From: Hymenobacter cellulosilyticus
GTDB lineage: Bacteria; Bacteroidota; Bacteroidia; Cytophagales; Hymenobacteraceae
DNA length: 64,000 bases
Assembly: GCF_022919215.1 (NCBI RefSeq)
Contig: NZ_CP095046.1
Coordinates: 5,756,501-5,820,500 of the forward strand
Reading direction: 5' to 3'
Shown in pieces: positions 1 to 64,000 of the stretch (position 1 is its first letter; each line of letters starts with the position of its first letter). The notes beneath the pieces were generated by a model. It searched no databases, was not told where the DNA came from, and saw nothing but the letters and a program-made list of their open reading frames with translations. The position numbers and the translations under genes were made by a program.

Positions 1-15
1 TTAAACCTTGGGCGC

Positions 16-372
16 TTAAACCCGGGTGCCGCCGGGCAGCAGCACTTCGATTTCGAGGTGGAGCCAATCTTCTTCCCAGGCTTTGTGCACGAGGCGGGCA
101 CCAAGGGTATAGCCGGCATCGAGGAGGCGGGCAACGGTTTCGTTGCGCACTTCGGGCAGGTAGCCCAGCCAGAGGCTGCCTTCGGTCGGGGTAGTCAGGA
201 CTTTCACGGCCCAGTCGTCGTATTTGCTGTCGGCCTCGCGCACCAGCTGGAGCGCCTGGTCGACGTAGAGCTTGGGCTCATGCTTTTTCAGATTCTCGCG
301 GTGGGTGGTGCCGGCCACCAGGCATTCAAGCAAGATCAGGTCGGGGGCAGAGGATGCGGAAGCAGTAGTCAT
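16..372 (-). CDS. HIRAN-domain protein, stand-alone
   Basis: 118 residues that fit a HIRAN domain almost end to end. After a short Ser/Ala-rich lead (residues 1-12) come a VAGTTHR strand, the LVREADSKYDDWAVKV segment corresponding to the HIRAN L.rEpdNpyDpnAv signature, and LGYLP near the middle followed by a helix ending LLDAGY. HIRAN domains bind DNA ends or 3'-hydroxyl groups and are usually fused to SNF2 helicases or nucleases; here there is no fused partner. The gene is monocistronic within the window and the next gene runs the other way. The family call is from motif recognition only; the function is unknown. Confidence 0.65.
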   Translation of the reverse strand: MTTASASSAPDLILLECLVAGTTHRENLKKHEPKLYVDQALQLVREADSKYDDWAVKVLTTPTEGSLWLGYLPEVRNETVARLLDAGYTLGARLVHKAWEEDWLHLEIEVLLPGGTRV

Positions 373-628
373 GGGGCCAATTTACGGAGTCGCGGCAGGT
401 TTTGTGCATAAGGCCGCAGGCAGGTAAGCTTTTAGTTGCGGAGCCGGCAGCGACGGGTAGTCGGGCAAACGGTGTTTCGTATACGTGGCGGCCAAGCCTG
501 ACTGCTGGACGTACCCCACCAAAAGAGCCAGGCAGCACCTGGGACGCGCCGCCTCGTACAAGGCAGTTTCAACAACGTCAGCAACGATAAAGACGCCCAG
601 GTGCGTTTTTTACACTGGTATTTAACTC

Positions 629-1090
629 ATGTATAGCAAAACCGAAGCAGCCCAGCTCCGCCAGGCTTTCTGGACCACGTTTGGGCAATATATGGCCCCC
701 GTACCGTCGGCGGAAGGGGTGCCGACCAATTGGATTAACTACAAAACCGGGCTGAAGCACGTGTATTTCCGGCTGCGGGCCGACGTGCGCCACGCCACCA
801 TCAGCATCGACATTACTCATCCGGACGCAGGCATTCGGGAGCTGTTTTTTCAGCAGTTTGTGGAGCTCAAAACGATGTTGGAGGAAAGCCTGGGCGAAGC
901 CTGGACCTGGGAGCCGCTGGTGGAAGACGAAAACGGGCAGCAGCTAAGCCGCATCTACCGGGAGCTACGCCCGGCCAATATGTTTGACCGGGAAGACTGG
1001 CCCAAGCTGATTTCGTTCTTTAAGCCCCGGCTGATGGCCCTGGACGAGTTTTGGAGCGGGGCCCAGTATGCCTTTGACGACCTGCGGTAG
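629..1090 (+). CDS. DUF4268 domain-containing protein
   Basis: 153 residues, starting MYSKTEAAQLRQAFWTTFGQ, which is the typical opening of DUF4268 proteins of Bacteroidota, followed by the NWINYKTGLKHVYFRL segment. No signal peptide or membrane helix; probably a small cytoplasmic alpha/beta protein. Some DUF4268 domains sit in restriction-like proteins, but this short version is widespread and its role is unknown. A rho-independent terminator follows directly (1109-1142), so the gene ends a transcript. The ATG lies just behind an AT-richer stretch without a strong Shine-Dalgarno site. Family call good, function unknown. Confidence 0.75.
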   Translation: MYSKTEAAQLRQAFWTTFGQYMAPVPSAEGVPTNWINYKTGLKHVYFRLRADVRHATISIDITHPDAGIRELFFQQFVELKTMLEESLGEAWTWEPLVEDENGQQLSRIYRELRPANMFDREDWPKLISFFKPRLMALDEFWSGAQYAFDDLR

Positions 1091-1108
1091 ACGGGTATGG
1101 CAATAAGC

Positions 1109-1142
1109 AAAAAGGCTGCTTCCAGACGGAGGCAGCCTTTTT
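1109..1142. terminator. bidirectional rho-independent terminator
   Basis: An 11-bp perfect stem AAAAAGGCTGC / GCAGCCTTTTT around a 12-base loop lies between the convergent genes ending at 1090 (+) and 1163 (-). The A/T tails on both sides allow use from either strand. Confidence 0.85.
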
Positions 1143-1162
1143 GGCTCTCTACACTGCTTTTT

Positions 1163-1596
1163 TTAGGCTTGGTTGCCGCTTTTGCTGCCCTGGCTCTGGC
1201 TTTCGCCGCCCTCACTCTGAGGGCCTTTGCTGGTGTGCGAGGTTTGGGCGCTGGGCGTGCGCAGCTGGGGCTCCCGGCTCTGGCCGGCGCCCGGGGTGCC
1301 GCCCTGGTCAGCGTTGGGGCTGCTGTTGTTTACTTCGTCAAGGTTGTGGTAGCGGCCGCCGTTGTTGCCACCGCTGCCGGCAGTGGTTTTGGCAATGCCG
1401 TCGGAGGAGCCAGTGTCGGCCTGACTGTCGGGGTGAAGTTACCGTCGCCGCTGCGGGTCCGGTCGTGGTGGCTCAAGTTGGGGTCGGGGCCGCCCTGGCG
1501 CATTTCGTCGCCCTGCTGGCGGTACTGCTCTTTGTCGTGCTCCCGGCGCTCCTGCCGGCGCGACTCGGCGTTTTCGTGCTCGTTGTTCGTATCCAT
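1163..1596 (-). CDS. small hydrophilic low-complexity protein, interrupted by one missing base
   Basis: The reading frame starts at 1596 with MDTNNEHENAESRRQERREH and stays very polar for about 50 residues. Near 1430-1433 (GGGG on the + strand) it slips into a Pro/Thr/Ala-rich tail that stops at 1330. Restoring one base there gives a Gly/Ser/Asn/Gln-rich C-terminus that runs to a stop at 1163-1165 beside the terminator, about 144 residues in all. The restored tail matches the composition of the N-terminal half, so the loss is probably a sequencing error. No domain recognised; likely intrinsically disordered, possibly a stress-related Hymenobacter protein. Confidence 0.5.
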
Positions 1597-1831
1597 AGCG
1601 TTGAGGTAGTGGGTTGGTGGTTAAGCGTATACGACCAACGAGGACAGGCAGGCGGGCCGCGCCAAAATTTTACAAGCTTATGGCTCAGCTCCTTGCGGAG
1701 CTTGGCTTGCGGGGCTTTAGCAAGCCAGTATATAGGATTTAGGTAGTACTTGGCTTGGTTTCTGTGCCTTGTCAAAGACTGAAGAATCGTGGTGAGGCGT
1801 CTTATTCTTTCATTCTAACTCTACTATTGCC

Positions 1832-2251
1832 ATGCGTAAGATTACCTGCCTGCTGGGCCTGCTGCTGACTACCAGCATTGCCTTTGCCCAACGCCAATCG
1901 ACTAGTTCCCGCTACCTGATGTTGGTGCGAGAGTTGGAACAAACCGTAGATACAAACCAGCGGGCCTCCCTGACGGTGGTACAGCCCGACGGAACCTTCA
2001 AAACCGAGGAAATTCAGGTGGAGGCCACGGCCTACCCTGCCAAAATGGTTAATGCCAGCATTGCCCGCTTCACGCCCGACTCGACCAGCCGGGCAAGCCG
2101 CCGCCTGCGCTATGGCCATAACAAGCTGTACCAGCTGGAAGTGAAAAAGCTAAACGAGCTAAGCGCCGAGGGTTGGCAATTGGTGAGTACCACTCAGGAG
2201 GGCTCCACGACCCGCTATTTGTTTCGCAAAGACGCGATGGCAGCGCAGTAG
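1832..2251 (+). CDS. exported protein with LNEL-x-AEGW motif (paralog 1 of 3)
   Basis: 139 residues with an N-terminal signal peptide (MRKITCLLGLLL...AFAQ, cleavage near residue 19). The C-terminal half contains KLNELSAEGWQLVSTTQEG followed by a strand ending YLFRKD. That pattern (helix with LN.L...GW.LV, then beta strands) resembles DUF4177-type small domains. Two further genes downstream (2285 and 2857) share the signal peptide and the GW motif, so this is a tandem family of periplasmic or secreted proteins. The 33-base gap to the next gene suggests co-transcription. Function unknown. Confidence 0.7.
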   Translation: MRKITCLLGLLLTTSIAFAQRQSTSSRYLMLVRELEQTVDTNQRASLTVVQPDGTFKTEEIQVEATAYPAKMVNASIARFTPDSTSRASRRLRYGHNKLYQLEVKKLNELSAEGWQLVSTTQEGSTTRYLFRKDAMAAQ

Positions 2252-2284
2252 GGGTCGGCCGTTCGGTTCGTTATTTTCTGAGGT

Positions 2285-2644
2285 ATGAAAAAGATCTTTG
2301 TTACGGCCATCCTCGCAGTAGTGGCCTTGGGCAGCTGGGCGTTTTATCCGAAGACCGCTGCCGCGCCCGAGTACATGCAGCTCTCGGTTTATGGGGGCTC
2401 CGGCAGGCCTGTTTTGGTGATTATTTCACCGCGCGGGGAAGTCACCGAGGAGACGCTGACTACCAAAGCCAAAGGCGAATACAAATACCAGGCGTTGGTG
2501 CTAATGAAGCTCAACGAGTTGCGCGCGCAGGGCTGGACGGTAGCCCAGATGCAGCAAACCGAAACCCGCAACCCCGACCCGGAACATCCTATGCTAAGCC
2601 CCAATGTGGTAACTACGGCAGTCTACCTGCTGGAAAGAAACTAA
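2285..2644 (+). CDS. exported protein with LNEL-x-AQGW motif (paralog 2 of 3)
   Basis: 119 residues, with signal peptide MKKIFVTAILAVVALGSWAF and cleavage likely near the AAA around residue 27. The body holds a short beta region (VLVIISPRGEV), then KLNELRAQGWTVAQMQQ and a final strand TTAVYLLERN. Its signal peptide is nearly the same as that of the gene at 2857 (SWAFYPK versus TWSFYPK), showing recent duplication; the gene at 1832 is more distant. Followed by a hairpin at 2667-2698. Function unknown. Confidence 0.7.
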   Translation: MKKIFVTAILAVVALGSWAFYPKTAAAPEYMQLSVYGGSGRPVLVIISPRGEVTEETLTTKAKGEYKYQALVLMKLNELRAQGWTVAQMQQTETRNPDPEHPMLSPNVVTTAVYLLERN

Positions 2645-2666
2645 CCCGCTGGGTTGCACTCTGCTG

Positions 2667-2698
2667 ACAAAGCCGCCTCTGCCCGGGGTCGGCTTTGT
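2667..2698 (+). terminator. hairpin after the exported-protein gene
   Basis: A 9-bp stem ACAAAGCCG / CGGCTTTGT lies 22 bases after the stop of the gene ending at 2644. The downstream T-run is weak (GGTTTCT), so it may act as a partial terminator. Confidence 0.5.
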
Positions 2699-2856
2699 GG
2701 TTTCTGGCACCCAGGGTAGTACTTCCTGCTGGTTACCATCGGCAACGAAAACAGTGCTGGGCATCCTGGGGAAAACAGCTGCTGTTGAGCTATTGTGGCA
2801 GCCAATATTTCGGCCTACCTTGTCCGCATTTCACACCTTCTAGTTTGCCCTGTTTT

Positions 2857-3221
2857 ATGAAGAAAGCATTACTCGCCGCTGCTCTAACCTTGACCGCCCT
2901 CGGCACCTGGTCGTTTTACCCGAAGCCAGCTGAGGCCGGCGGCACCATGATGGTTATCAGCAACATGTCATTTGGCCTCGACGCGCAGGCCTCTATTATC
3001 ACCCTCGGCCCGACGGAGCCCAAAAGGAGAAGGAGCTCGACTTCAGCCGGGGCAGCGCCAAGCGCATGGCCGCCAATACGGCCATCGTGCACAAGGCCGC
3101 CCTGGCCGCGGTAAATGAGTACACCAAGGCTGGCTGGCACGTTATCAGCAGCACGCCCAACGTGGTGACCAGCACCGGCAATACCGTCTTCAGCCAGACG
3201 GTGTACGTACTGGAGAAGTAA
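2857..3221 (+). CDS. exported protein with GW motif (paralog 3 of 3), one missing base
   Basis: Starts MKKALLAAALTLTALGTWSF with a signal peptide close to that of the gene at 2285. After ASIITLGP the frame breaks at a CCC run (3009-3011). Adding one C restores GPDGAQKEKELDFSRG, then KAALAAVNEYTKAGWHVIS and a final strand SQTVYVLEK to a stop at 3219-3221, 121 residues in total. The restored C-terminus carries the same helix-GW-strand pattern as the two upstream paralogs, strong evidence that the intact reading is right. A terminator follows at 3237-3272. Function unknown. Confidence 0.65.
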
Positions 3222-3236
3222 GCTTACTAACATCAG

Positions 3237-3272
3237 AAAAGGGCCTCCCCAGCGTGGGGTGGCCCTTTTTTT
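3237..3272. terminator. rho-independent terminator
   Basis: Stem AAAAGGGCC...GGCCCTTTTTT with an inner CCCC/GGGG pair lies between convergent genes (stops at 3221 on + and 3295 on -). The T-run on + and A-run on the left side make it bidirectional. Confidence 0.85.
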
Positions 3273-3294
3273 ATGAGTTAGTGGAGCGGCAACA

Positions 3295-3855
3295 TCAGTC
3301 GATGCCTAGGTCATTCGTGAAGCTGTGGGTGAGCTTGATTTCTGGTACGGGTATGCCGCAGGTGTCGCTGGTAATTCCGACTACAACGCGCTGAACGTCA
3401 TAGAGCCGGGTTACGCTGGGCAGCAGCTGCGCATGGTTCAGGGTAACCATCCAGTCGACCAGGTCGGCTAGGGTTTGGGTGGTCCAAGCCGGGGGCTTGG
3501 GAGCATCAAACAGCCAGGACAGGGCATGGCGCCGGGGTTGGGGCAATTCGGGAACGGCTAGTTGCAGACAGCTGCCAAGTTGGGCAAGGCCTTGGTACAC
3601 GTGCGCCGGCGGCCAGATCGTAGTCAGCAGCGCGGCAGAGGTTAGCGCGTGGGGTTCGGGCAGGCATTGGCTTACCTGCTTTAGCAGAGCGGTAAAAACA
3701 GCCGACCGGCCTTCTTCAGGTGGTAGCCGCAAGTGGCGGGTCACGCAGGTCGCGGCGTCGCCGACGGTAGCAATGTTCTCGGCCTCCCGGTCGGGAATGG
3801 CTATGCCGAAGTGCGTTTCGATGGCAACTATCAGCTCTACGGAGTCCAGGCCCAT
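3295..3855 (-). CDS. acyl-carrier-like protein with swapped halves
   Basis: 186 residues. The N-terminus (1-42) begins MGLDSVELIVAIETHFGI and goes on with IPDREAENIATVGDA, matching helices II-IV of an acyl carrier protein from the DSL attachment site onwards; Ser5 would carry phosphopantetheine. The part that normally precedes it, helix I and the DLG loop, is missing at the start. A similar segment appears at the very end instead: VQRVVVGITSDTCGIPVPEI, then THSFTNDLGID as the last residues. About 105 residues lie between, including TLADLVDWMVTLNH, which also looks like ACP helix IV. It could be a circular permutation, or two partial carrier domains. The gene ends naturally just before a terminator. 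It follows a DUF1877 gene and a lipoprotein gene on the same strand. Confidence 0.65.
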   Translation of the reverse strand: MGLDSVELIVAIETHFGIAIPDREAENIATVGDAATCVTRHLRLPPEEGRSAVFTALLKQVSQCLPEPHALTSAALLTTIWPPAHVYQGLAQLGSCLQLAVPELPQPRRHALSWLFDAPKPPAWTTQTLADLVDWMVTLNHAQLLPSVTRLYDVQRVVVGITSDTCGIPVPEIKLTHSFTNDLGID

Positions 3856-3897
3856 GAGAAGTTTTGGTGAAGATGACTCAGAGTTAGGTTGTTTGTC

Positions 3898-4476
3898 CTA
3901 GCCAAGAAGCAGCAGGGCGTGGTTGGCTTCGGCCGCTTCCTGAATAAAGCGCGCTAGTTCCTGCTGCATCTGCCGCTCCGTCGGGGCCGGTGATTGTTCC
4001 TCCTCCGGCGCCCGGCTGCTGTTCTCTTCCCAGAGAAAGGGCAGATAATCGTCTTCGTTAAGCAGTTCCCAGCCGGCGGGAGGCTGGGGTTCGTCGGCGG
4101 GAGCCGCGGCGGGGCTTTCCGGCATTTCGGCCAACGCGCTGGCTAAAGCAGTGCTAAGCTGCAACACCTGCGGGGCCCTGAATATCTGGGCTTCGAAGCC
4201 CAGTGCCCAAGCGTCTTCCCCGACCTGCTCCCCTTCGTTGACAAGGATATGCCAAGCGGTGTGGCTGCAGGAAACCAGGGCGACCAGTACGACCCAGTCA
4301 TAGAAGCAGCTTTGCGAATTATCGGTGTCCGAGTACAACAAGCCCCCGGTCCGCTTGGAGGCTTCCTTGGCGCGCTGATATCGGTCCTCTTCCAACTGAG
4401 CCAGCTTCTGCGGATACTGAAGGAAGTCTTGCGCATCCGTATCCGAAATTGACCTTAGCTCACAGGATCTGCCCAT
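3898..4476 (-). CDS. DUF1877 family protein (YfbM-like)
   Basis: 192 residues. The start MGRSCELRSISDTDAQDFLQ and the spread of acidic and aromatic residues fit DUF1877, a small cytoplasmic family of unknown role (E. coli YfbM). A middle stretch FYDWVVLVALVSCSHTAWHIL is part of the fold rather than a membrane anchor. Residues about 120-160 form an acidic, proline-rich insert that is longer than usual. The gene sits 42 bases before the acyl-carrier-like gene and 38 bases after the lipoprotein gene, so the three may form an operon read from 5282 to 3295. Confidence 0.65.
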   Translation of the reverse strand: MGRSCELRSISDTDAQDFLQYPQKLAQLEEDRYQRAKEASKRTGGLLYSDTDNSQSCFYDWVVLVALVSCSHTAWHILVNEGEQVGEDAWALGFEAQIFRAPQVLQLSTALASALAEMPESPAAAPADEPQPPAGWELLNEDDYLPFLWEENSSRAPEEEQSPAPTERQMQQELARFIQEAAEANHALLLLG

Positions 4477-4514
4477 GGGATAATGTTGAATAAGATTGTA
4501 ACAGAAGAATTAGT

Positions 4515-5282
4515 TTAACTAATCCAGCTACTGAGTTTCAGTAGTATTTCCCAGCGGCGGTTTTCCCGGTGCAGCACGTAAGTTGTGCCTGCTCCATCGG
4601 TACCAAAGGTATAATTCACCGAAACAATGACCGTTTGCAGGTCTTTGGAGAAGAGAGGCTGGCTCAGGTAGAAGATGGCACCATGAGCTTTTGAATCGGC
4701 CGAATATCGAGTATTCAGAATCTGAAAGGCTTCCTTTAAAATATGCCGCCGGGGTTGATGCTGCTTAACTGCTTTCTGGGCCAGAGCCTGCAAGGTATCA
4801 ACCTTCACAACTTGGTAACCTGGCAGCCACTGCTGCTGCAATTCAAACCAAACGGCCTTAGCCGACTGCTGACGTATAAAGACCGTATCCTCCGCCAATA
4901 ATATCTTATCGGCCAACACAAGTTGCCGTAGCAAGCCACCTGATAATTCCGGATCGGCGCAGTTAGCGCACCGGCGCCCAATGAGAGTGTCAGTAAGTTC
5001 AACGTAGGGATACCGATCAAATAGGGTACTGCCGATCCAGAAACTGGTCGAGGTATCCGGAAGCCGAGGGTCTTTCCTACGCTGGGCCAGCAGGCTGCGC
5101 ACGAAGCGGTGAGTAGTTGTATCAGGGACTACTGGCCGGGGCCCGGACCACTTCCGGGGAAAGTGTCGCCGCTGCGCCAGGGGAATTTCCGAGAAGCTCC
5201 ACCAGCCCGGCGTTGGTTCTCCCAGCGTGGAGCAGCCGGAGAGAAGCAGGACAAAGAAAAAAACCAGGTACCGCCGCGTCAT
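4515..5282 (-). CDS. lipoprotein of unknown function
   Basis: 255 residues starting MTRRYLVFFFVLLLSGCSTL: basic n-region, hydrophobic core and a lipobox LLSGC with the lipidated Cys at position 17. The mature part has CANC-type cysteines (RRCANCADPEL, around residues 104-112) and ends in beta strands (VIVSVNYTFGTDGAGTTYVLHRENRRWEILLKL) resembling the closing strands of NTF2-like or lipoprotein beta domains. No family recognised. First gene of a possible three-gene operon with the DUF1877 and acyl-carrier-like genes. Confidence 0.65.
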   Translation of the reverse strand: MTRRYLVFFFVLLLSGCSTLGEPTPGWWSFSEIPLAQRRHFPRKWSGPRPVVPDTTTHRFVRSLLAQRRKDPRLPDTSTSFWIGSTLFDRYPYVELTDTLIGRRCANCADPELSGGLLRQLVLADKILLAEDTVFIRQQSAKAVWFELQQQWLPGYQVVKVDTLQALAQKAVKQHQPRRHILKEAFQILNTRYSADSKAHGAIFYLSQPLFSKDLQTVIVSVNYTFGTDGAGTTYVLHRENRRWEILLKLSSWIS

Positions 5283-5297
5283 TAGAGTTCGAAAAGC

Positions 5298-5333
5298 AAA
5301 AAGGGCATCTTACGAGTGTAAGATGCCCTTTTT
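5298..5333. terminator. bidirectional rho-independent terminator
   Basis: A 16-bp perfect stem AAAAAGGGCATCTTAC / GTAAGATGCCCTTTTT with a GAGT tetraloop. It ends the glutaryl-CoA dehydrogenase transcript (minus strand, stop at 5354) just before the lipoprotein start at 5282. Confidence 0.9.
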
Positions 5334-5353
5334 CTGACCGCAACCGAAACCGG

Positions 5354-6586
5354 CTACTTAAACGCCTGAATACCGGTAATATCGGCGCCGGTGATGAGCA
5401 GGTGAATATCGTGGGTGCCTTCGTAGGTAATAACCGACTCCAGGTTCATCATGTGGCGCATGATGGGATACTCGCCGGTGATGCCCATGCCGCCGTGAAT
5501 CTGGCGGGCTTCGCGGGCTACCTGCAGGGCCATATCCACGGAGTTGCGCTTGGCCATACTGATCTGGGCGCTGGTGGCTTTGCCCTCGTTTTTGAGCATG
5601 CCCAGGCGCCACACCATCAGCTGGGCCTTGGTGATTTCGGTAATCATTTCGGCCAGCTTTTTCTGCTGGAGCTGGAAGCCGGCAATCGGCTTACCAAACT
5701 GCTCCCGCTCCAGGGAGTACTTCAGGGCCGACTCGTAGCAGTCGATGGCCACGCCGATGGCGCCCCAGGCAATGCCGTAGCGGGCCGAGTCGAGGCAGCC
5801 GAGCGGACCGCGCAGGCCCTCCACGTTGGGCAGCAGGTTTTCCTTGGGCACTTTCACGTTGTCGAACACCAGCTCGCCGGTACAGGAGGCGCGCAGGCTC
5901 CACTTGTTGTGAATTTCGGGAGTCGTAAAGCCTTCCATGCCCCGCTCCACAATCAGGCCCTTGATGCGGCCCTGCTCGTTTTTGGCCCACACCACGGCAA
6001 TCTGCGCCTCGGGCGAGTTCGAAATCCAGAGCTTGGCGCCGTTGAGCAGGTAGTAGTCACCCATATCCTTGATATTGGTCACCATGCCGCCGGGGTTGGA
6101 GCCGTGGTCGGGCTCGGTGAGGCCGAAACAGCCCAGCCACTCGCCCGAGGCCAGCTTGGGCAGGTACTTCTTGCGCTGCTCCTCCGAGCCGTAGGCGTAA
6201 ATCGGGTACATCACCAACGAGCCCTGCACCGAGGCCGTGGAGCGCATGCCCGAGTCGCCGCGCTCAATTTCCTGCATAATCAGGCCGTAGCTGATGTAGT
6301 CGAGGCCGCCGCCGCCGTACTCAGTGGGGATAGTAGGCCCAAAGGCGCCCACATCACCGAACTTCTTGACGATTTCGGAGGGGAAATGATTGTCCTGGGC
6401 CCACTTCTCGATGCTGGGGCTGATTTCCTTTTTGACAAAGTCGCGGATGCTCTGGCGGATGAGCTTGTGCTCCTCGGTCAGCAGGCCGTCGATGTCGTAG
6501 TAATCGGTGAAGCCGGCGGCATTCAGGGAACCGCTGCGGTGCTCGGCTTTGGCCTTGGGCGAGAGGACGTCGGATTGGGATGACAT
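5354..6586 (-). CDS. gcdH: glutaryl-CoA dehydrogenase-type acyl-CoA dehydrogenase
   Basis: 410 residues from the chosen ATG (MSSQSDVLSP...); an upstream in-frame extension to 6685 is low-complexity and unlikely. It is a full acyl-CoA dehydrogenase: N-terminal helical domain, central strand with LTEPDHGSNPGGM, and C-terminal four-helix domain with REQFGKPIAGFQLQQ and IHGGMGITGEYP. The IERGDSGMRSTASVQGSL segment and the TYEGTHDIH motif (catalytic Glu near residue 389) are typical of GcdH, which uses FAD to oxidise and decarboxylate glutaryl-CoA to crotonyl-CoA in lysine and tryptophan breakdown. No electron-transfer flavoprotein genes are nearby. Transcribed alone; intact. Confidence 0.85.
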   Translation of the reverse strand: MSSQSDVLSPKAKAEHRSGSLNAAGFTDYYDIDGLLTEEHKLIRQSIRDFVKKEISPSIEKWAQDNHFPSEIVKKFGDVGAFGPTIPTEYGGGGLDYISYGLIMQEIERGDSGMRSTASVQGSLVMYPIYAYGSEEQRKKYLPKLASGEWLGCFGLTEPDHGSNPGGMVTNIKDMGDYYLLNGAKLWISNSPEAQIAVVWAKNEQGRIKGLIVERGMEGFTTPEIHNKWSLRASCTGELVFDNVKVPKENLLPNVEGLRGPLGCLDSARYGIAWGAIGVAIDCYESALKYSLEREQFGKPIAGFQLQQKKLAEMITEITKAQLMVWRLGMLKNEGKATSAQISMAKRNSVDMALQVAREARQIHGGMGITGEYPIMRHMMNLESVITYEGTHDIHLLITGADITGIQAFK

Positions 6587-6821
6587 AACGTGGGGTTGGG
6601 TGGGAATCAGCCTCAAAGATAGAAGTTTCAGGATGCAGAACAGGCCCTGGGCGGGGTTGGTTCGGAGAGGCCGGGGCCACAGCAAAGTTTATGATATGCT
6701 GTATTCTTGCGGACTGACAGCCCTACTCGGTCGGGAATATTGAGTTTTGATATTCAAAAAGACCCATTCTTCCGTAGAGGGCACATTCCCTATCCGCTCT
6801 TTCCCTTCCTCCCTATTCTCC

Positions 6822-8556
6822 ATGAGTCACGAAAAGAAATTAAACGAGCTGGAAGCCACCGCCATCTGCGGCAACGACATTTCGTCCTCGTGTCTGTACG
6901 TGTCGGCCCTGGCTATAGCGTATGCGGGGCAGTACGCCTGGATTGCCCTGTTGATTGTGGGGGCCGTGCTGTTTCTGTTCCGCAGCATCTACGGCGAAGT
7001 AGTGGGCGCGCTGCCGCTCAACGGGGGCGCCTACAACGTGCTGCTGAACACGACCAGTAAGCGCAACGCGGCCCTGGCGGCCTGCCTCACGATTCTGTCG
7101 TACATGGCTACGGCGGTTATTTCGGCCTCCGAGGCCATGCACTATCTGCATACGCTCTGGCACGGGCTGCCCATCATCGGGCCACGCTGGGGCTGCTGGG
7201 CCTGTTTCTGGTGCTGACCATTCTGGGCATTTCGGAGTCGGCGAAGGTGGCGGTGGGCATTTTCCTGGTCCACCTCATTTCCCTGACCTTGCTGGTGGGC
7301 AGCGCCATCTGGTACCTGGCTACCCATGGGCTCGACAATCTGAGCTTGAACTTTCAGCTGCCGGTGAAAGGCGGCAGCGTAGCCAACGCGCTGTTCTTTG
7401 GCTTTAGCGCGGCCATGCTGGGCATTTCGGGCTTCGAAAGCTCGGCCAACTTCGTGGAGGAGCAGGACCGCGGCGTGTTTCCCAAGACCCTGCGCAACAT
7501 GTGGATTGTGGTCAGCTTCTTCAATCCGGTTATTGCCTTCCTGGCTATTGCGGCCCTACCCATGGTGGAAGTAGGCCAGCACACCGAAACCCTACTCTCC
7601 CACCTGGGCACCACCACCGGCGGCCGGTGGCTAGGCATGCTCATCTCCGTCGATGCCGTGGCCGTGCTCAGCGGGGCCGTGCTGACCTCGTTTGTGGGCG
7701 TGAGCGGCCTGATGAAGCGCATGACCCTGGACCGGATTCTACCCCAGTTCTTTCTCAAGGAAAACAAGGCCAAGAGCAACTACCTCATCCTGATTACTTT
7801 CTTCCTGCTCTGCGCCTCAGTTCTGTTTATCACCAATGGGCAGCTCGGGCCGCTGTCGGGGTGTATACCATTTCGTTTTTGGCGGTAATGGCGTTTTTTG
7901 CGCTCGGCAACTTCCTGCTTAAGAGCAAGCGGCCTAACCTGCCCCGGCCGGTGTACGCGGGCATTGGCACCGTTTTGCTGGCCCTCATTGGCATTCTGGT
8001 GGCCCTCTACGGCAACATCAAGATTCACCCCGAATACCTGATTGTGTTCCTGCAGTACTTCCTGCCCACCATGGCCCTGGTCTACGTTATGCTCAACCGC
8101 ACGGCCATTCTGAACCTGGGACTAGCGGCCATCAACTCTTTTGCCGAGCACTCCCGCTTCTCGCGCCTAGGCCGGCTATTTGTAAAGCGGCAGCTCAAGG
8201 AGCTGCACAAGCAGGAATTCGTGTTTTTCACCAAGGGCGACAATGTCTCGAACCTCAACAAGGTCATGGCCTACGTGGTGGAAAACGAGTTTACCAACCG
8301 CCTCAAGATCGTGACCCTGCTCAAGCCGGGCGAGAGCTACCCGCAGGAGTTGCTGACCGATATCCGGGTGCTGGACCGGGCCTACGAGCAAATTGAGGTA
8401 GACTTTGTGACGCTCGACGGCAAGTTTGGCCCCGAGCTGATTGACCGGCTTTCCACCGAGTGGAACATCCCCAAGAACTTCATGTTCATTGGCTCGCCCG
8501 GCAACCAGTTTCCCTACCACATTTCCGAGCTCGGTGGCGTGCGTCTGATTATCTGA
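6822..8556 (+). CDS. APC-family amino-acid permease with cytoplasmic C-terminal domain, two missing bases
   Basis: The restored protein has about 578 residues. It starts MSHEKKLNELEATAICGNDI and has about 12 membrane segments, with the APC-type GEVVGALPLNGGAYNVLLNTTS stretch near residues 66-87 and FGFSAAMLGISGFESSANFVEEQ in the middle. The C-terminal ~130 residues (from LKELHKQEFVFFTKGD) form a soluble, nucleotide-binding-like domain. The frame breaks twice, at GGG 7179-7181 (after LPIIG, continuing ATLGLLGLF) and GGG 7847-7849 (after NGQLG, continuing AVGVYTISF). One extra G at each site restores it. Substrate unknown, probably an amino acid. Ends before the palindrome array. Confidence 0.75.
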
Positions 8557-8590
8557 GTTCCAGCTCCCGTTGGGCTCCTACGCAGGTCAG

Positions 8591-8885
8591 AATGCCCTGA
8601 AACAAGTCAAACCGGCTCTGGTACGCGCGTACCAGAGCCGGTTTGGTGTCAAGCTGGGCGTAGTACGCGCGTACCAGGCGCAAATCGGTGGCAAAACGCC
8701 CGCAGTACGCGCGTACCATGGCCTATGCAGCCACCAAATTGCCCATGGTACGCGCGTACTGCGGGCAATTTGGCCCAAGAAGGGGGACGGTACGTGCGTA
8801 CCACGGCCAACTCAGCAGCAAAGTTGAGCCTGGTACGCGCGGACTTTGGGGACTTTGCTGCTGAGTTGGCTTTGGTAGAGCGTAC
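8591..8885. repeat. array of seven 12-bp palindromes at 42-43 bp period
   Basis: The palindrome GTACGCGCGTAC occurs exactly at 8621, 8663, 8705 and 8748, with one-base variants at 8790 (GTACGTGCGTAC) and 8833 (GTACGCGCGGAC) and a decayed copy at 8875 (GTAGAGCGTAC). Start-to-start spacings are 42, 42, 43, 42, 43 and 42. The 30-31 base spacers are degenerate versions of one sequence in mixed orientation, so neighbouring spacers can pair: 8609-8620 with 8633-8644 gives a 36-base perfect palindrome, 8734-8744 pairs with 8763-8773, and 8809-8824 with 8852-8867. The core is strictly alternating purine-pyrimidine. Open frames across it are by-products of the 14-codon period. Confidence 0.9.
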
Positions 8886-8919
8886 AAAAGCCCGTTGCAG
8901 CTGCCTGCAACGGGCTTTT
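8886..8919. terminator. bidirectional rho-independent terminator
   Basis: A 15-bp perfect stem AAAAGCCCGTTGCAG / CTGCAACGGGCTTTT with a 4-base loop, directly after the last array palindrome. It separates the convergent permease (+) and TonB receptor (-) transcripts. Confidence 0.85.
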
Positions 8920-8978
8920 ACAGTAGCGCACCGTTCGAAGAATCCGACCAACCCGAAGCGTTTGCCGGAAGTAGTGGC

Positions 8979-11473
8979 TTAGAACTTCACCCCTACCGAC
9001 GCCAGGAAGTTACGGGTAGCCTGGGGGAAGTAGAAGTTGAAGATTTGCGGGCGGCCGTCGGCGCCGGGGTAGCCGTAGGTGTAGCCGTTGGCTTCGTACT
9101 TACGGTTCAGTACGTTGTTGACCAACAGGCCCAGCTCAATTTCCTTCACGAATACCGGCCGGATGCTGTAGCGCACCCGAAAATCGAGCACCTGATAGGG
9201 CTTGATGCGCTTGTCGGCGCTGGCCGTATTGTCCAGATACTGCTCACTGACGGTCTTGTAGAGCAAGGCCACCCGCAGGCCCTTCAGCGGCTGGCCTTCC
9301 AGCGTGTGCGCCGACACCAGGGAAGGCGAGTAGGAAATCGTGGTGGTGCGGGCTTCGGCAGCCGTTACGGGCAGGTAGTTGGCATCATAAATCACCTCCC
9401 GGAAGCCCAGAATCCGGTTGCGGCTCATCGTGAGCGTGGAGCTTAGGCTGATTTTGTCGTCAGCCGACACGAAGCCGGTCAGCTCCAGGCCCGTGCGGTA
9501 GCTGCGGTCTACGTTGGTACGCAGGGCATTGCCCACCGAATCGAGGCGGCCGGTAGCTACCAGCTGGTCGCGGTAGTGCATGTAGAAGTAGTTGGCCTCC
9601 AGGCGCACGGCCGTGTTGGGGCCCAGCAAGGTGGTATTAGTTCGCGTCAGGCGGTAGCCGGCCTCGAAGTCGTCGAGCCGCTCGGCCCGGGCCTGGGGCT
9701 GGCCGGCGGGCCGGTCGGTGAAGTCGGAGCGCACCGGCTCCCGCTGCCCCCGGGCAAAGCTGGCGTACAGCTGCTGCCCTTCCGACACGGTAAAGGTGGC
9801 GCCGGCCTTGGGATTGACAAACAAATACCGTTCGTGGGTGGCCACGTCCCGGTTTTGCGCCTCCACCCCATCAATGCCGTACTTGATGTGGCGCACCTGC
9901 AAGTCGCCGTACACACCCAGGCGGGGCAGCACCTGGTAGGTGGCGCGGGCGTAGGCATTGTAGTCAGTCTTGCGGGCGTCGTTGAAGTAGTAGCGGTGGC
10001 GAATATTGCCGTTGGAAGCATACTGCGCCCAGATGACCTCCCCGTAATGGTCGTTGACAAACTGGTTCCAGGCCCCGCCCAGGGTAGCTTGCAGCTTGTC
10101 GTTGTTGCGGGGCTGGTAGTTGAGGGCAAACGTGCCGCCGTAGAAGTAGTTGTCGAGCCACTTCTGGTCAATCAGGTTGGTGCGCGTGAGCGTATCAGTC
10201 CCGATGATGACGTTCTGCAGGTTGTAATCGGCGAATTTGCGGCGCGCCCGGTAGCTTTCGTAGTAGCCAAAGCCGCGGGTCAGGTGCAGGGCCGCACCCA
10301 GGTTCCAGTCGGCCCCAGCCCCTGCGAAAGGTGGAGCTGGTAGTGGTTCTGCTGGTAGTTGTCGGTCTGGTTGTCGTAGGTGTAGTAGCTGTAGCGCCGG
10401 CCTTCCTGCAGGCCGCGGGCGGCGTCGGCCTCACTGAGCTCCCCGTTGTCGATAAACTGCTGGAGCAGCTTCCGGTCCCCGGTAATCAGCGGCTCGGGCA
10501 CCCCGTTCCAGGCCTGGTAGGTTTTTTCCCGGCCCGAGAAGGTGATGAACTTGACCAACGTATTCTTAGCCTGGTAGCCGGCCGAGAGGTAGTATGACTT
10601 CAGATCCGACGCGGCCCGGTTCAGGTAGCCGTCGGTGGCGATGCGCGAGAGGCGGCCATCCACGGTGAAATGCTGGCCCAGCAGGCCGGTGCCAAACTGC
10701 ACGGTGTTTTTCCAGGTATTGAAGGAGCCGACGCTGTTTTGGGTTTCGCCGTAGGCTTCGCGCCGGTTATCAAACGTGGAAATGTTGATGCTGGCCCCAA
10801 ACGCCGCCCCACCATTCTGGCTGGTGCCCACCCCGCGTTGCACCTGCAGGCTGCTCACGGACGAAGCCAGATCGGGCAGGTTCACCAAGAACGAGCCGTG
10901 CGACTCCGCATCGTTCAGCGGCACCCCGTTGATGGTCATGTTGATACCCGTGTTGCTCGTGCCCCGGATGCGGATATCGGTGTAGCCCACACCGGCACCA
11001 GCATCGGAAGTCACTACTACGGAAGGCGTCTGGTCGAGCAGGTAGGGAATGTCCTGGCCGAAGTTGCGCTTGGCCAGCTCTGCCCGGCTCACGTTGGTGT
11101 AAGCCGTGGCCGTGCGGTCGTTGGCCCGGCTGGCCGTTACCAGGGCCTCGCCGGTCAGGATGCCCCCGGTTTGTAGCCCCAGCGTGAGGCGCTGCTCGGT
11201 AGCCTGGCCCTGCACAGTCTGGCGCAGCGCATCGTAGCCCAGAAACGTAACGCGCAGCTCGTGGGCACCGGCCGGCACCGCGGGCAGGATGAAGGTACCC
11301 GTCGCGTCGGTGACGCCCACCACGGCGCCGTCGAGCAGCACGGTGGCGCCGGGCAGCACGGTGCCGGTGCGGGCATCGGCGACGGTGCCGGCCACGGGGC
11401 CCTGGGCCCAGGCGGCGGGTGCTGCCAGTAGGGGCAGCGCTGCGGCGGCCCCCCAAACCAATAAATGCTTCAA
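8979..11473 (-). CDS. TonB-dependent receptor under TPP riboswitch, probably thiamine receptor; one missing base
   Basis: The restored protein has about 831 residues. A TTG start at 11473 gives a clean signal peptide (MKHLLVWGAAAALPLLAAPA, then AWAQ); a GTG at 11524 is an alternative. A carboxypeptidase-regulatory-like beta domain (about 25-105) is followed by the plug (DIPYLLDQTPSVVV, IRIRGTSNTGINMTINGVPL) and a long barrel ending in NFLASVGVKF with the C-terminal Phe typical of outer-membrane proteins. The frame breaks at CCCC 10313-10316; one base joins LSQGLG to ADWNLGAALHLTRG. A TPP riboswitch in the leader (11552-11634) implies repression by thiamine pyrophosphate, so the substrate is probably thiamine or a precursor. 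No other thiamine gene is in the window. Confidence 0.8.
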
Positions 11474-11551
11474 GGAAATGGTAAAGAAAAAGTGGAACGG
11501 GCCCTGCGCCAGGGGTCGGCGCACTAGGTTTTCACGTTCGAGGATCGTTTG

Positions 11552-11634
11552 TTCCCTTCGCCGGCATTACCCGGACAGGTTCAATGGGTATGATCTCAGC
11601 CCCACGGCAGCTAGCCGCTGGTAGGGCACCCCTA
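11552..11634 (-). ncRNA. TPP riboswitch (THI element)
   Basis: Read on the minus strand, the leader shows the conserved TPP aptamer blocks in order: AGGGGTGCCCT, GGGCTGAGAT, ATACCC, TTGAACCTG, then GGGTAATGCC and the closing GGCGAAGGGAA. Start AGGGGTGCC and end GAAGGGAA can pair as helix P1. It ends about 80-130 bases before the start of the TonB receptor, so control is probably at translation initiation or by termination in that gap. All core aptamer elements I know are present. Confidence 0.93.
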
Positions 11635-11645
11635 AAACTATGCTG

Positions 11646-11677
11646 CAAAGCTAGAGCCCTCAGCAAGGAGTTCCAAA
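11646..11677 (-). promoter_or_regulatory. Bacteroidota-type promoter for the TPP-riboswitch transcript
   Basis: On the minus strand, TTTG (11677-11674), a 20-base spacer and TAGCTTTG (11653-11646) match the TTTG / TAnnTTTG consensus of the primary Bacteroidota sigma factor. The predicted start lies a few bases before the riboswitch, which gives the expected short lead into P1. Confidence 0.65.
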
Positions 11678-11846
11678 TCGACAATCTTGTGCTTTACTTT
11701 CGCTTGACAATCAACTATATTAGACTGGCTAACGAGTGGGCCGGAAAAATTACGTCATCCCAAAACATCCGTCCCACCCACTCCGTTAGCCAGATACAGC
11801 CTGCCGGCTCTGCCTTGTTTGCGTCGTCATTTTACCAGTTGCTGCC

Positions 11847-12140
11847 ATGATCAGTCTCATCTACACGCTCGTGGTATTTGCCATTTTGGCTTACTTCATC
11901 GTGGCCCCGCGCCACCGCTACCAGCACCCACCCTACACCGACGGCGACGACGACGGCGGGGAGCCGCTCGACGACGGCCTGCCCGACCTGGACCTGCCGC
12001 CGGGCATCTCCCGGCCCATCAACGACTGGGAGCCCGACTACGGCCGCCCCAGCGCACCAGTGCGCCCCTGGAAACAATTACCTTCTAAGGTTTCTTATAC
12101 AAGCAAACAGCGGCCTTTTTGCCCAGCTGCTTCCGGTTAA
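11847..12140 (+). CDS. small single-pass membrane protein
   Basis: About 97 residues. The first 20 (MISLIYTLVVFAILAYFIVA) form a membrane helix, followed by a short basic turn and a very acidic, Pro/Asp-rich tail (DGDDDGGEPLDDGLPDL). The helix and the acidic tail look like a real protein, but the last ~25 residues run into the downstream terminator stem, so the true stop may lie earlier if a base is missing near 12066. No family recognised. It stands alone between the riboswitch promoter (diverging) and a convergent operon. Confidence 0.5.
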   Translation: MISLIYTLVVFAILAYFIVAPRHRYQHPPYTDGDDDGGEPLDDGLPDLDLPPGISRPINDWEPDYGRPSAPVRPWKQLPSKVSYTSKQRPFCPAASG

Positions 12141-12183
12141 TCGTGGCCGATACCGGAAGTAAGGCAGGCAAAAAGGCCGCTGT
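12107..12183. terminator. long two-part bidirectional terminator
   Basis: Outer 17-bp perfect stem ACAGCGGCCTTTTTGCC (12107-12123) / its complement (12167-12183) encloses a second stem CTTCCGGT / ACCGGAAG (about 12130-12159). It ends the four-gene minus-strand operon starting with pnuC and the small + gene. Confidence 0.75.
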
Positions 12184-12202
12184 TGTTGTGCCTACCCTGC
12201 AG

Positions 12203-12622
12203 CTACAGCTGGAGGCTCATGCGCAGGTAAGGAATGTCGCCCTTGTAGAAAACCGGCCCCTGCCCTACCATACCGAAGCGCTGGTAGAAAGCCGCCGCAT
12301 CCTGCCGGGCATCGCACCACAGCTCCTGTGCCCCCTGCTGCCGGGCTTCCTCCATAATGCACTGCAACAGTCGGGAGCCGATGCCCTGCTTTTGCCACTC
12401 CGGGGCGGTGGCAAACTTGCGGAAGCGGGCATCCGGGCCAGTTACGAACAGAGAAATTACCGAAACCAGCTCCTCCTGCACAAAAGCTCCGAAGTGCTGC
12501 CCGGCCGCGTCGTTTTCCACTTTCACGTAGTCCAGGGGCTTGTCGGGCCACAGCACGGCGTGGCGCAGCGGGTAGGTTTGCGCGGGCGTAATGCGGCGGA
12601 TTTCCAACTCGGGCACTGCCAT
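12203..12622 (-). CDS. GNAT-family N-acetyltransferase
   Basis: 139 residues. The RKFATAPEWQKQGIGSRLLQ segment is motif A of GNAT enzymes (Q/R-x-x-G-x-G/A acetyl-CoA binding), preceded by strands (GAFVQEELVSVISLFV) and followed by the usual DARQDAAAFYQRFGM segment of motif B. It resembles small acetyltransferases acting on metabolites or unknown amines; the substrate cannot be read from sequence. Last gene of the pnuC operon, 12 bases after the epimerase stop, ending in the terminator at 12107-12183. Intact. Confidence 0.85.
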   Translation of the reverse strand: MAVPELEIRRITPAQTYPLRHAVLWPDKPLDYVKVENDAAGQHFGAFVQEELVSVISLFVTGPDARFRKFATAPEWQKQGIGSRLLQCIMEEARQQGAQELWCDARQDAAAFYQRFGMVGQGPVFYKGDIPYLRMSLQL

Positions 12623-12634
12623 GAAAGACTGGGG

Positions 12635-13522
12635 CTAGGTTATGGCAATGGAATACTCAGCCGAGTAGGTTTGGCCGGGGGCCAGGGTCAGAATGCCTTC
12701 CTTGTCGGCCAGCTCCACGGGGCTGCCTACCGAGCCGGCAATGCCCTGCCAGGGCTCCACGCACACAAACGGCGCATCTTTCCCCTTGGTCCAGAGGCCC
12801 AGGAAGGGAAACCCGTCGAAGCGCAGGCGCACGGCCCGGTCGGAGGCAAAGCTGCGCAACGACACGTGGGTGAAGTCGAAATGCTTAAACACCAGGGCAT
12901 CCTGGGCAAACAGCTCGTAGGTCAGCGGCATTTCGGTTTCCTCGTGCAGCACGGGTGCGGTTTGGCCGCTCAGCAGCCCGCCCTGCAGCAGGTGGCGGTC
13001 CAGGGTTACGGGGTGGTCGAAGTGAAAAAAGTAGTCCTCGAACTTCTCCTCCGGCATGAGCGGGCAGCGGAAGGCGGGATGAGCCCCAATGCTGAAGAGC
13101 AGTTCCCGGGCCGAATCAGGATTTTGCACCTGCCAGCGCACCGTAAGCTGCAGGCCACGCAACTGGTAGGTAATGCGCAGCACGAACTCGAAGGGGTACA
13201 CGGCCCGGCTGGCTTCGTCGGCTTGTAGCTCGAAGGTCAGCTCCTCGGTAGTTTGCTCCACCAGGGTAAACTCCCGGTCCCGGGCAAAGCCGTGCTGGGG
13301 CAGCTTATATTCCTGGCCCTGGTGCCGGTAAGTATCCTCGGGCAGGCGGCCCACAATCGGAAAGAGCACCGGGGCGTGGCGGCCCCACACGGCCGGGTCG
13401 GCCTGCCAGAGGTACTCCAGGTCGGCTATTTCGGGCAGGTCTTTGCGCACCAGGCTGCTCAGCTCGGCGCCGTAGCTGTTTACCGCGACGCGGCACTGGT
13501 CGTTTTCGAGTGAATAATTCAT
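12635..13522 (-). CDS. aldose 1-epimerase family protein (LacX-like)
   Basis: 295 residues of the galactose mutarotase-like fold. Visible are VNSYGAELSSLV near the start, WGRHAPVLFPIVGRL (substrate-site Arg), GFARDREF with the HGFAR motif, and IGAHPAFRCPL, whose His is the likely catalytic acid of this subfamily. A late Glu sits in VCVEPWQG. Such enzymes interconvert sugar anomers, but the LacX-like branch is poorly characterised. It lies between the NadR-like kinase (22 bases upstream) and the acetyltransferase, within the same operon. Intact. Confidence 0.85.
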   Translation of the reverse strand: MNYSLENDQCRVAVNSYGAELSSLVRKDLPEIADLEYLWQADPAVWGRHAPVLFPIVGRLPEDTYRHQGQEYKLPQHGFARDREFTLVEQTTEELTFELQADEASRAVYPFEFVLRITYQLRGLQLTVRWQVQNPDSARELLFSIGAHPAFRCPLMPEEKFEDYFFHFDHPVTLDRHLLQGGLLSGQTAPVLHEETEMPLTYELFAQDALVFKHFDFTHVSLRSFASDRAVRLRFDGFPFLGLWTKGKDAPFVCVEPWQGIAGSVGSPVELADKEGILTLAPGQTYSAEYSIAIT

Positions 13523-13544
13523 GTCGGAGCTGATTAATCAGAGC

Positions 13545-14093
13545 TTATGACAACCCAGTACGGGCCGCCCCCGGTTTAGGGTCGGCCAGCAGGGCATCCA
13601 CGAAGAAGCAGGCCTGCTCAAGGCGCTGCTCGGGCGTCCCGCTGATTTCGGCGTAGTTGGACATGCGGCTGTTGAGCTCGGCTTTATACAGGGAGTAGAA
13701 GTATTGCCGGTGGTGGGGGTGTTCCCGCAGCGGGTCGGCCTCCCAGGGAATATCCACGCCCAGCAGCAGCACCAAGTCGTAGCACTGCTGCTCAATGCGC
13801 TGCTTCACCCACTCCGGACACTGCCCAAACGCGTGCTCCGACCACACCTTGATAACCAGCAAATCCGTGTCGCAGAACACCACGCGGTGGGCCTGAGCTG
13901 CGGCCACATCCTCGGTGGCTACCTGCCCGCGGGCAATAATTTCCAGGTCCTCGAAGGTGTAGCTCGGTCCGTGTGTTTCCAGGTACTGCCGGGCGTATTC
14001 CGGGGCCCAGGTGGTGTGGTAGTAGTCGGCCAGCTGACGGCTGAGCGTGGTTTTGCCCGTCGATTCGGGGCCAGTGAGAGCAACGCGCAGCAT
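13545..14093 (-). CDS. NadR-like P-loop ATPase / putative nicotinamide-riboside kinase
   Basis: 182 residues from the ATG at 14093. It begins MLRVALTGPESTGKTTLSRQ: the GPESTGKTT P-loop is characteristic of the NadR ribosylnicotinamide-kinase domain. PEYARQYLE and a DTDLLVIKVWSEHAFG segment follow, and LGVDIPWEADPLREHP is also typical of NadR-type proteins. The usual regulatory HTH and adenylyltransferase domains of E. coli NadR are absent. The start overlaps the pnuC stop as TGATG, implying translational coupling, so this protein probably phosphorylates the vitamin carried by PnuC and traps it in the cell. Kinase activity is inferred. Confidence 0.8.
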   Translation of the reverse strand: MLRVALTGPESTGKTTLSRQLADYYHTTWAPEYARQYLETHGPSYTFEDLEIIARGQVATEDVAAAQAHRVVFCDTDLLVIKVWSEHAFGQCPEWVKQRIEQQCYDLVLLLGVDIPWEADPLREHPHHRQYFYSLYKAELNSRMSNYAEISGTPEQRLEQACFFVDALLADPKPGAARTGLS

Positions 14094-14719
14094 CAGCTTA
14101 CGGGAGTTGGGGTGACGGCTGCCACGCGGGCAGCCCGGCGCCACTCCACGTAGCCATAGGCAGCCAGAATAAGGTAGACGGCGTACAGGCCGCTGGTCGG
14201 GTGCAGGTCCTTGTACCACAGCAGCGGCACGTAAATCAGGTCGACCAGAATCCAGATCAGCCAGTTTTCGAGCCGCTTGCGGGTAAGCAGGTACTGGGCG
14301 CCCAGGCTGCCGGCGGTGGTAAAACTGTCCCAGTATGGCAGCGCCGCGTCGGTGTGGTGCCGCAGGTAATAGCCAAAGCCCAGGGTAAATACGACTGTGC
14401 CCACTCCCACCACGGCCCATTCCCAGGGCCGGGTGCGGGTCACGACCAGGGCCGTGTTGCGGTTGCCGCCATACAGCCACTCGTACCAGCCGTAGATGCT
14501 CATCAGAATGAAAAAGCCCTGCAGCAGACTATCCGAGTACAGCTGGCTGCGGTAATACACTACGGCGAAAAGGATGCAGCTGAAAATAGCCACCGGGAAG
14601 TTCCAGAGCGACTCGCGGGCCGCCAGCCACACGCAGGCAAACCCGGTAATGACGGCCACCCACTCCAGCGGGGAGTTGCCCGCGGCGGAAGTCCAGAACT
14701 CGTAGAGGGAATGTAGCAA
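14093..14719 (-). CDS. pnuC: PnuC-family vitamin transporter (nicotinamide riboside or thiamine)
   Basis: About 208 residues from a TTG at 14719; no ATG is available near the N-terminus, so the start is uncertain. About seven membrane helices, with the family hallmarks IYGWYEWLYGG and ENWLIWILVDLIYVPLLWYKD. PnuC proteins carry vitamins by facilitated diffusion and depend on phosphorylation inside the cell. The overlapping NadR-like kinase gene points to nicotinamide riboside. The thiamine-type TonB receptor 3 kb away raises PnuT (thiamine) as an alternative, but I see no TPP riboswitch in front of this operon. Intact. Confidence 0.8.
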   Translation of the reverse strand: MLHSLYEFWTSAAGNSPLEWVAVITGFACVWLAARESLWNFPVAIFSCILFAVVYYRSQLYSDSLLQGFFILMSIYGWYEWLYGGNRNTALVVTRTRPWEWAVVGVGTVVFTLGFGYYLRHHTDAALPYWDSFTTAGSLGAQYLLTRKRLENWLIWILVDLIYVPLLWYKDLHPTSGLYAVYLILAAYGYVEWRRAARVAAVTPTPVS

Positions 14720-14839
14720 AGGCAGCGTCGTTTGGCGGAAAATTCGGGGTAACCCGGACCCGCAAGTCCGGCGGAGGCCAAAGCTAACCAGTGACCCGCT
14801 AATTTTACGGGCTCCTCTCACTTTTGCCCCGCTTATTCT

Positions 14840-15163
14840 ATGCTCCCCGAAATTACCCCCGAAGATCTGCACGCCCGCTTGCAGCAAGGCGAGGCCCTGC
14901 ACCTGCTCGACGTCCGGGAGCCCATGGAATTCGAGTATTGCCAGATTACGGGCAGTGAACTGCTCCCGCTGGGCGAAATTGCCCGGCGCTGGGAAGAAGT
15001 GCCTTCCGACCGGCCCGTAGTGCTGATTTGCCACCACGGCGTCCGCTCGGCCCAGGCCTTGTCGTTCTTGCAGCACCGCCACGGCCTGACCAACCTGCTG
15101 AACCTGCGCGGTGGCATTCACGCCTGGTCTGTGCGTGTGGACCCCAGCGTGCCGGTGTATTAA
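14840..15163 (+). CDS. rhodanese-like domain protein
   Basis: 107 residues, a single rhodanese domain. LLDVREPMEFEYCQITGS is the CH2A-type motif near residues 23-40, and the active-site loop VLICHHGVRSA has the catalytic Cys in the usual place. EF..GHI is replaced by EFEYCQITGS. Such single-domain proteins move sulfane sulfur from thiosulfate or persulfide donors to acceptors in the cytoplasm. Transcribed away from pnuC. No terminator follows; the octamer inverted repeat at 15168 starts only 4 bases after the stop codon. Confidence 0.9.
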   Translation: MLPEITPEDLHARLQQGEALHLLDVREPMEFEYCQITGSELLPLGEIARRWEEVPSDRPVVLICHHGVRSAQALSFLQHRHGLTNLLNLRGGIHAWSVRVDPSVPVY

Positions 15164-15167
15164 CTTT

Positions 15168-15254
15168 GGTGAGATAGTGAGATGGTGAAATGGTGAGGGC
15201 CGTCCACAATATCAGAACAACAAACTCGCCATTTCATCATCTCACTATCTCACC
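15168..15254. repeat. octamer inverted-repeat element, copy 1
   Basis: Left arm 15168-15197 and right arm 15225-15254 are 30 bases each and complementary at 28 positions, with a 27-base loop. Each arm is itself a row of TGGTGARR-type octamers (GGTGAGATAGTGAGATGG then TGAAATGGTGAG). The right arm ends 2 bases before the TTG start of hrpB. Related copies lie at 27564-27690 and 57944-58122. Confidence 0.85.
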
Positions 15255-15256
15255 GC

Positions 15257-17789
15257 TTGCGCCTGCCCGACCTCCCGATATGCGCGGCTCTGCCCGAGCT
15301 GCTGACCACCCTGGCTGCCACCAACTGCGCCGTGCTGCAGGCGCCGCCCGGCGCCGGCAAAACCACTGTGGTACCGCTGGCCCTGCTCGAAGCTCCCTGG
15401 ATGCCCCCCACCGGCCGCATCATCGTGCTGGAGCCGCGCCGCCTGGCGGCCCGTGCTGCCGCCGCCCGCATGGCCAGCATTCTGGGGGAGCCGGTAGGCC
15501 AAACCGTGGGCTACCGGGTGCGCCTGGAAAGCCGGGTATCGGCCCAGACGCGCATTGAAGTAGCCACGGAGGTCATTCTGATCCGCATGCTACAGGATGA
15601 TCCGGCCTTGGAAGGCGTGGCGGCCGTGCTGTTCGATGAATTTCACGAGCGAAGCCTGCAGGCCGACCTGGGTTTGGCCCTGGCCCTCGACGCCCAGGCC
15701 GTGCTCCGCCCCGACCTACGTCTGCTCATCATGAGCGCCACGCTGGAAGCTGAGCGGCTGGGCAGCTGGCTTAAAGCGCCCGTAGTGCGAAGTGCCGGTT
15801 TGCAGCACCCGGTCAGTACCCACTATTTGTCGCCGGCCCGGGTGGCGGCAGCCGGCAGCCGCCCCACTGAGCGCCTAGCCGATTTGACTCCGGCGTTAGT
15901 TCGGGAAGCACTCAGCAAACATGCGGAAGGCGACGTGCTGGTGTTTCTGCCCGGCTTGGCCGACCAGCGTCGCACCGCCGATAAGCTCATAGGAGCCGTA
16001 GCTTCTACCACCGATATTCACGTGCTGCATGGCGAGCTGCCAGCCGAGCAGCAGGATGCGGCCTTGCGCCCTGCCCCGCAAGGTCGGCGCAAAGTAGTGC
16101 TGGCTACCAGCATTGCCGAAACCAGCCTGACCATCGAGGGCGTGCAGATTGTGGTGGATGGCGGCTTTGCCCGCGTGCCGCAGTTTGAGCCCCGCACCGG
16201 CCTTACCACCCTGGCCACCGTACCCGTCAGCCAGGCCGCCGCCGACCAGCGCCGGGGCCGCGCCGGCCGCCTGGGCCCCGGCACCTGCTACCGCCTCTGG
16301 ACCGAAGCCGAGCACACCCAGCGCCCGGCCCACCTGCCGCCCGAAATCCTTACCGCCGACCTCAGTGGCCTGGCTCTGGAACTGGCCTTGTGGGGGACCC
16401 AGGACCCGGCTACGTTGCGTTGGCTCGATGCGCCGCCCGCTGCCGCTCTGGCCCAGGCCCGCGACTTGCTCGTGCGCCTGGGAGCCCTCACCCGGGAAGG
16501 TCAGCCCACACCCCACGGCCGTACGCTAGCTGGTCTGGGCCTGATTCCGCGCCTGGGCCATCTGGTTATCCGGGCAAGGAAGTGGGCCACGGCGCTACCG
16601 CCTGCGCCCTAGCGGCCCTGCTCACCGAGCGCGACATCCTGCGCCTAGCGGATGGCACGCCGGCCCCGCCCGATTTGCGCCTGCGCCTGGAAGCCCTCAG
16701 CACCGGCCGCGCCCCGTTGCCGGGCCTGGTACCCGATGCCGGAGCCGTGCGCCGGGTGCGCGAAGCCGCTGTCGTACTCCGCAACCGCGCCCACGTCCGC
16801 GACACGCCCCTGGATGCCGACGTGGCCGGCTTGCTGGCGGGCCTGGCTTACCCCGACCGGCTGGCCCAGCGCGAAACGCCCGAGCGGGTGCGCCTCATTA
16901 CCGGGCAGCGCGCCGCCTTGCCAGCCGAGCACTTCAGCCCAGGCACCACCTACTTCGGCGTGGCCCACCTGGATGGCCCGCCTCATGCTCCCCGGGCTGC
17001 CCTGGCCGCCCCTATCGAACGGGAAGAGCTGGAGCAGCATTTCTCCGACCTTATCGAAAGCCTAGAGGAAGTGCGCTGGGATGCTGCGGCCGGCCGGGTC
17101 GTGGCTCGCCGCATTCGGCGACTCGGAGCCATTACGTTGGCCGAAACCGCCCTGACGCAACCCGCTCCCGAAGCCGTGGCCGCTGCCCTACTCGACGGGC
17201 TGCGTCAGGGTGGCATAGCTCGCCTGCCCTGGACCGATGAAGCCCAGCAAACCCGGGAGCGGCTGGCTTTTGCCCACCATCTTTTCCCGGCGGAGTGGCC
17301 CGACACGTCGGATGAAGCCTTGCTGGCGGCGCTGCCCAAGTGGCTGGGTCCGTATCTGGAAGGACTGCGTACCATGGCCGAGGTCAACCGGCTGCCGTTG
17401 GGGAAGCGCTGCTCAACTGGCTGCCCGGCGGCTGGGCCCAACAGCAGGAACTGAACCGCCTGGCCCCAGCCCATTGCCCCGTTCCCAGTGGCTCGAATAT
17501 CACGCTGGATTACTCCAATCCAGAAGCGCCGGTGCTAGCTGTGCGCCTGCAGGAAGTGTTTGGCCTGCTCAACACGCCCACCGTGGGCCTGGGCCGGGTC
17601 CCGCTGACCATGCACCTGTTGTCGCCGGCGCGGCGGCCGGTGCAGGTCACCCGGGATTTGCGTAGCTTTTGGAACACAGGCTACTTCGAGGTGCGCAAAG
17701 ACCTGCGTGGCCGCTACCCCAAGCACCACTGGCCCGACAACCCACTGGATGCCCCTGCGACCCGGGGCACAAAGAAGCGACCCGGCTAA
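15257..17789 (+). CDS. hrpB: ATP-dependent helicase HrpB, two missing bases
   Basis: Restored length about 844 residues, normal for HrpB. The TTG start gives MRLPDLPICAALPELL, the usual HrpB opening. Motifs: APPGAGKTT (Walker A, about 34-42), DEFHERS (motif II, DE.H type), MSATLE (motif III), and ATSIAETSLTI and QRRGRAGR (motifs V and VI). The frame breaks at 16575 (missing C; RA then KEVGHGATACALAALL) and at GGGG 17400-17403 (LPLG then EALLNWLPGG). After repair the HrpB-specific C-terminus (SGSNITLDYSNPEAPVLAVRLQE) reads through to TRGTKKRPG. HrpB is a DEAH-box helicase of unknown substrate; it is dispensable in many bacteria. Confidence 0.9.
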
Positions 17790-18006
17790 AGTCCAACTGC
17801 TGTATCTGATTTAAGCTCGTCAGGGATTGGAGCGGCTAATGCTCAACAGCAACCTCTTCCTACTTAGCTAGCCGGAATAGCATTAACACTAGACAGTTAT
17901 ATCTTTTTCAGCCTCTTTCCGGAGCCCAATGTTATCATTTGCCTTTTGGCCGCAAATACAATCGTAACAATTTGGTAATACGGATAACAATTGCGTAACA
18001 TTGGTT

Positions 18007-18795
18007 ATGCTTGTTGCCCGCGCCCATATTCTGTTTTTCACTGCTCTGCTACTGTTGGCAGCCGTGAGTGGGCGTGCCCAAAGCTCCACGCTGGGAAAAA
18101 GTCGGCCCCTATCCAGCGCTGTTTGGCTAACCCTAACCAGCGACGCCCGCCTCACCGACCGTTGGGGCAGCCACCTCGAAGCGCAGTGGCGCCAGGCTAA
18201 AGGCGCTGGGTCCCCGCACCAAAACGTGCTGCGCCTTGGTATTACTTACCATGCCACTGGGGAGCTTCAGCTCTCAACTGGCTACGCCCTGCTGCTGACT
18301 ACCGACAACAACGATGCCCCAGCCGCTGCTCAGCGGCCCGAGCACCGGGCCTACCAGCAAGTGCTGCTCAATGATTTGCAGGACCGCCTGCAGTTGCAGC
18401 ACCGTTACCGCTTGGAGCAGCGCTGGATACAACAAACCGAGGGAGCCGCGCCGGTATACGTAAACCGAATCCGCTACCGGCTGCAGCTGGCTTACCCATT
18501 GTCGGGGCCCGTGCTCAAGACCGGCGGGGCCTACGTGGCAGCATCCAATGAGCTGTTTTTGGGCTTTGGCCGCAACGTGGAGCACGGTATTTTCGATCAG
18601 AACCGGGCTTATGCCGGGCTGGGCTACCAAGCTATGAAGTCTCTGGCGCTGGAAATCGGCTATCAGAACCAACTCGCTTCCACTAACGTCGGCAGCTTTG
18701 GCAGCCCCCACTCGGTACAGGTTGGGTTGAAATTCAACCCGGATTTTCGGCCCGTGGCCCTACTGGCAGCTGTCAAAGAGGCCGGCGCAAAATAG
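18007..18795 (+). CDS. DUF2490 domain-containing exported protein
   Basis: 262 residues from the ATG at 18007 (a TTG two codons earlier is possible). Signal peptide MLVARAHILFFTALLLLAAV, cleavage after GRAQ. The rest has alternating beta strands with conserved RLEQRW, RIRYRLQLAYPL and HSVQVGLKF segments, as in DUF2490, which is predicted to form an outer-membrane beta barrel. Function unknown. The 217-base gap before it is AT-rich; TTTG and TAACATTG, 21 bases apart, may be a promoter with one mismatch to consensus. Confidence 0.75.
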   Translation: MLVARAHILFFTALLLLAAVSGRAQSSTLGKSRPLSSAVWLTLTSDARLTDRWGSHLEAQWRQAKGAGSPHQNVLRLGITYHATGELQLSTGYALLLTTDNNDAPAAAQRPEHRAYQQVLLNDLQDRLQLQHRYRLEQRWIQQTEGAAPVYVNRIRYRLQLAYPLSGPVLKTGGAYVAASNELFLGFGRNVEHGIFDQNRAYAGLGYQAMKSLALEIGYQNQLASTNVGSFGSPHSVQVGLKFNPDFRPVALLAAVKEAGAK

Positions 18796-18876
18796 TTTTA
18801 TCAGCCAAAAATCGGGTAGTGCAAAAGCTTAACACCGACTTACCCGAATTTTCGTCGTAGTTTTACCCGGCAATAA

Positions 18877-20372
<1,496 letters not shown>

Positions 20373-20394
20373 CCTTTCTTGCGAAATATTGTAT

Positions 20395-20435
20395 AAGAGG
20401 CCAATTGCCACCCTGGGCAGTTGGCCTCTTTTTTT
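20395..20435 (+). terminator. rho-independent terminator of guaB
   Basis: A 15-bp stem AAGAGGCCAATTGCC / GGCAGTTGGCCTCTT (one G-T pair) followed by seven T, 22 bases after the guaB stop. Confidence 0.9.
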
Positions 20436-20562
20436 GCAAATTCGTACGGGTAACCCGCCCGTAAGTCAGGCATTCCGGCAGATTTGCGAATCAGGCCGTA
20501 TCTTGCGCGTATATTCCGGCGGGCCAATGCCTAGCACCGCCGTTAGTATTTTACTTATTTTC

Positions 20563-22659
20563 ATGTCCTTTCGACAGAAGCTGAAAGCTATTGTATTGCC
20601 CTTCACCGTGCTGAGCTGGCTGATACTGCTTATCAGTACCCTGTTGCACGCCAGTCCGGAGGCGGCAGCCCGTTTCGGCTTACCCGCGCAGTGGGTTACG
20701 CTGCTGGCCCAGGCGGCTTTTGTGGCCGGCGTTTTTGTGTACCAGCGTAGCCGGCCCGACCCGTTGCGCGGCACCGACTTTGTGGGCCTGCTGCGACGCT
20801 TGGTGCTGGGCCCGGGCCTGCTGGCCACTGTTTGCGTGGTGTTGCACCTGCTGGAGCGGTTTATCCAGTATGAGCAGCCCAGCGCCGACCGGATTCTGTT
20901 TGCCAGCATTTATACCATCAACCTGGCCCTGTTCGTCGTTTTTCTGGCGTACACCAATTACTCCTGGCGCTCCTTAGTCCTGTTCCGCTCCTCAGCCCGC
21001 TTGCGCCGCGCCTGGCTGTGGTTTGAACTGCTGCTGGGTGGCACGCTGCTGTTTCGTCTGTTTTCCTGGGCTCCGCCTATGCCGGTAGCCTACTTTATTA
21101 TGGGCGGCTTGGCCGTGTATGGGGTTTACCTGAGCGGAAACCAGAAGTGGGTGGCTTACCTGAACCGTCGCCAGAAGTGGGAAGTAGTCTTTCTGCAGCT
21201 GGCGTTATTGCTGTGCCTGGGCATTTTCAGCATCTATTTCCTGCGCATTGCCCAGGACCCCAAGCTGGTGGCGCCTGAGCCCCAGCATGCCTTCCTGCTA
21301 CTGACTGTGTTTTTTGCCGGGTTCTACTCCCTGGCCGGTTTGCTGGTAACGTTCTTCAACCTGCCCACAGCCGGCGTATTCGAGCAAAAGCGCGACGAAA
21401 TTCTGAGTCTGCAGCGCCTTACCCAGCTTATTCAGAAGGGGCAGACTGAAGAAGAAGTGTACCAGATGCTGTTTGAGGCTGCCATTCAGACCGTGGAAGC
21501 TGACGCGGCCTGGCTGGATGTGGAAACCGATGGGCAGCTGCACGTGGGCCAACGCTACCAGGTTACTGAAGCCCACGTGGCCGCCATCCGCACCTTGCTT
21601 ACCGATTACAACCTGGGTCAGATTGAGTACCTCAACAACGACCTGGCGAACAGCAGCGGCTTTCGTGGCCTGGAGCTGCCCTACGGCTCCCTGATTGTGA
21701 TGCCCATGCGCTCGGCCAAGCGGCAATACGGAGCCCTTTACATGCTGAAAGAGCAGCGCCAAAGCTTCGACCGCGAAAACCTGGGCATCCTGCAGACCTT
21801 CACCAGCCAGACGGTGCTCAGCATTGAAAACCTGCAGCTGGTGGCGGCTTCCCTGCAGAACGAGCGGGTGAAGGAAGAGCTCAAAATTGCTTCTTCGGTG
21901 CAGGACAGCCTGATTCCCAAGGACCTGCCCATCGACAACTGGTTTGAAATTGGCTCCCATGCCTTGGCGGCTAAAGAGGTAGGCGGCGACTTCTACGACT
22001 TCCTGCACTTGCCCGGCAAGCGCCTAGCCATTCTCATTGGTGACGTATCGGGCAAGGGCATTACGGCCGCCTTCCACATGGCCCAGATGAAGGGTATTTT
22101 CCATGCGCTGATGCAGGAGAATCCGCTGGCCAAGGATGAGCGGGAGAAGTTTCCGGTGCCCAGCAAGTTTATGTCCATGGCTAACCGGGCCCTGACGCAC
22201 TGCCTGGAAAAGTCGTCTTTCATAACGGCCGCCCTCTACATCGTGGACTATGAGCACGGCGGCTTCGTCTTTGCCCGCGCCGGCCACTGCCATACGCTAT
22301 ACTACCACTCTATTAAGGAGGAGGTTTCTTATTTCCGCACGGCGGGCCTGGGCCTGGGTATTATCCGCAACGACTCCTACGAGAAGCACATTAAAAACCA
22401 GTTTTATGACTACAATCCCGGCGACGTGATGGTCATTTATACCGATGGTATCGTAGAAGCCAGGGGAGCCAACCAGGAAGAGTACGGTGAGGAACGGCTC
22501 AAACAGCAGCTCGAACACACGTATTATCTGGAGGCCGACGAAATCAAAGAGCATATTCTAGCCGATCTGGCCGAGTTCAGCAAGGGTCAGCCCATGCACG
22601 ATGACCAGACGTTGCTGGTTATCAAGTTCAAAGCAGCTCAACCAGAAGTAACAATTTAA
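20563..22659 (+). CDS. membrane-anchored PP2C/SpoIIE-type Ser/Thr phosphatase with GAF domain
   Basis: 698 residues from the ATG MSFRQKLKAI; an upstream in-frame extension crosses the guaB terminator and is rejected. About eight hydrophobic helices (residues 1-270) form a membrane sensor. A GAF-like domain follows (about 290-430) after a short coiled region, then a SpoIIE/RsbU-type phosphatase with KEVGGDFYDF (about 471-480), GDVSGKGITAAF (about 493-504) and a late DDQTLLVIKF, all holding metal-binding Asp residues. RsbU-type phosphatases remove phosphate from STAS anti-anti-sigma factors. The next two genes, 14 and 22 bases apart, encode exactly such a STAS protein and its kinase, so the three form a partner-switching operon. 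Confidence 0.9.
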   Translation: MSFRQKLKAIVLPFTVLSWLILLISTLLHASPEAAARFGLPAQWVTLLAQAAFVAGVFVYQRSRPDPLRGTDFVGLLRRLVLGPGLLATVCVVLHLLERFIQYEQPSADRILFASIYTINLALFVVFLAYTNYSWRSLVLFRSSARLRRAWLWFELLLGGTLLFRLFSWAPPMPVAYFIMGGLAVYGVYLSGNQKWVAYLNRRQKWEVVFLQLALLLCLGIFSIYFLRIAQDPKLVAPEPQHAFLLLTVFFAGFYSLAGLLVTFFNLPTAGVFEQKRDEILSLQRLTQLIQKGQTEEEVYQMLFEAAIQTVEADAAWLDVETDGQLHVGQRYQVTEAHVAAIRTLLTDYNLGQIEYLNNDLANSSGFRGLELPYGSLIVMPMRSAKRQYGALYMLKEQRQSFDRENLGILQTFTSQTVLSIENLQLVAASLQNERVKEELKIASSVQDSLIPKDLPIDNWFEIGSHALAAKEVGGDFYDFLHLPGKRLAILIGDVSGKGITAAFHMAQMKGIFHALMQENPLAKDEREKFPVPSKFMSMANRALTHCLEKSSFITAALYIVDYEHGGFVFARAGHCHTLYYHSIKEEVSYFRTAGLGLGIIRNDSYEKHIKNQFYDYNPGDVMVIYTDGIVEARGANQEEYGEERLKQQLEHTYYLEADEIKEHILADLAEFSKGQPMHDDQTLLVIKFKAAQPEVTI

Positions 22660-22673
22660 CGTACAGTGGAGGC

Positions 22674-23003
22674 ATGAAAATTAATCAACAAACTACCGAA
22701 AATACCCTCACGCTCAGCCTCGACGGAGAACTGGACGCCAGCTCGTCCGTATTGCTGGACACGGAGCTGACTAAGCCTGAAGTACTCGACTACAAAAAGG
22801 TCCTGATTGACTGCCAGCGCCTCAACTATATTTCCTCGGCGGGCCTGGGTGTATTTATTTCCCACCTGCAGCGTTTTCAGGATGCTAACGTGAAGCTGGT
22901 ATTCTTCAACATGCAGGAGAAAGTGCATAACGTGTTCGAGATTCTGGGTCTGGATGCCTTGATGACTATTGTGCCTTCCGAGGCCGAAGCCACCGCTATT
23001 TAA
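22674..23003 (+). CDS. STAS-domain anti-anti-sigma factor (RsbV/SpoIIAA-like)
   Basis: 109 residues, one STAS domain. SLDGELDASSSVLLDTEL near the start and LNYISSAGLGVFISHLQRFQ hold the conserved SSAGLG loop with the serine that is phosphorylated by the anti-sigma kinase and dephosphorylated by the PP2C phosphatase. In the unphosphorylated form such proteins bind the kinase and free its target. Located between phosphatase and kinase genes with gaps of 14 and 22 bases. No sigma factor gene is in the cluster, so the final target is unknown. Confidence 0.92.
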   Translation: MKINQQTTENTLTLSLDGELDASSSVLLDTELTKPEVLDYKKVLIDCQRLNYISSAGLGVFISHLQRFQDANVKLVFFNMQEKVHNVFEILGLDALMTIVPSEAEATAI

Positions 23004-23025
23004 GCTTCTAGGGGTACAGGAGGGA

Positions 23026-23439
23026 ATGAAAAACGCAATCCGCATCAGTTGTAGCCGCCACAACCTTAAAGTGGTGCGCGATTTTGTAAGCAGCTATCTG
23101 GCTGCTTACGGCCTGTCGGATTTGCAGCTTAATCAAATCATTCTGGCCGTTGATGAAGTAGTAGCCAACCTGATTATCCACGCCAACCACGAAGACGAAT
23201 CCCAGTTCTTGGACCTTCGCCTGACGGTTGACGATCAGGTTTTCGAAATAGAAATCGAGGACGACAGCAAGTCTTCCTACCAACCTTCCCTCTACAAGGA
23301 GCCCGATCTGCAGGAGCACATTCGCATCGGCAAAAAAGGAGGCGTGGGCATGACGCTCGTCAACCGCATCATGGACCGTGTCGAGTTTACGACTACCGGT
23401 ACCCACAACGTGTGCCGCCTGTACAAACGCATCGTGTAG
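23026..23439 (+). CDS. ATP-binding anti-sigma factor / serine kinase (RsbW-like)
   Basis: 137 residues from the ATG MKNAIRISCSRHNLK. A GHKL ATPase of the HATPase_c_2 type: the N box is ILAVDEVVANLIIHANH with catalytic Glu and metal-binding Asn, IEIEDDSKS replaces the G1 box, and IGKKGGVGMTLVNRIMDRVEF is the G2 region. RsbW-type proteins phosphorylate the STAS partner and sequester a sigma factor or other target. Third gene of the operon with the phosphatase and STAS protein; a terminator follows directly at 23456. Intact. Confidence 0.9.
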   Translation: MKNAIRISCSRHNLKVVRDFVSSYLAAYGLSDLQLNQIILAVDEVVANLIIHANHEDESQFLDLRLTVDDQVFEIEIEDDSKSSYQPSLYKEPDLQEHIRIGKKGGVGMTLVNRIMDRVEFTTTGTHNVCRLYKRIV

Positions 23440-23455
23440 GCCCCAAACCTACTGG

Positions 23456-23487
23456 AAAAAGCCCTTCCCGACGGAAGGGCTTTTTTT
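23456..23487 (+). terminator. rho-independent terminator of the partner-switching operon
   Basis: Stem AAAAAGCCCTTCC / GGAAGGGCTTTTT with a CGAC loop and seven T, 17 bases after the kinase stop codon. Confidence 0.9.
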
Positions 23488-23609
23488 ATGCCCAAAGCTG
23501 TTTTGGCCCGGCAGCGGCAGCCCGAAAAAAATGCGTAAAATTGCGTCAGTCAGCCTTCCGTCCTAACTCGTTTCGATGGCTGTACGCTTTGTAGTATCTT
23601 ACTTATTGT

Positions 23610-25908
23610 ATGCACAAACGCATTTTGTACGCCGGCCCGCTGGCCGCTGCACTGCTGGCCGCTGGCTGCCAGACTACCAAATCAGTTACCACCGCCAAGC
23701 AACCCGTTATTGAAACGCTGGGCACCCACGAGGTGCCGGCCGGGGAGTTTGCTTATGTGTATCGGAAGAATAACGGTACCGCCCCCGAGTTTGGCACCCG
23801 GCCCAGCGTGCAGGAGTATCTGGACCTCTACACCAACTTTAAGCTCAAAGTGCTGGAAGCCGAGCAGCGTGGCCTCGATACCACCCAGGCTTTCAAGCGG
23901 GAGTTGGAGGGCTACAAGCAGCAGCTGGCCCAGCCCTACCTCACCGAGAAGAGCGTAACCGACCAGCTGGTGCGCGAGGCTTACGACCGGATGAGCAAGG
24001 AGGTAAACGCCTCCCACATCCTGATCCGGATGGCTCCCGACGCGGCCCCGGCCGATACGCTGGCGGCTTACAACAAGATTATGGCCCTGCGCCAGCGCGT
24101 AACCGGCGGCGAGGACTTCAACAAAGTAGCCGCCGAAACTTCGGAAGACCCCTCAGCCCGCGACAATGGCGGCAAGCTGGGCTACTTCACGGCCATGCAG
24201 ATGGTGTATCCGTTTGAGTCGGCCGCGTACCGCACCAAGGTGGGCGAAGTGTCGCAGCCGGTGCGCACCCGCTTTGGCTACCACATCATCAAGGTGAATG
24301 ACGTGCGTCAGGCTCAGGGCGAAATCAAAGTGGCTCACCTCATGATCCGGGCCACGCCGGGCATGCCCAAAGCTGACTCGGTAACGGCCAAAAAGAAAAT
24401 CGATGAGCTGTCCAGCCGCCTGCAGCGCAAAGAGCCCTGGGACAAGCTGGTGGCCCAGTTTTCGGAAGACGCCGGCTCGGCCGCCAACGGTGGTGAGCTG
24501 CCGCCCTTCGGCACCGGCCGCATGATTCCCTCCTTCGAGGAAGCCGCCTTCCGCCTGCAGAACCCCGGTGACCTGTCGGCTCCCGTGCAGACGCCTTACG
24601 GCTGGCACATCATCAAGCTGATTGAGAAGCAGCCCGTGCCCAAGTTTGAGGACATGGAGGCTTCGCTGAAAAGTAAAGTGTCGAAAGACTCCCGCTCGGA
24701 GCTCAACCGCGCCGCCTTCCTGAAGCGGATTCGCACCGAAAACCAATTTACCGAGAACAAGGCCGGCAAAGACTTTGTGTTTGCCAAAGCCGACACATCC
24801 TTGGTAAACGGCCGCTTCAAGTATACCGCTCCGGCGGCCCCGGCCAAAGCCAGCAAGACCGTAGGCGACAATAGCCCGCTGTTTACCATCAAAGGCAAAC
24901 CCTACCTGGTTAAAGATTTCCTGAGCTATGCCCAGCAAAACCAGCGGGCCAAAAAGGGCGCCGAGCCGCGCTTTGCCATGCAGCAGCTCTACGACCAGTA
25001 CGTGGACCAGAGCCTGACTGATTTCGAGAAAGCCAACTTGGAAACCAAGTACGAAGACTACCGCATGCTCGTAAAAGAGTACCGCGACGGAATTCTGCTG
25101 TTTCAGCTGATGGACGAGAAAGTGTGGTCCAAAGCCATTGAGGACTCCGTTGGACTGCAGAAGTTCTTTGCCGAAAACCAGAGCAAGTACCAGTGGGAGC
25201 CGCGGGTGCAGGGCACCGTCATCAGCGCCGCCACCCCCGATTTGCTGAAGCAGGCCCAAACCCAGCTGAAGGCTGGCCGCTACGAAGTAAAGCGCGTAGT
25301 GCCCGGACCGTGACTTTCATGCCCGGCAAAGCAACCGCTATGAAGGGGCCTGGGCTAGCCTGGACCGTCTGGCCAGCCGCTTGGCCTCCGACACGACCCT
25401 AACGCTAACCATTACCGGCCACCCTAAGCGCGGAGAAGCAGCCAACCTGGTAGGTCCCCGCGTGGCCGGCGTAAAATCATACTTGGTAGGCAAAGGTGCC
25501 GTTGCCCGCCGCATTACCACTAGCACCAGCAAAGCAGCTACTGCTGATGGGGCCGCCATATTGGCCCTGACCAGCGCCAGCCCTACGGCCCTGGAAGAAA
25601 GCCTCAACGAACAGAACCCGCTGGCCGTCCAGATTCAGCAGCGCAGCTTCCAGAAAGGCGACAACAAAGTAGTGGATGAGCTCCTCAGCAAAGGCCCTGG
25701 CACCTACACAGTGAATAAAGACGGCCGCTACTACGCCGTAACCATCGACAAAGTGCTGCCGGCCGGGCCCAAAACCCTGGCCGAAGCCCGCGGTCAGGCT
25801 ACTTCTGACTACCAGAACTTCCTGGAAAAGCAGTGGATTTCGCAGCTGCGCGACCAGTACCCGGTGAAAGTCAACCAGCCCGAAGTCGATAAGCTGGTAA
25901 CCAAATAA
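23610..25908 (+). CDS. lipoprotein peptidyl-prolyl isomerase (PpiC/SurA type), two missing bases
   Basis: Restored length about 766 residues. It starts MHKRILYAGPLAAALLAAGC with a lipobox (Cys20). Two parvulin rotamase domains are seen: VNASHILIRM...FGYHIIKVNDV (about 130-230) and KVAHLMIRA...YGWHIIKLIEK (about 240-345). A long C-terminal part includes LFTIKGKPYLVKDFLSYAQ, a SurA-like helical region. Two losses 20 bases apart, near CC 25308-25309 and AAA 25328-25330, put the last ~200 residues in another frame; repair gives GPVTFMPGKSNRYEG and then DRLASRLASDTTLTL. It probably folds outer-membrane proteins in the periplasm together with the next gene. Confidence 0.85.
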
Positions 25909-25938
25909 ACGGTCCGGATTTTCCGGCGCTACTCTCTC

Positions 25939-25971
25939 AGAAGCCTCGGTTGTTGCCGGGGCTTCTTTTTT
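25939..25971 (+). terminator. rho-independent terminator
   Basis: Stem AGAAGCC(T)CGG / CCG(G)GGCTTCT and a T-run 30 bases after the lipoprotein isomerase stop, so the two isomerase genes are probably separate transcripts or only partly coupled. Confidence 0.8.
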
Positions 25972-26175
25972 GCTGTGCGCCGCCATGCAACGCCCCGGGC
26001 TCCGGCCGACTCCTTAGGCTACTTCCCGGCCGGAGCTTACGGGCGTAAACCGTTGTTTTTGCCGGAGAAAGGATTTATGTTGAAATTTACGGGCGACTTT
26101 CTGCGTTTCAGAAGTCGGCTGGCTCCGGCAAGTGCAGCACGCACGGCTGCCGCGGGCATTACTCTTTTCGATTCC

Positions 26176-27563
26176 ATGACTCAATTCGTTCGTACGTCGG
26201 CCCGCGTGGCCCTGCTTGGCATGGGTTTGCTGGCTGGCACAGTTAGTACAAGTTTCGCCCAGCTCGGCATTGGGCGTCCCGCTGGTCGGCAGATTGCGGA
26301 TGCTATTATTGTAAAAGTCGACAACCAGATTGTGCTGCGTTCCGACCTGGAAATTGCCTACGCCCAGCAGGTGCAGCAGGCCCAGGGCAAGCCGCTGCCG
26401 CCCGATTTGCGCTGCAAAATCCTGCAGAGCATCGTGCTCAACAAGCTGATGCTGGCCAAAGCCGAAACCGACTCGGTGGTGGTGGAAGACAGCCAGGTGA
26501 AAAATGAGCTGGACCGCCGCATGGCTTATTTCGTGCAGCAGATTGGCTCTGAGAAAAAGCTGGAGGAGTATTACAACAAGCCCCTTAAGCAGCTCAAGGA
26601 CGACCTGCGCCCCCAGGTGAAGGAGCAGCTGATTCAGCAGAAAATGCAGGAAACCATTGCCGGTAAGGTCACCGTGACCCCGCGCGAGGTACGCCAGTAT
26701 TTCAACCGCATTCCCAAAGACAGCCTGCCCTACTATTCCACTGAGGTAGAAGTAGGCCAGATTGTAAAGCTGGCCCAGGTAAACCCCAAAGCCAAGCAGG
26801 AAACCATTGCTAAGCTCAACGACCTGCGGGCCCGCATCCAGGCCGGGGAAAGCTTCGAGACGCTGGCCAAGCAATTTTCTGAGGACCCCGGTTCCGGGGC
26901 GCAGGGTGGCTACCTGGGCTTCTTCAAGCGCCGGGAGCTGGTGCCTGAGTACGAAGCGGCAGCCCTGAAGCTGGAACCCGGTCAACTCTCGCCCATCGTA
27001 GAGTCCCAGTTTGGCTTCCACCTGATTCAGCTCATTGAGCGCAAAGGCGACAGCTACAGCACCCGCCACATTCTGCTCAAGCCTGCCGCCGGTGGCAACG
27101 ATGTAAACGAGGCTGGGGCACAGCTGACTAAGCTGCGCCGCCGCATCCTGGGTGACAGTATCACGTTTGCCAAGGCAGCCAAGGATATGTCGGACGACAA
27201 GCAGACCAGCGGCAACGGCGGCTTGTTGGCTAACCGCCAGGACGGTGGCACTTATCTGCCCTCGACAAGCTCGACCCGGCCATCTTCTTCACCATCGACA
27301 CGATGAAAGTGGGCCACATTACCCCGCCCCTGCCCTACCGCACCGACGATGGCAAAGACGCCATGCGCATCATCTGGCTGAAGTCGAACACGCCGCCCCA
27401 CCAGGCCAACCTGAAGGACGACTACCAGAAGATTGCCCAGGCTGCCCTGAACGAAAAGAAAAACAAGGCGCTGGATGAGTGGTTCCTCAAAAACCGCGGC
27501 TCCGTATACCTCGAAGCCGACCCGCAGTACGCCGACTGCAAGCTGCTGGACGCGGTTTATTAA
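26176..27563 (+). CDS. SurA-like periplasmic peptidyl-prolyl isomerase, one missing base
   Basis: Restored length 462 residues from the ATG MTQFVRTSARVALLGMGLLA, signal peptide with cleavage after TSFAQ. The N-terminal SurA-type helical domain starts ADAIIVKVDNQIVLRSDLE (about 45-63) and LVLNKLMLAKA-like helices follow. The first parvulin domain runs about 190-295 (VEVGQIVKLAQ...FGFHLIQLIERKG) and the second from TRHILLKPAAGG onwards. The frame breaks near 27258; one base restores YLALDKLDPAIFFTIDTMKVGHITPPLPY. SurA escorts outer-membrane proteins to the BAM machinery. It follows another isomerase gene; the stop codon touches octamer-repeat copy 2. Confidence 0.88.
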
Positions 27564-27690
27564 GTGGTGAAATGGTGAAGTGGTGAAATAGCGAGTTTTT
27601 GTTCCGCAGGCACCAAGGTGCGCTAGTCGGACTCAAGCTTCTGTTTCACGGCTTCTCAACTCACAATTTCACCATCTCACAATTTCACCT
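27564..27690. repeat. octamer inverted-repeat element, copy 2
   Basis: Left arm about 27564-27597 (TGGTGAAATGGTGAAGTGG then TGAAATAGCGAGTT) and right arm about 27658-27690, roughly 85% complementary over ~30 bases, with a loop of about 60 bases. It fills the whole gap between the surA-like stop (27561-27563) and the moxR ATG (27695). Same octamer motif and orientation pattern as the copies at 15168 and 57944. Confidence 0.8.
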
Positions 27691-27694
27691 ATTC

Positions 27695-28660
27695 ATGCGC
27701 ACTTTCTCTTCTGATAAAGAAGCCGCCGATGCCCTGGCAGCCTCCTACCGTACGCTGCGCCAGGAAATCGGCAAGGTCATTATTGGCCAGGATGAGGTTG
27801 TCCGGCTCGTGCTGACGGCCGTTTTTTCCCAGGGCCACTGCCTGTTGGTGGGTGTACCGGGTTTGGCCAAAACCCTGCTGATTCAAACCATTGCCGACTC
27901 GCTCGACCTCTCGTTTAACCGGATTCAGTTCACGCCCGACCTGATGCCCTCCGACATCGTAGGCTCGGAAACGATGAACCAGCAGCGCGACTTTCAATTC
28001 GTGAAAGGACCCGTGTTTGCCAACATCGTGCTGGCCGATGAAATCAACCGGACGCCGCCCAAAACCCAGGCTGCTTTGCTGGAAAGCATGCAGGAGTACT
28101 CCGTAACGGTGGCTGGCAAACGCTACCCCCTGGAGCGCCCGTTCTTCGTGTTGGCTACCCAGAACCCGATTGAGCAGGAAGGCACTTACCCGCTGCCCGA
28201 AGCCCAGCTCGACCGGTTTATGTTCAACATCGAACTGGGCTACCCCAGCTACGAGGCAGAGCTGCAGATTGTGAAAAATACGACGTCGGACAAGAAGCCG
28301 AGCGTCAACAAAATCCTGCATTCCGACGATATTCAGGCGTATCAGCAGCTGGTGCGCCGCGTGCCCGTGGCCGATAACGTAGTGGAGTACGCCGTAAGCC
28401 TAGTGCACAAAACCCGCCCCAACACCGACCGGGCGTCGGCCCGCGTAAATCAGTTGCTGGAATGGGGCGCCGGTCCGCGGGCCTCGCAGCACCTTATTGT
28501 GGGTGCCAAGTGCAATGCCTTGCTCAATGGCAAATACTCGCCCGATATTGAGGACGTGAAAGCCATTGCCGGACCTATTTTGCGTCACCGCCTGGTGCGC
28601 AACTTCAAGGCCGAAGCTGAAGGCATCAGCATCGACCAGATTGTCAAAGAATTACTTTAA
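27695..28660 (+). CDS. MoxR-family AAA+ ATPase
   Basis: 321 residues from the ATG MRTFSSDKEAADALAASYRT. Walker A is GVPGLAKT (about 54-61), Walker B VLADEINRTPPKTQ, sensor 1 ATQNPIEQEGTYPLPEAQLDRF, and a C-terminal lid domain ends in LRHRLVRNFKAEAEG. MoxR ATPases act as chaperones that mature enzyme complexes or surface systems, usually with DUF58 and VWA genes next door. Here only one short unknown gene follows, so the partners must be elsewhere. The ATG is 5 bases after octamer-repeat copy 2, which therefore forms its leader. Confidence 0.92.
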   Translation: MRTFSSDKEAADALAASYRTLRQEIGKVIIGQDEVVRLVLTAVFSQGHCLLVGVPGLAKTLLIQTIADSLDLSFNRIQFTPDLMPSDIVGSETMNQQRDFQFVKGPVFANIVLADEINRTPPKTQAALLESMQEYSVTVAGKRYPLERPFFVLATQNPIEQEGTYPLPEAQLDRFMFNIELGYPSYEAELQIVKNTTSDKKPSVNKILHSDDIQAYQQLVRRVPVADNVVEYAVSLVHKTRPNTDRASARVNQLLEWGAGPRASQHLIVGAKCNALLNGKYSPDIEDVKAIAGPILRHRLVRNFKAEAEGISIDQIVKELL

Positions 28661-28734
28661 AACCCGCGGAAAGGCGCTGGGTGATAGTGAACTATCATCC
28701 CACTTTCAGCAATCAACACCTAACTCTCTCCAAC

Positions 28735-29181
28735 GTGGAAGTTCTCGGCTACTATCAGCAATTTGAGCGCAACATCGGCATCATCCTCGACGCGCTGCGG
28801 GCCGGCCTTGATTTGCGCACGACGCCCCTGGAAGTTTCGCTGCCCCTGGAAGTATACGTGCTCTGCGAAGTCCTGAACACGGGCGGCGCTACCTACCGCC
28901 TCACCACCGAAGGCGTAGCCCGGCTGGCTGAGTTTGAGGAGCAGTACGTGCGGCAGGAGGCCGAAACCGAAGCCATTATGCGCCGCATTCTGGAAGACAA
29001 ACGTTCTTTTATGCGCACGCCAGAAGGCCGCGTGCTGACCAAGGAAATGCTGATTCGTCGGCTGGAATACTTCAACGAAACAGCCCGCTTAGTTAACGTG
29101 ATGCGGATTCAGCAGGCCCTGGGCAGCCCCGTGCAGTACCAGCACCCCCACCTGAGTACCGGCGTCGCGCTGAAAAAATAA
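28735..29181 (+). CDS. unknown protein downstream of MoxR ATPase
   Basis: 148 residues from a GTG at 28735 (MEVLGYYQQFERNIGIILDA); an in-frame GTG at 28681 would add 18 residues of low-quality sequence. Predicted mostly helical and charged, with LEVYVLCEVLNTGGATYRLT and a long helix EEQYVRQEAETEAIMRRILED. No signal peptide, membrane helix or known domain. It may be a partner of the MoxR ATPase, given the short gap and shared strand. A terminator follows. Confidence 0.6.
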   Translation: MEVLGYYQQFERNIGIILDALRAGLDLRTTPLEVSLPLEVYVLCEVLNTGGATYRLTTEGVARLAEFEEQYVRQEAETEAIMRRILEDKRSFMRTPEGRVLTKEMLIRRLEYFNETARLVNVMRIQQALGSPVQYQHPHLSTGVALKK

Positions 29182-29199
29182 GCTGGGTTTGAACTCCAC

Positions 29200-29232
29200 A
29201 AAAAAGCCACCTCAACCCGAGGTGGCTTTTTT
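29200..29232. terminator. bidirectional rho-independent terminator
   Basis: A 14-bp perfect stem AAAAAAGCCACCTC / GAGGTGGCTTTTTT with a 5-base loop between the convergent MoxR-operon (+) and SDR (-) genes. Confidence 0.9.
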
Positions 29233-29255
29233 GTTGGGACATTGTCCCTGCCTCT

Positions 29256-30143
29256 TTAGCTGCTCATGTGGCCGGTATCTTGGGGGCGGATTTCGGCGTG
29301 CCCATCCTGGGAGTGGGACAAAACCAGCTCGCCAGCCGGCTCCTTTTTCAGCTCGCTCGGCACTTCCTCACCCGACAAGCTCTTGGAGGAAGTCACGCCG
29401 CCATCCACGAAGTATGTGGCGCCGGTTACGTAGCTGGCTTCGTCGGAGGCCAGGAACAGGTACACATTGGCCACTTCCTCGGGTGTGCCCCGACGGCCCA
29501 TTGGCACGCCTTCCACCGTGTTTTTTTCCATCTTCTTATCCATCGGGCCGGTTTCCTTGTGCGTCCAGGCCGTATCAATCGGGCCTGGGCCCACGCAGTT
29601 GACGCGCACCCCGTATTTGGCTTGTTCCACAGCCAGGCCCTTGGAGAAAGTCATGACCCAGGCTTTGGTGCCGCCGTAGGGCGTGATGTTGGGAGAACCC
29701 ATCTGTCCGGCCTCCGAGCCCGCCGAAATGATGTTGCCTCGGGTTTTCTGCAAATACGGCAGCGCGGCCCGGCTCATGTGAAACGCGGTGTAGATGTTGT
29801 TCTTAATCATATACTCGAAGGCCTCCACCGGGTACTTATCCAGCTCGTCGGTAGCCGGAAACACGCCGGCATTGTTTACCAGCACGTCGAGCTTACCAAA
29901 CAGCTCCACGGCCTGTTGCACGCAGGCTTCGGCAGTAGCCTGGGTGGAGATGTCGCCGGTAAAAGCCGCAGCCCGCCCTCCGGCCGCCACAATTTCCTCT
30001 ACTACTTCGCCCACCGGGTCTTCGGCCAGGCCCACGACGAGTACCGCGGCGCCTTCGCGGGCAAATTTCTTGCTGATGGCCTCGCCAATACCCGCGCCAC
30101 CGCCGGTAACAATAGCTACTTTGCCTTCCAATCTTCTGGTCAT
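29256..30143 (-). CDS. short-chain dehydrogenase/reductase (SDR)
   Basis: 295 residues from the ATG MTRRLEGKVAIVTGGGAGIG. Classical SDR: TGGGAGIG cofactor motif (about 13-20), NNAG (LVNNAGVF), catalytic SAGSEAG with Ser, then YGGTK with the Tyr/Lys pair, and GPGPIDTAWT after it. A C-terminal tail of about 40 residues (SSKSLSGEEVPSELKKEP...) exceeds the usual SDR end at YFVDGG and may be a subunit-contact extension. The Asp-less GLAED after strand 2 leaves NAD versus NADP preference open. Substrate unknown. Transcribed away from the acetyltransferase at 30336. Confidence 0.88.
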   Translation of the reverse strand: MTRRLEGKVAIVTGGGAGIGEAISKKFAREGAAVLVVGLAEDPVGEVVEEIVAAGGRAAAFTGDISTQATAEACVQQAVELFGKLDVLVNNAGVFPATDELDKYPVEAFEYMIKNNIYTAFHMSRAALPYLQKTRGNIISAGSEAGQMGSPNITPYGGTKAWVMTFSKGLAVEQAKYGVRVNCVGPGPIDTAWTHKETGPMDKKMEKNTVEGVPMGRRGTPEEVANVYLFLASDEASYVTGATYFVDGGVTSSKSLSGEEVPSELKKEPAGELVLSHSQDGHAEIRPQDTGHMSS

Positions 30144-30335
30144 GATGCTGTTGGTTGTGTCGTTAGATAGATTCGTAAAACTTCTGCCCACCGACCTGAT
30201 TTAGCAGTCCGTAGCGCACGGAAGTCCCAAAAACTAACGGCATTCTCCGGTGGAGGTTATCCCCAACGCGCCCGAACGGGTGCCAACCTTCCGGCGGCGG
30301 CTACGTGTAGCCAAAGGTATTCTGGTTGTGTTCCT

Positions 30336-30913
30336 ATGAATATTGTTGAGCTGCCCCCAGCCCCTGCCCGTACGCCCATCCGCACGCCGCGCCTTACGCT
30401 CCGCCCCTACGTCGCCGCCGATGCGGAAGCCTTCTTCGCCGTTATCGACCAGGAGCGGGCCCGGCTGCAGCCCGCCTTTCCTTCCCGGGTGGCTGCCGTT
30501 CAGACCCTAGACGACGCCCGGCAGGTGCTGCAAGGCTACACCCAGGACTGGAGTTCGCGCCGCCTGCTGGTACTCGGCATCTGGCATACAGCGTCGGGCG
30601 CTTACCTGGGTGACATCAGCCTGAAGCCGGTCTGGAGCCGCGCCGTAACGGCCGAAATCGGCTACTATCTGGCCGCCGACGCCGAAGGCCACGGCTACGC
30701 CCAGGAAGCCTTGGAAGCTGCCGTAGTCTTCGGGTTCAGGGCCCCGTTAGGTGCCACTCGTCTCGATATTCGCTGCTACGCCACCAACCCGCGCAGCTGT
30801 GCCGTAGCCGAGCGGGCCGGCTTCCGGCGGTTGCCGGCCAAGCCCCGCCTGTGGCCCAGAAAAACCAGCCCGAAATCTATTATTACAGCCTTACGCCGAC
30901 CTCTTCCGACTAG
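30336..30913 (+). CDS. GNAT acetyltransferase (RimJ/RimL type), one missing base
   Basis: Restored length 192 residues. TPRLTLRPYVAADAEAFFAV is the RimJ/RimL opening; YLGDISLKPVWS and EIGYYLAADAEGHGYAQEAL form the acetyl-CoA region, then RCYATNPRSCAVAERAGFRR. The frame breaks near CC 30834-30835; repair gives PGQAPPVAQKNQPEIYYYS and a stop at 30911-30913, the ending expected for this family. Without the repair the frame would run over the next gene on the other strand, which is implausible. Likely substrate: a protein N-terminus or small amine, not resolved. Confidence 0.8.
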
Positions 30914-30929
30914 CACGGGCCGAAATCAG

Positions 30930-32114
30930 CTACTTCTTTCGGCCCAGAGTAGTGAGCAGAAATTCCTGGTTGAAGTTCAGATACAGTGCAAAGGAAAAGT
31001 CAATAGACTTGTTGCCCAGATCATACAGCGGCTCAAAGCGCGTAGTCAGCACCAGCTGATCGGCCAGCTGATAGTCGCGCAGCACCCGCAGAATTAGCAG
31101 CTCCCGGTTGCGCTCAGTGTAACCCGGGTCACTGACGGTGGACGAAATAGACTGGTAGAGCCGGCCGCCCAGCGGGGAAAAATAGCGGCTGCCTTTCCAA
31201 TAAGCCACCTGCAGGTTGGAAAGCTTGGTATCCAGGCCGGCGTTCAGGTAAAGCCCATAGCCTTTGCTGAAGGCCAGTTCCTGGGTAAAGGAGTAGTCGA
31301 TGAACTGCGTGACATACCCATCGAAGGAAACTGCGCGGAAAAGGTCCGAAGGCAGCTTTTTGCGCACCCGCAGTCCGGTGGCCAGGTTGAAGTAGGTTTG
31401 CAGGGGCTTATCCAAGGTGTCAATCTGCCCGCCCAAGTGCTTGCCGGTAAACTGGAACGGGATGCCCACGCGCCAGCCCAAAGAGTCTTCCAGCACCGTA
31501 GCTTCCGCCGCCAGGCCACCGGCTACCTCCTCCTGAAAATTGCTGTTGGGGTACTGCTGCCGCTGCCAGTTTACCCAGGCGTCCAGGGTCAGGTGACGGG
31601 TGGTAAGCAGGTACTGCGTGCCTTCCTCCAGCGGCGTGGTCAGAATCCGCTCGAAATCGAACATGGGCTCGATATAGCCGTGCTGCACATTGCCCTGTAT
31701 GTTGCCCAGCAACAGCCGGTGCGGACCGTGCTGGTAAATGGCCGTGAACAGGGGCTGCACTATCCGGAGCCGGTCGGTTCCGTAGTTTTTTTGCAGAAAG
31801 ACGCCGGCCTCCAGCCGAAACTTGGGGCTGGGAAAGTAAATCAGCCGCGGGGCTAGCTGGGCTCCGTAGTATGTGCGGCCGTCGTCAATCTTGTTGAAGT
31901 ACTCATTGTCCTTATTAAACAGCAGGCTACTGACCTGCAACCGCAGCTGCTGGTCGTTCTCGGACCGCAGGTCAATGGGCCGGTAAAAAGCCCGGTTGTT
32001 GAGCTGAGCCCAACTTTTTGGTACGCTACTAAACAAAAAAAATAAGCTTAGAAAAGCCAACCCGAGTGGTTTTGCCTGGCAATCAGGCAGTACCTTTGAC
32101 AAAAATTTTAGCAT
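30930..32114 (-). CDS. outer-membrane beta-barrel protein of unknown function
   Basis: 394 residues. The start MLKFLSKVLPDCQAKPLGLA is rather long, with the hydrophobic stretch LAFLSLFFLFSSVPKSWAQ placing cleavage near residue 37. The mature part is made of alternating aromatic strands (RLIYFPSPKFRLEAGVFLQK, VAYWKGSRYFSPLGGRLYQS), typical of a porin-like barrel. No family recognised beyond the general fold. Runs toward the acetyltransferase gene and is transcribed away from recA; the divergent gap (32115-32303) has no clear TAnnTTTG promoter on the recA side. Confidence 0.65.
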   Translation of the reverse strand: MLKFLSKVLPDCQAKPLGLAFLSLFFLFSSVPKSWAQLNNRAFYRPIDLRSENDQQLRLQVSSLLFNKDNEYFNKIDDGRTYYGAQLAPRLIYFPSPKFRLEAGVFLQKNYGTDRLRIVQPLFTAIYQHGPHRLLLGNIQGNVQHGYIEPMFDFERILTTPLEEGTQYLLTTRHLTLDAWVNWQRQQYPNSNFQEEVAGGLAAEATVLEDSLGWRVGIPFQFTGKHLGGQIDTLDKPLQTYFNLATGLRVRKKLPSDLFRAVSFDGYVTQFIDYSFTQELAFSKGYGLYLNAGLDTKLSNLQVAYWKGSRYFSPLGGRLYQSISSTVSDPGYTERNRELLILRVLRDYQLADQLVLTTRFEPLYDLGNKSIDFSFALYLNFNQEFLLTTLGRKK

Positions 32115-32303
32115 TGGTTTATACCCCGAAATTCAGCAAATTTTTTTAGCATTGTGGGGACAAAATATAGCCCGGTTGTGTTACCCATTGCCGACCAAGA
32201 ACACCCCTCGTCAGATGTCGTAAAAGGGCCTGATCGGGTTGTTTTAGCGGCCTAAAACGCCTACATTCACCAAACCTAAGCATTTATCCCTAACCCCATT
32301 CCA

Positions 32304-33389
32304 ATGGCTGCACCCACCACTGATAAAGCTGTCAATCCGAACATCGAGAAGATGAAGGCGCTTCAGCTCACGATGGATAAGCTTGACAAAGCTTACGGTA
32401 AAGGCACCGTCATGAAGCTCAGCGACGAGCGCGTGGTCGATATTCCGGCCATCAGCACCGGCTCGCTCGGTCTTGATATTGCGCTCGGCATCGGCGGCTT
32501 GCCCCGCGGCCGGGTCGTTGAAATCTACGGTCCTGAATCGAGCGGTAAAACGACGCTCACGATGCACTGCATCGCCGAGGCCCAGAAGAAAGGCGGTATC
32601 GCCGCGTTTATCGACGCCGAGCACGCCTTCGACAAAACCTACGCTGAAAAGCTGGGTATCGACACAACCAACCTGCTGATTGCTCAGCCCGACAACGGTG
32701 AGCAAGCACTGGAAATAGCCGACCACCTGATTTCCTCGGGTGCTATCGACATCATCGTAATTGACTCCGTAGCTGCTCTGGTGCCCAAAGGCGAACTGGA
32801 AGGCGACATGGGCGACTCCAAGATGGGCCTGCAGGCCCGCCTCATGAGCCAGGCCCTGCGGAAGCTGACCGGTACCATCAACAAGACCGGCTGCTGCTGC
32901 ATCTTCATCAACCAGCTGCGTGAGAAAATCGGCGTGATGTTCGGCAACCCCGAAACCACGACCGGTGGTAACGCCCTGAAATTCTACGCTTCGGTTCGTC
33001 TCGACATTCGTCGTATCGGCCAGATCAAGGAAGACAAGGACAACGTGACCGGTAACCGCACCAAGGTGAAGGTGGTGAAGAACAAAGTAGCGCCACCGTT
33101 CAAAGTGGTTGAGTTCGACATCATCTACGGCGAAGGCATCAGCAAAGTCGGCGAGATTCTCGACCTGGGCGTCGACATGGGCATCATTGCCAAGTCGGGC
33201 TCCTGGTTCTCTTACGACGGTAACCGCCTCGGTCAGGGCCGGGAGGGCGTCAAGCAGATTCTGCTCGACAACCCCGAGCTGGCCGACAAAATCGAGCAGC
33301 AGATTCGCGACATGGTGAAAGGTGAGCCCGCAGCAGCGCTGGCCGCCATTCCCACCGACGAGTCAATTGCTGAGGAAGACGACGAGTAA
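32304..33389 (+). CDS. recA: recombinase RecA
   Basis: 361 residues, complete and unbroken. Walker [10 protein letters not shown] (76-84), the [16 protein letters not shown] segment, Walker [14 protein letters not shown], loop L1 [20 protein letters not shown] and loop L2 [20 protein letters not shown] are all present, with an acidic C-terminal tail (ESIAEEDDE). RecA forms filaments on single-stranded DNA for strand exchange and triggers LexA-type cleavage. I see no clear SOS operator upstream. A terminator follows at 33408. Confidence 0.98.
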
Positions 33390-33407
33390 GCTTCCCGGTT
33401 TATCGAG

Positions 33408-33441
33408 AAAGCCTCTCTACGAAAGTGGAGAGGCTTTTTTT
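33408..33441 (+). terminator. rho-independent terminator of recA
   Basis: Stem AAAGCCTCTCTAC / GTGGAGAGGCTTT (one G-T pair) with a 4-base loop, then a T-run, 19 bases after the recA stop. Confidence 0.9.
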
Positions 33442-33595
33442 GTGCGTATCTTATTGGGCTGAAATTGGGTAAAAGAACCCCTGACGCGCATTTGCGTTCC
33501 TTTTGCCCAAGTACGATGTTGTTTCTACAGTTACTGGTATCTTTGCTGGCATCTCGTTTGAATAAGCATCGGCCAAAACCATTTTGCCGTTTTCA

Positions 33596-34420
33596 ATGAA
33601 CCGTCGCTGGCTTCTGTTTTCCCCGTTGCTTCTTGCTTTTTGTGCGTTTTTGTGGTCGTTTGACACAGCCAAGACTGAGCGCACTATTCCCAATCATAGC
33701 TTTACCAAAGGTGAGGTGCTGCGCTACAAGGTGCACTACGGCCTGATCAACGCGGCCGAAGCCACGGTGGAGCTCTCCGACGAGATTCATAAAGTCAACG
33801 ACCGACCCTGCTATAAGGCCACCGTTACGGGAAAAACCATCGGCTCCTTCGACTTTTTCCTGCGCATCCGCGACACCTGGCGCTCCTACATCGATACGAC
33901 CAGCATCCTGCCCCAGCGCTTTTTTCAGAATATCGAGGAAAACAGCTTCCGCAAAAAGGAGTACATGGAGTTCGACCACGATAAAAACGTGGTGCAGGTG
34001 GAAACCCACCGCAAGCAGGACCCGGCCAAGAAAGGCACCTTCAAAACGCCCGACAACATTCAGGACATCGTCAGCGGCTTCTACTTCCTGCGGACCCTGA
34101 ACTACGACAACCGCAAAATCGGGGAGGTCATCCGGGTGCAGGGCTTCTTCGACGATGAAGTGTTCAACATGGACGTGACCTACAAGGGTAAGGAAACGGT
34201 AGAAACCAAAGCCGGCGTGATTCGCGCCATCCGCCTGGTTCCGAAGATGCCCGAAAACAAGATTTTCAAAGGAGAAAACGCCGTGTCGGTATACCTCTCC
34301 GACGACCGGAATAAAATCCCGGTGCTGTTTCAGGCTGAAATGTTCGTTGGCTCCGTCAAAGTCGATATGTACAAGTACCAAGGCCTGCGAAACCGGTTGA
34401 ACCTGGTGGCCAAAAATTGA
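33596..34420 (+). CDS. DUF3108 domain-containing exported protein
   Basis: 274 residues from the ATG MNRRWLLFSPLLLAFCAFLW (a TTG four codons earlier is possible). N-terminal signal or anchor helix, then FTKGEVLRYKVHYGLINAAE, the usual DUF3108 start, and ATVTGKTIGSFDFFLRIRDTW, HDKNVVQVETHRKQDPAKKG and VYLSDDRNKIPVLFQAEMFVGS through to the end. DUF3108 proteins of Bacteroidota are periplasmic beta proteins of unknown role, distantly like lipoprotein-carrier folds. Intact and followed by a terminator. Confidence 0.85.
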   Translation: MNRRWLLFSPLLLAFCAFLWSFDTAKTERTIPNHSFTKGEVLRYKVHYGLINAAEATVELSDEIHKVNDRPCYKATVTGKTIGSFDFFLRIRDTWRSYIDTTSILPQRFFQNIEENSFRKKEYMEFDHDKNVVQVETHRKQDPAKKGTFKTPDNIQDIVSGFYFLRTLNYDNRKIGEVIRVQGFFDDEVFNMDVTYKGKETVETKAGVIRAIRLVPKMPENKIFKGENAVSVYLSDDRNKIPVLFQAEMFVGSVKVDMYKYQGLRNRLNLVAKN

Positions 34421-34430
34421 TTCCGTTTCT

Positions 34431-34460
34431 AAAAGCGACTCCGCCCGGGTCGCTTTTTTT
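34431..34460 (+). terminator. rho-independent terminator
   Basis: Stem AAAAGCGAC / GTCGCTTTT with a loop TCCGCCCGG and a T-run of seven, 10 bases after the DUF3108 stop. Confidence 0.85.
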
Positions 34461-34740
34461 ATGCTCTTCCGCCCTTGTCTGAGTTCATTCTTTCCTCTTA
34501 TCAACCAAGCTCCACGCTATGCCGCTAACGGAAACCTTGCCCAAAAAGAGCGCTAAGCCTCTTTTGCAGAGTCTCATCCCGAACCGGCATTGCCCACCGC
34601 CGGTGGTGCGGCCCGGGCAAAATCTGCGGCAGCCGCCGGCGCCGGCCAGTCCGGTTCACAAAAAGGTAACACGCGCTACCATCCGCCAGGAGGTATTTTT
34701 GTCCTCGCGCATTTTCTTTTACCCCCAAACCCCACGACCC
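34461..34740 (+). other. leader region of the PhoB-like regulator, no gene called
   Basis: Between the terminator and the GTG start of the response regulator lies an open stretch in frame with the regulator (from an ATG at 34519), Pro- and Lys-rich and without any recognised domain. I treat it as untranslated leader because family members start close to the receiver domain, but an N-terminal extension cannot be excluded. No tRNA, hairpin or repeat seen. Confidence 0.4.
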
Positions 34741-35439
34741 GTGCACCCTACTCCTTCCTCCAACGCCTACAAGATTCTGGTAGTCGATGATGACCCGGAC
34801 ATCGTGGAACTGCTTGAGTACAACCTGCGCAAAGAAGGCTATATCGTGGCCAGCGCCCCCGACGGCCGCAAAGCCCTGGAAGTTGCGCCCCAATTCGGGC
34901 CCGACATCATTCTGCTCGACGTGATGATGCCCCACCTCGACGGCATCGACACCTGCCGGCAGCTGCGGGCCATGGCACGCTTCAAGGAAACGTACATTAT
35001 CTTCCTGACGGCCCGGGCCGAGGAATTCTCGGAAGTAGCCGCCTTCGACGCCGGTGCCGACGACTTTATTGCTAAGCCCATTAAGCCCCGGGCCCTAATG
35101 AGCCGCCTTGCTGCCTACGTGCGCCGCGACCATGAAACCTCGGCCGTGTCGGAAACCATTGAAATCAACGGGCTGACCATTGACCGCACCGGCTTTGCCG
35201 TGTTCCAGGAAGGCCGCAAGATTTCCCTGCCCAAGAAGGAGTTTGAGCTGCTGGCTTTTCTGGCCGCCTCCCCTCATAAGGTATTTGGCCGCGAGGAGCT
35301 GCTGCAGAACATCTGGGGCAACGACGTCTTCGTTCTGGCCCGCACCGTGGACGTGCACGTGCGCAAAGTCCGGGAGAAAGTCGGGGACCACCACATCCAG
35401 ACCATCAAGGGCGTCGGCTACAAGTTCAACGCTGATTAA
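34741..35439 (+). CDS. OmpR/PhoB-family response regulator
   Basis: 232 residues from a GTG (MHPTPSSNAYKILVVDDDPD). Receiver domain 11-125: acidic pocket DDD (16-18), phosphorylated Asp60 in LLDVMMPHLDG, switch Thr in FLTARAEEF and Lys in DDFIAKPIK. The C-terminal winged helix (about 140-232) has EFELLAFLAASPHKVFGREE and RTVDVHVRKVREKVG, the DNA-recognition part. It pairs with the kinase starting at 35543; together they resemble PhoB/PhoR, but the signal is not shown. A 15-bp hairpin lies between the two genes. Confidence 0.92.
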   Translation: MHPTPSSNAYKILVVDDDPDIVELLEYNLRKEGYIVASAPDGRKALEVAPQFGPDIILLDVMMPHLDGIDTCRQLRAMARFKETYIIFLTARAEEFSEVAAFDAGADDFIAKPIKPRALMSRLAAYVRRDHETSAVSETIEINGLTIDRTGFAVFQEGRKISLPKKEFELLAFLAASPHKVFGREELLQNIWGNDVFVLARTVDVHVRKVREKVGDHHIQTIKGVGYKFNAD

Positions 35440-35462
35440 GCTGCCGCTGGCTGCCGCCACTC

Positions 35463-35510
35463 GTCTGTCATCCGAAGTCTACTCACGGTAGGAGGCTTCG
35501 GATGACAGAC
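35463..35510 (+). terminator. strong hairpin between response regulator and kinase
   Basis: A perfect 15-bp stem GTCTGTCATCCGAAG (35463-35477) / CTTCGGATGACAGAC (35496-35510) with an 18-base loop, followed by GTATTTTTATG. It lies inside the two-component operon, so it may be a partial terminator or RNA stabiliser that lowers the kinase relative to the regulator. Confidence 0.65.
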
Positions 35511-35542
35511 GTATTTTTATGTCGTAATTTCTCTTTTGCCCG

Positions 35543-36622
35543 GTGAATATCTCGTCCCGCACTATTGCCATCCTGATTGCGCTGCTTGTGGCCTGCGTGC
35601 TGGTTACGTTTGCCTGGATAGCGCCTACGCTGCCGTTTCAGGAGGCTTCCCTGGCTATGGGTATCACGGTGGCGGCCTGTTTTCTGCTGGTGTATCTATC
35701 GTTTGAGGCCCTGCTCTTCCGGGAAATCAACAACATCTACGCCGGCCTGGAGAATATCAAGCGCAAGGAGTTTCGGCGGCTGTCCAACAAGTTTCTGTTT
35801 CGGCCCGAGCCACTGAAGCGCATGCGGGATGAAATCCTGGAAATGGCTGAGCGCAAGGAACGGGAGATTGACGAGCTCAAACGCCTGCAGGTGCTGCGCC
35901 GGGAGTTTCTGGCCGATGTGTCGCACGAGCTCAAAACACCCATTTTTGCCGCCCAGGGCTTTTTGCACACCGTGCTGGATGGCGACATGGACGACGACTT
36001 CCTGCGCCAGAAATTCCTGAATAAAGCCGCTACCAGCCTCGACACGCTCGACGCCTTGGTACAGGACTTGGTGACTATTTCCCAGCTGGAAAAAGGCGTG
36101 GTGCGCATGCGCAAGCAGAACTTCGACCTGGCAGCCTTGGTCCGGGAAATTTTCGAGCAGTTGGAGATGAAAGCCGCTCAGCGCAACGTGACGCTGGAGC
36201 TGTTCCCACCTAGCCTCGACACCGAACACCTGCCCGTGCTGGCCGACCGGAACCGCATCCGGCAAGTGCTGGTCAACCTGATTGACAACGCCATCAAGTA
36301 CGGCAAGGAAGCCGGCCACGTCACAGTGAGCCTCGTGGAAAGCAGCAAAACCGTACGCGTGGCCGTGCGCGACGACGGAGCCGGTATTCCGAAGCAGCAC
36401 CAGAACCGCATCTTTGAGCGGTTTTACCGCATCGACAAAAGCCGCTCCCGCGACTCCGGCGGCTCGGGTCTGGGCCTGGCCATCAGCAAGCACATTGTAG
36501 AGTCCCATAAGTCGGTGATTCGGGTGCGCAGCGAGGTAGGCGTGGGCACTACCCTGGAGTTTAAACTGCCCAAGCCCCGCCTGCCCAAAGCTCCGACAGA
36601 AGTTAGTGCGCCCGAAGCCTAA
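35543..36622 (+). CDS. sensor histidine kinase (PhoR-like)
   Basis: 359 residues from a GTG (MNISSRTIAILIALLVACVL). Two membrane helices (about 7-27 and 36-56) with almost no periplasmic loop, then a short HAMP-like or coiled linker (RKEFRRLSNKFLFR), HisKA with phospho-acceptor His128 in LADVSHELKTPIFAAQ, and HATPase with NLIDNAIKYGKEAG (N box), DDGAGIPKQHQNRIFERFYRI (G1/F box) and GGSGLGLAISKHIVE (G2). The tiny external part suggests it senses via the membrane or a partner, as PhoR does with the phosphate transporter. It follows its regulator by 103 bases. Confidence 0.92.
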   Translation: MNISSRTIAILIALLVACVLVTFAWIAPTLPFQEASLAMGITVAACFLLVYLSFEALLFREINNIYAGLENIKRKEFRRLSNKFLFRPEPLKRMRDEILEMAERKEREIDELKRLQVLRREFLADVSHELKTPIFAAQGFLHTVLDGDMDDDFLRQKFLNKAATSLDTLDALVQDLVTISQLEKGVVRMRKQNFDLAALVREIFEQLEMKAAQRNVTLELFPPSLDTEHLPVLADRNRIRQVLVNLIDNAIKYGKEAGHVTVSLVESSKTVRVAVRDDGAGIPKQHQNRIFERFYRIDKSRSRDSGGSGLGLAISKHIVESHKSVIRVRSEVGVGTTLEFKLPKPRLPKAPTEVSAPEA

Positions 36623-36658
36623 GCTTCCCAAGACTTCGGCGTACCTTTGCGGCCCGCT

Positions 36659-37375
36659 ATGAAGAAGCACTTAGATTTTAAAGACCTGATTCTGTTTGAG
36701 GACGACGACTTCGTGGTCATCAACAAACCGCCGTTCTTAGCCACGCTCGACGAGCGGGTAGGCGGCGCGCCCAACATCCTGCGCATGGCCCGGGAGTATT
36801 CCGACGACATGCAGGCCTGCCACCGCCTCGACAAGGAAACCTCGGGCGCCCTGGCCCTGGCTAAAAACCCGGAGGCCTACCGCCACCTCTCCATGCAGTT
36901 CGAGAACCGCGAGGTCAAGAAGCTTTACCACGCCGTGGCCTGGGGCGTACACCAGTTCGACAACAAGCTGGTGGACCGCAGCATTGAAACCACGACCAAG
37001 GGCAAGGCACGCCTGGCCTACAAAGGCAAGCCCGCCGAAACTTACTTCACCACCCTGGAGCCTTTTGCCCGCCACACTCTAGTGCAGTGTGTACCTATTA
37101 CCGGCCGTATGCACCAGATCCGCCTGCACCTGATGTATCTGCAGGCCCCCATCGTGGGCGACGTAGTGTACGGCGGTGAAGACTTCTACCTCTCGACCCT
37201 AAAGAAGAAGTTTAACATGAAGGATGGGGAGGAAGAGCAGCCCTTCATCAAACGCTTTGCCCTGCACGCGGCCAAGCTGACGTTTGCCCTTCTTAATGGC
37301 GAGGAAGTAACCGTGGAAGCCCCTTACCCCAAGGATTTCCGGGTGCTGGTCGACACCCTGCGGCAGTATAGCTAA
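36659..37375 (+). CDS. RluA-family 23S rRNA/tRNA pseudouridine synthase
   Basis: 238 residues from the ATG MKKHLDFKDLILFEDDDFVV. No S4 domain; a single catalytic domain with INKPPFLATLDER, the catalytic motif HRLDKETSGALALAK (Asp58), KLYHAVAWG, and PITGRMHQIRLHL. RluA-type enzymes isomerise uridine to pseudouridine in rRNA or tRNA. The C-terminal ~60 residues hold a variable insert (TLKKKFNMKDGEEEQP). A TACCTTTG box (36642-36649) sits 9 bases before the ATG, so the transcript may be nearly leaderless. The last ORF before the ribosomal-protein operon. Confidence 0.88.
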   Translation: MKKHLDFKDLILFEDDDFVVINKPPFLATLDERVGGAPNILRMAREYSDDMQACHRLDKETSGALALAKNPEAYRHLSMQFENREVKKLYHAVAWGVHQFDNKLVDRSIETTTKGKARLAYKGKPAETYFTTLEPFARHTLVQCVPITGRMHQIRLHLMYLQAPIVGDVVYGGEDFYLSTLKKKFNMKDGEEEQPFIKRFALHAAKLTFALLNGEEVTVEAPYPKDFRVLVDTLRQYS

Positions 37376-37490
37376 GCTTTAATGCTCCCGTAGTAGCAAA
37401 CACCACTGGTTTTGGGACGAATGGCGAATAGTCAAAAACCGTCAACGCGGGTAAGTGAATGGGTTTTAAGCGGATAATTCTGTCCAGCCC

Positions 37491-37521
37491 TTTGCTTCGT
37501 AAGTGAAAAAGGGTAACTTTG
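37491..37521 (+). promoter_or_regulatory. Bacteroidota-type promoter of the ribosomal-protein operon
   Basis: TTTG (37491-37494), 19 bases, TAACTTTG (37514-37521) match the TTTG / TAnnTTTG consensus. The start would lie near 37528, leaving a leader of about 58 bases before rplM. Confidence 0.7.
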
Positions 37522-37585
37522 TGTCCGTTTTTCCCGAACCCTAGCTGGGTTCTATCTCATTTTCAAACGCTTACTCAACTCCCCA

Positions 37586-38038
37586 ATGGATCATCTGAGC
37601 TTCAAGACGGTGTCCGTCAACAAAGCCAACGCCAACAAGGGCTGGGTCGTGATTGATGCTGGTGACAACACCCTGGGCCGTCTGTCCAGTCAAGTTGCCA
37701 ACATTCTCCGCGGCAAACACAAGCCTTCGTTCACGCCCAACTCTGATTGCGGCGATTCGGTTATCGTTATCAACGCCGACAAACTGCGCGTGACGGGTAA
37801 AAAGATGACCGACAAAATTTACGTGTCGCACTCTGGTTACCCCGGTGGCCAGAAGCGCAAGTCGATGCGTGAGGTCATGGAGCGTTCCTCGACCCGCGTT
37901 ATCGAGCACGCTGTACGCGGCATGCTGCCCGGCAACCGTCTGGGCCGTGAGCAATTCCGCAACCTGTTCGTGTACGAAGGTGCCGAGCATCCCCACCAAG
38001 CTCAGCAGCCGGTAGCTGTTGATCTGAAGAACCTGTAA
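37586..38038 (+). CDS. rplM: 50S ribosomal protein L13
   Basis: 150 residues, complete. The L13 features are GWVVIDAGDNTLGRLSSQVA, LRGKHKPSFTPNSDCGDSVI, the SGYPGGQKRKS segment and HAVRGMLPGNRLGREQF. L13 is an early assembly protein of the large subunit. First gene of rplM-rpsI-rpsB, behind a clear promoter (37491-37521); rpsI follows after 39 bases. Confidence 0.97.
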   Translation: MDHLSFKTVSVNKANANKGWVVIDAGDNTLGRLSSQVANILRGKHKPSFTPNSDCGDSVIVINADKLRVTGKKMTDKIYVSHSGYPGGQKRKSMREVMERSSTRVIEHAVRGMLPGNRLGREQFRNLFVYEGAEHPHQAQQPVAVDLKNL

Positions 38039-38077
38039 GCCTCACCAGCTTTCCTTTTTTTCTCTAATTTTTCATTA

Positions 38078-38464
38078 ATGGAAATCTCCAACACCTCTGG
38101 TAGAAGAAAAACCTCGGTGGCTCGCATCTACATGCAAGCCGGGCAAGGGAATATCACTATCAACGGCCGGGAAATGAAAGCCTACTTTGGCAATGAACTC
38201 CTGGAAAACATCGTGAACCAGCCTTTGAACACGGTTGAGCAACTCAACCAGTATGACATCAAGGTGAACGTGCGCGGTGGTGGCATCTCGGCTCAGGCTG
38301 AGGCTATCCGTTTGGCCATCTCGAAAGCCCTCGTGGGTGACAACGCCGAAGTGCGTCCCGCCCTGAAAAAAGAAGGCTTCCTGACCCGTGACCCCCGCAT
38401 GGTGGAACGCAAAAAGTTCGGCAAGCGCAAGGCTCGTCGTTCGTTCCAGTTCTCGAAACGCTAA
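38078..38464 (+). CDS. rpsI: 30S ribosomal protein S9
   Basis: 128 residues, complete. SGRRKTSVARIYMQAG at the start and the C-terminal tail DPRMVERKKFGKRKARRSFQFSKR with the final Lys-Arg that reaches the P-site tRNA are both typical of S9. Second gene of the rplM operon, 18 bases before rpsB. Confidence 0.97.
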   Translation: MEISNTSGRRKTSVARIYMQAGQGNITINGREMKAYFGNELLENIVNQPLNTVEQLNQYDIKVNVRGGGISAQAEAIRLAISKALVGDNAEVRPALKKEGFLTRDPRMVERKKFGKRKARRSFQFSKR

Positions 38465-38482
38465 ACCCAGAGGAATTTTATC

Positions 38483-39250
38483 ATGGCTCAGTCCACCACG
38501 TATAAAGAACTGCTCGACGCAGGTGCCCACTTTGGTCACCTTACGCGCAAGTGGGACCCGAAAATGGCGCCGTACATCTTCATGGAGAAGAACGGCATCC
38601 ATATCATTGACCTGAACAAAACCCTGGTTTCGCTGGAGCAAGCTGCCACTGCTATCCGCAACATCGCCAAGAGCGGTCGGAAAGTAATGTTCGTTGCTAC
38701 CAAGAAGCAGGCTCAGGAAATCGTTACCGAAGAGGCCAAGCGCCTGAAAATGCCATTCGTTACCGACCGGTGGTTGGGTGGCATGCTCACCAACTTCGCC
38801 ACGGTTCGCAAGTCGCTGAAGAAAATGAGCACCATCGACAAGATGGTGAAGGAAAACACGGCCTACGCAGCACTTGCAAAGCGTGAGCGTCTGATGCTGT
38901 CGCGCGAGCGGGAGAAGCTGGAGCGTGTACTGGGCGGCATTGCCGACCTGAGCCGCCTGCCTGCTGCCCTGTTCGTAGTGGACGTAAAGCGTGAGCACAT
39001 TGCCGTTAAAGAAGCCCAGAAACTCGGTATCCCCGTTTTCGCTATCTGCGATACGAACTCGAACCCCGAGCTGGTAAACTTCCCCATCCCTGCTAACGAC
39101 GACGCCTCGAAGTCAATTTCGCTGATCGTAGGTATCATCAGCAAGGCTATCGAAGAAGGCTTGTCGGAGCGCAAAGTCGACAAAGACGAAGCGGACAAGA
39201 AGCAGTCGGAAGACGAAGGCATCCAAGAGAAGCTGGCCGCCGACGAATAG
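38483..39250 (+). CDS. rpsB: 30S ribosomal protein S2
   Basis: 255 residues, complete. It begins [21 protein letters not shown] with the conserved [15 protein letters not shown], then [39 protein letters not shown] and [25 protein letters not shown]2 binds near S1 on the small subunit. A hairpin and T-run follow (39271-39314) before tsf. Confidence 0.97.
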
Positions 39251-39270
39251 TCCGGCTACCTATTGAGAAG

Positions 39271-39314
39271 AGGGGAACATGCGAAGCACTCGGCTCCGGT
39301 GTTCCCTTTTTCTT
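39271..39314 (+). terminator. partial terminator between rpsB and tsf
   Basis: Stem (G)GGGAACA / TGTTCCC with a 20-base loop and TTTTTCTTT behind it. In the classical rpsB-tsf pair this position holds an attenuator, which fits here. Confidence 0.65.
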
Positions 39315-39409
39315 TAGGTACTCCTCCCCTCTTTCGCCTATTGAGAACCTGCTGGTACGCTAGCGGTTCTATCCTCTCATAATATCCCCTCCTTTTAACT
39401 CTCACAAGA

Positions 39410-40246
39410 ATGGCCGCAATTACCGCCGCAGACGTGAACAAGCTCCGCACCATGACCGGTGCAGGCATGATGGATTGCAAAAAAGCGCTGACCGAAGCCG
39501 ATGGCGACTTCGAAGCTGCTCGTGACATTCTGCGCAAGCAGGGTCAGAAGATTGCTGACAAGCGTGCTGACAACGAAACGTCGGAAGGCTTTGTAGCCGT
39601 AGCTGTAAGCGAAGACGGCACCACCGGCAAGCTGGTGGCCTTGGCCTGCGAAACGGAATCGGTAGCCAAGGTTGCCAACTTCCGCGAGCTGGTACAGCGC
39701 ATCCTCGATGCTGCCGTACGTACCAACGCTACGTCGCAGGAAGAGCTGCTGGCTACCAAGGAAGAAGATGGCCTGACCATTCAGGAGCACATCACCGACC
39801 TGATGGGCAAAATCGGCGAGAAGCTGAACCTGACTTACGTTACCCTGACCGCTGAGAAAGTAGCTTCTTACATCCACTCGGACAGCAAGAAAGGCGTACT
39901 CGTAGGCCTGAAGAACGTAGGTGGTGCTGACATCGCTGCCGTAGGCCGCGACGTAGCTATGCAGATCGTAGCCATGAAGCCCGTAGCCGTTGACAAAGAC
40001 GGTGTAGACGCTTCGATCACCGAGCGCGAAATTGAAATCGGCAAAGAGCAGGCGCGTGCCGAAGGCAAGCCCGAGGCTATGCTGGAGAAAATTGCTCAGG
40101 GCAAGCTGAACAAGTTCTACAAGGAAAACACCCTGTTGAACCAGGAGTTCGTGAAAGACAACTCGCTGACCATCGCTCAGCTGCTCGACAAAACGTCGAA
40201 AGGCATGACCGTAACCGACTTCAAGCGCGTGGCCATCGGTGCCTAA
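39410..40246 (+). CDS. tsf: elongation factor Ts
   Basis: 278 residues, complete. N-terminal UBA-like domain MAAITAADVNKLRTMTGAGMMDCKKAL, then the core with ALACETESVAKVANFRELV (the TDFVA-type segment) and the second half ending in VTDFKRVAIGA. EF-Ts exchanges GDP for GTP on EF-Tu. Follows rpsB as in most bacteria. A strong terminator closes the cluster at 40270. Confidence 0.97.
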   Translation: MAAITAADVNKLRTMTGAGMMDCKKALTEADGDFEAARDILRKQGQKIADKRADNETSEGFVAVAVSEDGTTGKLVALACETESVAKVANFRELVQRILDAAVRTNATSQEELLATKEEDGLTIQEHITDLMGKIGEKLNLTYVTLTAEKVASYIHSDSKKGVLVGLKNVGGADIAAVGRDVAMQIVAMKPVAVDKDGVDASITEREIEIGKEQARAEGKPEAMLEKIAQGKLNKFYKENTLLNQEFVKDNSLTIAQLLDKTSKGMTVTDFKRVAIGA

Positions 40247-40269
40247 GCTGTAAGAAGTTTAGTTTATTG

Positions 40270-40305
40270 AAAAGGCCCGCTGGTTTTCACCAGCGGGCCT
40301 TTTTT
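40270..40305 (+). terminator. rho-independent terminator of tsf
   Basis: A 14-bp perfect stem AAAAGGCCCGCTGG / CCAGCGGGCCTTTT with a 6-base loop and T-run, 23 bases after the tsf stop. Confidence 0.95.
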
Positions 40306-40326
40306 GTTTTGCTATATTTAGAAGTA

Positions 40327-40611
40327 ATGGAGACTCGTGAACCAACATGGCCCTGGTACAAATACCCTATGTTTCTAGGAGCGGTACTAGCATCTTTAGC
40401 TGCTAACGTAGTCGCGCTTGGGTACGCGTTTTATCTAGAGGAAAGCGGTAACCTATTTATTGGTGTGCTTCTGCTGATGCTGCTCACAAACGGCTACATT
40501 ACCATAGCACTGTACAGAAAGCAAAAGATTGACGCTGCTGCCGCACTGAGTATTGGGGCCTTCATACCCTGTCTGCTGGCAATTGGAGTGCTGATTATCT
40601 GTATGTTTTAG
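40327..40611 (+). CDS. small triple-pass membrane protein
   Basis: 94 residues from the ATG METREPTWPWYKYPMFLGAV. Three hydrophobic helices: about 14-38, 43-64 and 70-94, so nearly the whole protein is in the membrane. Codon use is more AT-rich (TTA, CTA, ATA) than neighbouring genes, a hint of foreign or relaxed origin. No family recognised. Stands alone between the tsf terminator and a convergent gene pair. Confidence 0.6.
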   Translation: METREPTWPWYKYPMFLGAVLASLAANVVALGYAFYLEESGNLFIGVLLLMLLTNGYITIALYRKQKIDAAAALSIGAFIPCLLAIGVLIICMF

Positions 40612-40660
40612 TTTACTGAAGAATTTAGCTTCCCGGGGAGTACCCACAAAACGGTATATC

Positions 40661-40792
40661 CTACCGCGGCTGACTAACGGGAGTGTTATGCTTCCGCCGG
40701 CTAGCACCACCGATTAAATTCTTAGCCAGCGCGGCCAGCAACAGCAAAAACAGCAGGCCGATCAGAACGCGGGGCCAATTGATATTCTTCAT
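40661..40792 (-). CDS. small membrane protein of 43 residues
   Basis: Reads MKNINWPRVLIGLLFLLLLA followed by ALAKNLIGG and a basic tail ending in VSQPR, with a stop at 40661. One membrane helix (about 8-28) and a positive C-terminus. Starts 9 bases after the stop of the DUF3089 lipoprotein gene on the same strand, so it may be the second gene of that operon. Short and unrecognised, but the start, spacing and helix make it plausible. Confidence 0.5.
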   Translation of the reverse strand: MKNINWPRVLIGLLFLLLLAALAKNLIGGASRRKHNTPVSQPR

Positions 40793-40801
40793 AAGGGAGC
40801 T

Positions 40802-41866
40802 TTACGGGCGTTGGGGCTGGGCGGTGTAGGCCTGCACTCGGGTAACTGCATTGCGGCGCAGGTTGAGGTAGAACAGGGCGTAGTCGGCAATGTGGAAAGA
40901 GTGGCGGAGCTGGGGCTGGCCGGGCAGCAGGAAGCGCGGGTAGCCGATGGGCTTGGGCACGTTGATCCAAAGCAGGCCGCGGTGCACCTGAGCACCTACT
41001 ACGGCCGTATCAATCCGATTAAAGGCCAGCGGCACTCCTCCCCTATTCAACCGGGCCGGAACCACGGTAGTGTCAAGGGTCCAGGTGAGCGGATTCGTAG
41101 CCAAGCCGCCGGCAAAGGGCGGGTACTCATTGCCCGTCTCTACCGAGTTCCAGCCCACGTAGCAGCCGGTTTGAGTAGAATCTTCGCAGGGGCGCATAGC
41201 CTGGTACTCATCGGTTTTTACCTTGAAGCCGATGAGGTAGGCCACTACGAGCTGTTTGCGCAGCTTGGCGTCGTTGTCGAAGAACTCGTGGAGCAGGCGG
41301 GTGGCGTGAAACGTGCCCTGGCTGTGGCCTGCTATAATGATGGGCCGGCCTTGGTTGTAGTGGGCCAGATAGTACTGGAAAGCGGCTTTTACATCGGAGT
41401 ACGCCAGTTCGAGGGCATCCTTGCCATTGGTGGTCTTCTCGTCGAAGAACGAGTAAAGCGTGGCCTGGCGGTAGCGCGGAGCGTAGATACGGGCCGCCGC
41501 ATTGTACACCGTGGCCTGCTTGCGAATTGTGCTGTTGTCAGTAAAGCGGTTCAAACGCTCATCCGAAAGGTCAGCATTCCAGGACTCACTCCTGAGGAAG
41601 GTAGTGGGATGCACGTAGAACACGTCGGCCACGGCGTTTTTCTGGTTGTCGCGCAGCCCCGAGCCCAGCGGCACCACATCGGCCGAGTCGCGGCGGGTGG
41701 GCAGCGCGGCCCAGTTGTCGGGCTGGGCATAGTCGGGCATGGTGGCGGGCCGATAGGCGGTGAATTGCTTGCCGGGCTTAATTACCTTCAGGCAGGAGCT
41801 TAAGCTGCTCGTGGCCAGCAGCGCCACGCTCAGGCAAACCGACCGGAATAGAAGAGAAGTACGCAT
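40802..41866 (-). CDS. DUF3089 alpha/beta-hydrolase-like lipoprotein
   Basis: 354 residues. Signal peptide MRTSLLFRSVCLSVALLATS followed by LSSC (lipobox, Cys25). The mature protein has VADVFYVHPTTF, RYRQATLYSF, a nucleophile elbow IIIAGHSQGTFHATRLL with Ser in GHSQG, and late WINVPKP and HIADYALFYLNLRRN. These are DUF3089 features; the fold is an alpha/beta hydrolase of unknown substrate, probably anchored in the outer membrane or periplasm. A perfect 36-base palindrome upstream (41889-41924) ends the preceding operon. Intact. Confidence 0.85.
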   Translation of the reverse strand: MRTSLLFRSVCLSVALLATSSLSSCLKVIKPGKQFTAYRPATMPDYAQPDNWAALPTRRDSADVVPLGSGLRDNQKNAVADVFYVHPTTFLRSESWNADLSDERLNRFTDNSTIRKQATVYNAAARIYAPRYRQATLYSFFDEKTTNGKDALELAYSDVKAAFQYYLAHYNQGRPIIIAGHSQGTFHATRLLHEFFDNDAKLRKQLVVAYLIGFKVKTDEYQAMRPCEDSTQTGCYVGWNSVETGNEYPPFAGGLATNPLTWTLDTTVVPARLNRGGVPLAFNRIDTAVVGAQVHRGLLWINVPKPIGYPRFLLPGQPQLRHSFHIADYALFYLNLRRNAVTRVQAYTAQPQRP

Positions 41867-41888
41867 AGGAAACCAGGGCTGGAATACA

Positions 41889-41924
41889 AAAATAGCTCAT
41901 GCACCGCGGTGCATGAGCTATTTT
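41889..41924. terminator. perfect 36-base palindromic terminator
   Basis: AAAATAGCTCATGCACCG and its complement form a perfect palindrome without a loop, 20 bases after the stop of the SHOCT gene (minus strand). The A/T ends allow termination of the minus-strand operon. Confidence 0.8.
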
Positions 41925-41944
41925 CTTTGGTCATTCGGCCAAGC

Positions 41945-43171
41945 CTAGTCAGTGAAGGTGTTTTCCAGGAGGCGCTCCTGACGCAGGTACTTGATTTTGT
42001 AGTTCTTATCAAACCGGACCCGCACCTGGGCCCGGGTTTGCTGGTGCTTTTGCTGGGACTGGCGGAAGGCCTGACTTTTCTCCAGAAACGTAACCACGCG
42101 CGAACCATCATTGGCTACGTCGCTGATTTGCAGGCTACCGGGCTCAATTTCGGTGGAAGCCTCCAGGAACTCGGGAAAGTGGCTTTTGGTCAGCTCCTCG
42201 TTGATGGCGGCCGGCGTCGTATTCTGTAGGGTGTAGAAGCGCTCCACGGACGGGGAAAAGTACTGGCTGGCGCTGAAGGGCGCAGCTTTCATGTCTTCGT
42301 AGTAGGCCGAAAGCGTGCTCTCGATGCGGCTACGCACGGCGCTTTCGTCGACGGGCGGCGCGGCGGGCGTTGCCTCAGCGGCTGGAGCCGCCGTCGTAGT
42401 GGCGGTATCCTCAGCCGGAGCAGCAGTAGGCGGCACTACGGGGGCCACGCGCACGGTTTCGGGAGCGGCAGCGGGCGGCAGGTCAATCTGCTCGGCCTGG
42501 GGGCCTACTTCCGGCGTGGTGCTTAGGCTGTCCTGCTCGGTGCGGCTCTTGCTGCTTAGGTGCTCCGACTCGCGGTTGCCAAGCGTGAGGTAGGCAATCA
42601 AAGCCAGCAAAGCCAGAATGCCACCCACGATGAGCACGGTAGAAAGCGGGTTGCGGGCCGGGGCCACGTAAGGCGTTTCGTCGGGTTCGTCGGGCAGTTC
42701 GTTGGCCTCGAAGCTTTCAGTTGGTACGTTGGTATAAATCGGCTCGGCAGGCCGCTCCCGGGTGTAGCTATAGGTTTCCGTCGGGCTGCTAGGGTTTACG
42801 GGCACTACCGGCGGGGCCGTGGGTGTAACGGGCGGCAACGACGAAATTGGCGGCGTAACGGGCCGCTCGGGCTCCGACACCAGCGGCGCCATTACTACCG
42901 GGGGCGGTGTGGGCGTGTCGGTGAAGCCTCCGCCCGAGGGCGGAGTAACAGCACTCGGCGGCACCAGTGGCGGAACTGGTACCGGGCTGGCGGGCGTGAT
43001 GGGCGCTACCGGTGGCACCGGGGAAGCTGGGGCGGGAGGCGTAGCCGCGTTTTGCTCACTGAACAGCAACTTGCGCTTCAGCGTGTCAAACTCGGCGGGC
43101 GTGATGGTGCCCGCGTCCAGCCATTCCTTGAGCTGGCGCAGGGTATCGAGAGGGGACGGGTCTTTTTCCAT
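41945..43171 (-). CDS. SHOCT-domain membrane protein with proline-rich linker
   Basis: 408 residues. N-terminal SHOCT domain (LRQLKEWLDAGTITPAEFDT, about 10-40), then a long Pro/Val/Ser-rich linker (about 45-175), one membrane helix (STVLIVGGILALLALIAYLTL, about 177-198), a second Ala/Pro/Thr-rich linker, and a C-terminal globular domain (about 275-408) with ESTLSAYYEDMKAAPF and RVRFDKNYKIKYLRQER that resembles an NTF2-like fold. SHOCT domains bind partners or nucleic acid. The arrangement suggests a cytoplasmic SHOCT part and an external or periplasmic C-terminus. Third gene of an operon with 43933 and 44225. Confidence 0.7.
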   Translation of the reverse strand: MEKDPSPLDTLRQLKEWLDAGTITPAEFDTLKRKLLFSEQNAATPPAPASPVPPVAPITPASPVPVPPLVPPSAVTPPSGGGFTDTPTPPPVVMAPLVSEPERPVTPPISSLPPVTPTAPPVVPVNPSSPTETYSYTRERPAEPIYTNVPTESFEANELPDEPDETPYVAPARNPLSTVLIVGGILALLALIAYLTLGNRESEHLSSKSRTEQDSLSTTPEVGPQAEQIDLPPAAAPETVRVAPVVPPTAAPAEDTATTTAAPAAEATPAAPPVDESAVRSRIESTLSAYYEDMKAAPFSASQYFSPSVERFYTLQNTTPAAINEELTKSHFPEFLEASTEIEPGSLQISDVANDGSRVVTFLEKSQAFRQSQQKHQQTRAQVRVRFDKNYKIKYLRQERLLENTFTD

Positions 43172-43204
43172 ACTAGGCAGCGGTTGGGGCTAAAGAGCCG
43201 TGGG

Positions 43205-43933
43205 TTATTTACGGTCCAAAGCCGACAAACGGTCACGCCGCTTTTGCAGCTGAATTTTGCGCAGCTCCATTTGCTGGCCGGTGGTGACGAGCTTCACCGA
43301 GTCTTCGCGGGCCTTGAGGGCGTTGCTGGCGTTGGTTTGCTTCAGGGCCTCAATGCGGGCCAGGTTGCTGGTCGTGTTGGCCTCCAGGGTCGTAATTTCC
43401 TTCTGCAGCCGCTCCTTTTCCTTTTCCGACTCCTTAAGCTGCTTTTCGGCCTCGGCTATCTGCTCCTTATAGGCCTTCTGGCGGGCCGCAGTGGCAAAGC
43501 TCTGGGCCATGCTGCGCAGGGCGGCAAACTCGGTCGAAGTCTTGTCGGGGTCCAGGAAGGTATCGGGGCCGAAGCCGGCGAAGATGGACAGCTCCGAAGT
43601 CGTATCCGAGGGCGAGGTAATCATGGAGTAGAAGTCAATGAGCTTGCCCGATACGCTGGAAGCCGGGGTTTGCTTAGCCATCAGCACGTCTTTTTTGCCG
43701 ACGCCGAACACGCCGTCGCCTTTAAGACGGATGTTATAGGTATCCTTAATCCAAGACTGCCAGAAGTCGCGCGTCCAGGCGGCGGTGCCTTCCACCTGCA
43801 CCTTTACGGCGGCACGCTCTTTTTTCTCGAAGTTGACGCTGCTCGTGCGGGCCTCGTAGAGCTGGGCACTGGCCCGCGGAGCTGCCAGGCCGACCACGCC
43901 GGCCAGCAGAATCGTTGCGAAGAAGAATTTCAT
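43205..43933 (-). CDS. exported coiled-coil protein
   Basis: 242 residues. Signal peptide MKFFFATILLAGVVGLAAPR with cleavage after ASAQ. A globular part with WTRDFWQSWIKDTYNIRLKG is followed from about residue 150 by a long coiled coil (KEQIAEAEKQLKESEKEKER ... LRKIQLQKRRDRLSALDRK). No family recognised; could be a periplasmic scaffold. It lies 33 bases before the SHOCT membrane protein gene, which may be its partner. Confidence 0.65.
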   Translation of the reverse strand: MKFFFATILLAGVVGLAAPRASAQLYEARTSSVNFEKKERAAVKVQVEGTAAWTRDFWQSWIKDTYNIRLKGDGVFGVGKKDVLMAKQTPASSVSGKLIDFYSMITSPSDTTSELSIFAGFGPDTFLDPDKTSTEFAALRSMAQSFATAARQKAYKEQIAEAEKQLKESEKEKERLQKEITTLEANTTSNLARIEALKQTNASNALKAREDSVKLVTTGQQMELRKIQLQKRRDRLSALDRK

Positions 43934-43976
43934 AGGACAGTAAAATCAGGCAAAAAGGTGACGGCTGAGCCGCCGA

Positions 43977-44225
43977 CTAGTAAATATCGTGCCGTTCGAA
44001 GGCGGCCTGCAAATCCTGGCGCATTTGGGTGAAACGCAGCACGGCAGCGGCAATGAACTCCTCGTCGAGCAGCTCGCGCACGTCGGCCTCGCTGGTCACA
44101 TCCATTTCACTGACTTTGTAGGTTTGCTCGAAGGGGCCTTTTTCGAGTTTGATAAGGTACTTCCCGTTCCAGGAAAAGAGCGTGATTTTGGCTTCCGGAT
44201 GCGGAATATCGGCGAGCTGGCGCAT
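43977..44225 (-). CDS. small conserved-looking cytoplasmic protein
   Basis: 82 residues from the ATG MRQLADIPHPEAKITLFSWN; an upstream extension to 44336 is rejected as the N-terminus is poor. Strands ITLFSWNGKYLIKLEKGPFE then EMDVTSEADVRELLDEEFIA and a final helix MRQDLQAAFERHDI. No signal peptide or known domain. First gene of the operon leading into the coiled-coil and SHOCT genes (gaps of 43 and 33 bases). Confidence 0.6.
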   Translation of the reverse strand: MRQLADIPHPEAKITLFSWNGKYLIKLEKGPFEQTYKVSEMDVTSEADVRELLDEEFIAAAVLRFTQMRQDLQAAFERHDIY

Positions 44226-44371
44226 AGCAGCAGGAGTTGGCACTGAGTTGAGTGGGCGAAGATAGGCAGCTAGGCGCAACTCCCTGCCCGCAAGCTCGAC
44301 ATAACACCCTTGGGAGGCCCGCGTACAAAAACCCATACTGGTTATTGTCTCACCTAACCCGCACTTGCATC

Positions 44372-44560
44372 ATGCCACAAGGAGATAAATCGGCCTATAC
44401 CGACAAGCAAAAGCGGCAGGCCGAACACATTGAGGAAGGCTACGAAAAGCGCGGCTTGTCGGAAGACGAGGCCGAGCGCCGGGCCTGGGCCACCGTCAAC
44501 AAGCAGGACGGCGGCGGTAAAAAGAGCGGTTCCGGCCGCAAGAAAGCCGACGATAAATAA
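44372..44560 (+). CDS. small highly charged protein
   Basis: 62 residues: MPQGDKSAYTDKQKRQAEHI, EEGYEKRGLSEDEAERRAWA, then TVNKQDGGGKKSGSGRKKAD. Short, very hydrophilic, with Lys/Gly repeats at the end. Proteins of this shape are common in many bacteria and are sometimes labelled plasmid stabilisation or stress proteins without proof. No signal peptide. A very strong inverted repeat follows. Confidence 0.7.
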   Translation: MPQGDKSAYTDKQKRQAEHIEEGYEKRGLSEDEAERRAWATVNKQDGGGKKSGSGRKKADDK

Positions 44561-44573
44561 AGCCCTTGGCTTT

Positions 44574-44633
44574 GACTTCTAAAACCGAAAGGGCCGCTCC
44601 AGTATTGGGACGGCCCTTTCGGTTTTAGAAGTC
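44574..44633. terminator. 23-bp perfect inverted repeat between convergent genes
   Basis: Arms 44574-44596 and 44611-44633 are perfectly complementary over 23 bp (GACTTCTAAAACCGAAAGGG then CCG), with a 14-base loop. It lies between the small charged gene (+) and the yeiH gene (-), so it probably ends both. Unusually long for a terminator. Confidence 0.75.
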
Positions 44634-44661
44634 GCACCTTCGAGGCGCGGCCTTGCGGCCT

Positions 44662-45690
44662 TTAGCTGACCGTGTGCAGAATGGCGTAGAGCGAAGTCAC
44701 GGAAATCACCACCCACAGCAGCAAGGCCTGAACGAAGGGACGCACGCCCACCGAGCGCAGCACCTGAGCCGAGAGGCCGGCCCCAATCAGAAACAACGTT
44801 AGGGTAAGGCCGATTTTGGCCAGCTTCACAGCCACCGGCGCCAGGGGCTGGAGGGCGGGCACGTAGGTATTGAGCAGCATGGCCCCGATAAAGCCCAGAA
44901 TAAAATAGGGCAGCTTGACTTTGGCCCCCGGGGTTTTGAAGAGAAACGCCGTGCCCAGGGCCACCGGGATAATCCATAGGGCCCGGGCCAGCTTTACGGT
45001 GGTGGCAATCTGCAGGGCCTGGTCGCCGTAGTGGCTGGCCGCGCCCACCACCGAGCTGGTATCGTGGATGGCAATGGCGCACCAGAGGCCAAACTGGTTC
45101 TGGCTCATGTGCAGTTCGTGACCCAGCATTGGAAACACGAACAAAGCAATGGAATTCAAGATGAACACCGCCCCGAGGGCCACTGACATTTGCGACTCAT
45201 CGGCCCGCAGCACCGGGCCCACGGCCGCAATAGCGCTGCCACCACAAATAGCGGTGCCGCTGGCAATAAGGTGGGTGGTTTTGGGATTGAGCTTCAGCCA
45301 GCGGCCCACAAAGTAGCCCAGTACCAGCGTGGTGCTAATAGAGGCCACCGTGAAAAGCAGCCCTTCCCGCCCGGCCTGTACTGCGGCCTGTGCATTCATG
45401 CCAAAGCCCAGGCCAATAACCGACCACTGCAGCAGCTTGCTGGTAACCCGGCGGCTCAAGCTCAGAAACGGGTTGCCCACAACTAGGGCTACGACCAGCC
45501 CCAGCAGCAGCGCCAGCGGCGGGGACCCCAGCGGCGACACGCACACAAGTACGGCCAAACTAAAAATCAGCTGCTGGGGAGTAACGCTAAGGCCGAAGAC
45601 CGGCAGAGGATGAACCAGGAAAGCCGCAAATGCGCTGCGGGCTTCCGCGGGGTGCGGCAATACGGGTGGGGCGGGGTGGGACGCTTTCAT
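44662..45690 (-). CDS. YeiH/UPF0324 family membrane transporter
   Basis: 342 residues with about ten membrane helices. UPF0324 features include LQWSVIGLGFGMN, HLIASGTAICGGSAIAAVGP and AIHDTSSVVGAASHYG. Members are predicted sulfonate/sulfite exporters (YeiH, TauZ-like) but few are proven. A LysR-type gene lies directly upstream on the same strand with an operator-like dyad between, as in the yeiE-yeiH pair of enterobacteria, though there they diverge. Intact. Confidence 0.85.
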   Translation of the reverse strand: MKASHPAPPVLPHPAEARSAFAAFLVHPLPVFGLSVTPQQLIFSLAVLVCVSPLGSPPLALLLGLVVALVVGNPFLSLSRRVTSKLLQWSVIGLGFGMNAQAAVQAGREGLLFTVASISTTLVLGYFVGRWLKLNPKTTHLIASGTAICGGSAIAAVGPVLRADESQMSVALGAVFILNSIALFVFPMLGHELHMSQNQFGLWCAIAIHDTSSVVGAASHYGDQALQIATTVKLARALWIIPVALGTAFLFKTPGAKVKLPYFILGFIGAMLLNTYVPALQPLAPVAVKLAKIGLTLTLFLIGAGLSAQVLRSVGVRPFVQALLLWVVISVTSLYAILHTVS

Positions 45691-45743
45691 GGGTGGGGCA
45701 GCAGCAATAACTACCCCAAAACTACGCCCGCCCCTACCCTTTC

Positions 45744-45763
45744 GATAATCAAAAATGATTATC
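45744..45763. promoter_or_regulatory. LysR-type operator dyad
   Basis: GATAATC-AAAAAT-GATTATC, a perfect 7-bp inverted repeat with a 6-base centre, containing T-N11-A as LysR-type boxes do. It lies between the LysR gene and yeiH, 53 bases before the yeiH start. Confidence 0.6.
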
Positions 45764-45773
45764 AGTAATTACC

Positions 45774-46685
45774 TCAGGTTATAGTATCCTTGCTGAATTC
45801 TTGTTGCGCGTACAGCAGAAACCGCCGGGCGGGCACCGCCAAGGGTTGGCCCTGCAGCCACACGGCCTCAAACTGCCGGGGCAATTGCAGATCCTGCACC
45901 GGCACAATTTCTAGTCGTCCGGCTTCCAGTTCCTTATGCAGCGCCCGTTTCGAGACGAACCCCAGACAGTTGGGCGCCGCCTCCAGATACGACTTAATGG
46001 CTTCGGTATTATCCAGGTATAAGGCTACCCGCAGATCGGAAAGCTTGGTTTTGTGGGCTTTCAGGGCAAACTCCAGCACTTCCAGCGTGCCCGAGCCCCG
46101 CTCCCGCAGCACCAGCGGGTGCTCCAGGGTCTTGCGCAACGACAGGGGCTCGGCCGGTACTCCCGCCGCGGTGGCTCGGCGTACGGCTACTAGCTCATCG
46201 TCGAGCAGGTGCTCGTAGTGCAGGTCCCGGTTTTTCACCTGGCCTTCCACAAAGCCCAGGTCGATGTGGCCGTGGAGCAGGGCTTCGGCAATCTGCTCGG
46301 AGTTGCCGTTGTGCAGAATCAGCTCGACGTGGGGGTAGCGGGCCTGAAAGCCGGGCAGCAGCGGGGGCAGCACGTACTGGGCCAGCGTGGTGCTGGCTCC
46401 CAGGCGCAGGCGGCCCGCTGCTTCGGCGTGCAGGCCGTGGAGCTGGTCGGTGAGCTGCTGGTGCAGGGTTTCTACGGCGTCGGCGTGGCTGAGCAGCAGG
46501 CGGCCGGCTTCGGTGAGGCTCACGCGGTTGCCGCGCCGCTCAAACAGGCGTTGCCCGTAGCTGCGCTCCAGCTCCCGGATATGCTTGGTAATGGCTGGCT
46601 GGGTAATAAAGAGTTCCTGGGCGGCCTTGGTGAAGCTCAGGTGCCGGGCCACCGACTGAAAAACGCGAAGACGAAAATCGGGCAT
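45774..46685 (-). CDS. LysR-family transcriptional regulator
   Basis: 303 residues. Winged helix-turn-helix MPDFRLRVFQSVARHLSFTK, AAQELFITQPAITKHIRELE (about 21-40), then the periplasmic-binding-type effector domain with GRLRLGASTTLAQYVLPPLL, DLGFVEGQVKNRDLHYEHLL and RERGSGTLEVLEFAL. It resembles the CysB/YeiE/CbbR group. Its stop is 10 bases before the operator dyad and about 83 bases before yeiH, so it probably controls yeiH and itself. Confidence 0.9.
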   Translation of the reverse strand: MPDFRLRVFQSVARHLSFTKAAQELFITQPAITKHIRELERSYGQRLFERRGNRVSLTEAGRLLLSHADAVETLHQQLTDQLHGLHAEAAGRLRLGASTTLAQYVLPPLLPGFQARYPHVELILHNGNSEQIAEALLHGHIDLGFVEGQVKNRDLHYEHLLDDELVAVRRATAAGVPAEPLSLRKTLEHPLVLRERGSGTLEVLEFALKAHKTKLSDLRVALYLDNTEAIKSYLEAAPNCLGFVSKRALHKELEAGRLEIVPVQDLQLPRQFEAVWLQGQPLAVPARRFLLYAQQEFSKDTIT

Positions 46686-46743
46686 GGGCGCAAGGTAGTA
46701 CGCCGGGCGGTTTCCGGGGTGCCGGGCGGGCTATGGTTCCGGG

Positions 46744-47517
46744 CTACTTGCGGGCTACCAGCTTCACAAGGCGCACTTCACGCTTGCCAAAGTCGGCCGT
46801 GCCCAGGGGTTCCTCGTAGCGCACGATTTTCAGGCCAGCAGCGCTGTAAAGCGTTTTGAGCTCATTGGTGCTGTACACCACGCCGTCCCCGATTTTCATC
46901 GTCTGCGTGGCATCCTTGTGGAAGCCTTCCAGCACCACCAGGCCCCCGGGCTTCAGAGCCTGCATTACTTTTGGCGCGTATTCGCGGCCCCCGGCGTAGG
47001 ACAGCACAATCAGGTCCCACTTGTTGGTGCCCCAGTCGAAGCGGTCCGCATCCTGCTGCACAGTGGTGATTTTGACCTTCATTGCCCGGGCTTTTTTCTG
47101 GGCGTAGGCCAGGGCCTCATCGGCAATATCGACGCCCGTTACCTGCCAGCCCAGCTGAGCCAGATACAAGGCGTTACGGCCCTCACCCATGCCCACGTCC
47201 AGCGCCGTGCCCACCGGATGATTTTTCACGGATTCCACCAGTAGCGTATTGGGGGCCTCGTTCAGCACTCGAACCCGGGCCGCCGAATCGGTTAGCACAT
47301 AATTCCAGCGCCGCCGCTCGTAGTCGGCGGTCTGCCGCTGGTATTCTTCTTTCTGGGCCGCCGTAGCATTGGCCGGCAGCGTCGGGGGTGGCGGCAGCTT
47401 GGGCAAGGCCTTCGACGTGGCAGGCGCAGTAGCCGGCGCTGCCGTCTGGGACCAGCTGTAGCTGCCACTTAGCAGGAACAGCGCCAGCAGCATTGCTTTT
47501 GGGTGGCAGGTTTTCAT
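46744..47517 (-). CDS. exported SAM-dependent methyltransferase-like protein
   Basis: 257 residues. The N-terminus MKTCHPKAMLLALFLLSGSY, then SWSQ, looks like a true signal peptide, followed by a Pro/Ala-rich linker (about 25-55). The rest is a class I methyltransferase: GTALDVGMGEGRNALYLAQ (motif I, SAM-binding Gly loop), VTGVDIADEAL (motif II acidic residue), TTVQQDADRFDWGTNKWDLI and LKPGGLVVLEGF. SAM is made in the cytoplasm, so a secreted methyltransferase is unexpected; either it is retained inside, the signal is an anchor, or it binds something else. TehB-like domains are the nearest match. Confidence 0.75.
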   Translation of the reverse strand: MKTCHPKAMLLALFLLSGSYSWSQTAAPATAPATSKALPKLPPPPTLPANATAAQKEEYQRQTADYERRRWNYVLTDSAARVRVLNEAPNTLLVESVKNHPVGTALDVGMGEGRNALYLAQLGWQVTGVDIADEALAYAQKKARAMKVKITTVQQDADRFDWGTNKWDLIVLSYAGGREYAPKVMQALKPGGLVVLEGFHKDATQTMKIGDGVVYSTNELKTLYSAAGLKIVRYEEPLGTADFGKREVRLVKLVARK

Positions 47518-47671
47518 AGGGCAGAAGGAATTGAAAGAGCGGCACCGACTAAATGTAGAAGCTATTTATTTCTCTTTCAATCACATGATAGAGTGAGGCC
47601 GGGTAGATTACAGCGGCAGTAGAGCGAGTTTTTCTACCTTTCCTGAGCAATTCCCTTTTCCACCTTTCCCA

Positions 47672-49729
47672 ATGAGAAAACCATTCCTTGCCGCGCTGGC
47701 CCTCCTTCCCCTGGCGGCCGCGGCCCAACAATCGGTGCTGACGCCGGAGAAGCTCTGGCAGCTGGGCCGCCTGGGCGAAATGCAGGTGTCGCCGGACCAG
47801 AAAACGGTGGCCTTCACAGTGACGCGCTACAGCCTGGGCGACAACAAAGGCAGCGCCGACATTTACCTGGTGCCCGTGGCCGGCGGCGCGGTAAAGCAGC
47901 TGACCAACACCCCCGCCGTTTCCGAAAATACCCTCAACTGGCGCCCCGACGGCAAGTTGACCTTCCTCTCAAGCGAAGGCGGCACCGACCAGCTCTACGT
48001 CATCAGCGCCGATGGCTCGGGCAAGCAGCAGCTCAGCCAATTTCCGGAAGAAGGCCTGAGTAATCTGAAGTATGCGCCCAAGGGTAATTTTATTCTCTAC
48101 ACCCAGGACGTGAAAACGGGCAAGGAGGTAAAGGACTGGTACGCCGACCTGCCCAAGGCCGACGCCCGCATCATCGACGATTTGAACTACCGCCACTGGA
48201 ACGTGTGGGACGATTACAAAGTCTCCCACGTGTTTTTCCAGCCCGTGGGCTCGGATGGTAAGCCCACCGGCTACGGCAAGGATGCCATGGCCGGCGAGAA
48301 GTTTGACGCGCCCCTGCAGCCCTTGGCCGGCTCTGAGCAGCTGGCCTTTTCGCCCGACGGCTACTCAGTGGCTTATACCTCGCGCAAGCTCACGGGCAAG
48401 GCCGAAGCCGAAAGCACCAACTCCGACATCTACCTCTACAGCATCCGGGAAGGCAAAACCGAAAACCTGAGCCTGGGCCTGGAAGGCTACGACACGGAGC
48501 CCGTATTTTCGCCCGACGGCTCGAAGGTGGCCTGGCTAAGCATGGCCACCCCGGGCTTTGAGTCGGACCGCAACGGCATCGTGGTGTACGACTTCAAAAC
48601 CAAGCAGCGCACGGATATTACCAAGGGTTCGGAGCAGGCCGCGGCTAACATCCGCTGGAGCACCGACGGCAAAACCATCTACTTCGCCAGCGTTATTCAG
48701 GGCACCGACCAGATTTTCTCGGTTCCCAGCAAGGGCGGCAAGGTGAAGCAGCTCACCAAGGGTGCCCAGAACTACAACTCGTTTGAGCTGGCCGGCAAAG
48801 ACCAGGCAATTGCCAACAAAACTACCATCAGCAGCCCCGCCGACCTGGTGCGCGTGGATCTGAAAACCGGCAAGGAAACTCCGCTGACCACCATTAACAA
48901 GGACGAGCTGAGTGGCCTGAAGATGGGCAAGGTGGAAAGCCGGCAGGTAACCACCACCGACGGCAAGCAGATGCTGGTCTACGTCATCTACCCGCCCGAC
49001 TTCGACGCGAGCAAGAAATACCCGACCCTGCTGTATTGCCAGGGCGGCCCTCAGAGTCCGGTTACCCAGAGCTTTTCGTACCGCTGGAACTTCCAGCTGA
49101 TGGCCGCCAACGGCTACATCGTAGTGGCGCCCAACCGCCGCGGCCTGCCGGGCTTCGGTACCGAATGGAACAACAGCATCAGCGGCGACTGGGGCGGGCA
49201 GCCCATCCGGGACTACCTCTCCGCCATTGACGACGTAAGCAAGGAAAGCTACGTGGACAAGGACCGGCGCGGCTGCGTAGGGGCTTCCTACGGCGGCTAT
49301 TCGGTGTACTACCTGGCAGGCCACCACCAGGGCCGCTTCAAGACCTTTATTGCCCACGCCGGCCTGTTTAATCTGACCAGCTGGTACCCCAGCACCGAGG
49401 AAATGTTCTTTGCCAAGCACGACATTGGGGCCGCGCCCTGGGAAATGCCCCAGCACAAGAGCTACACCGGGTTTAACCCCCAGCAGTTTGTGGGCCAGTG
49501 GGACACCCCGATTCTGGTGATTCACGGCGGCAAGGACTTCCGGGTGCCCGAGGGCCAAGGCATGGAAGCTTTTGGCTCGGCCCAGCTGCGCGGCATTCCC
49601 AGCCGCTTCCTATACTTCCCCAACGAAGGCCACTGGATTCAGAAGCCCCAGAACGCGGTGCTTTGGAACCGGGTGTTCTTCGAGTGGCTGGGCCGCACGC
49701 TCAAGCCCGAAGCCCAGGCGGCGAAGTAG
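47672..49729 (+). CDS. S9-family prolyl oligopeptidase-like peptidase (DPP IV type)
   Basis: 685 residues. Signal peptide MRKPFLAALALLPLAAAAQQ. N-terminal beta-propeller of WD40-like blades (about 25-400) with repeated SPDG/SPDQ turns, for example FSPDGYSVAYTSR and FSPDGSKVAWLS. The C-terminal alpha/beta hydrolase (about 430-685) has TLLYCQGGPQSPV (oxyanion region), nucleophile GASYGGYS (Ser about 538), acid in VIHGGKDFRVPEGQG and His in FPNEGHWI. Such enzymes trim dipeptides or oligopeptides from proline-containing peptides outside the cytoplasm. Single gene; terminator follows. Confidence 0.92.
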   Translation: MRKPFLAALALLPLAAAAQQSVLTPEKLWQLGRLGEMQVSPDQKTVAFTVTRYSLGDNKGSADIYLVPVAGGAVKQLTNTPAVSENTLNWRPDGKLTFLSSEGGTDQLYVISADGSGKQQLSQFPEEGLSNLKYAPKGNFILYTQDVKTGKEVKDWYADLPKADARIIDDLNYRHWNVWDDYKVSHVFFQPVGSDGKPTGYGKDAMAGEKFDAPLQPLAGSEQLAFSPDGYSVAYTSRKLTGKAEAESTNSDIYLYSIREGKTENLSLGLEGYDTEPVFSPDGSKVAWLSMATPGFESDRNGIVVYDFKTKQRTDITKGSEQAAANIRWSTDGKTIYFASVIQGTDQIFSVPSKGGKVKQLTKGAQNYNSFELAGKDQAIANKTTISSPADLVRVDLKTGKETPLTTINKDELSGLKMGKVESRQVTTTDGKQMLVYVIYPPDFDASKKYPTLLYCQGGPQSPVTQSFSYRWNFQLMAANGYIVVAPNRRGLPGFGTEWNNSISGDWGGQPIRDYLSAIDDVSKESYVDKDRRGCVGASYGGYSVYYLAGHHQGRFKTFIAHAGLFNLTSWYPSTEEMFFAKHDIGAAPWEMPQHKSYTGFNPQQFVGQWDTPILVIHGGKDFRVPEGQGMEAFGSAQLRGIPSRFLYFPNEGHWIQKPQNAVLWNRVFFEWLGRTLKPEAQAAK

Positions 49730-49750
49730 CCTGACCGAACCACTCACCCG

Positions 49751-49787
49751 CAGACCCTGCCGCTACCGGCAGGGTCTGTTTGTTTTT
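49751..49787 (+). terminator. rho-independent terminator of the S9 peptidase
   Basis: A 12-bp perfect stem CAGACCCTGCCG / CGGCAGGGTCTG with a CTAC loop and TTTGTTTTT tail. Confidence 0.85.
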
Positions 49788-49845
49788 GGGTTCCTGGTTT
49801 TGCCGCCCTATCTTTTGGTCACTATCCTTATAAACCTATTGTCCT

Positions 49846-50988
49846 ATGCGCTTCGTCGTATTGAGCACCCTGCTGTTGCCCGGTCTGCTGGCAGCTTATT
49901 CGGGCCATGCGCAAGGAAGTGTGCTGTATCAGCCGCAACCGTATCAGCCGCAAACTCGCTACCAATTATCCTCGCCAAATCAGTACCGTGCCCCAAAGCC
50001 AATCATAATTGCTCCGACGATTCCCGTCGACGCTGACGGATCCATTAAACAGGAGCCTGATTCTGCCACCCGGCGCCAATATGCCCGCCACCGAGTGCGC
50101 ACCGTGCTAAAAACTCGCCTCGATAAACAGGGCCAGGTGCAAGACACCGTTGAGTACCTGGCCGTGGATGAGCAAGGTCGCTGGACGGAGGTGGGCCGGT
50201 GGCAAGGCCAGGTACATCGGCAGTGGAGCTATAATAGCAACGGCCAGTGCACGGCATTGGTAGAACACCCTTATGCGGCCCGTCCTTATACCGTTATCAA
50301 CACGTACAATCCGGCGCTGGGACGGGGCCACCAGGAAGTGCTCCAACGGAATGGAACCCACACCGTGGTGCAGGAAAAGCAGCTCTACCAAAACGGCGAC
50401 ACACTGCTAACCGAAATCAAGGCCCACGGGCTACTGGTAGGCAATTATTACTACCCGGAGTATGTCCAGCGCAGCCTTCGCCTGGTACCCCACCCCGACA
50501 CAATGCTGACCCTGACTTGCTTTTATGACAAGAACCAGCACCCCACCAGCTATCAGTTCGACTATTTGCTCTACCAGCGCGGCCGGCTGCTGGAAACAGG
50601 CAAGATAAATCCGCGCAAACTAGGCTCGGCAGCCAATGATACCAGTGCTCAAAAGATGGGGCCGGCTCAGGCATTGGCAGCGCTACGCCGGGGTACCGGG
50701 TTACAGCCCCAGAACCGCCGTTTCTATGACTCACAGCACCGCCTTATTCGGCACGAATTCACGAGAGCGAAGGATTTACGTTCTTCTCGGGCTGTCATCA
50801 ATTACACCTATAATAACCTGGGGCAGCTAATCGGCCGGGAAAATTCCTCTGTAAGTGCCGGGGTTAGTATCCGCTCCACCTATACCGTATTTTCCTACTC
50901 CCCAACAGGGCTCCTGACGGGCGAAACCACGAATACCGGCAACGGCAGCCCCGTTTTTTACCGTTACCAGTATCAATACTACGATTAG
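49846..50988 (+). CDS. exported repeat protein, RHS/YD-like strands
   Basis: 380 residues. Signal peptide MRFVVLSTLLLPGLLAAYSG, cleavage after HAQ. A short Gln/Pro/Tyr repeat follows (YQPQPYQPQTRYQ). The rest has repeated beta-hairpin units of YD type, such as WSYNSNGQCTAL, FYDSQHRLIRHEF, YTYNNLGQLIGRE and FSYSPTGLLTGET, as in RHS/YD-repeat or MORN-like proteins of Bacteroidota. No toxin tip or anchor domain is seen; function unknown. Intact. Confidence 0.6.
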   Translation: MRFVVLSTLLLPGLLAAYSGHAQGSVLYQPQPYQPQTRYQLSSPNQYRAPKPIIIAPTIPVDADGSIKQEPDSATRRQYARHRVRTVLKTRLDKQGQVQDTVEYLAVDEQGRWTEVGRWQGQVHRQWSYNSNGQCTALVEHPYAARPYTVINTYNPALGRGHQEVLQRNGTHTVVQEKQLYQNGDTLLTEIKAHGLLVGNYYYPEYVQRSLRLVPHPDTMLTLTCFYDKNQHPTSYQFDYLLYQRGRLLETGKINPRKLGSAANDTSAQKMGPAQALAALRRGTGLQPQNRRFYDSQHRLIRHEFTRAKDLRSSRAVINYTYNNLGQLIGRENSSVSAGVSIRSTYTVFSYSPTGLLTGETTNTGNGSPVFYRYQYQYYD

Positions 50989-51185
50989 GACTGCCCCCGG
51001 CAAGAGCCGCTTCAGTAGTACTCGTCGTGGCTGAGCCGTGGTGCAAGTTGGTTTTGGGGTGGCTTCTGGCTGCTAGGACCTGTACATAAGCGGTAAGTAA
51101 TTCGCCAGGCATGCAACGCAGTTGAGTTTAGGTAAGTACAGAGTATACTTTCCGTCCACGCCTGCCCCGCTGCTTCTCCTCCACT

Positions 51186-53113
51186 GTGCTCATCCGCCTG
51201 CTTTCTTTCTGCGTGCTCTTGCTTGGCTTTTTGGTACCCGGCCGGGCCCAGAGCAGCGCTGATGACCATACCGTACTCGACACGCTGTACCTGCAGGATG
51301 AAAACCATCGGCACGTGTCGGAGGTGTACCGCTACTGCACCGAGCCGTTTGCGGTGAAGCCCAGCCCCGAGAGGGCCGACAGCCTCTGGCAAGCCGGGGC
51401 TTTTCAAACCGGCCGTTGGCACAAGGCGCTTAGCCTGGGCTTTTTGCACCAGCGCGTATGGGTGCGTATTGCCGTGGCCAACACCTCAAGCCAACGCAGC
51501 CGCTACGTGTGGAGCATCTACAACTTTACCGACAGCGCCACGCTTTACTTCCGGCCCAACGGCTCCGAGCAGTTTCACCGGGTGCAGGCCAGCTCCTGGC
51601 AGCAAGCCGATCAACGCCCTTTCCCGGCCCGGTCGTTGAGCTTCCCCTTTGTCCTGGAGGCCGGTCAGCGGGCCGTGCTTTATCTGCGCGTCGACCATCG
51701 TGCGGGTGCCCTGTATCTGCCCACGTACATCGAGACGACCGAACAGTTTCTGGCCTCTGAGGTGGAGGCGCCCTTCGAGCGGCACTGGATTTGGCTGCTG
51801 GGCTTTTACGTAAGCAGTGCTCTGTTCAACCTGGTGCTCTACACCTTCCTGCGCGACCGAATCCACATCTGGTACGTGGTGTATGTGGTGTGCATCACCT
51901 TGTTTCTGCTGATGGAAGACGGGTTCGACGCCTGGGTCCTGCCCGCCGCGCTGTACCGCCTAGTATGGTCGGTGGGGCAGTTTAATTTCCTGCTGCTGGC
52001 CGCGGCCTGTGGCGTGCAGATCATGCAGTCCTTTCTGCGCCTGCGCTCCGGCTGGCCCCGGCTGTACCGCCTGGGCAACTGGCTTTCGGCCCTGGCAGCG
52101 GCGTTTGTATTGGCCTATGCGGTTCTGTTTCCCGTTGCGGTGCGCTCCGGCCTTCTCTACCCTACCCTGCTCAACGGGCTGCGCGAAGTACTGCTGGGGG
52201 CCCTGGCGCTCTACAGTTGGGTAACCTTGCTCAACGTGCTGTTGTCGCGCCGGCGTCGGCAGCTGGGCGCCTACTACGCCCTGACCTACTTCTTCTTTTT
52301 CGTAGGCTTTCTGCTGTTCTGGCTGAATCATTTGGGGCTGACCAACTTCAACCTGGTGCAGCCCAACGCCCTGGCCTGGGGCCTGGTGCTGGAGCTGCTG
52401 GTACTTAGCGGCCTGCTCACGGGCCGGTTTCGGCACACGCTGCGGCAGAATGAAAAGCTGCGAATCCGACAGCTGCGGCAGCGCAACGCCCAAAGTGCCC
52501 GTCTGATTGCGGCCCAGGAAGAAGAACGGGCCCAGCTGGCCCGGGAGCTGCACGACGCGCTGGGGCCCAACCTGGCGGCGCTGCACATGGCCTGGCAGGG
52601 TCCGGCCATGCGCGAGGCCCTGGCTACTTCGCCCGCCGCCGCGGCCGTGGGCCAGCACACCGAGCTGCTGCTGCGTCACCTGCGCGACGAAGTACGTACC
52701 TACAGCCACACGCTGCTACCCTCCGAGCCCGGCCTGGGTACGCTCAGCGAGTCGCTGGCTGCCCTCAGCAAGCTGCACAATCTGCACGGCAGCCCGGTCG
52801 TGCGGACCTACTGCGACGCGGCCGTGAATGAACTGCCGACCCACATTCAGCAGACCGCCTACCGCATTGCGGCCGAGTTGCTCAACAATGCCATTCGCCA
52901 CTCCCGGGCCAATGAAGTATCGGTACAGATGCTGCGCCACTCCGAGGAGCTAGAAATCATGGTGGAAGACAACGGCCGGGGCTTCGCAGAGCCTTCCCGC
53001 AACAGCGGTATTGGGTTGCGCGGGTGCGGGCCCGGGCCGACTATCTGCGCGGGCAGCTCTACATCGACAGCTCCCCGCAGGGCAGTAGTATTGTTGTCAG
53101 AATTCCTTGCTAA
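51186..53113 (+). CDS. 7TM-DISM sensor histidine kinase (NarX-like), one missing base
   Basis: Restored length 642 residues from a GTG (MLIRLLSFCVLLLGFLVPGR, signal peptide to RAQ). An extracellular 7TMR-DISMED2-like beta-sandwich (about 25-190) is followed by seven membrane helices (about 195-410), HisKA_3 with LIAAQEEERAQLARELHDAL (phospho-acceptor His456), and HATPase ending DNGRGFAEPSRNSGIGLRG. The frame breaks at GGG 53022-53024; one G restores VRARADYLRGQLYIDSSPQG and the stop at 53111-53113. The following NarL-type regulator is its natural partner. Such kinases sense extracellular ligands, often sugars, in Bacteroidota; the ligand is unknown. Confidence 0.88.
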
Positions 53114-53150
53114 CTAGCCTCCCTCCTCTTTTTTCACGCCTTCCCGTAGC

Positions 53151-53800
53151 ATGCCTTCCAGTCCTTGCCGCCTGCTTATCGTCGACGACCACCTAATGCT
53201 CACGCAAAGCCTGGCGCTGCTTTTTGCCGGCCAGCCCGACCTGGTAGTGGTAGACCAATTAGCTTCGGGTACGGCCCTGCTGGAGTGGCTGGGCAAGGCC
53301 GTGGGAGCCGCAGTGCCCGCCGATGTGCTCCTGCTCGACTTGCACCTGCCCGGCCCCGATGGCCTGACCCTGCTGCCCACCCTGCAACAATATCCGCAGC
53401 TGCGGGTGCTGGTGTTTAGCACGGCGGCCTCCCCCGAGCTCATTGAGCGGGTGGCTGCGGCCGGCGCCCACGGCTTCGTGGCCAAGTCAGCCGATGCCGA
53501 ACACCTGCTGGAATCTATCCGGCGCGTACACGCCGGGCAGCGGGTTTTTCCCCGAGCGCCCGCCGGGCCGCCCCCGAGAGCGGCGAAGCTACCGAGCCAC
53601 TGCTGCGCCTGCACCGCCTTTCGAGCCGGGAGCGGGAAGTAGTGGGCCTGATCCGGGCCGGCCTCACCACCCGCGACATTGCCGAGCGACTCTCGTTGTC
53701 GGAGTTTACCGTGGGCACCCACCGCCGCAACATCATGCACAAGTTGGAATTGCCCAATATGGCTGCCCTGCTGCAGTTCGCCTTCGACCACGGTTTGTAG
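53151..53800 (+). CDS. NarL/FixJ-family response regulator, one missing base
   Basis: Restored length 216 residues. Receiver domain with acidic pair in LLIVDDHLMLTQ (12-13), phospho-acceptor Asp63 in LLLDLHLPGPDG and AGAHGFVAKSADAEHLLE. The frame breaks in the run TTTTTCCCC (53545-53553). With one base added the rest reads ARRAAPESGEATEPLLRLHR and then the LuxR-type helix-turn-helix LSSREREVVGLIRAGLTTRD, IAERLSLSEFTVGTHRRNIM to the end. Starts 37 bases after the kinase stop; an obvious two-component pair. Convergent with the FUSC gene. Confidence 0.9.
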
Positions 53801-53849
53801 CCAACGGGGCAACAAGTCACCGGGAGCCGGAGTTACCCTTACCCCCAAG

Positions 53850-55987
53850 CTATTTCGTCAGAATGGCGTCGGTGGTTTTGCCGATGTCGCTGCTCACTTT
53901 CTGGATAAACTCCAGCTGTTCGCGGAGCAGGTTGTCTTCGGGCGTGAGCACCTGCTTGGGAAAGGCCTCGGGCTCCACGGCCAGAAAGTCGGTGGCGGGC
54001 TCCTGGGCTTCGTCGTCAAGCTTTTTCAGGCTCCGGGTCAGGCCCAGCAGCGCCTGCCGCAGGGGCTTACGGGTGGCCGGAGCCAGCGGCTGCCCAGGCG
54101 CCGTGGAGGTAATCGAGGCAATATTAGAAGCCAGAATGTGGTTCAGCACCACAAACTCGTGGACTTCGGAGCTTTTGCGCTGGGTGCTTTTGGGCTCGGA
54201 AAGCATGCGCTGAAACGCGGCCGAAAGGTTGGCGGAGCTAACGTACACGTTTTTGCGCACCAGCTTGTAGTCGGTTTGGTGGTAGGACACGCCCGAAATA
54301 TTCTCGGCCAGCTTGAGCAGGTAGTTCAGGTTGGCCCGCAGCACGTCGCGCATGAACACCTGCAACTGGTCGGCCTCCCACTTCGGAAACAGCAGGTAGC
54401 CGGCTGAAAAGGCAATGGCGCAGCCGATAAACGTGTCGATAACCCGCTCCTCAATCAGGCCCAGGTAGCCCACGCCCAGCAGGCTGAACATAATCAGGAT
54501 AAAGGGCGTCAGGCAGGTGACGGTGATGATGTAGTTGGTGCGCTGAAAGCTGTAGGAAATAACCATGAGCACTACCATCAGCACAAACTGCACGGTTTTG
54601 TCGGGAATCAGCCACAGAATCAGCACCCCGATGACGCCACCGGCCAGGGTGCCCAAGATCCGCTGGTAGTTGCGCTCCTTCGTCAGGCTGAAGCCGGGCT
54701 TGAGCATGTAGGTCGTCGTCATCAGAATCCAGTAGCTGTGGTAGCCCGGAAACAGCAACTTGGACGCAATAAAGCCCACCGAGCAGGCCAGCGTCATGCG
54801 GATGGCGTGCCGAAACACCGAGGAGTTGAACGTGAGGTTGTCGCCGATGGACTTGAGGTCAAACTCCTCGTGCGACACGAAGCGGGAAAACTCCAGCTCC
54901 CGCCCGTAGGTCTGCCCGGTCTTGGCCGAGTCGAAGTAATTCAGGATGTCGTTTACGCGCTGGGTGAGGTTGCGCAGGTTTACCAGAATCTTCTTCAGCA
55001 CCAGGTTGCTGCCCGAGCTGCCTTCCTCGCCGATGGCGTCGATGCGGGTTTTGAGGGTTTCGAGCTGAGTTTTGAGCGTGGCCCGGGTGGCGTAGGGCCG
55101 GTTGGCCTGAATGGCGGCCCCAATGTGGTCCAGCTCCACGGCCATGTGCCGGATCAGCTCGGCCACTTCCCCAGAATGCCGGTGTGGCCAAACTGGGCGC
55201 GCAGGGCCGCGTAGTCGTAATACGTGGCCGTGATATGCTCGTAGAGGTCCACCACGTCGATGAACGTGACGACCAGGCGCCGGCCGCGGCTGGTGGTTTC
55301 GTTTACAATCTGTCGGCTTTTGAACAGCACTTCCCGCACGGCATCCTGCTTTTCACTGACCACCACCTGCTGGGCCACCAGCCGCCGGTAATCCTCGTCC
55401 AGGGTCGTGTTGAGGGTATAGAAATCAGCTTTAATGGTCAGAAACTGGGCAATGGCGTGAATGCACTCGGCCAGGGCCTGACGGGCGGCACGGTGGGGAC
55501 GCACCTGGTGCAGCAACAGACTCAGCACGGTATACCACACGCCGCCGGCCAGCAGCAGCAGGCTGTGGGGCAGCACCTGGGCCGCCGTCAGCGGCTTGTC
55601 CATGTTGAGAATCATGACCAGCAACGCCGCCGAGCCTAGGGCCCCGGCCCGGGCGCCGTACACCAGAAACATGGTAAAGAAGAAGGTCAAGACAGCTACT
55701 TCCAGGCCCAGCAGCCAGTTGGAGTAGTTCAGGGCCCCGGTGAGCAGGCCCACCAGAAAGATGCACAGGTTGCCGTAGAGCATGCCGTTGCGCTTGTGCT
55801 CAATGGGCCCCGGCAAATCGGTGATGCTGATGCAGACGGCCCCGGTGGAAAGTGTGAGGCCGGTTTCAAACTGCCCGAGCCAGGAACACACCAGAGCCGG
55901 CAGCAAAATGGCGAAGGTGATGCGCAGTCCGTCGGAAAAATCCTGCCCGAAGAAGAAGTAGTGGATTTTCCGGGTTTGCTCGTTCAT
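53850..55987 (-). CDS. FUSC-family membrane protein (YccS/YhfK type), one missing base
   Basis: Restored length 712 residues. Two blocks of about five to six membrane helices each (about 15-150 and 410-540, including IRMTLACSVGFIASKLLFPG) are separated by a long cytoplasmic helical region. The frame breaks at CCCC 55169-55172 on the + strand; one base joins FGHTGILG to EVAELIRHMAVELDHIGAAI. FUSC proteins are predicted exporters of aromatic acids or other small molecules (AaeB, YccS, YhfK). The C-terminal ~170 residues are helical and probably cytoplasmic. No membrane-fusion partner is nearby. Confidence 0.82.
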
Positions 55988-56116
55988 TGCCGCGTGGTTG
56001 CCCCGGTTCGGGGCTGTTCAGGAGCCTTATACGGGCGGCAAGGTAAGGGCTGTTGGCAAAACCGCCCAGCTTCGGGCAGCATTACAAGCTAAGTACGCTG
56101 ACCCTCAAACCAAAAC

Positions 56117-56143
56117 AAGCCTTTCCCGGCGTGGGAAAGGCTT
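56117..56143 (-). terminator. terminator of the STAS-like gene
   Basis: An 11-bp stem AAGCCTTTCCC / GGGAAAGGCTT with a 5-base loop; on the minus strand it is followed by GTTTTGGTTTG. It lies 24 bases after the stop of the STAS-like gene. Confidence 0.65.
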
Positions 56144-56167
56144 GGTGAAGTGGGCGTACAGCAGGCT

Positions 56168-56551
56168 TCAGGCGGCGTCGGTCTGGGCGTCGCGCTGGCT
56201 GAGCTGATGGCGGCAATAGGTTTCGGCGTCGAGCAGGGTGGGCACAATCGGGATGTTCAGAGCCGGTGCCAGGGCGGCCAATTCCTGACGAATACCGTCG
56301 CTGAGGTGGCAGAGTACCAGGCTCATACCGTGCTTGCTGAGCTTGTGGTAATAATAGGTGAGCAGCTCGGCCGCATCCGAGGGTAGGTGGTGCAGGTGGC
56401 TGCAGTCGACCCAGACGCTGGACTTTCCGCTGCGGGCGGCCCGACTCAGCGCCCGGTCCAGGGCGTCGTCTTCGTGCTCGGGCGAAACGGGCACATCATC
56501 AGCCAGAATTAGCAGGTAGCTTTCTGGCAGAATCTCTCGGTAAACTTCCAT
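56168..56551 (-). CDS. STAS-like protein without phospho-acceptor serine
   Basis: 127 residues from the ATG MEVYREILPESYLLILADDV (a TTG six bases upstream is possible). The middle SSVWVDCSHLHHLPSDAAEL followed by LTYYYHKLSKHGMSLVLCHL and a strand-helix end has the STAS pattern, but SDAAEL replaces SSAGLG, so the usual phospho-serine is uncertain. Possibly a degenerate anti-anti-sigma or sulfate-domain relative. It could interact with the partner-switching kinase elsewhere in the window; that is speculation. Single gene with its own terminator. Confidence 0.55.
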   Translation of the reverse strand: MEVYREILPESYLLILADDVPVSPEHEDDALDRALSRAARSGKSSVWVDCSHLHHLPSDAAELLTYYYHKLSKHGMSLVLCHLSDGIRQELAALAPALNIPIVPTLLDAETYCRHQLSQRDAQTDAA

Positions 56552-56633
56552 GCGCAATAGTCAAGAATGGTTGGCGGGTTTGGCAAGACAGGGGGACTCA
56601 GGGCGGTATTCAGAGCAGAAAATCACGAGGACC

Positions 56634-56660
56634 AGGGCAGCTGCGAGGCTGCCCTTTTTT
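56634..56660 (+). terminator. orphan + strand terminator
   Basis: An 8-bp stem AGGGCAGC / GCTGCCCT with a 6-base loop and six T. No + strand gene precedes it (the upstream gene is on the minus strand), so it may end a small RNA or an unnoticed transcript starting near 56552. Confidence 0.6.
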
Positions 56661-56860
56661 CAGTTGTCAAATACGATTTTGACAGCAAATAGTATACGGC
56701 CCGAATATATTATTTTCAGGCGTAAGACGCTCATTACTAAATTAATAGTTTCTACCTTTTATCAATAATTAGATTATTACAATTCAATGTTGCATCCTTT
56801 TTTACGGTAATACTCCCGGAAAGCGCCGAGCCCGAAATGCGCCTTATAACGCCTAAACCC
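56661..56860. other. AT-rich intergenic stretch, no gene seen
   Basis: About 200 bases, markedly richer in A+T than the rest of the window around 56690-56800 (for example TATATTATTTTCAGG, TTAATAGTTTCTACC, AATAATTAGATTATTAC). No open frame of substance, tRNA or repeat recognised. Might be a promoter region or a remnant of foreign DNA. Confidence 0.5.
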
Positions 56861-56917
56861 ACAAAAAGCCCCGCTTTAAGCCCCGTCTCACGACCGGGCT
56901 AAAGCGGGGCTTTTGTG
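56861..56917 (-). terminator. terminator of the bestrophin gene
   Basis: A long stem ACAAAAGCCCCGCTTTAG-type (56861-56883) / complement (56896-56917), about 20 bp with one bulge, 51 bases after the bestrophin stop on the minus strand. Confidence 0.85.
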
Positions 56918-56967
56918 TAGCTAATCTCCTAATTACACCAAACCACTCGGTGGCGGGCGCACCAGGG

Positions 56968-57936
56968 CTAGTACAGAATGTCCTCGATGGGCTCCAAACG
57001 GGACGGCAAATCGGTTTCGCCCAGCATTTCGCGCAAGTCAATTTCGATGCTGCGGCACAAGGCCGTCATGGGCACGTCGTTCATCAGGTTGTCGAAGGGA
57101 TTCTCGCTGGTGTGGCCGACTACTTCAATCGTGTTGAACACCCACGATACCAGCACCGAAAACGGCACCGTGAGCCACACGTGGGAAGGTCCCAGCTTGG
57201 AGAACTCGCCCAGCAGGCCCAGGGGCAGCAGGGAAATAAAGATCCACACAAACACGTAGCTAAAGAAGGCGTACTGCCGCGGAAACGGCGTATTCTTGAT
57301 TCGCTCACAGCCGCCCTGCAAGTTGTAGAGCTGCTCCAGCGTCTCAATCATCGACACATGCTGGAAGTCGTTGAGCAAGCCCCGCTCCTCGCGCAGGATG
57401 CGCAGCTCGGCCGCTTGCTGACGCACCAGATGGGCAGCCGGGTTCTGCTTGCCGCGCATAATTGCCGACTCTTCCGGGTCCAGAAAAGGCGCTACCTGCT
57501 CGTCCCACAGCTCGGGCTGGCGGCGCAGCTGAATGCGCAAGGCATTGCACCAGGCAATGTGGCGGTACACGAGCTGGCGGTGGCGGTGGCTAAGCTCGGA
57601 GGCACTGGCGGCGGGGGCACTCACGTTGGGCGCATCCACCACGGACGTTACGAATTCCAGCGCCTTGATGGCCCAGGTGCGGCTGGCATTCACGATGCCG
57701 CCCCACAGCTGCCGGCCTTCCCAGAACCGGTCGTAGGAGCCGTTATTCTTGAAGCCGATGTAAAACGACACGGCAATACCGAGCGTGGCTACTGGCTGCC
57801 AGGGAATGGCAATAAAGCGCAGCCCGACTTTGGCGTACAGAAAGCACATGAACAGGGAATACAGCGTGAACAGCAGCACGCTGCGCCAGGCATATTTCCA
57901 GATGACGCGCCAACGAAGATTTTCCCGGATGTACAC
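56968..57936 (-). CDS. bestrophin-family channel-like protein
   Basis: 322 residues. Starts MYIRENLRWRVIWKYAWRSV with two hydrophobic helices, then FKNNGSYDRFWEGRQLWGGI, the highly conserved bestrophin segment (about 60-80), two late helices and HTSENPFDNLMNDVPMTALC followed by RSIEIDLREMLGE. Bestrophin homologues (UPF0187/YneE) form pentameric ion channels; bacterial ones conduct cations or anions depending on the pore. Likely inner membrane. Intact; followed on its upstream side by octamer-repeat copy 3. Confidence 0.88.
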   Translation of the reverse strand: MYIRENLRWRVIWKYAWRSVLLFTLYSLFMCFLYAKVGLRFIAIPWQPVATLGIAVSFYIGFKNNGSYDRFWEGRQLWGGIVNASRTWAIKALEFVTSVVDAPNVSAPAASASELSHRHRQLVYRHIAWCNALRIQLRRQPELWDEQVAPFLDPEESAIMRGKQNPAAHLVRQQAAELRILREERGLLNDFQHVSMIETLEQLYNLQGGCERIKNTPFPRQYAFFSYVFVWIFISLLPLGLLGEFSKLGPSHVWLTVPFSVLVSWVFNTIEVVGHTSENPFDNLMNDVPMTALCRSIEIDLREMLGETDLPSRLEPIEDILY

Positions 57937-57943
57937 TTATGCA

Positions 57944-58122
57944 GAGATGGTGAAGTGGTGAGATGGTGAGTTGGTATAGTAGCCCAAACGGCTTCTCACA
58001 TTATTGCGCACTACTTACGGTGCAGGTCATTAGTTACGGCAACTCAGACCGGGCGTTCAGTAGGAATAGTCGAGTATACGTCAGAACGTCAAACTCACCA
58101 ATTCACCACTTCACAATTTCAC
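57944..58122. repeat. octamer inverted-repeat element, copy 3
   Basis: Left arm 57944-57975 (GAGATGGTGAAGTGGTGAGA then TGGTGAGTTGGT) and right arm 58091-58122 are imperfect inverted repeats with the same TGGTGARR octamers as the other copies; the loop is about 115 bases. The right arm contains the stop codon of the MutS-like gene (58111-58113), so the element reaches into the gene end. Confidence 0.8.
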
Positions 58123-59948
58123 TTCTATGCCCATGAGCTGCATCAGCTTGCTGGCATTGAACTCGCGGCAGGGCCCGGGCGTGAGGCGGTAGTCGAAGCG
58201 AATTTCGTCGCCCTCGATGGTGCTGTTGAAGCTGTAGTTGGTCACGGCGCCGGGCAGTTCCTCGGCCATAGCCGACAGCTCCAAGTCGTGGGTGCTGATC
58301 AGGCCGCTGGCGGGCCGCTGGTGCAGCTGCCGGATCAGGGCCTGGGCCCGCGGTGGCGGTCCAGGGAGTTGGTACCCTTCAGGATTTCATCGAGCAGGTA
58401 AAATACCGGCTGGCCGGTAGCCGTCAGCTCCAGCAGCAGGCGCAGGCGCTTGAGCTCGGCGTAAAACGAGGACGTACTTTCGGCCAGGTTGTCCTGGGTG
58501 CGCATGGCCGTGTACACCCGGGCCGGCGCCAGCCGCAGCTGTTGCGCACAGACCACCGCCCCGGCCTGGGCCAGTACCATATTCAGGCCCACCGTGCGCA
58601 GAAACGTGCTTTTTCCCGACATATTCGAGCCGGTAATAACGCCCGTATGACCCGCGCCCCGGGTGCTGAAGTCATTGCTGATGCGCTGCCGGGCAAAAAT
58701 GAGCGGGTGACCCAGCCCAACGGCCGTGACTTCCAGCGGCGTGGCGCTTAGCTCGGGCACGGCATAGGTGGGATTAGCGGCCTGAAAGCCGGCCAAGCTG
58801 ACCAGGGCCTCCAGCTCCGCTCCTACTTCCAGCATGGCGTCGAGCTGACCGCCGAGACGCTTTTTCCAGCGTTCCAGCTGCCACATGCACCACAGGTCCC
58901 AGAGCAGCAGGTTGTTGAGGATAATGGCAATCAGCGGGCTTTCCCGGGCCGAAAACAGACCAGTAATGCGGGAAAGCTGCCCGATCAGGACGGAGGCGGG
59001 CTGGTGTTCGGCGCTGGCGTGCAAAGTAGCGTGCAGCTGCCGCAAATGGGCTGAGGTCCAGGTTGGCGCTTCAAACCAGGCCAGCTGGTCGCGGTAGGCC
59101 CGCAGGGCGTCGCGCATGGAGCTGCTGTGGCTGAAGTACTCGGCCCGGGCCACCCGAAACACCGAGTTCAGAGCGCCCAGCACCAGCACCGCCCCCAGGG
59201 CCAGCAGTCCGGAATACCCCAGGAACCACAGCACCACGCAGCCCACGGCCACCGGCGGCAACACAACCATCAGCAGCGTGAGCCAGCCTTTACCCTGGAA
59301 AAAATCGGGCTGCCGGAGCCACTCCGTGAAGGTGCGCGGGTCGGCGTCCTGCTTGGGAAAATGCTTGGCCCGGGCCTGCCACTCCTGCTGCCAGGCTACG
59401 TCGGGCGCCAGCTCCGCCACGGCCTGTTGGCGCAGCTCGATTACGGCCGGCTCGGCCCCGGCCAGCAGCCAGCCGGCCAGCCAGTCGTGCCCCAGGCGGG
59501 AAGTGGCCCGGTTCAGCAATTGGTACAGGGAGTGCGGGCCGAACACGTCGAGGTCGGCACTGTAGGGGTGGGCCGGGTCGAGGTAGCGCAGGCCGGGGTC
59601 GAAGCCGTTGAGCTTACCTTCCAGGCGGGCCAGCTCTTCCTGGTTGAGCTGGGCCAGCAGGCGGTAATGCTCCCGCTGGTAGCCCACGGCATTGTGCCAG
59701 CGCACCAGCAGCAAAAACACCACGTAAGCCAGGGCCACTACGCCAAAGGCGGCCGGCAGCTGCCCACGCGAAAACAGCCACCACACGGCCGCAATGCTGA
59801 CCCCGAAGGCGGCCAGCCGCACCCAGGCCACCACCCGGTGCCGGCCGGCGTAGTGCTGCTCCTGGGCAGTGTGGGCGGCCAGGTTTTCTGAGAACAGCTC
59901 GGCGGGAGCCACGGAGAGCGGGCGGAAGTCGGAAGAAGCTACGGGCAC
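58111..59948 (-). CDS. membrane-anchored MutS-like ATPase, one missing base
   Basis: Restored length 612 residues. Two hydrophobic hairpins (about 40-85, VAWVRLAAFGVSIAAVWWLF and ALAYVVFLLLV, and about 225-265) precede a MutS-type core. The C-terminal ATPase has GSNMSGKSTFLRTVGLN (Walker A, about 438-454), a Walker B FYLLDEILKGTNS and, after repair at CCC 58347-58349, GAQALIRQLHQRPAS and STHDLELSAMAEELPG. There are no mismatch-recognition or Smr domains. It differs from MutS and MutS2 by its membrane segments; such proteins are known mainly from Bacteroidota and have no proven function. The stop lies in octamer-repeat copy 3. Confidence 0.8.
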
Positions 59949-60016
59949 GGCACAAAAAAGGGTGAGAGCGTCAAAAGTAACACTCCCACCCTCGCTATGC
60001 GTGCTTCTTTTCCGAA

Positions 60017-62224
60017 CTACCGCTCAAAGCGCACGGTCAGGTAGAAATTGCGGCCCGCCGCGTTGATGCCCGAGGCAAAGGGCCGGTAGCTCTGGTCCAG
60101 GATGTTTTCCAGGCCCGACTGCACGCTCCAGCTGCGGGTAATCTGGTAAGTGGTGCGCAGGTTGAAGGTCTGCCAGCCCAGGGCGCCCACCGGCGTATTC
60201 TGAATCAGGTTGTCTTCCCCCGAGGGGCTGTGGTCGGCCACGCCCTTGCGGCCGTTGAACAGCATCGAGGCCTCGGCCGTGAGCTTGCGGCTCTGGTAGG
60301 TAATAGCTCCGCGGCCGTACACCGGCGGAATATGGTCCAGGGGCACGTCCAGGCTTAAGTCACGGCCTTTGGTATAAGTCACCGAAGCCTGGGCGCTCCA
60401 GTGCTTAATCAGTGCGGCATTGAAGCGGCCACTGAAGCCGTACACCCGGGCCTTGCCGGTGTTGGTATTGGCCACGGTAGTGAAAGTCTGCCCATTATAA
60501 ACGGTCGTCGTGGAGCCGTCAGGGGCCGTGTAAGGCCGCACCACAATAGCGTCGGTCAGGGTGCTGTAGAAACCGGTCAGGGCCACTTGCAGTTTGCCTT
60601 CGATGGTATTCGACACCTCGGCTTCGCGGTAGAAAATCTGCTCGGGTTTCAGGTCCAGATTGGGAACGATGAGCGTGCCGTTGTTCTGCTCGAAGGTCTT
60701 GCTTACGTCGTCCAGGTTGGGGTTGCGGAAGCCCGTGGAAACCAGGCCGCTGACCCGGAACCCGGCCGGCAGCATCCAGACCAGGCCCAGGTTGCCGTTG
60801 AGCGACGAAGACGACTGGTCGGAGTTGAGCAAACTGGACTTGAAAAACTCGGGGTTGAAATTGGCTTTGAGCTTCACGGTGCTGAAGCGCAGCCCGTCGG
60901 ACAAGATGAGCTTAGGCGTAATTTCCCAGCGGTGGGAGGCGTACACGCCCGTGGTGGCGTAGGTCGAACCGTTGGGGTAGCGCGTGGCAATGCCGGTAGT
61001 GGCCCCGCTCACAATGTTGACCCGGGTGCCGGTGCTTTCTACCTCGTTGCGGGTTACCTCGGCCCCGTAGCGCAGCTCATGCTCCCCGAGCTGCTTAAAC
61101 AAGTCCAGGTTGGCCGACAGCACCTGCACGTCTTCCACGTTTTCGTCGCGCAGGTCTTTGCCGAACTCCCGCACCAGGCGGCTTTCCTGCACTTTCTGCA
61201 CGGCCGGCGTAAAGCGCAGCAAATCAAATAGCGCCGTCGGGCGGGAATACTGAAACTGGTAGCTGGCCAAAAACCGCTTTTCCGGGCCGTAGTTCCACTC
61301 GGCCCAGCGCAAGGCGCCGTTGCGGTAGGTTTGGAGCCGGTCGTAGCGGGGCACGTTGGAAGTAGTTGAGTACTGCACGTTCAGCAGGTGCTGCTGGCTG
61401 GCACTAGGCCGGTAGAGCAGCTTTTGCAGCACCGAAAGCTGCCGGTAGCCCGACTGTCGCTGAATGTTCACGTTGTCGTTGGCCACCACCACGTCTTTGC
61501 CATCCTGCCGCTCCACGTAGCGCAGGTTTTCGCCGAAGCCGGGAAACGACTTATAGTCGCGGCGGCCCTTGCGCAGGTCGTCGAAGTCGGAGGCGGTGAT
61601 GCTGGTAAGCAGGCCAAACTTCTGCCAGCCCAGGCTGATGTCGGTATGAGCCGTTTTTTCCCGGGCCGCCGTACCGTAGCGCAGCAGGTTGTTGGTACGC
61701 ACCCGGGGCTGGCTGGCCGTGGTGCTGTCCGCGAGCTGCGGGTTGCGGGTCAGAATGCTGATAACGCCGCCCAGCGCGTCGGTGCCATAGATAACTGAGC
61801 CCGCGCCGCTGAGCACCTCAATACGGTCCACGGCGTTGGCGTCGGTGCTGAGAATGTTCTGCAGGTGGCCGGCCCGATAAATGGCGTTGTTCATCCGCAC
61901 CCCATCTACCACCAGCAGAATCTTGTTGGCCTCGAAGCCGCGCAACACCGGACTGCCACCGCCAAACTGCGACTTCTGCACAAACACCTGCCCGGTGTTG
62001 ACCAGCGCGTCGGCCGTGTTCATCGGGTTCTGCAGCCGGATCTGGGCCGCGGGCAGCACGTCAATCTGCTGGGGAATGTCGGCCTTGCGCTCCTGCACCC
62101 GGTTAGCCGACACCACCACCTCACTCAGGCTGATAACCCGCAGCGTGTCGGGCGAGGTGGTTTGGGCCGAGGCCGTTTCGAATCCGAATAGCGTGGCAAA
62201 TACGAAGGGTATTGTTTTTTTCAT
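60017..62224 (-). CDS. TonB-dependent receptor, heme/hemoglobin type
   Basis: 735 residues from the ATG MKKTIPFVFATLFGFETASA, signal peptide to AQT. The plug has SEVVVSANRVQERKADIPQQ (TonB-box region), NTADALVNTGQVFVQKSQFG, GGSPVLRGFEANKILLVVDG and VRMNNAIYRAGHLQNILSTD, which closely recall HmuR-type hemoglobin/heme receptors. The barrel follows to a terminal RNFYLTVRFER with aromatic C-terminal strand. No N-terminal carboxypeptidase-like domain, unlike the thiamine-type receptor. It is unbroken. It follows the RidA gene by 48 bases on the same strand. Substrate is inferred. Confidence 0.85.
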   Translation of the reverse strand: MKKTIPFVFATLFGFETASAQTTSPDTLRVISLSEVVVSANRVQERKADIPQQIDVLPAAQIRLQNPMNTADALVNTGQVFVQKSQFGGGSPVLRGFEANKILLVVDGVRMNNAIYRAGHLQNILSTDANAVDRIEVLSGAGSVIYGTDALGGVISILTRNPQLADSTTASQPRVRTNNLLRYGTAAREKTAHTDISLGWQKFGLLTSITASDFDDLRKGRRDYKSFPGFGENLRYVERQDGKDVVVANDNVNIQRQSGYRQLSVLQKLLYRPSASQQHLLNVQYSTTSNVPRYDRLQTYRNGALRWAEWNYGPEKRFLASYQFQYSRPTALFDLLRFTPAVQKVQESRLVREFGKDLRDENVEDVQVLSANLDLFKQLGEHELRYGAEVTRNEVESTGTRVNIVSGATTGIATRYPNGSTYATTGVYASHRWEITPKLILSDGLRFSTVKLKANFNPEFFKSSLLNSDQSSSSLNGNLGLVWMLPAGFRVSGLVSTGFRNPNLDDVSKTFEQNNGTLIVPNLDLKPEQIFYREAEVSNTIEGKLQVALTGFYSTLTDAIVVRPYTAPDGSTTTVYNGQTFTTVANTNTGKARVYGFSGRFNAALIKHWSAQASVTYTKGRDLSLDVPLDHIPPVYGRGAITYQSRKLTAEASMLFNGRKGVADHSPSGEDNLIQNTPVGALGWQTFNLRTTYQITRSWSVQSGLENILDQSYRPFASGINAAGRNFYLTVRFER

Positions 62225-62272
62225 TGACCGGATAATTGTAGTAACTCCAAAGATAAGCATAACGGCCGGTGG

Positions 62273-62713
62273 TTAGCGGCCTTCATTTACCACCGCAATG
62301 CACTTAAGCTCAATGGCAATGGGCGTGGGCAGGCAGTTGATTTCTACCGTCGTGCGGCAGGGCTGATTGGTTTGAAAATACTCCGCGTACAGCTGGTTAT
62401 AGGTCGCAAAGTCATCCTTCATGTTGGTCAGGAACACGGTCACGTCCACCAGGTCTTCCCAGCGGGAGCCGGCTTCTTCCAGAATGTAGCGCACGTTCTG
62501 AAACACGGCGTGGCACTGGCTGGCAAAGTCGTAGCGCAGTACCGTGTTATCGGCGGCCAGCTCTACGCCGGGAATGGCTTTTTGGCCGCGCTGCCGCGGC
62601 CCCACGCCCGAGAGAAACAGCAGATTGCCTACCCGGCGGGCGTGCGGATAAAGGCCTACGGGCTCGGGGGCCCGGGAAGAATTGTGCGCGGTAGAGGTTT
62701 CGTCAGGTTGCAT
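62273..62713 (-). CDS. RidA/YjgF-family deaminase
   Basis: 146 residues. YPHARRVGNLLFLSGVGPRQ and the late PCRTTVEINCLPTPIAIELK contain the conserved residues of the RidA active site (Arg in CRTTVE, Glu near the end). Longer than E. coli RidA by an N-terminal lead of about 15 residues, and in that resembles 2-aminomuconate deaminase-like members. RidA hydrolyses reactive enamine/imine intermediates. It lies just before the TonB receptor on the same strand. Intact. Confidence 0.88.
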   Translation of the reverse strand: MQPDETSTAHNSSRAPEPVGLYPHARRVGNLLFLSGVGPRQRGQKAIPGVELAADNTVLRYDFASQCHAVFQNVRYILEEAGSRWEDLVDVTVFLTNMKDDFATYNQLYAEYFQTNQPCRTTVEINCLPTPIAIELKCIAVVNEGR

Positions 62714-62820
62714 ACCGTCAAAACTACCGAATTCGGACGCAATGCGTAGGAGAATAGTCCGTTTCTGAGCTGGTGCGGTTGTTGCCTCCCGGTTCAGCTG
62801 TTCGTTTAACCCCGACTTCT

Positions 62821-63627
62821 ATGCGCTCCACTGTCCGTCGCCTGACGCTGCTGCTTGCCCTAAGCACGGCTGCCCTCACCACCGCTCACGCCCAGCAGAA
62901 ATTGAAGTACCCCAAGACCAAGGCCGACGAAATCTACGACGTGGCGGCCAAGCCCGCCGTGCCCACCACCGGCCTGCAGGGCTACGCCGACTACCTGGAA
63001 AAAAACCAGCAGTACCCCACGGCGGCCCTGCAAAACGGCAAGGAAGGCACCGTGGAAGTGACGTTTGTGGTGGAAAAGTCGGGCGGCATCTCCAACATTG
63101 CCGTGAAAAATGCCCTGGACCCGGCCCTCGATGCCGAAGCCATGCGCCTGATCAAGGGCGGACCCAAGTGGGTGCCGGCCGAAAACAAGGGCGAAAAAGT
63201 GCGGCAGCGCGTTACAGTGCCCATTTCCTTCCACATGCCCCTGGGTGCTGGGGGGCCCGCCCCGCAGGTATCCGATAATGAGGCAGGCGCCGACTCCAAG
63301 CCCGCTGACGGCCCCAAGGTGATAAAGCCCGAGCAGCCGGCCCGGCCCGTGGGCGGCATCGATGCCTTCTTCGAGTGGATTCAGAAAAACCAGAAATACC
63401 CGGCTCTGGCCCGCAAGAAGAACATTCAGGGCAAGGTCATGGTTGAATTCATGGTTCAACCCGACGGCTCCCTCACCGACGTCAAGCTCGTCAAGCGTCT
63501 CGGTGCCGGCCTCGACGAAGAAGCCCTGCGCCTGATTAAGGCCGCGCCCAAGTGGGAGCCGGCCATGTACCAGGGCAAGCCGGTAAAGCAAAAAATGGTC
63601 TTGCCGGTGCTGTTTCAGCTGCTCTAA
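62821..63627 (+). CDS. protein with two TonB C-terminal domains and a signal peptide
   Basis: 268 residues from the ATG MRSTVRRLTLLLALSTAALT, cleavage likely after AHAQQ. Two copies of the TonB C-terminal domain are seen: YADYLEKNQQYPTAALQNGK with GTVEVTFVVEKSGGISNIAV (about 55-140), and FFEWIQKNQKYPALARKKNI with GKVMVEFMVQPDGSLTDVKL (about 185-268). The usual TonB parts, an N-terminal membrane anchor and a Pro/Lys-rich spacer, are missing. If the signal is cleaved the protein would be free in the periplasm, so it is more likely a cell-envelope binding protein than an energy transducer. Confidence 0.8.
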   Translation: MRSTVRRLTLLLALSTAALTTAHAQQKLKYPKTKADEIYDVAAKPAVPTTGLQGYADYLEKNQQYPTAALQNGKEGTVEVTFVVEKSGGISNIAVKNALDPALDAEAMRLIKGGPKWVPAENKGEKVRQRVTVPISFHMPLGAGGPAPQVSDNEAGADSKPADGPKVIKPEQPARPVGGIDAFFEWIQKNQKYPALARKKNIQGKVMVEFMVQPDGSLTDVKLVKRLGAGLDEEALRLIKAAPKWEPAMYQGKPVKQKMVLPVLFQLL

Positions 63628-63764
63628 AGTATTTTGCTTCCCGGGCCGTCTGCCTACGGGTGGCCGGCCCGGCCCCTGCTTCCCGTACCCCGCTTGCTGC
63701 CGGCTGTAAGCCGGCCTTCCGCTCCTGCTGCGCTGCCCCTTCCTTTCACCTGCTTTCTATTCTT

Positions 63765-64000
63765 ATGTTGGCCCCGCTACCCCTTTTATCCGCTCCGCCG
63801 GTGGCTCCTATTCCCGCGCCGCCGGTTTCCGGTCCGCTTACTATCTGGCCCTACCAGGCCCGGTTCCAACAGGCGGCCCAGGCCATGGCTGAAGGCATCT
63901 TCAACGTCCTCGATGATGACCTGGCTCCCAAAGTCACCCTCATTGGAATTCCCGCCGACCAGGGTAATTCAACCGAAGTAGTGTGCCTGGAGCCCGCCGA
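63765..64000 (+). CDS. unknown protein, cut by the window end
   Basis: At least 78 residues from the ATG MLAPLPLLSAPPVAPIPAPP, continuing VSGPLTIWPYQARFQQAAQA and ending open at VVCLEPA. The Pro/Ala-rich lead is followed by a globular part (MAEGIFNVLDDDLAPKVTLI). No signal peptide; no family recognised from this much sequence. Confidence 0.45.
   Translation, partial: MLAPLPLLSAPPVAPIPAPPVSGPLTIWPYQARFQQAAQAMAEGIFNVLDDDLAPKVTLIGIPADQGNSTEVVCLEPA

Follow-up and report, generated by a model that had tools for sequence, protein, structure and literature searches.

A gene-less array of palindromes with a 42-43 bp period in Hymenobacter cellulosilyticus and an uncharacterised protein family that may read arrays of its kind

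The window, a 64-kb stretch of the Hymenobacter cellulosilyticus genome (G000), holds an array of palindromes between the convergent genes for an amino-acid permease and a TonB-dependent receptor (Table 1). The repeated element is the 12-mer palindrome GTACGCGCGTAC. A recount of the window sequence agrees with the preliminary description, which had reported seven copies at 42-43 bp: four are exact, two carry one mismatch and one is decayed. The array also ends, as had been claimed, at a terminator between the two genes. The steps between palindromes 1-6 are 42, 42, 43, 42 and 43 bp, and the spacers are degenerate half-units in both orientations.

Table 1. The palindrome array at 8591..8885 of the window and the genes on either side of it
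Feature	Position	Strand	Description
Amino-acid permease	6747..8556	+	three overlapping ORFs, as if frameshifted; 3' end 65 bp from array; AA_permease_2 in the G015 orthologue
Unit 1	8609..8644		perfect 36-bp inverted repeat AAACCGGCTCTG + GTACGCGCGTAC + CAGAGCCGGTTT; nearest to the permease gene
Palindrome 1	8621..8632		exact GTACGCGCGTAC
Palindrome 2	8663..8674		exact GTACGCGCGTAC
Palindrome 3	8705..8716		exact GTACGCGCGTAC
Palindrome 4	8748..8759		exact GTACGCGCGTAC
Palindrome 5	8790..8801		GTACGTGCGTAC, 1 mismatch, in the free centre; both half-sites intact
Arm GCCAACTCAGCAGCAAAGT	8806..8824	+	inverted copy at 8852-8870
Palindrome 6	8833..8844		GTACGCGCGGAC, 1 mismatch, alters one half-site
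Palindrome 7	8875..8885		decayed GTAGAGCGTAC, 1 base missing; 42 bp after palindrome 6 (read from sequence)
Intrinsic terminator AAAAGCCCGTTGCAG..CTGCAACGGGCTTTT	8886..8919		common to both convergent genes
TonB-dependent receptor	8979..11524	-	two ORFs (8979-9932, 10280-11524); 3' end 135 bp from array

Six copies with at most 2 mismatches are found in the window. This number was reached in 6 of 100 shuffles, so the count by itself is unremarkable. What is striking is that exact GTACGCGCGTAC occurs five times in the 6.09 Mb genome and that four of these are in phase in the window; reversed-pattern controls gave 0. The preliminary description had held that random spacing elsewhere would count against an array. 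Genome-wide, the sole exact copy outside the window (C1:3016683) also lies within a 42/43-bp array, which runs from C1:3016641. TRF did not report the window array, and Rfam gave six matches with E up to 1, none reaching gathering score, which we take as chance.

The permease, TonB receptor and topoisomerase ORFs (the last at L103 10739-12436, by eye) look frameshifted in the window genome and intact in relatives, and its assembly probably contains indel errors. Whether a step in this genome is 42 or 43 bp is doubtful by 1 bp, since permease and receptor show these frameshifts. The arrays of relatives have spacings of 41, 42 and 43. A permease search at E<=1e-150 found no match in the window's own genome. 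Of 72 permease-matching genomes the best 30 loci were read and 29 flanks were resolved; the array is absent from 28 of these 29 and present only in G015. The flank in G014, whose permease is 95% identical, has the terminator alone. In G015 the orthologous site carries ten units that grade from GTACGCGCGTAC to GGACGTACGTCC, with mixed units between. A repeat-built open frame of 678 codons crosses a nine-unit array at L105 8447-10483 (G015:C1).

The second array of the window genome starts 37 bp after a gene (C1:3015903-3016601) with a product of about 233 aa. It belongs to a family of about 230 aa that has no significant match in Pfam, NCBIfam, PADLOC, PHROG or PDB sequences; weak scores were disregarded as chance. 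Seventy family proteins were found in a large database, and every one that is named by its source is 'hypothetical' or 'uncharacterized'. By profile search 39 of 120 genus genomes have the family, with 122 match rows (fragments counted) and up to 10 per genome; among 390 genomes searched beyond these it turned up in six more of the order. A second profile, run on 395 genomes of the phylum, matched two genus genomes and, weakly, G555 and G652. Across 42 members the only residues with invariant columns are M, A, G, T, P, L and F, with Y, N and R among the nearly invariant ones. A catalytic residue set is not apparent in this alignment, which is no proof. No family gene lies inside the 64-kb window. 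Broken or partial copies occur in the same genome at G000:C1:5038780-5039459 and 4580144-4580554, one of them near a weak CGACA array.

Family genes and arrays are regularly neighbours. The 119 loci reduce to 104 distinct copies, with the GTACC-class linked genes L111, L112 and L116 left out, and these were scanned for palindromes 41-43 bp apart beside the gene. The array is downstream in 80 copies, upstream in 10 and in neither place in 14. All 90 array calls outscore the best of 312 shuffles, and none of the 312 reached the cut-off. Among the first 30 copies fetched 29 passed the scan. Three arrayless copies are at contig ends (L153, L189, L211) and three are fragments (L169, L218, L228); the other eight are neither (L136, L165, L167, L173, L179, L200, L221, L231). 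A few upstream calls are weak or odd, since L227 is a broken gene, L166 is A+T-rich and L236 has direct repeats. Arrays 5' of the gene are also seen at L225, L226, L229, L223 and L230. Linked arrays mostly have 5-7 palindromes, the first of them a median of 22 nt from the last sense codon.

It must be noted that spacing, divergence and whole-palindrome counts rest on a scan that requires 41-43-bp palindromes, and only the lag test is independent of it. This test takes the best repeat lag between 15 and 80 and is palindrome-free. The best lag is 41-43 in 94 of the 104 copies, and in all 86 with z>5. In controls from the same genomes it is 41-43 in 17 of 300, and 19 have z>5, of which 4 are at 41-43. 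The distant members L271, L168, L236, L167 and L166 have a best lag of 42 beside the gene. The lag-42 signal is unclear at L165, and the array is absent at the weakest phylum match, G652 (L272). L099, from an uncultured bacterium, was found by DNA pattern alone; its 42-bp array adjoins a family gene (E=7.9e-14). We regard the linkage and the period as established by this comparison of sequences.

Among the 80 downstream arrays there are 43 distinct consensus half-sites, for example GTACG, GGACG, CCGGA, GCGGA, GCAAC, TGCAC, GGCAC, GCCAC, CGCAC, TTCTT, AAGGA, GGGAC and TAGGA. The two central bases are free and dyad +-2..7 is conserved between units. A second, weaker conserved zone lies one helical turn outward at dyad +-13..18, and the mid-spacer drifts. 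Pooled over 77 arrays, the arm motif is the same in left and right halves: R at 8, G-rich, C at 13, T at 14 and pyrimidines at 15-16. Near-perfect copies up to 70 bp apart are spaced by 41-43 bp in 237 of 239 cases (16, 190 and 31 respectively). Fifteen related array pairs, which share members and do not count as independent, show differences at 66 of 842 palindrome sites and 833 of 2757 spacer sites, and the palindromes outlast the spacers in 13 of the 15. The two closest pairs (L133/L134 and L188/L192) reverse this trend, with 5 differences in 120 palindrome sites against 5 in 385 spacer sites. Conservation of the half-sites, and more weakly of the arm motif, is shown by this comparison.

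A coding repeat was considered too, as 42 bp is 14 codons. We reject it because no shared frame survives steps of 41 or 43 bp, and 37 of the 77 arrays with more than three units hold such steps; the other 40 have steps of 42 only. Open frames of at most 100 aa cross the window array. It had been proposed that the alternating purine-pyrimidine cores could form Z-DNA. GTACGCGCGTAC itself does alternate and other palindrome classes of the system do not. The proposal is unsupported because the sister palindromes AAGGAGCTCCTT, CCGGAGCTCCGG and TTCTTATAAGAA break the alternation.

The window array is a solo array, by which we mean a palindrome array without an adjoining family gene. When pairs of GTACNNNNGTAC separated by 28-33 bp were sought, 11 of the 120 genus genomes proved to have arrays, and the reversed control gave 0. 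These arrays have two inner forms, GTACGNNCGTAC and GTACCNNGGTAC. Some lie between ordinary genes (permease/receptor, MsrA/hydroxyacyl-CoA dehydrogenase and peroxiredoxin/transketolase, with names from Pfam), and one intergenic place can carry an array in at least two genomes. Seven others are 8-37 bp past the stop codon of genes from the one uncharacterised family. All 11 genomes also have the protein family. Searches of the same 120 genomes for further classes found GCAAC in 4, GCCAC in 11 and TGCAC in 3, with controls at 0. Linked matches are expected here by construction, because the classes were picked from arrays beside family genes. Family-bearing genomes account for all but one of these 18 genome-class finds; in the remaining one, G021, a GCCAC array but no family gene was found.

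Solo arrays were sorted by hand into 19 genome-class pairs. In eight of these pairs the genome also has a linked gene of the same class and in 11 it does not. The association of solo with linked arrays gives a Fisher p of 1.2e-8 over 600 genome-class pairs and of 4.3e-5 inside family-bearing genomes, both with genomes treated as independent, which they are not. The two kinds thus co-occur in part of the genomes. In the window genome class GTACG has one linked array (C1:3015903) and one solo array, in the window, and class TGCAC has one linked (2134815) and two solo (662790 and 3653938). The neighbours of 20 solo arrays were inspected: 9 pairs are convergent, 9 tandem and 2 divergent, and the two divergent calls (L105, L113) depend on doubtful ORFs.

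One can imagine that these are mobile or selfish elements of the REP/RAYT kind, with the protein moving the arrays and the solo arrays as non-autonomous copies. Solo arrays do come and go, as at the permease flank, where an array was present in G000 and G015 and 28 of the 29 flanks resolved among the best 30 loci were empty, and solo arrays co-occur with linked ones of their class. The same idea underlies RAYT genes and their cognate palindromes, which also have dispersed intergenic copies and half-units both ways (PMC2817692). REP/RAYT's own features are tens to hundreds of REPs per genome, 37-427 perfect copies in Stenotrophomonas, and a flanking IS200-like transposase (PMC2817692). Here, however, each class has few arrays (two GTACG and three TGCAC in G000), and the five exact GTACGCGCGTAC of the genome all lie in two arrays. 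The 42 members have no match in Pfam to a Y1 transposase or to the IS200-like Transposase_17 (PF01797), and their invariant residues do not look catalytic. Nor do the spacers speak for it: within one genome and class, those of solo and linked arrays are alike at 0.43-0.55, no closer than same-class pairs between genomes, which reach 0.62. We consider movement by the protein improbable.

Arrays also seem to change class in place. At the peroxiredoxin/transketolase site G099 and G113 have a GTACG array and G024 and G066 a GCAAC array. The spacers of G099 resemble those of the two GCAAC arrays at 0.56 and 0.59, the highest cross-class values; other cross-class pairs reach 0.54, and G113 gives 0.42 and 0.44 against the same arrays. 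The MsrA site has GTACG in G006 and GTACC in G115, with a spacer likeness of 0.40. This suggests that spacers were kept through a class switch at the peroxiredoxin/transketolase site only and not generally, since G113, the MsrA site and the other cross-class values are no higher. Two arrays look caught in mid-switch, the G015 permease site and L120 (five GGACGTACGTCC units and one GTACGCGCGTAC unit), and they look like a clearer sign of switching than spacer retention.

The C-terminal tail of the protein follows the half-site better than the body does. It comes after the conserved F, with a mean of 23 residues and a mean net charge of +2.7. A partial Mantel test over 78 copies gives r=0.252 between palindrome and tail given the body, with 0 of 2000 permutations as high, and r=0.077 between palindrome and body given the tail. 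The nearest neighbour by tail has the exact half-site in 34 of 78 cases and the nearest by body in 17; at body identity below 40% these numbers are 6 and 1. GCCAC is common to two groups with N-[PR]-NP-[SAG]-R tails whose bodies are 30% identical. Tail and half-site therefore covary in this comparison. L123 is a single case in point. In the body it shares 89% identity with L126 (CCGG class) and 84% with L125 (GCAAC class), 84-89% across the CCGG- and GCAAC-class members L126, L127, L129 and L125, and 60-62% with the GTACG-class L118, L119 and L121. Yet both its tail and its array follow the GTACG type, and on these identities L123 is a natural tail/array exchange. A code carried by the tail alone is spoken against by the ranking of single columns as predictors, in which eight from the body (R182, H179, R16 and others of L119) stand above the best tail column.

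The covariation could be hitch-hiking, because the tail is encoded beside the array. In one such scenario there is linkage and nothing else: decaying repeats recombine with the gene end and the protein does not read them. Local exchange is indeed visible, at L120 and at the mixed permease site of G015. This scenario does not account for unlinked solo arrays that match the linked classes in part of the genomes, for palindromes that outlast their spacers in 13 of 15 related pairs, or for a 42-bp period kept by distant members. We think there is very little chance that it is right.

Another question is whether the arrays act as DNA or as RNA. It had been proposed that the spacers pair to give stacked hairpins. 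In the gene-linked arrays this is unsupported, because from unit 2 on arm pairing within units equals that between units (0.444 and 0.443, p=0.82, 76 arrays). Hairpin pairing is better in the first unit (0.624), and likewise in unit 1 of the window array; a terminator would fit this, though TTTT follows the first unit in only 17 of 80. Internal half-sites of 83 arrays match at 0.840 within palindromes, 0.845 across spacers and 0.847 in other near pairs. An apparent excess of matching across spacers vanished once terminal halves were excluded. The outer halves of terminal units match the consensus at 0.81-0.88. Half-positions one unit past the array ends give 0.25-0.37 (n=15) and 0.29-0.31 (n=75), near background, so truncated edge repeats are absent, in a scan that favours whole palindromes. 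Palindrome mismatches are G-U rather than A-C by 89 to 66 within palindromes and 91 to 57 across spacers, with 628 to 515 in the arms. This excess is slightly above the arm ratio, so a weak possibility of an RNA role is left. From arms and half-sites without hairpin covariation we infer recognition of double-stranded DNA.

The alternative is an RNA-level system like TIGR-Tas or type III toxin-antitoxin: a transcript of the array would be processed, the palindromes would form stems and the basic tail would bind RNA. TIGR-Tas is the nearest known system in layout. Both have an array (of about 5-15 units there) beside a gene, up- or downstream, with repeats constant within and variable between loci, and the stem-loop type has palindromes as well (PMC12045711). 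The multi-unit arrays found here likewise adjoin an uncharacterised gene and keep close behind it, and the slight G-U excess also agrees with stems. Peculiar to TIGR-Tas are 36-nt RNAs, box C/D, variable spacers, Nop-protein binding and truncated edge repeats (PMC12045711). Our arrays, in contrast, have no pairing covariation within units or across spacers, half-sites that match equally everywhere and no truncated ends, as far as a scan that demands whole palindromes can tell. Their spacer halves carry a common motif and are not guide-like, and the 41-43 spacing is held despite diverged spacers. No universal UG/CCA flanks, as expected for box C/D, appear in the pooled frequencies over 77 arrays, read by eye. 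The 42 members have no Nop match in Pfam (sequence search only), and no match of weight to a toxin, defence or nuclease family was found in Pfam, PADLOC and the others. An RNA-level system is thus unlikely, if less so than a mobile one.

Other known systems share single features with this one. Plasmid iterons, which are read by Rep proteins, are repeats at whole helical turns beside the gene of the reading protein. The sites here are spaced by whole helical turns as well (237 of 239 distances, and the best lag in 94 of 104 copies, at 41-43). Unlike iterons they are palindromic, mostly 3' of the gene and served by several paralogues per genome, and there is no significant match to a replication gene in Pfam, NCBIfam or PDB sequences. 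Type III toxin-antitoxin loci have tandem units of about 36-45 nt. Short tandem units beside a protein gene are common to both. In type III loci the array comes before the gene and supplies the RNA antitoxin to a nuclease (PMC6315513). Here 80 of 90 arrays are downstream, and there is neither an RNA pairing signal nor a toxin or defence match of weight. CRISPR has direct repeats of 25-36 nt and variable spacers of similar size (PMC12045711), whereas here only about 12 bp are conserved and a common motif recurs in the spacer halves. Each of REP/RAYT, type III toxin-antitoxin, iterons and CRISPR fails to fit in some feature that defines it, so we file the system under none of the kinds compared. 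It appears to be undescribed in bacteria; no description of the family or its arrays was found in the literature searched, with most subscription papers outside its reach.

We argue that the window array is probably a solo array of a protein-plus-array system, whose protein would read it by dimers and by its tail. The preliminary description was right that the array is neither CRISPR nor a recognised mobile element. It is not isolated, however, and seems to be the gene-less relative of a multi-copy gene-plus-array module. The earlier proposal of a helically phased array suited to a cooperative dimeric protein gains by comparison with its relatives, which also supply a candidate binder. A protein dimer would sit on double-stranded DNA at each palindrome; its variable tail would read the 5-bp half-site, and its conserved body would contact the arm motif. 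The four-turn spacing would set 5-6 dimers on one face of the helix, and we therefore propose cooperative binding. The reader of the window array may be the protein C1:3015903-3016601 of the same genome, as its linked array has the same half-site.

At the 3' ends of genes the array may then serve as a compact roadblock or insulator. This guess comes from the position of the solo arrays, most of which sit between two convergent genes or a short way past a stop codon. Roadblocking of transcription by a bound protein is established in general (PMC4132739). A gene-end role as roadblock, insulator or anchor is our best guess at function, and a tentative one that we would sooner expect to fail than to hold. 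Alternatives would be autoregulation, nucleoid anchoring or a selfish module.

Where the array is 3' of the gene, tail and array are neighbours, and one recombination event could swap both, still matched. This may be a DNA-binding family in which a short C-terminal tail, open to exchange, decides the sequence preference, with dozens of readers on one body and with tail and array swapping together; we put this at a little under an even chance. If true it would be a natural, readable protein-DNA code driving the concerted rewriting of linked and unlinked arrays genome-wide. Most gene copies have their own candidate array beside them, so about 90 natural cases allow a pairwise comparison of protein and site, a rare situation. 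If the tails set the half-site, a short peptide would hold a recognition code that can be tested directly, and the laboratory would gain many different DNA binders. Protein and sites would then also be a clear example of joint change, including arrays seemingly in mid-switch. A multi-copy family named only hypothetical or uncharacterized would gain a function hypothesis.

A triple DNA pattern run over the genome collection gave 78 matches. Five have a family gene in the DNA examined, on four Hymenobacter contigs and L099. Many others are near-identical tandem repeats of 21, 22, 42 or 44 bp, set aside by eye. Among these, 21- or 22-bp repeats with GTACNNNNGTAC occur at L026, L029, L045, L089, L057, L067 and others (Prevotellaceae, Treponema, Hormoscilla and others); at 22 bp they are not single-frame coding repeats. 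Arrays of 41-43-bp palindromes with diverged spacers occur at L038 5297-5600, L052 5558-5700, L070 2890-3075, L095 1244-1430 and L071 7489-7590, in uncultured Bacteroidetes, Chitinophagaceae and one Chloroflexi contig (GTACGCGCGTAC again). No family gene near these five was detectable in the DNA examined. At L145, 3' of G097:C375:5250-5918, TGGCCGTGGCCA and CCGGGTGCCCGG alternate every 21 bp, as if two readers were on one array.
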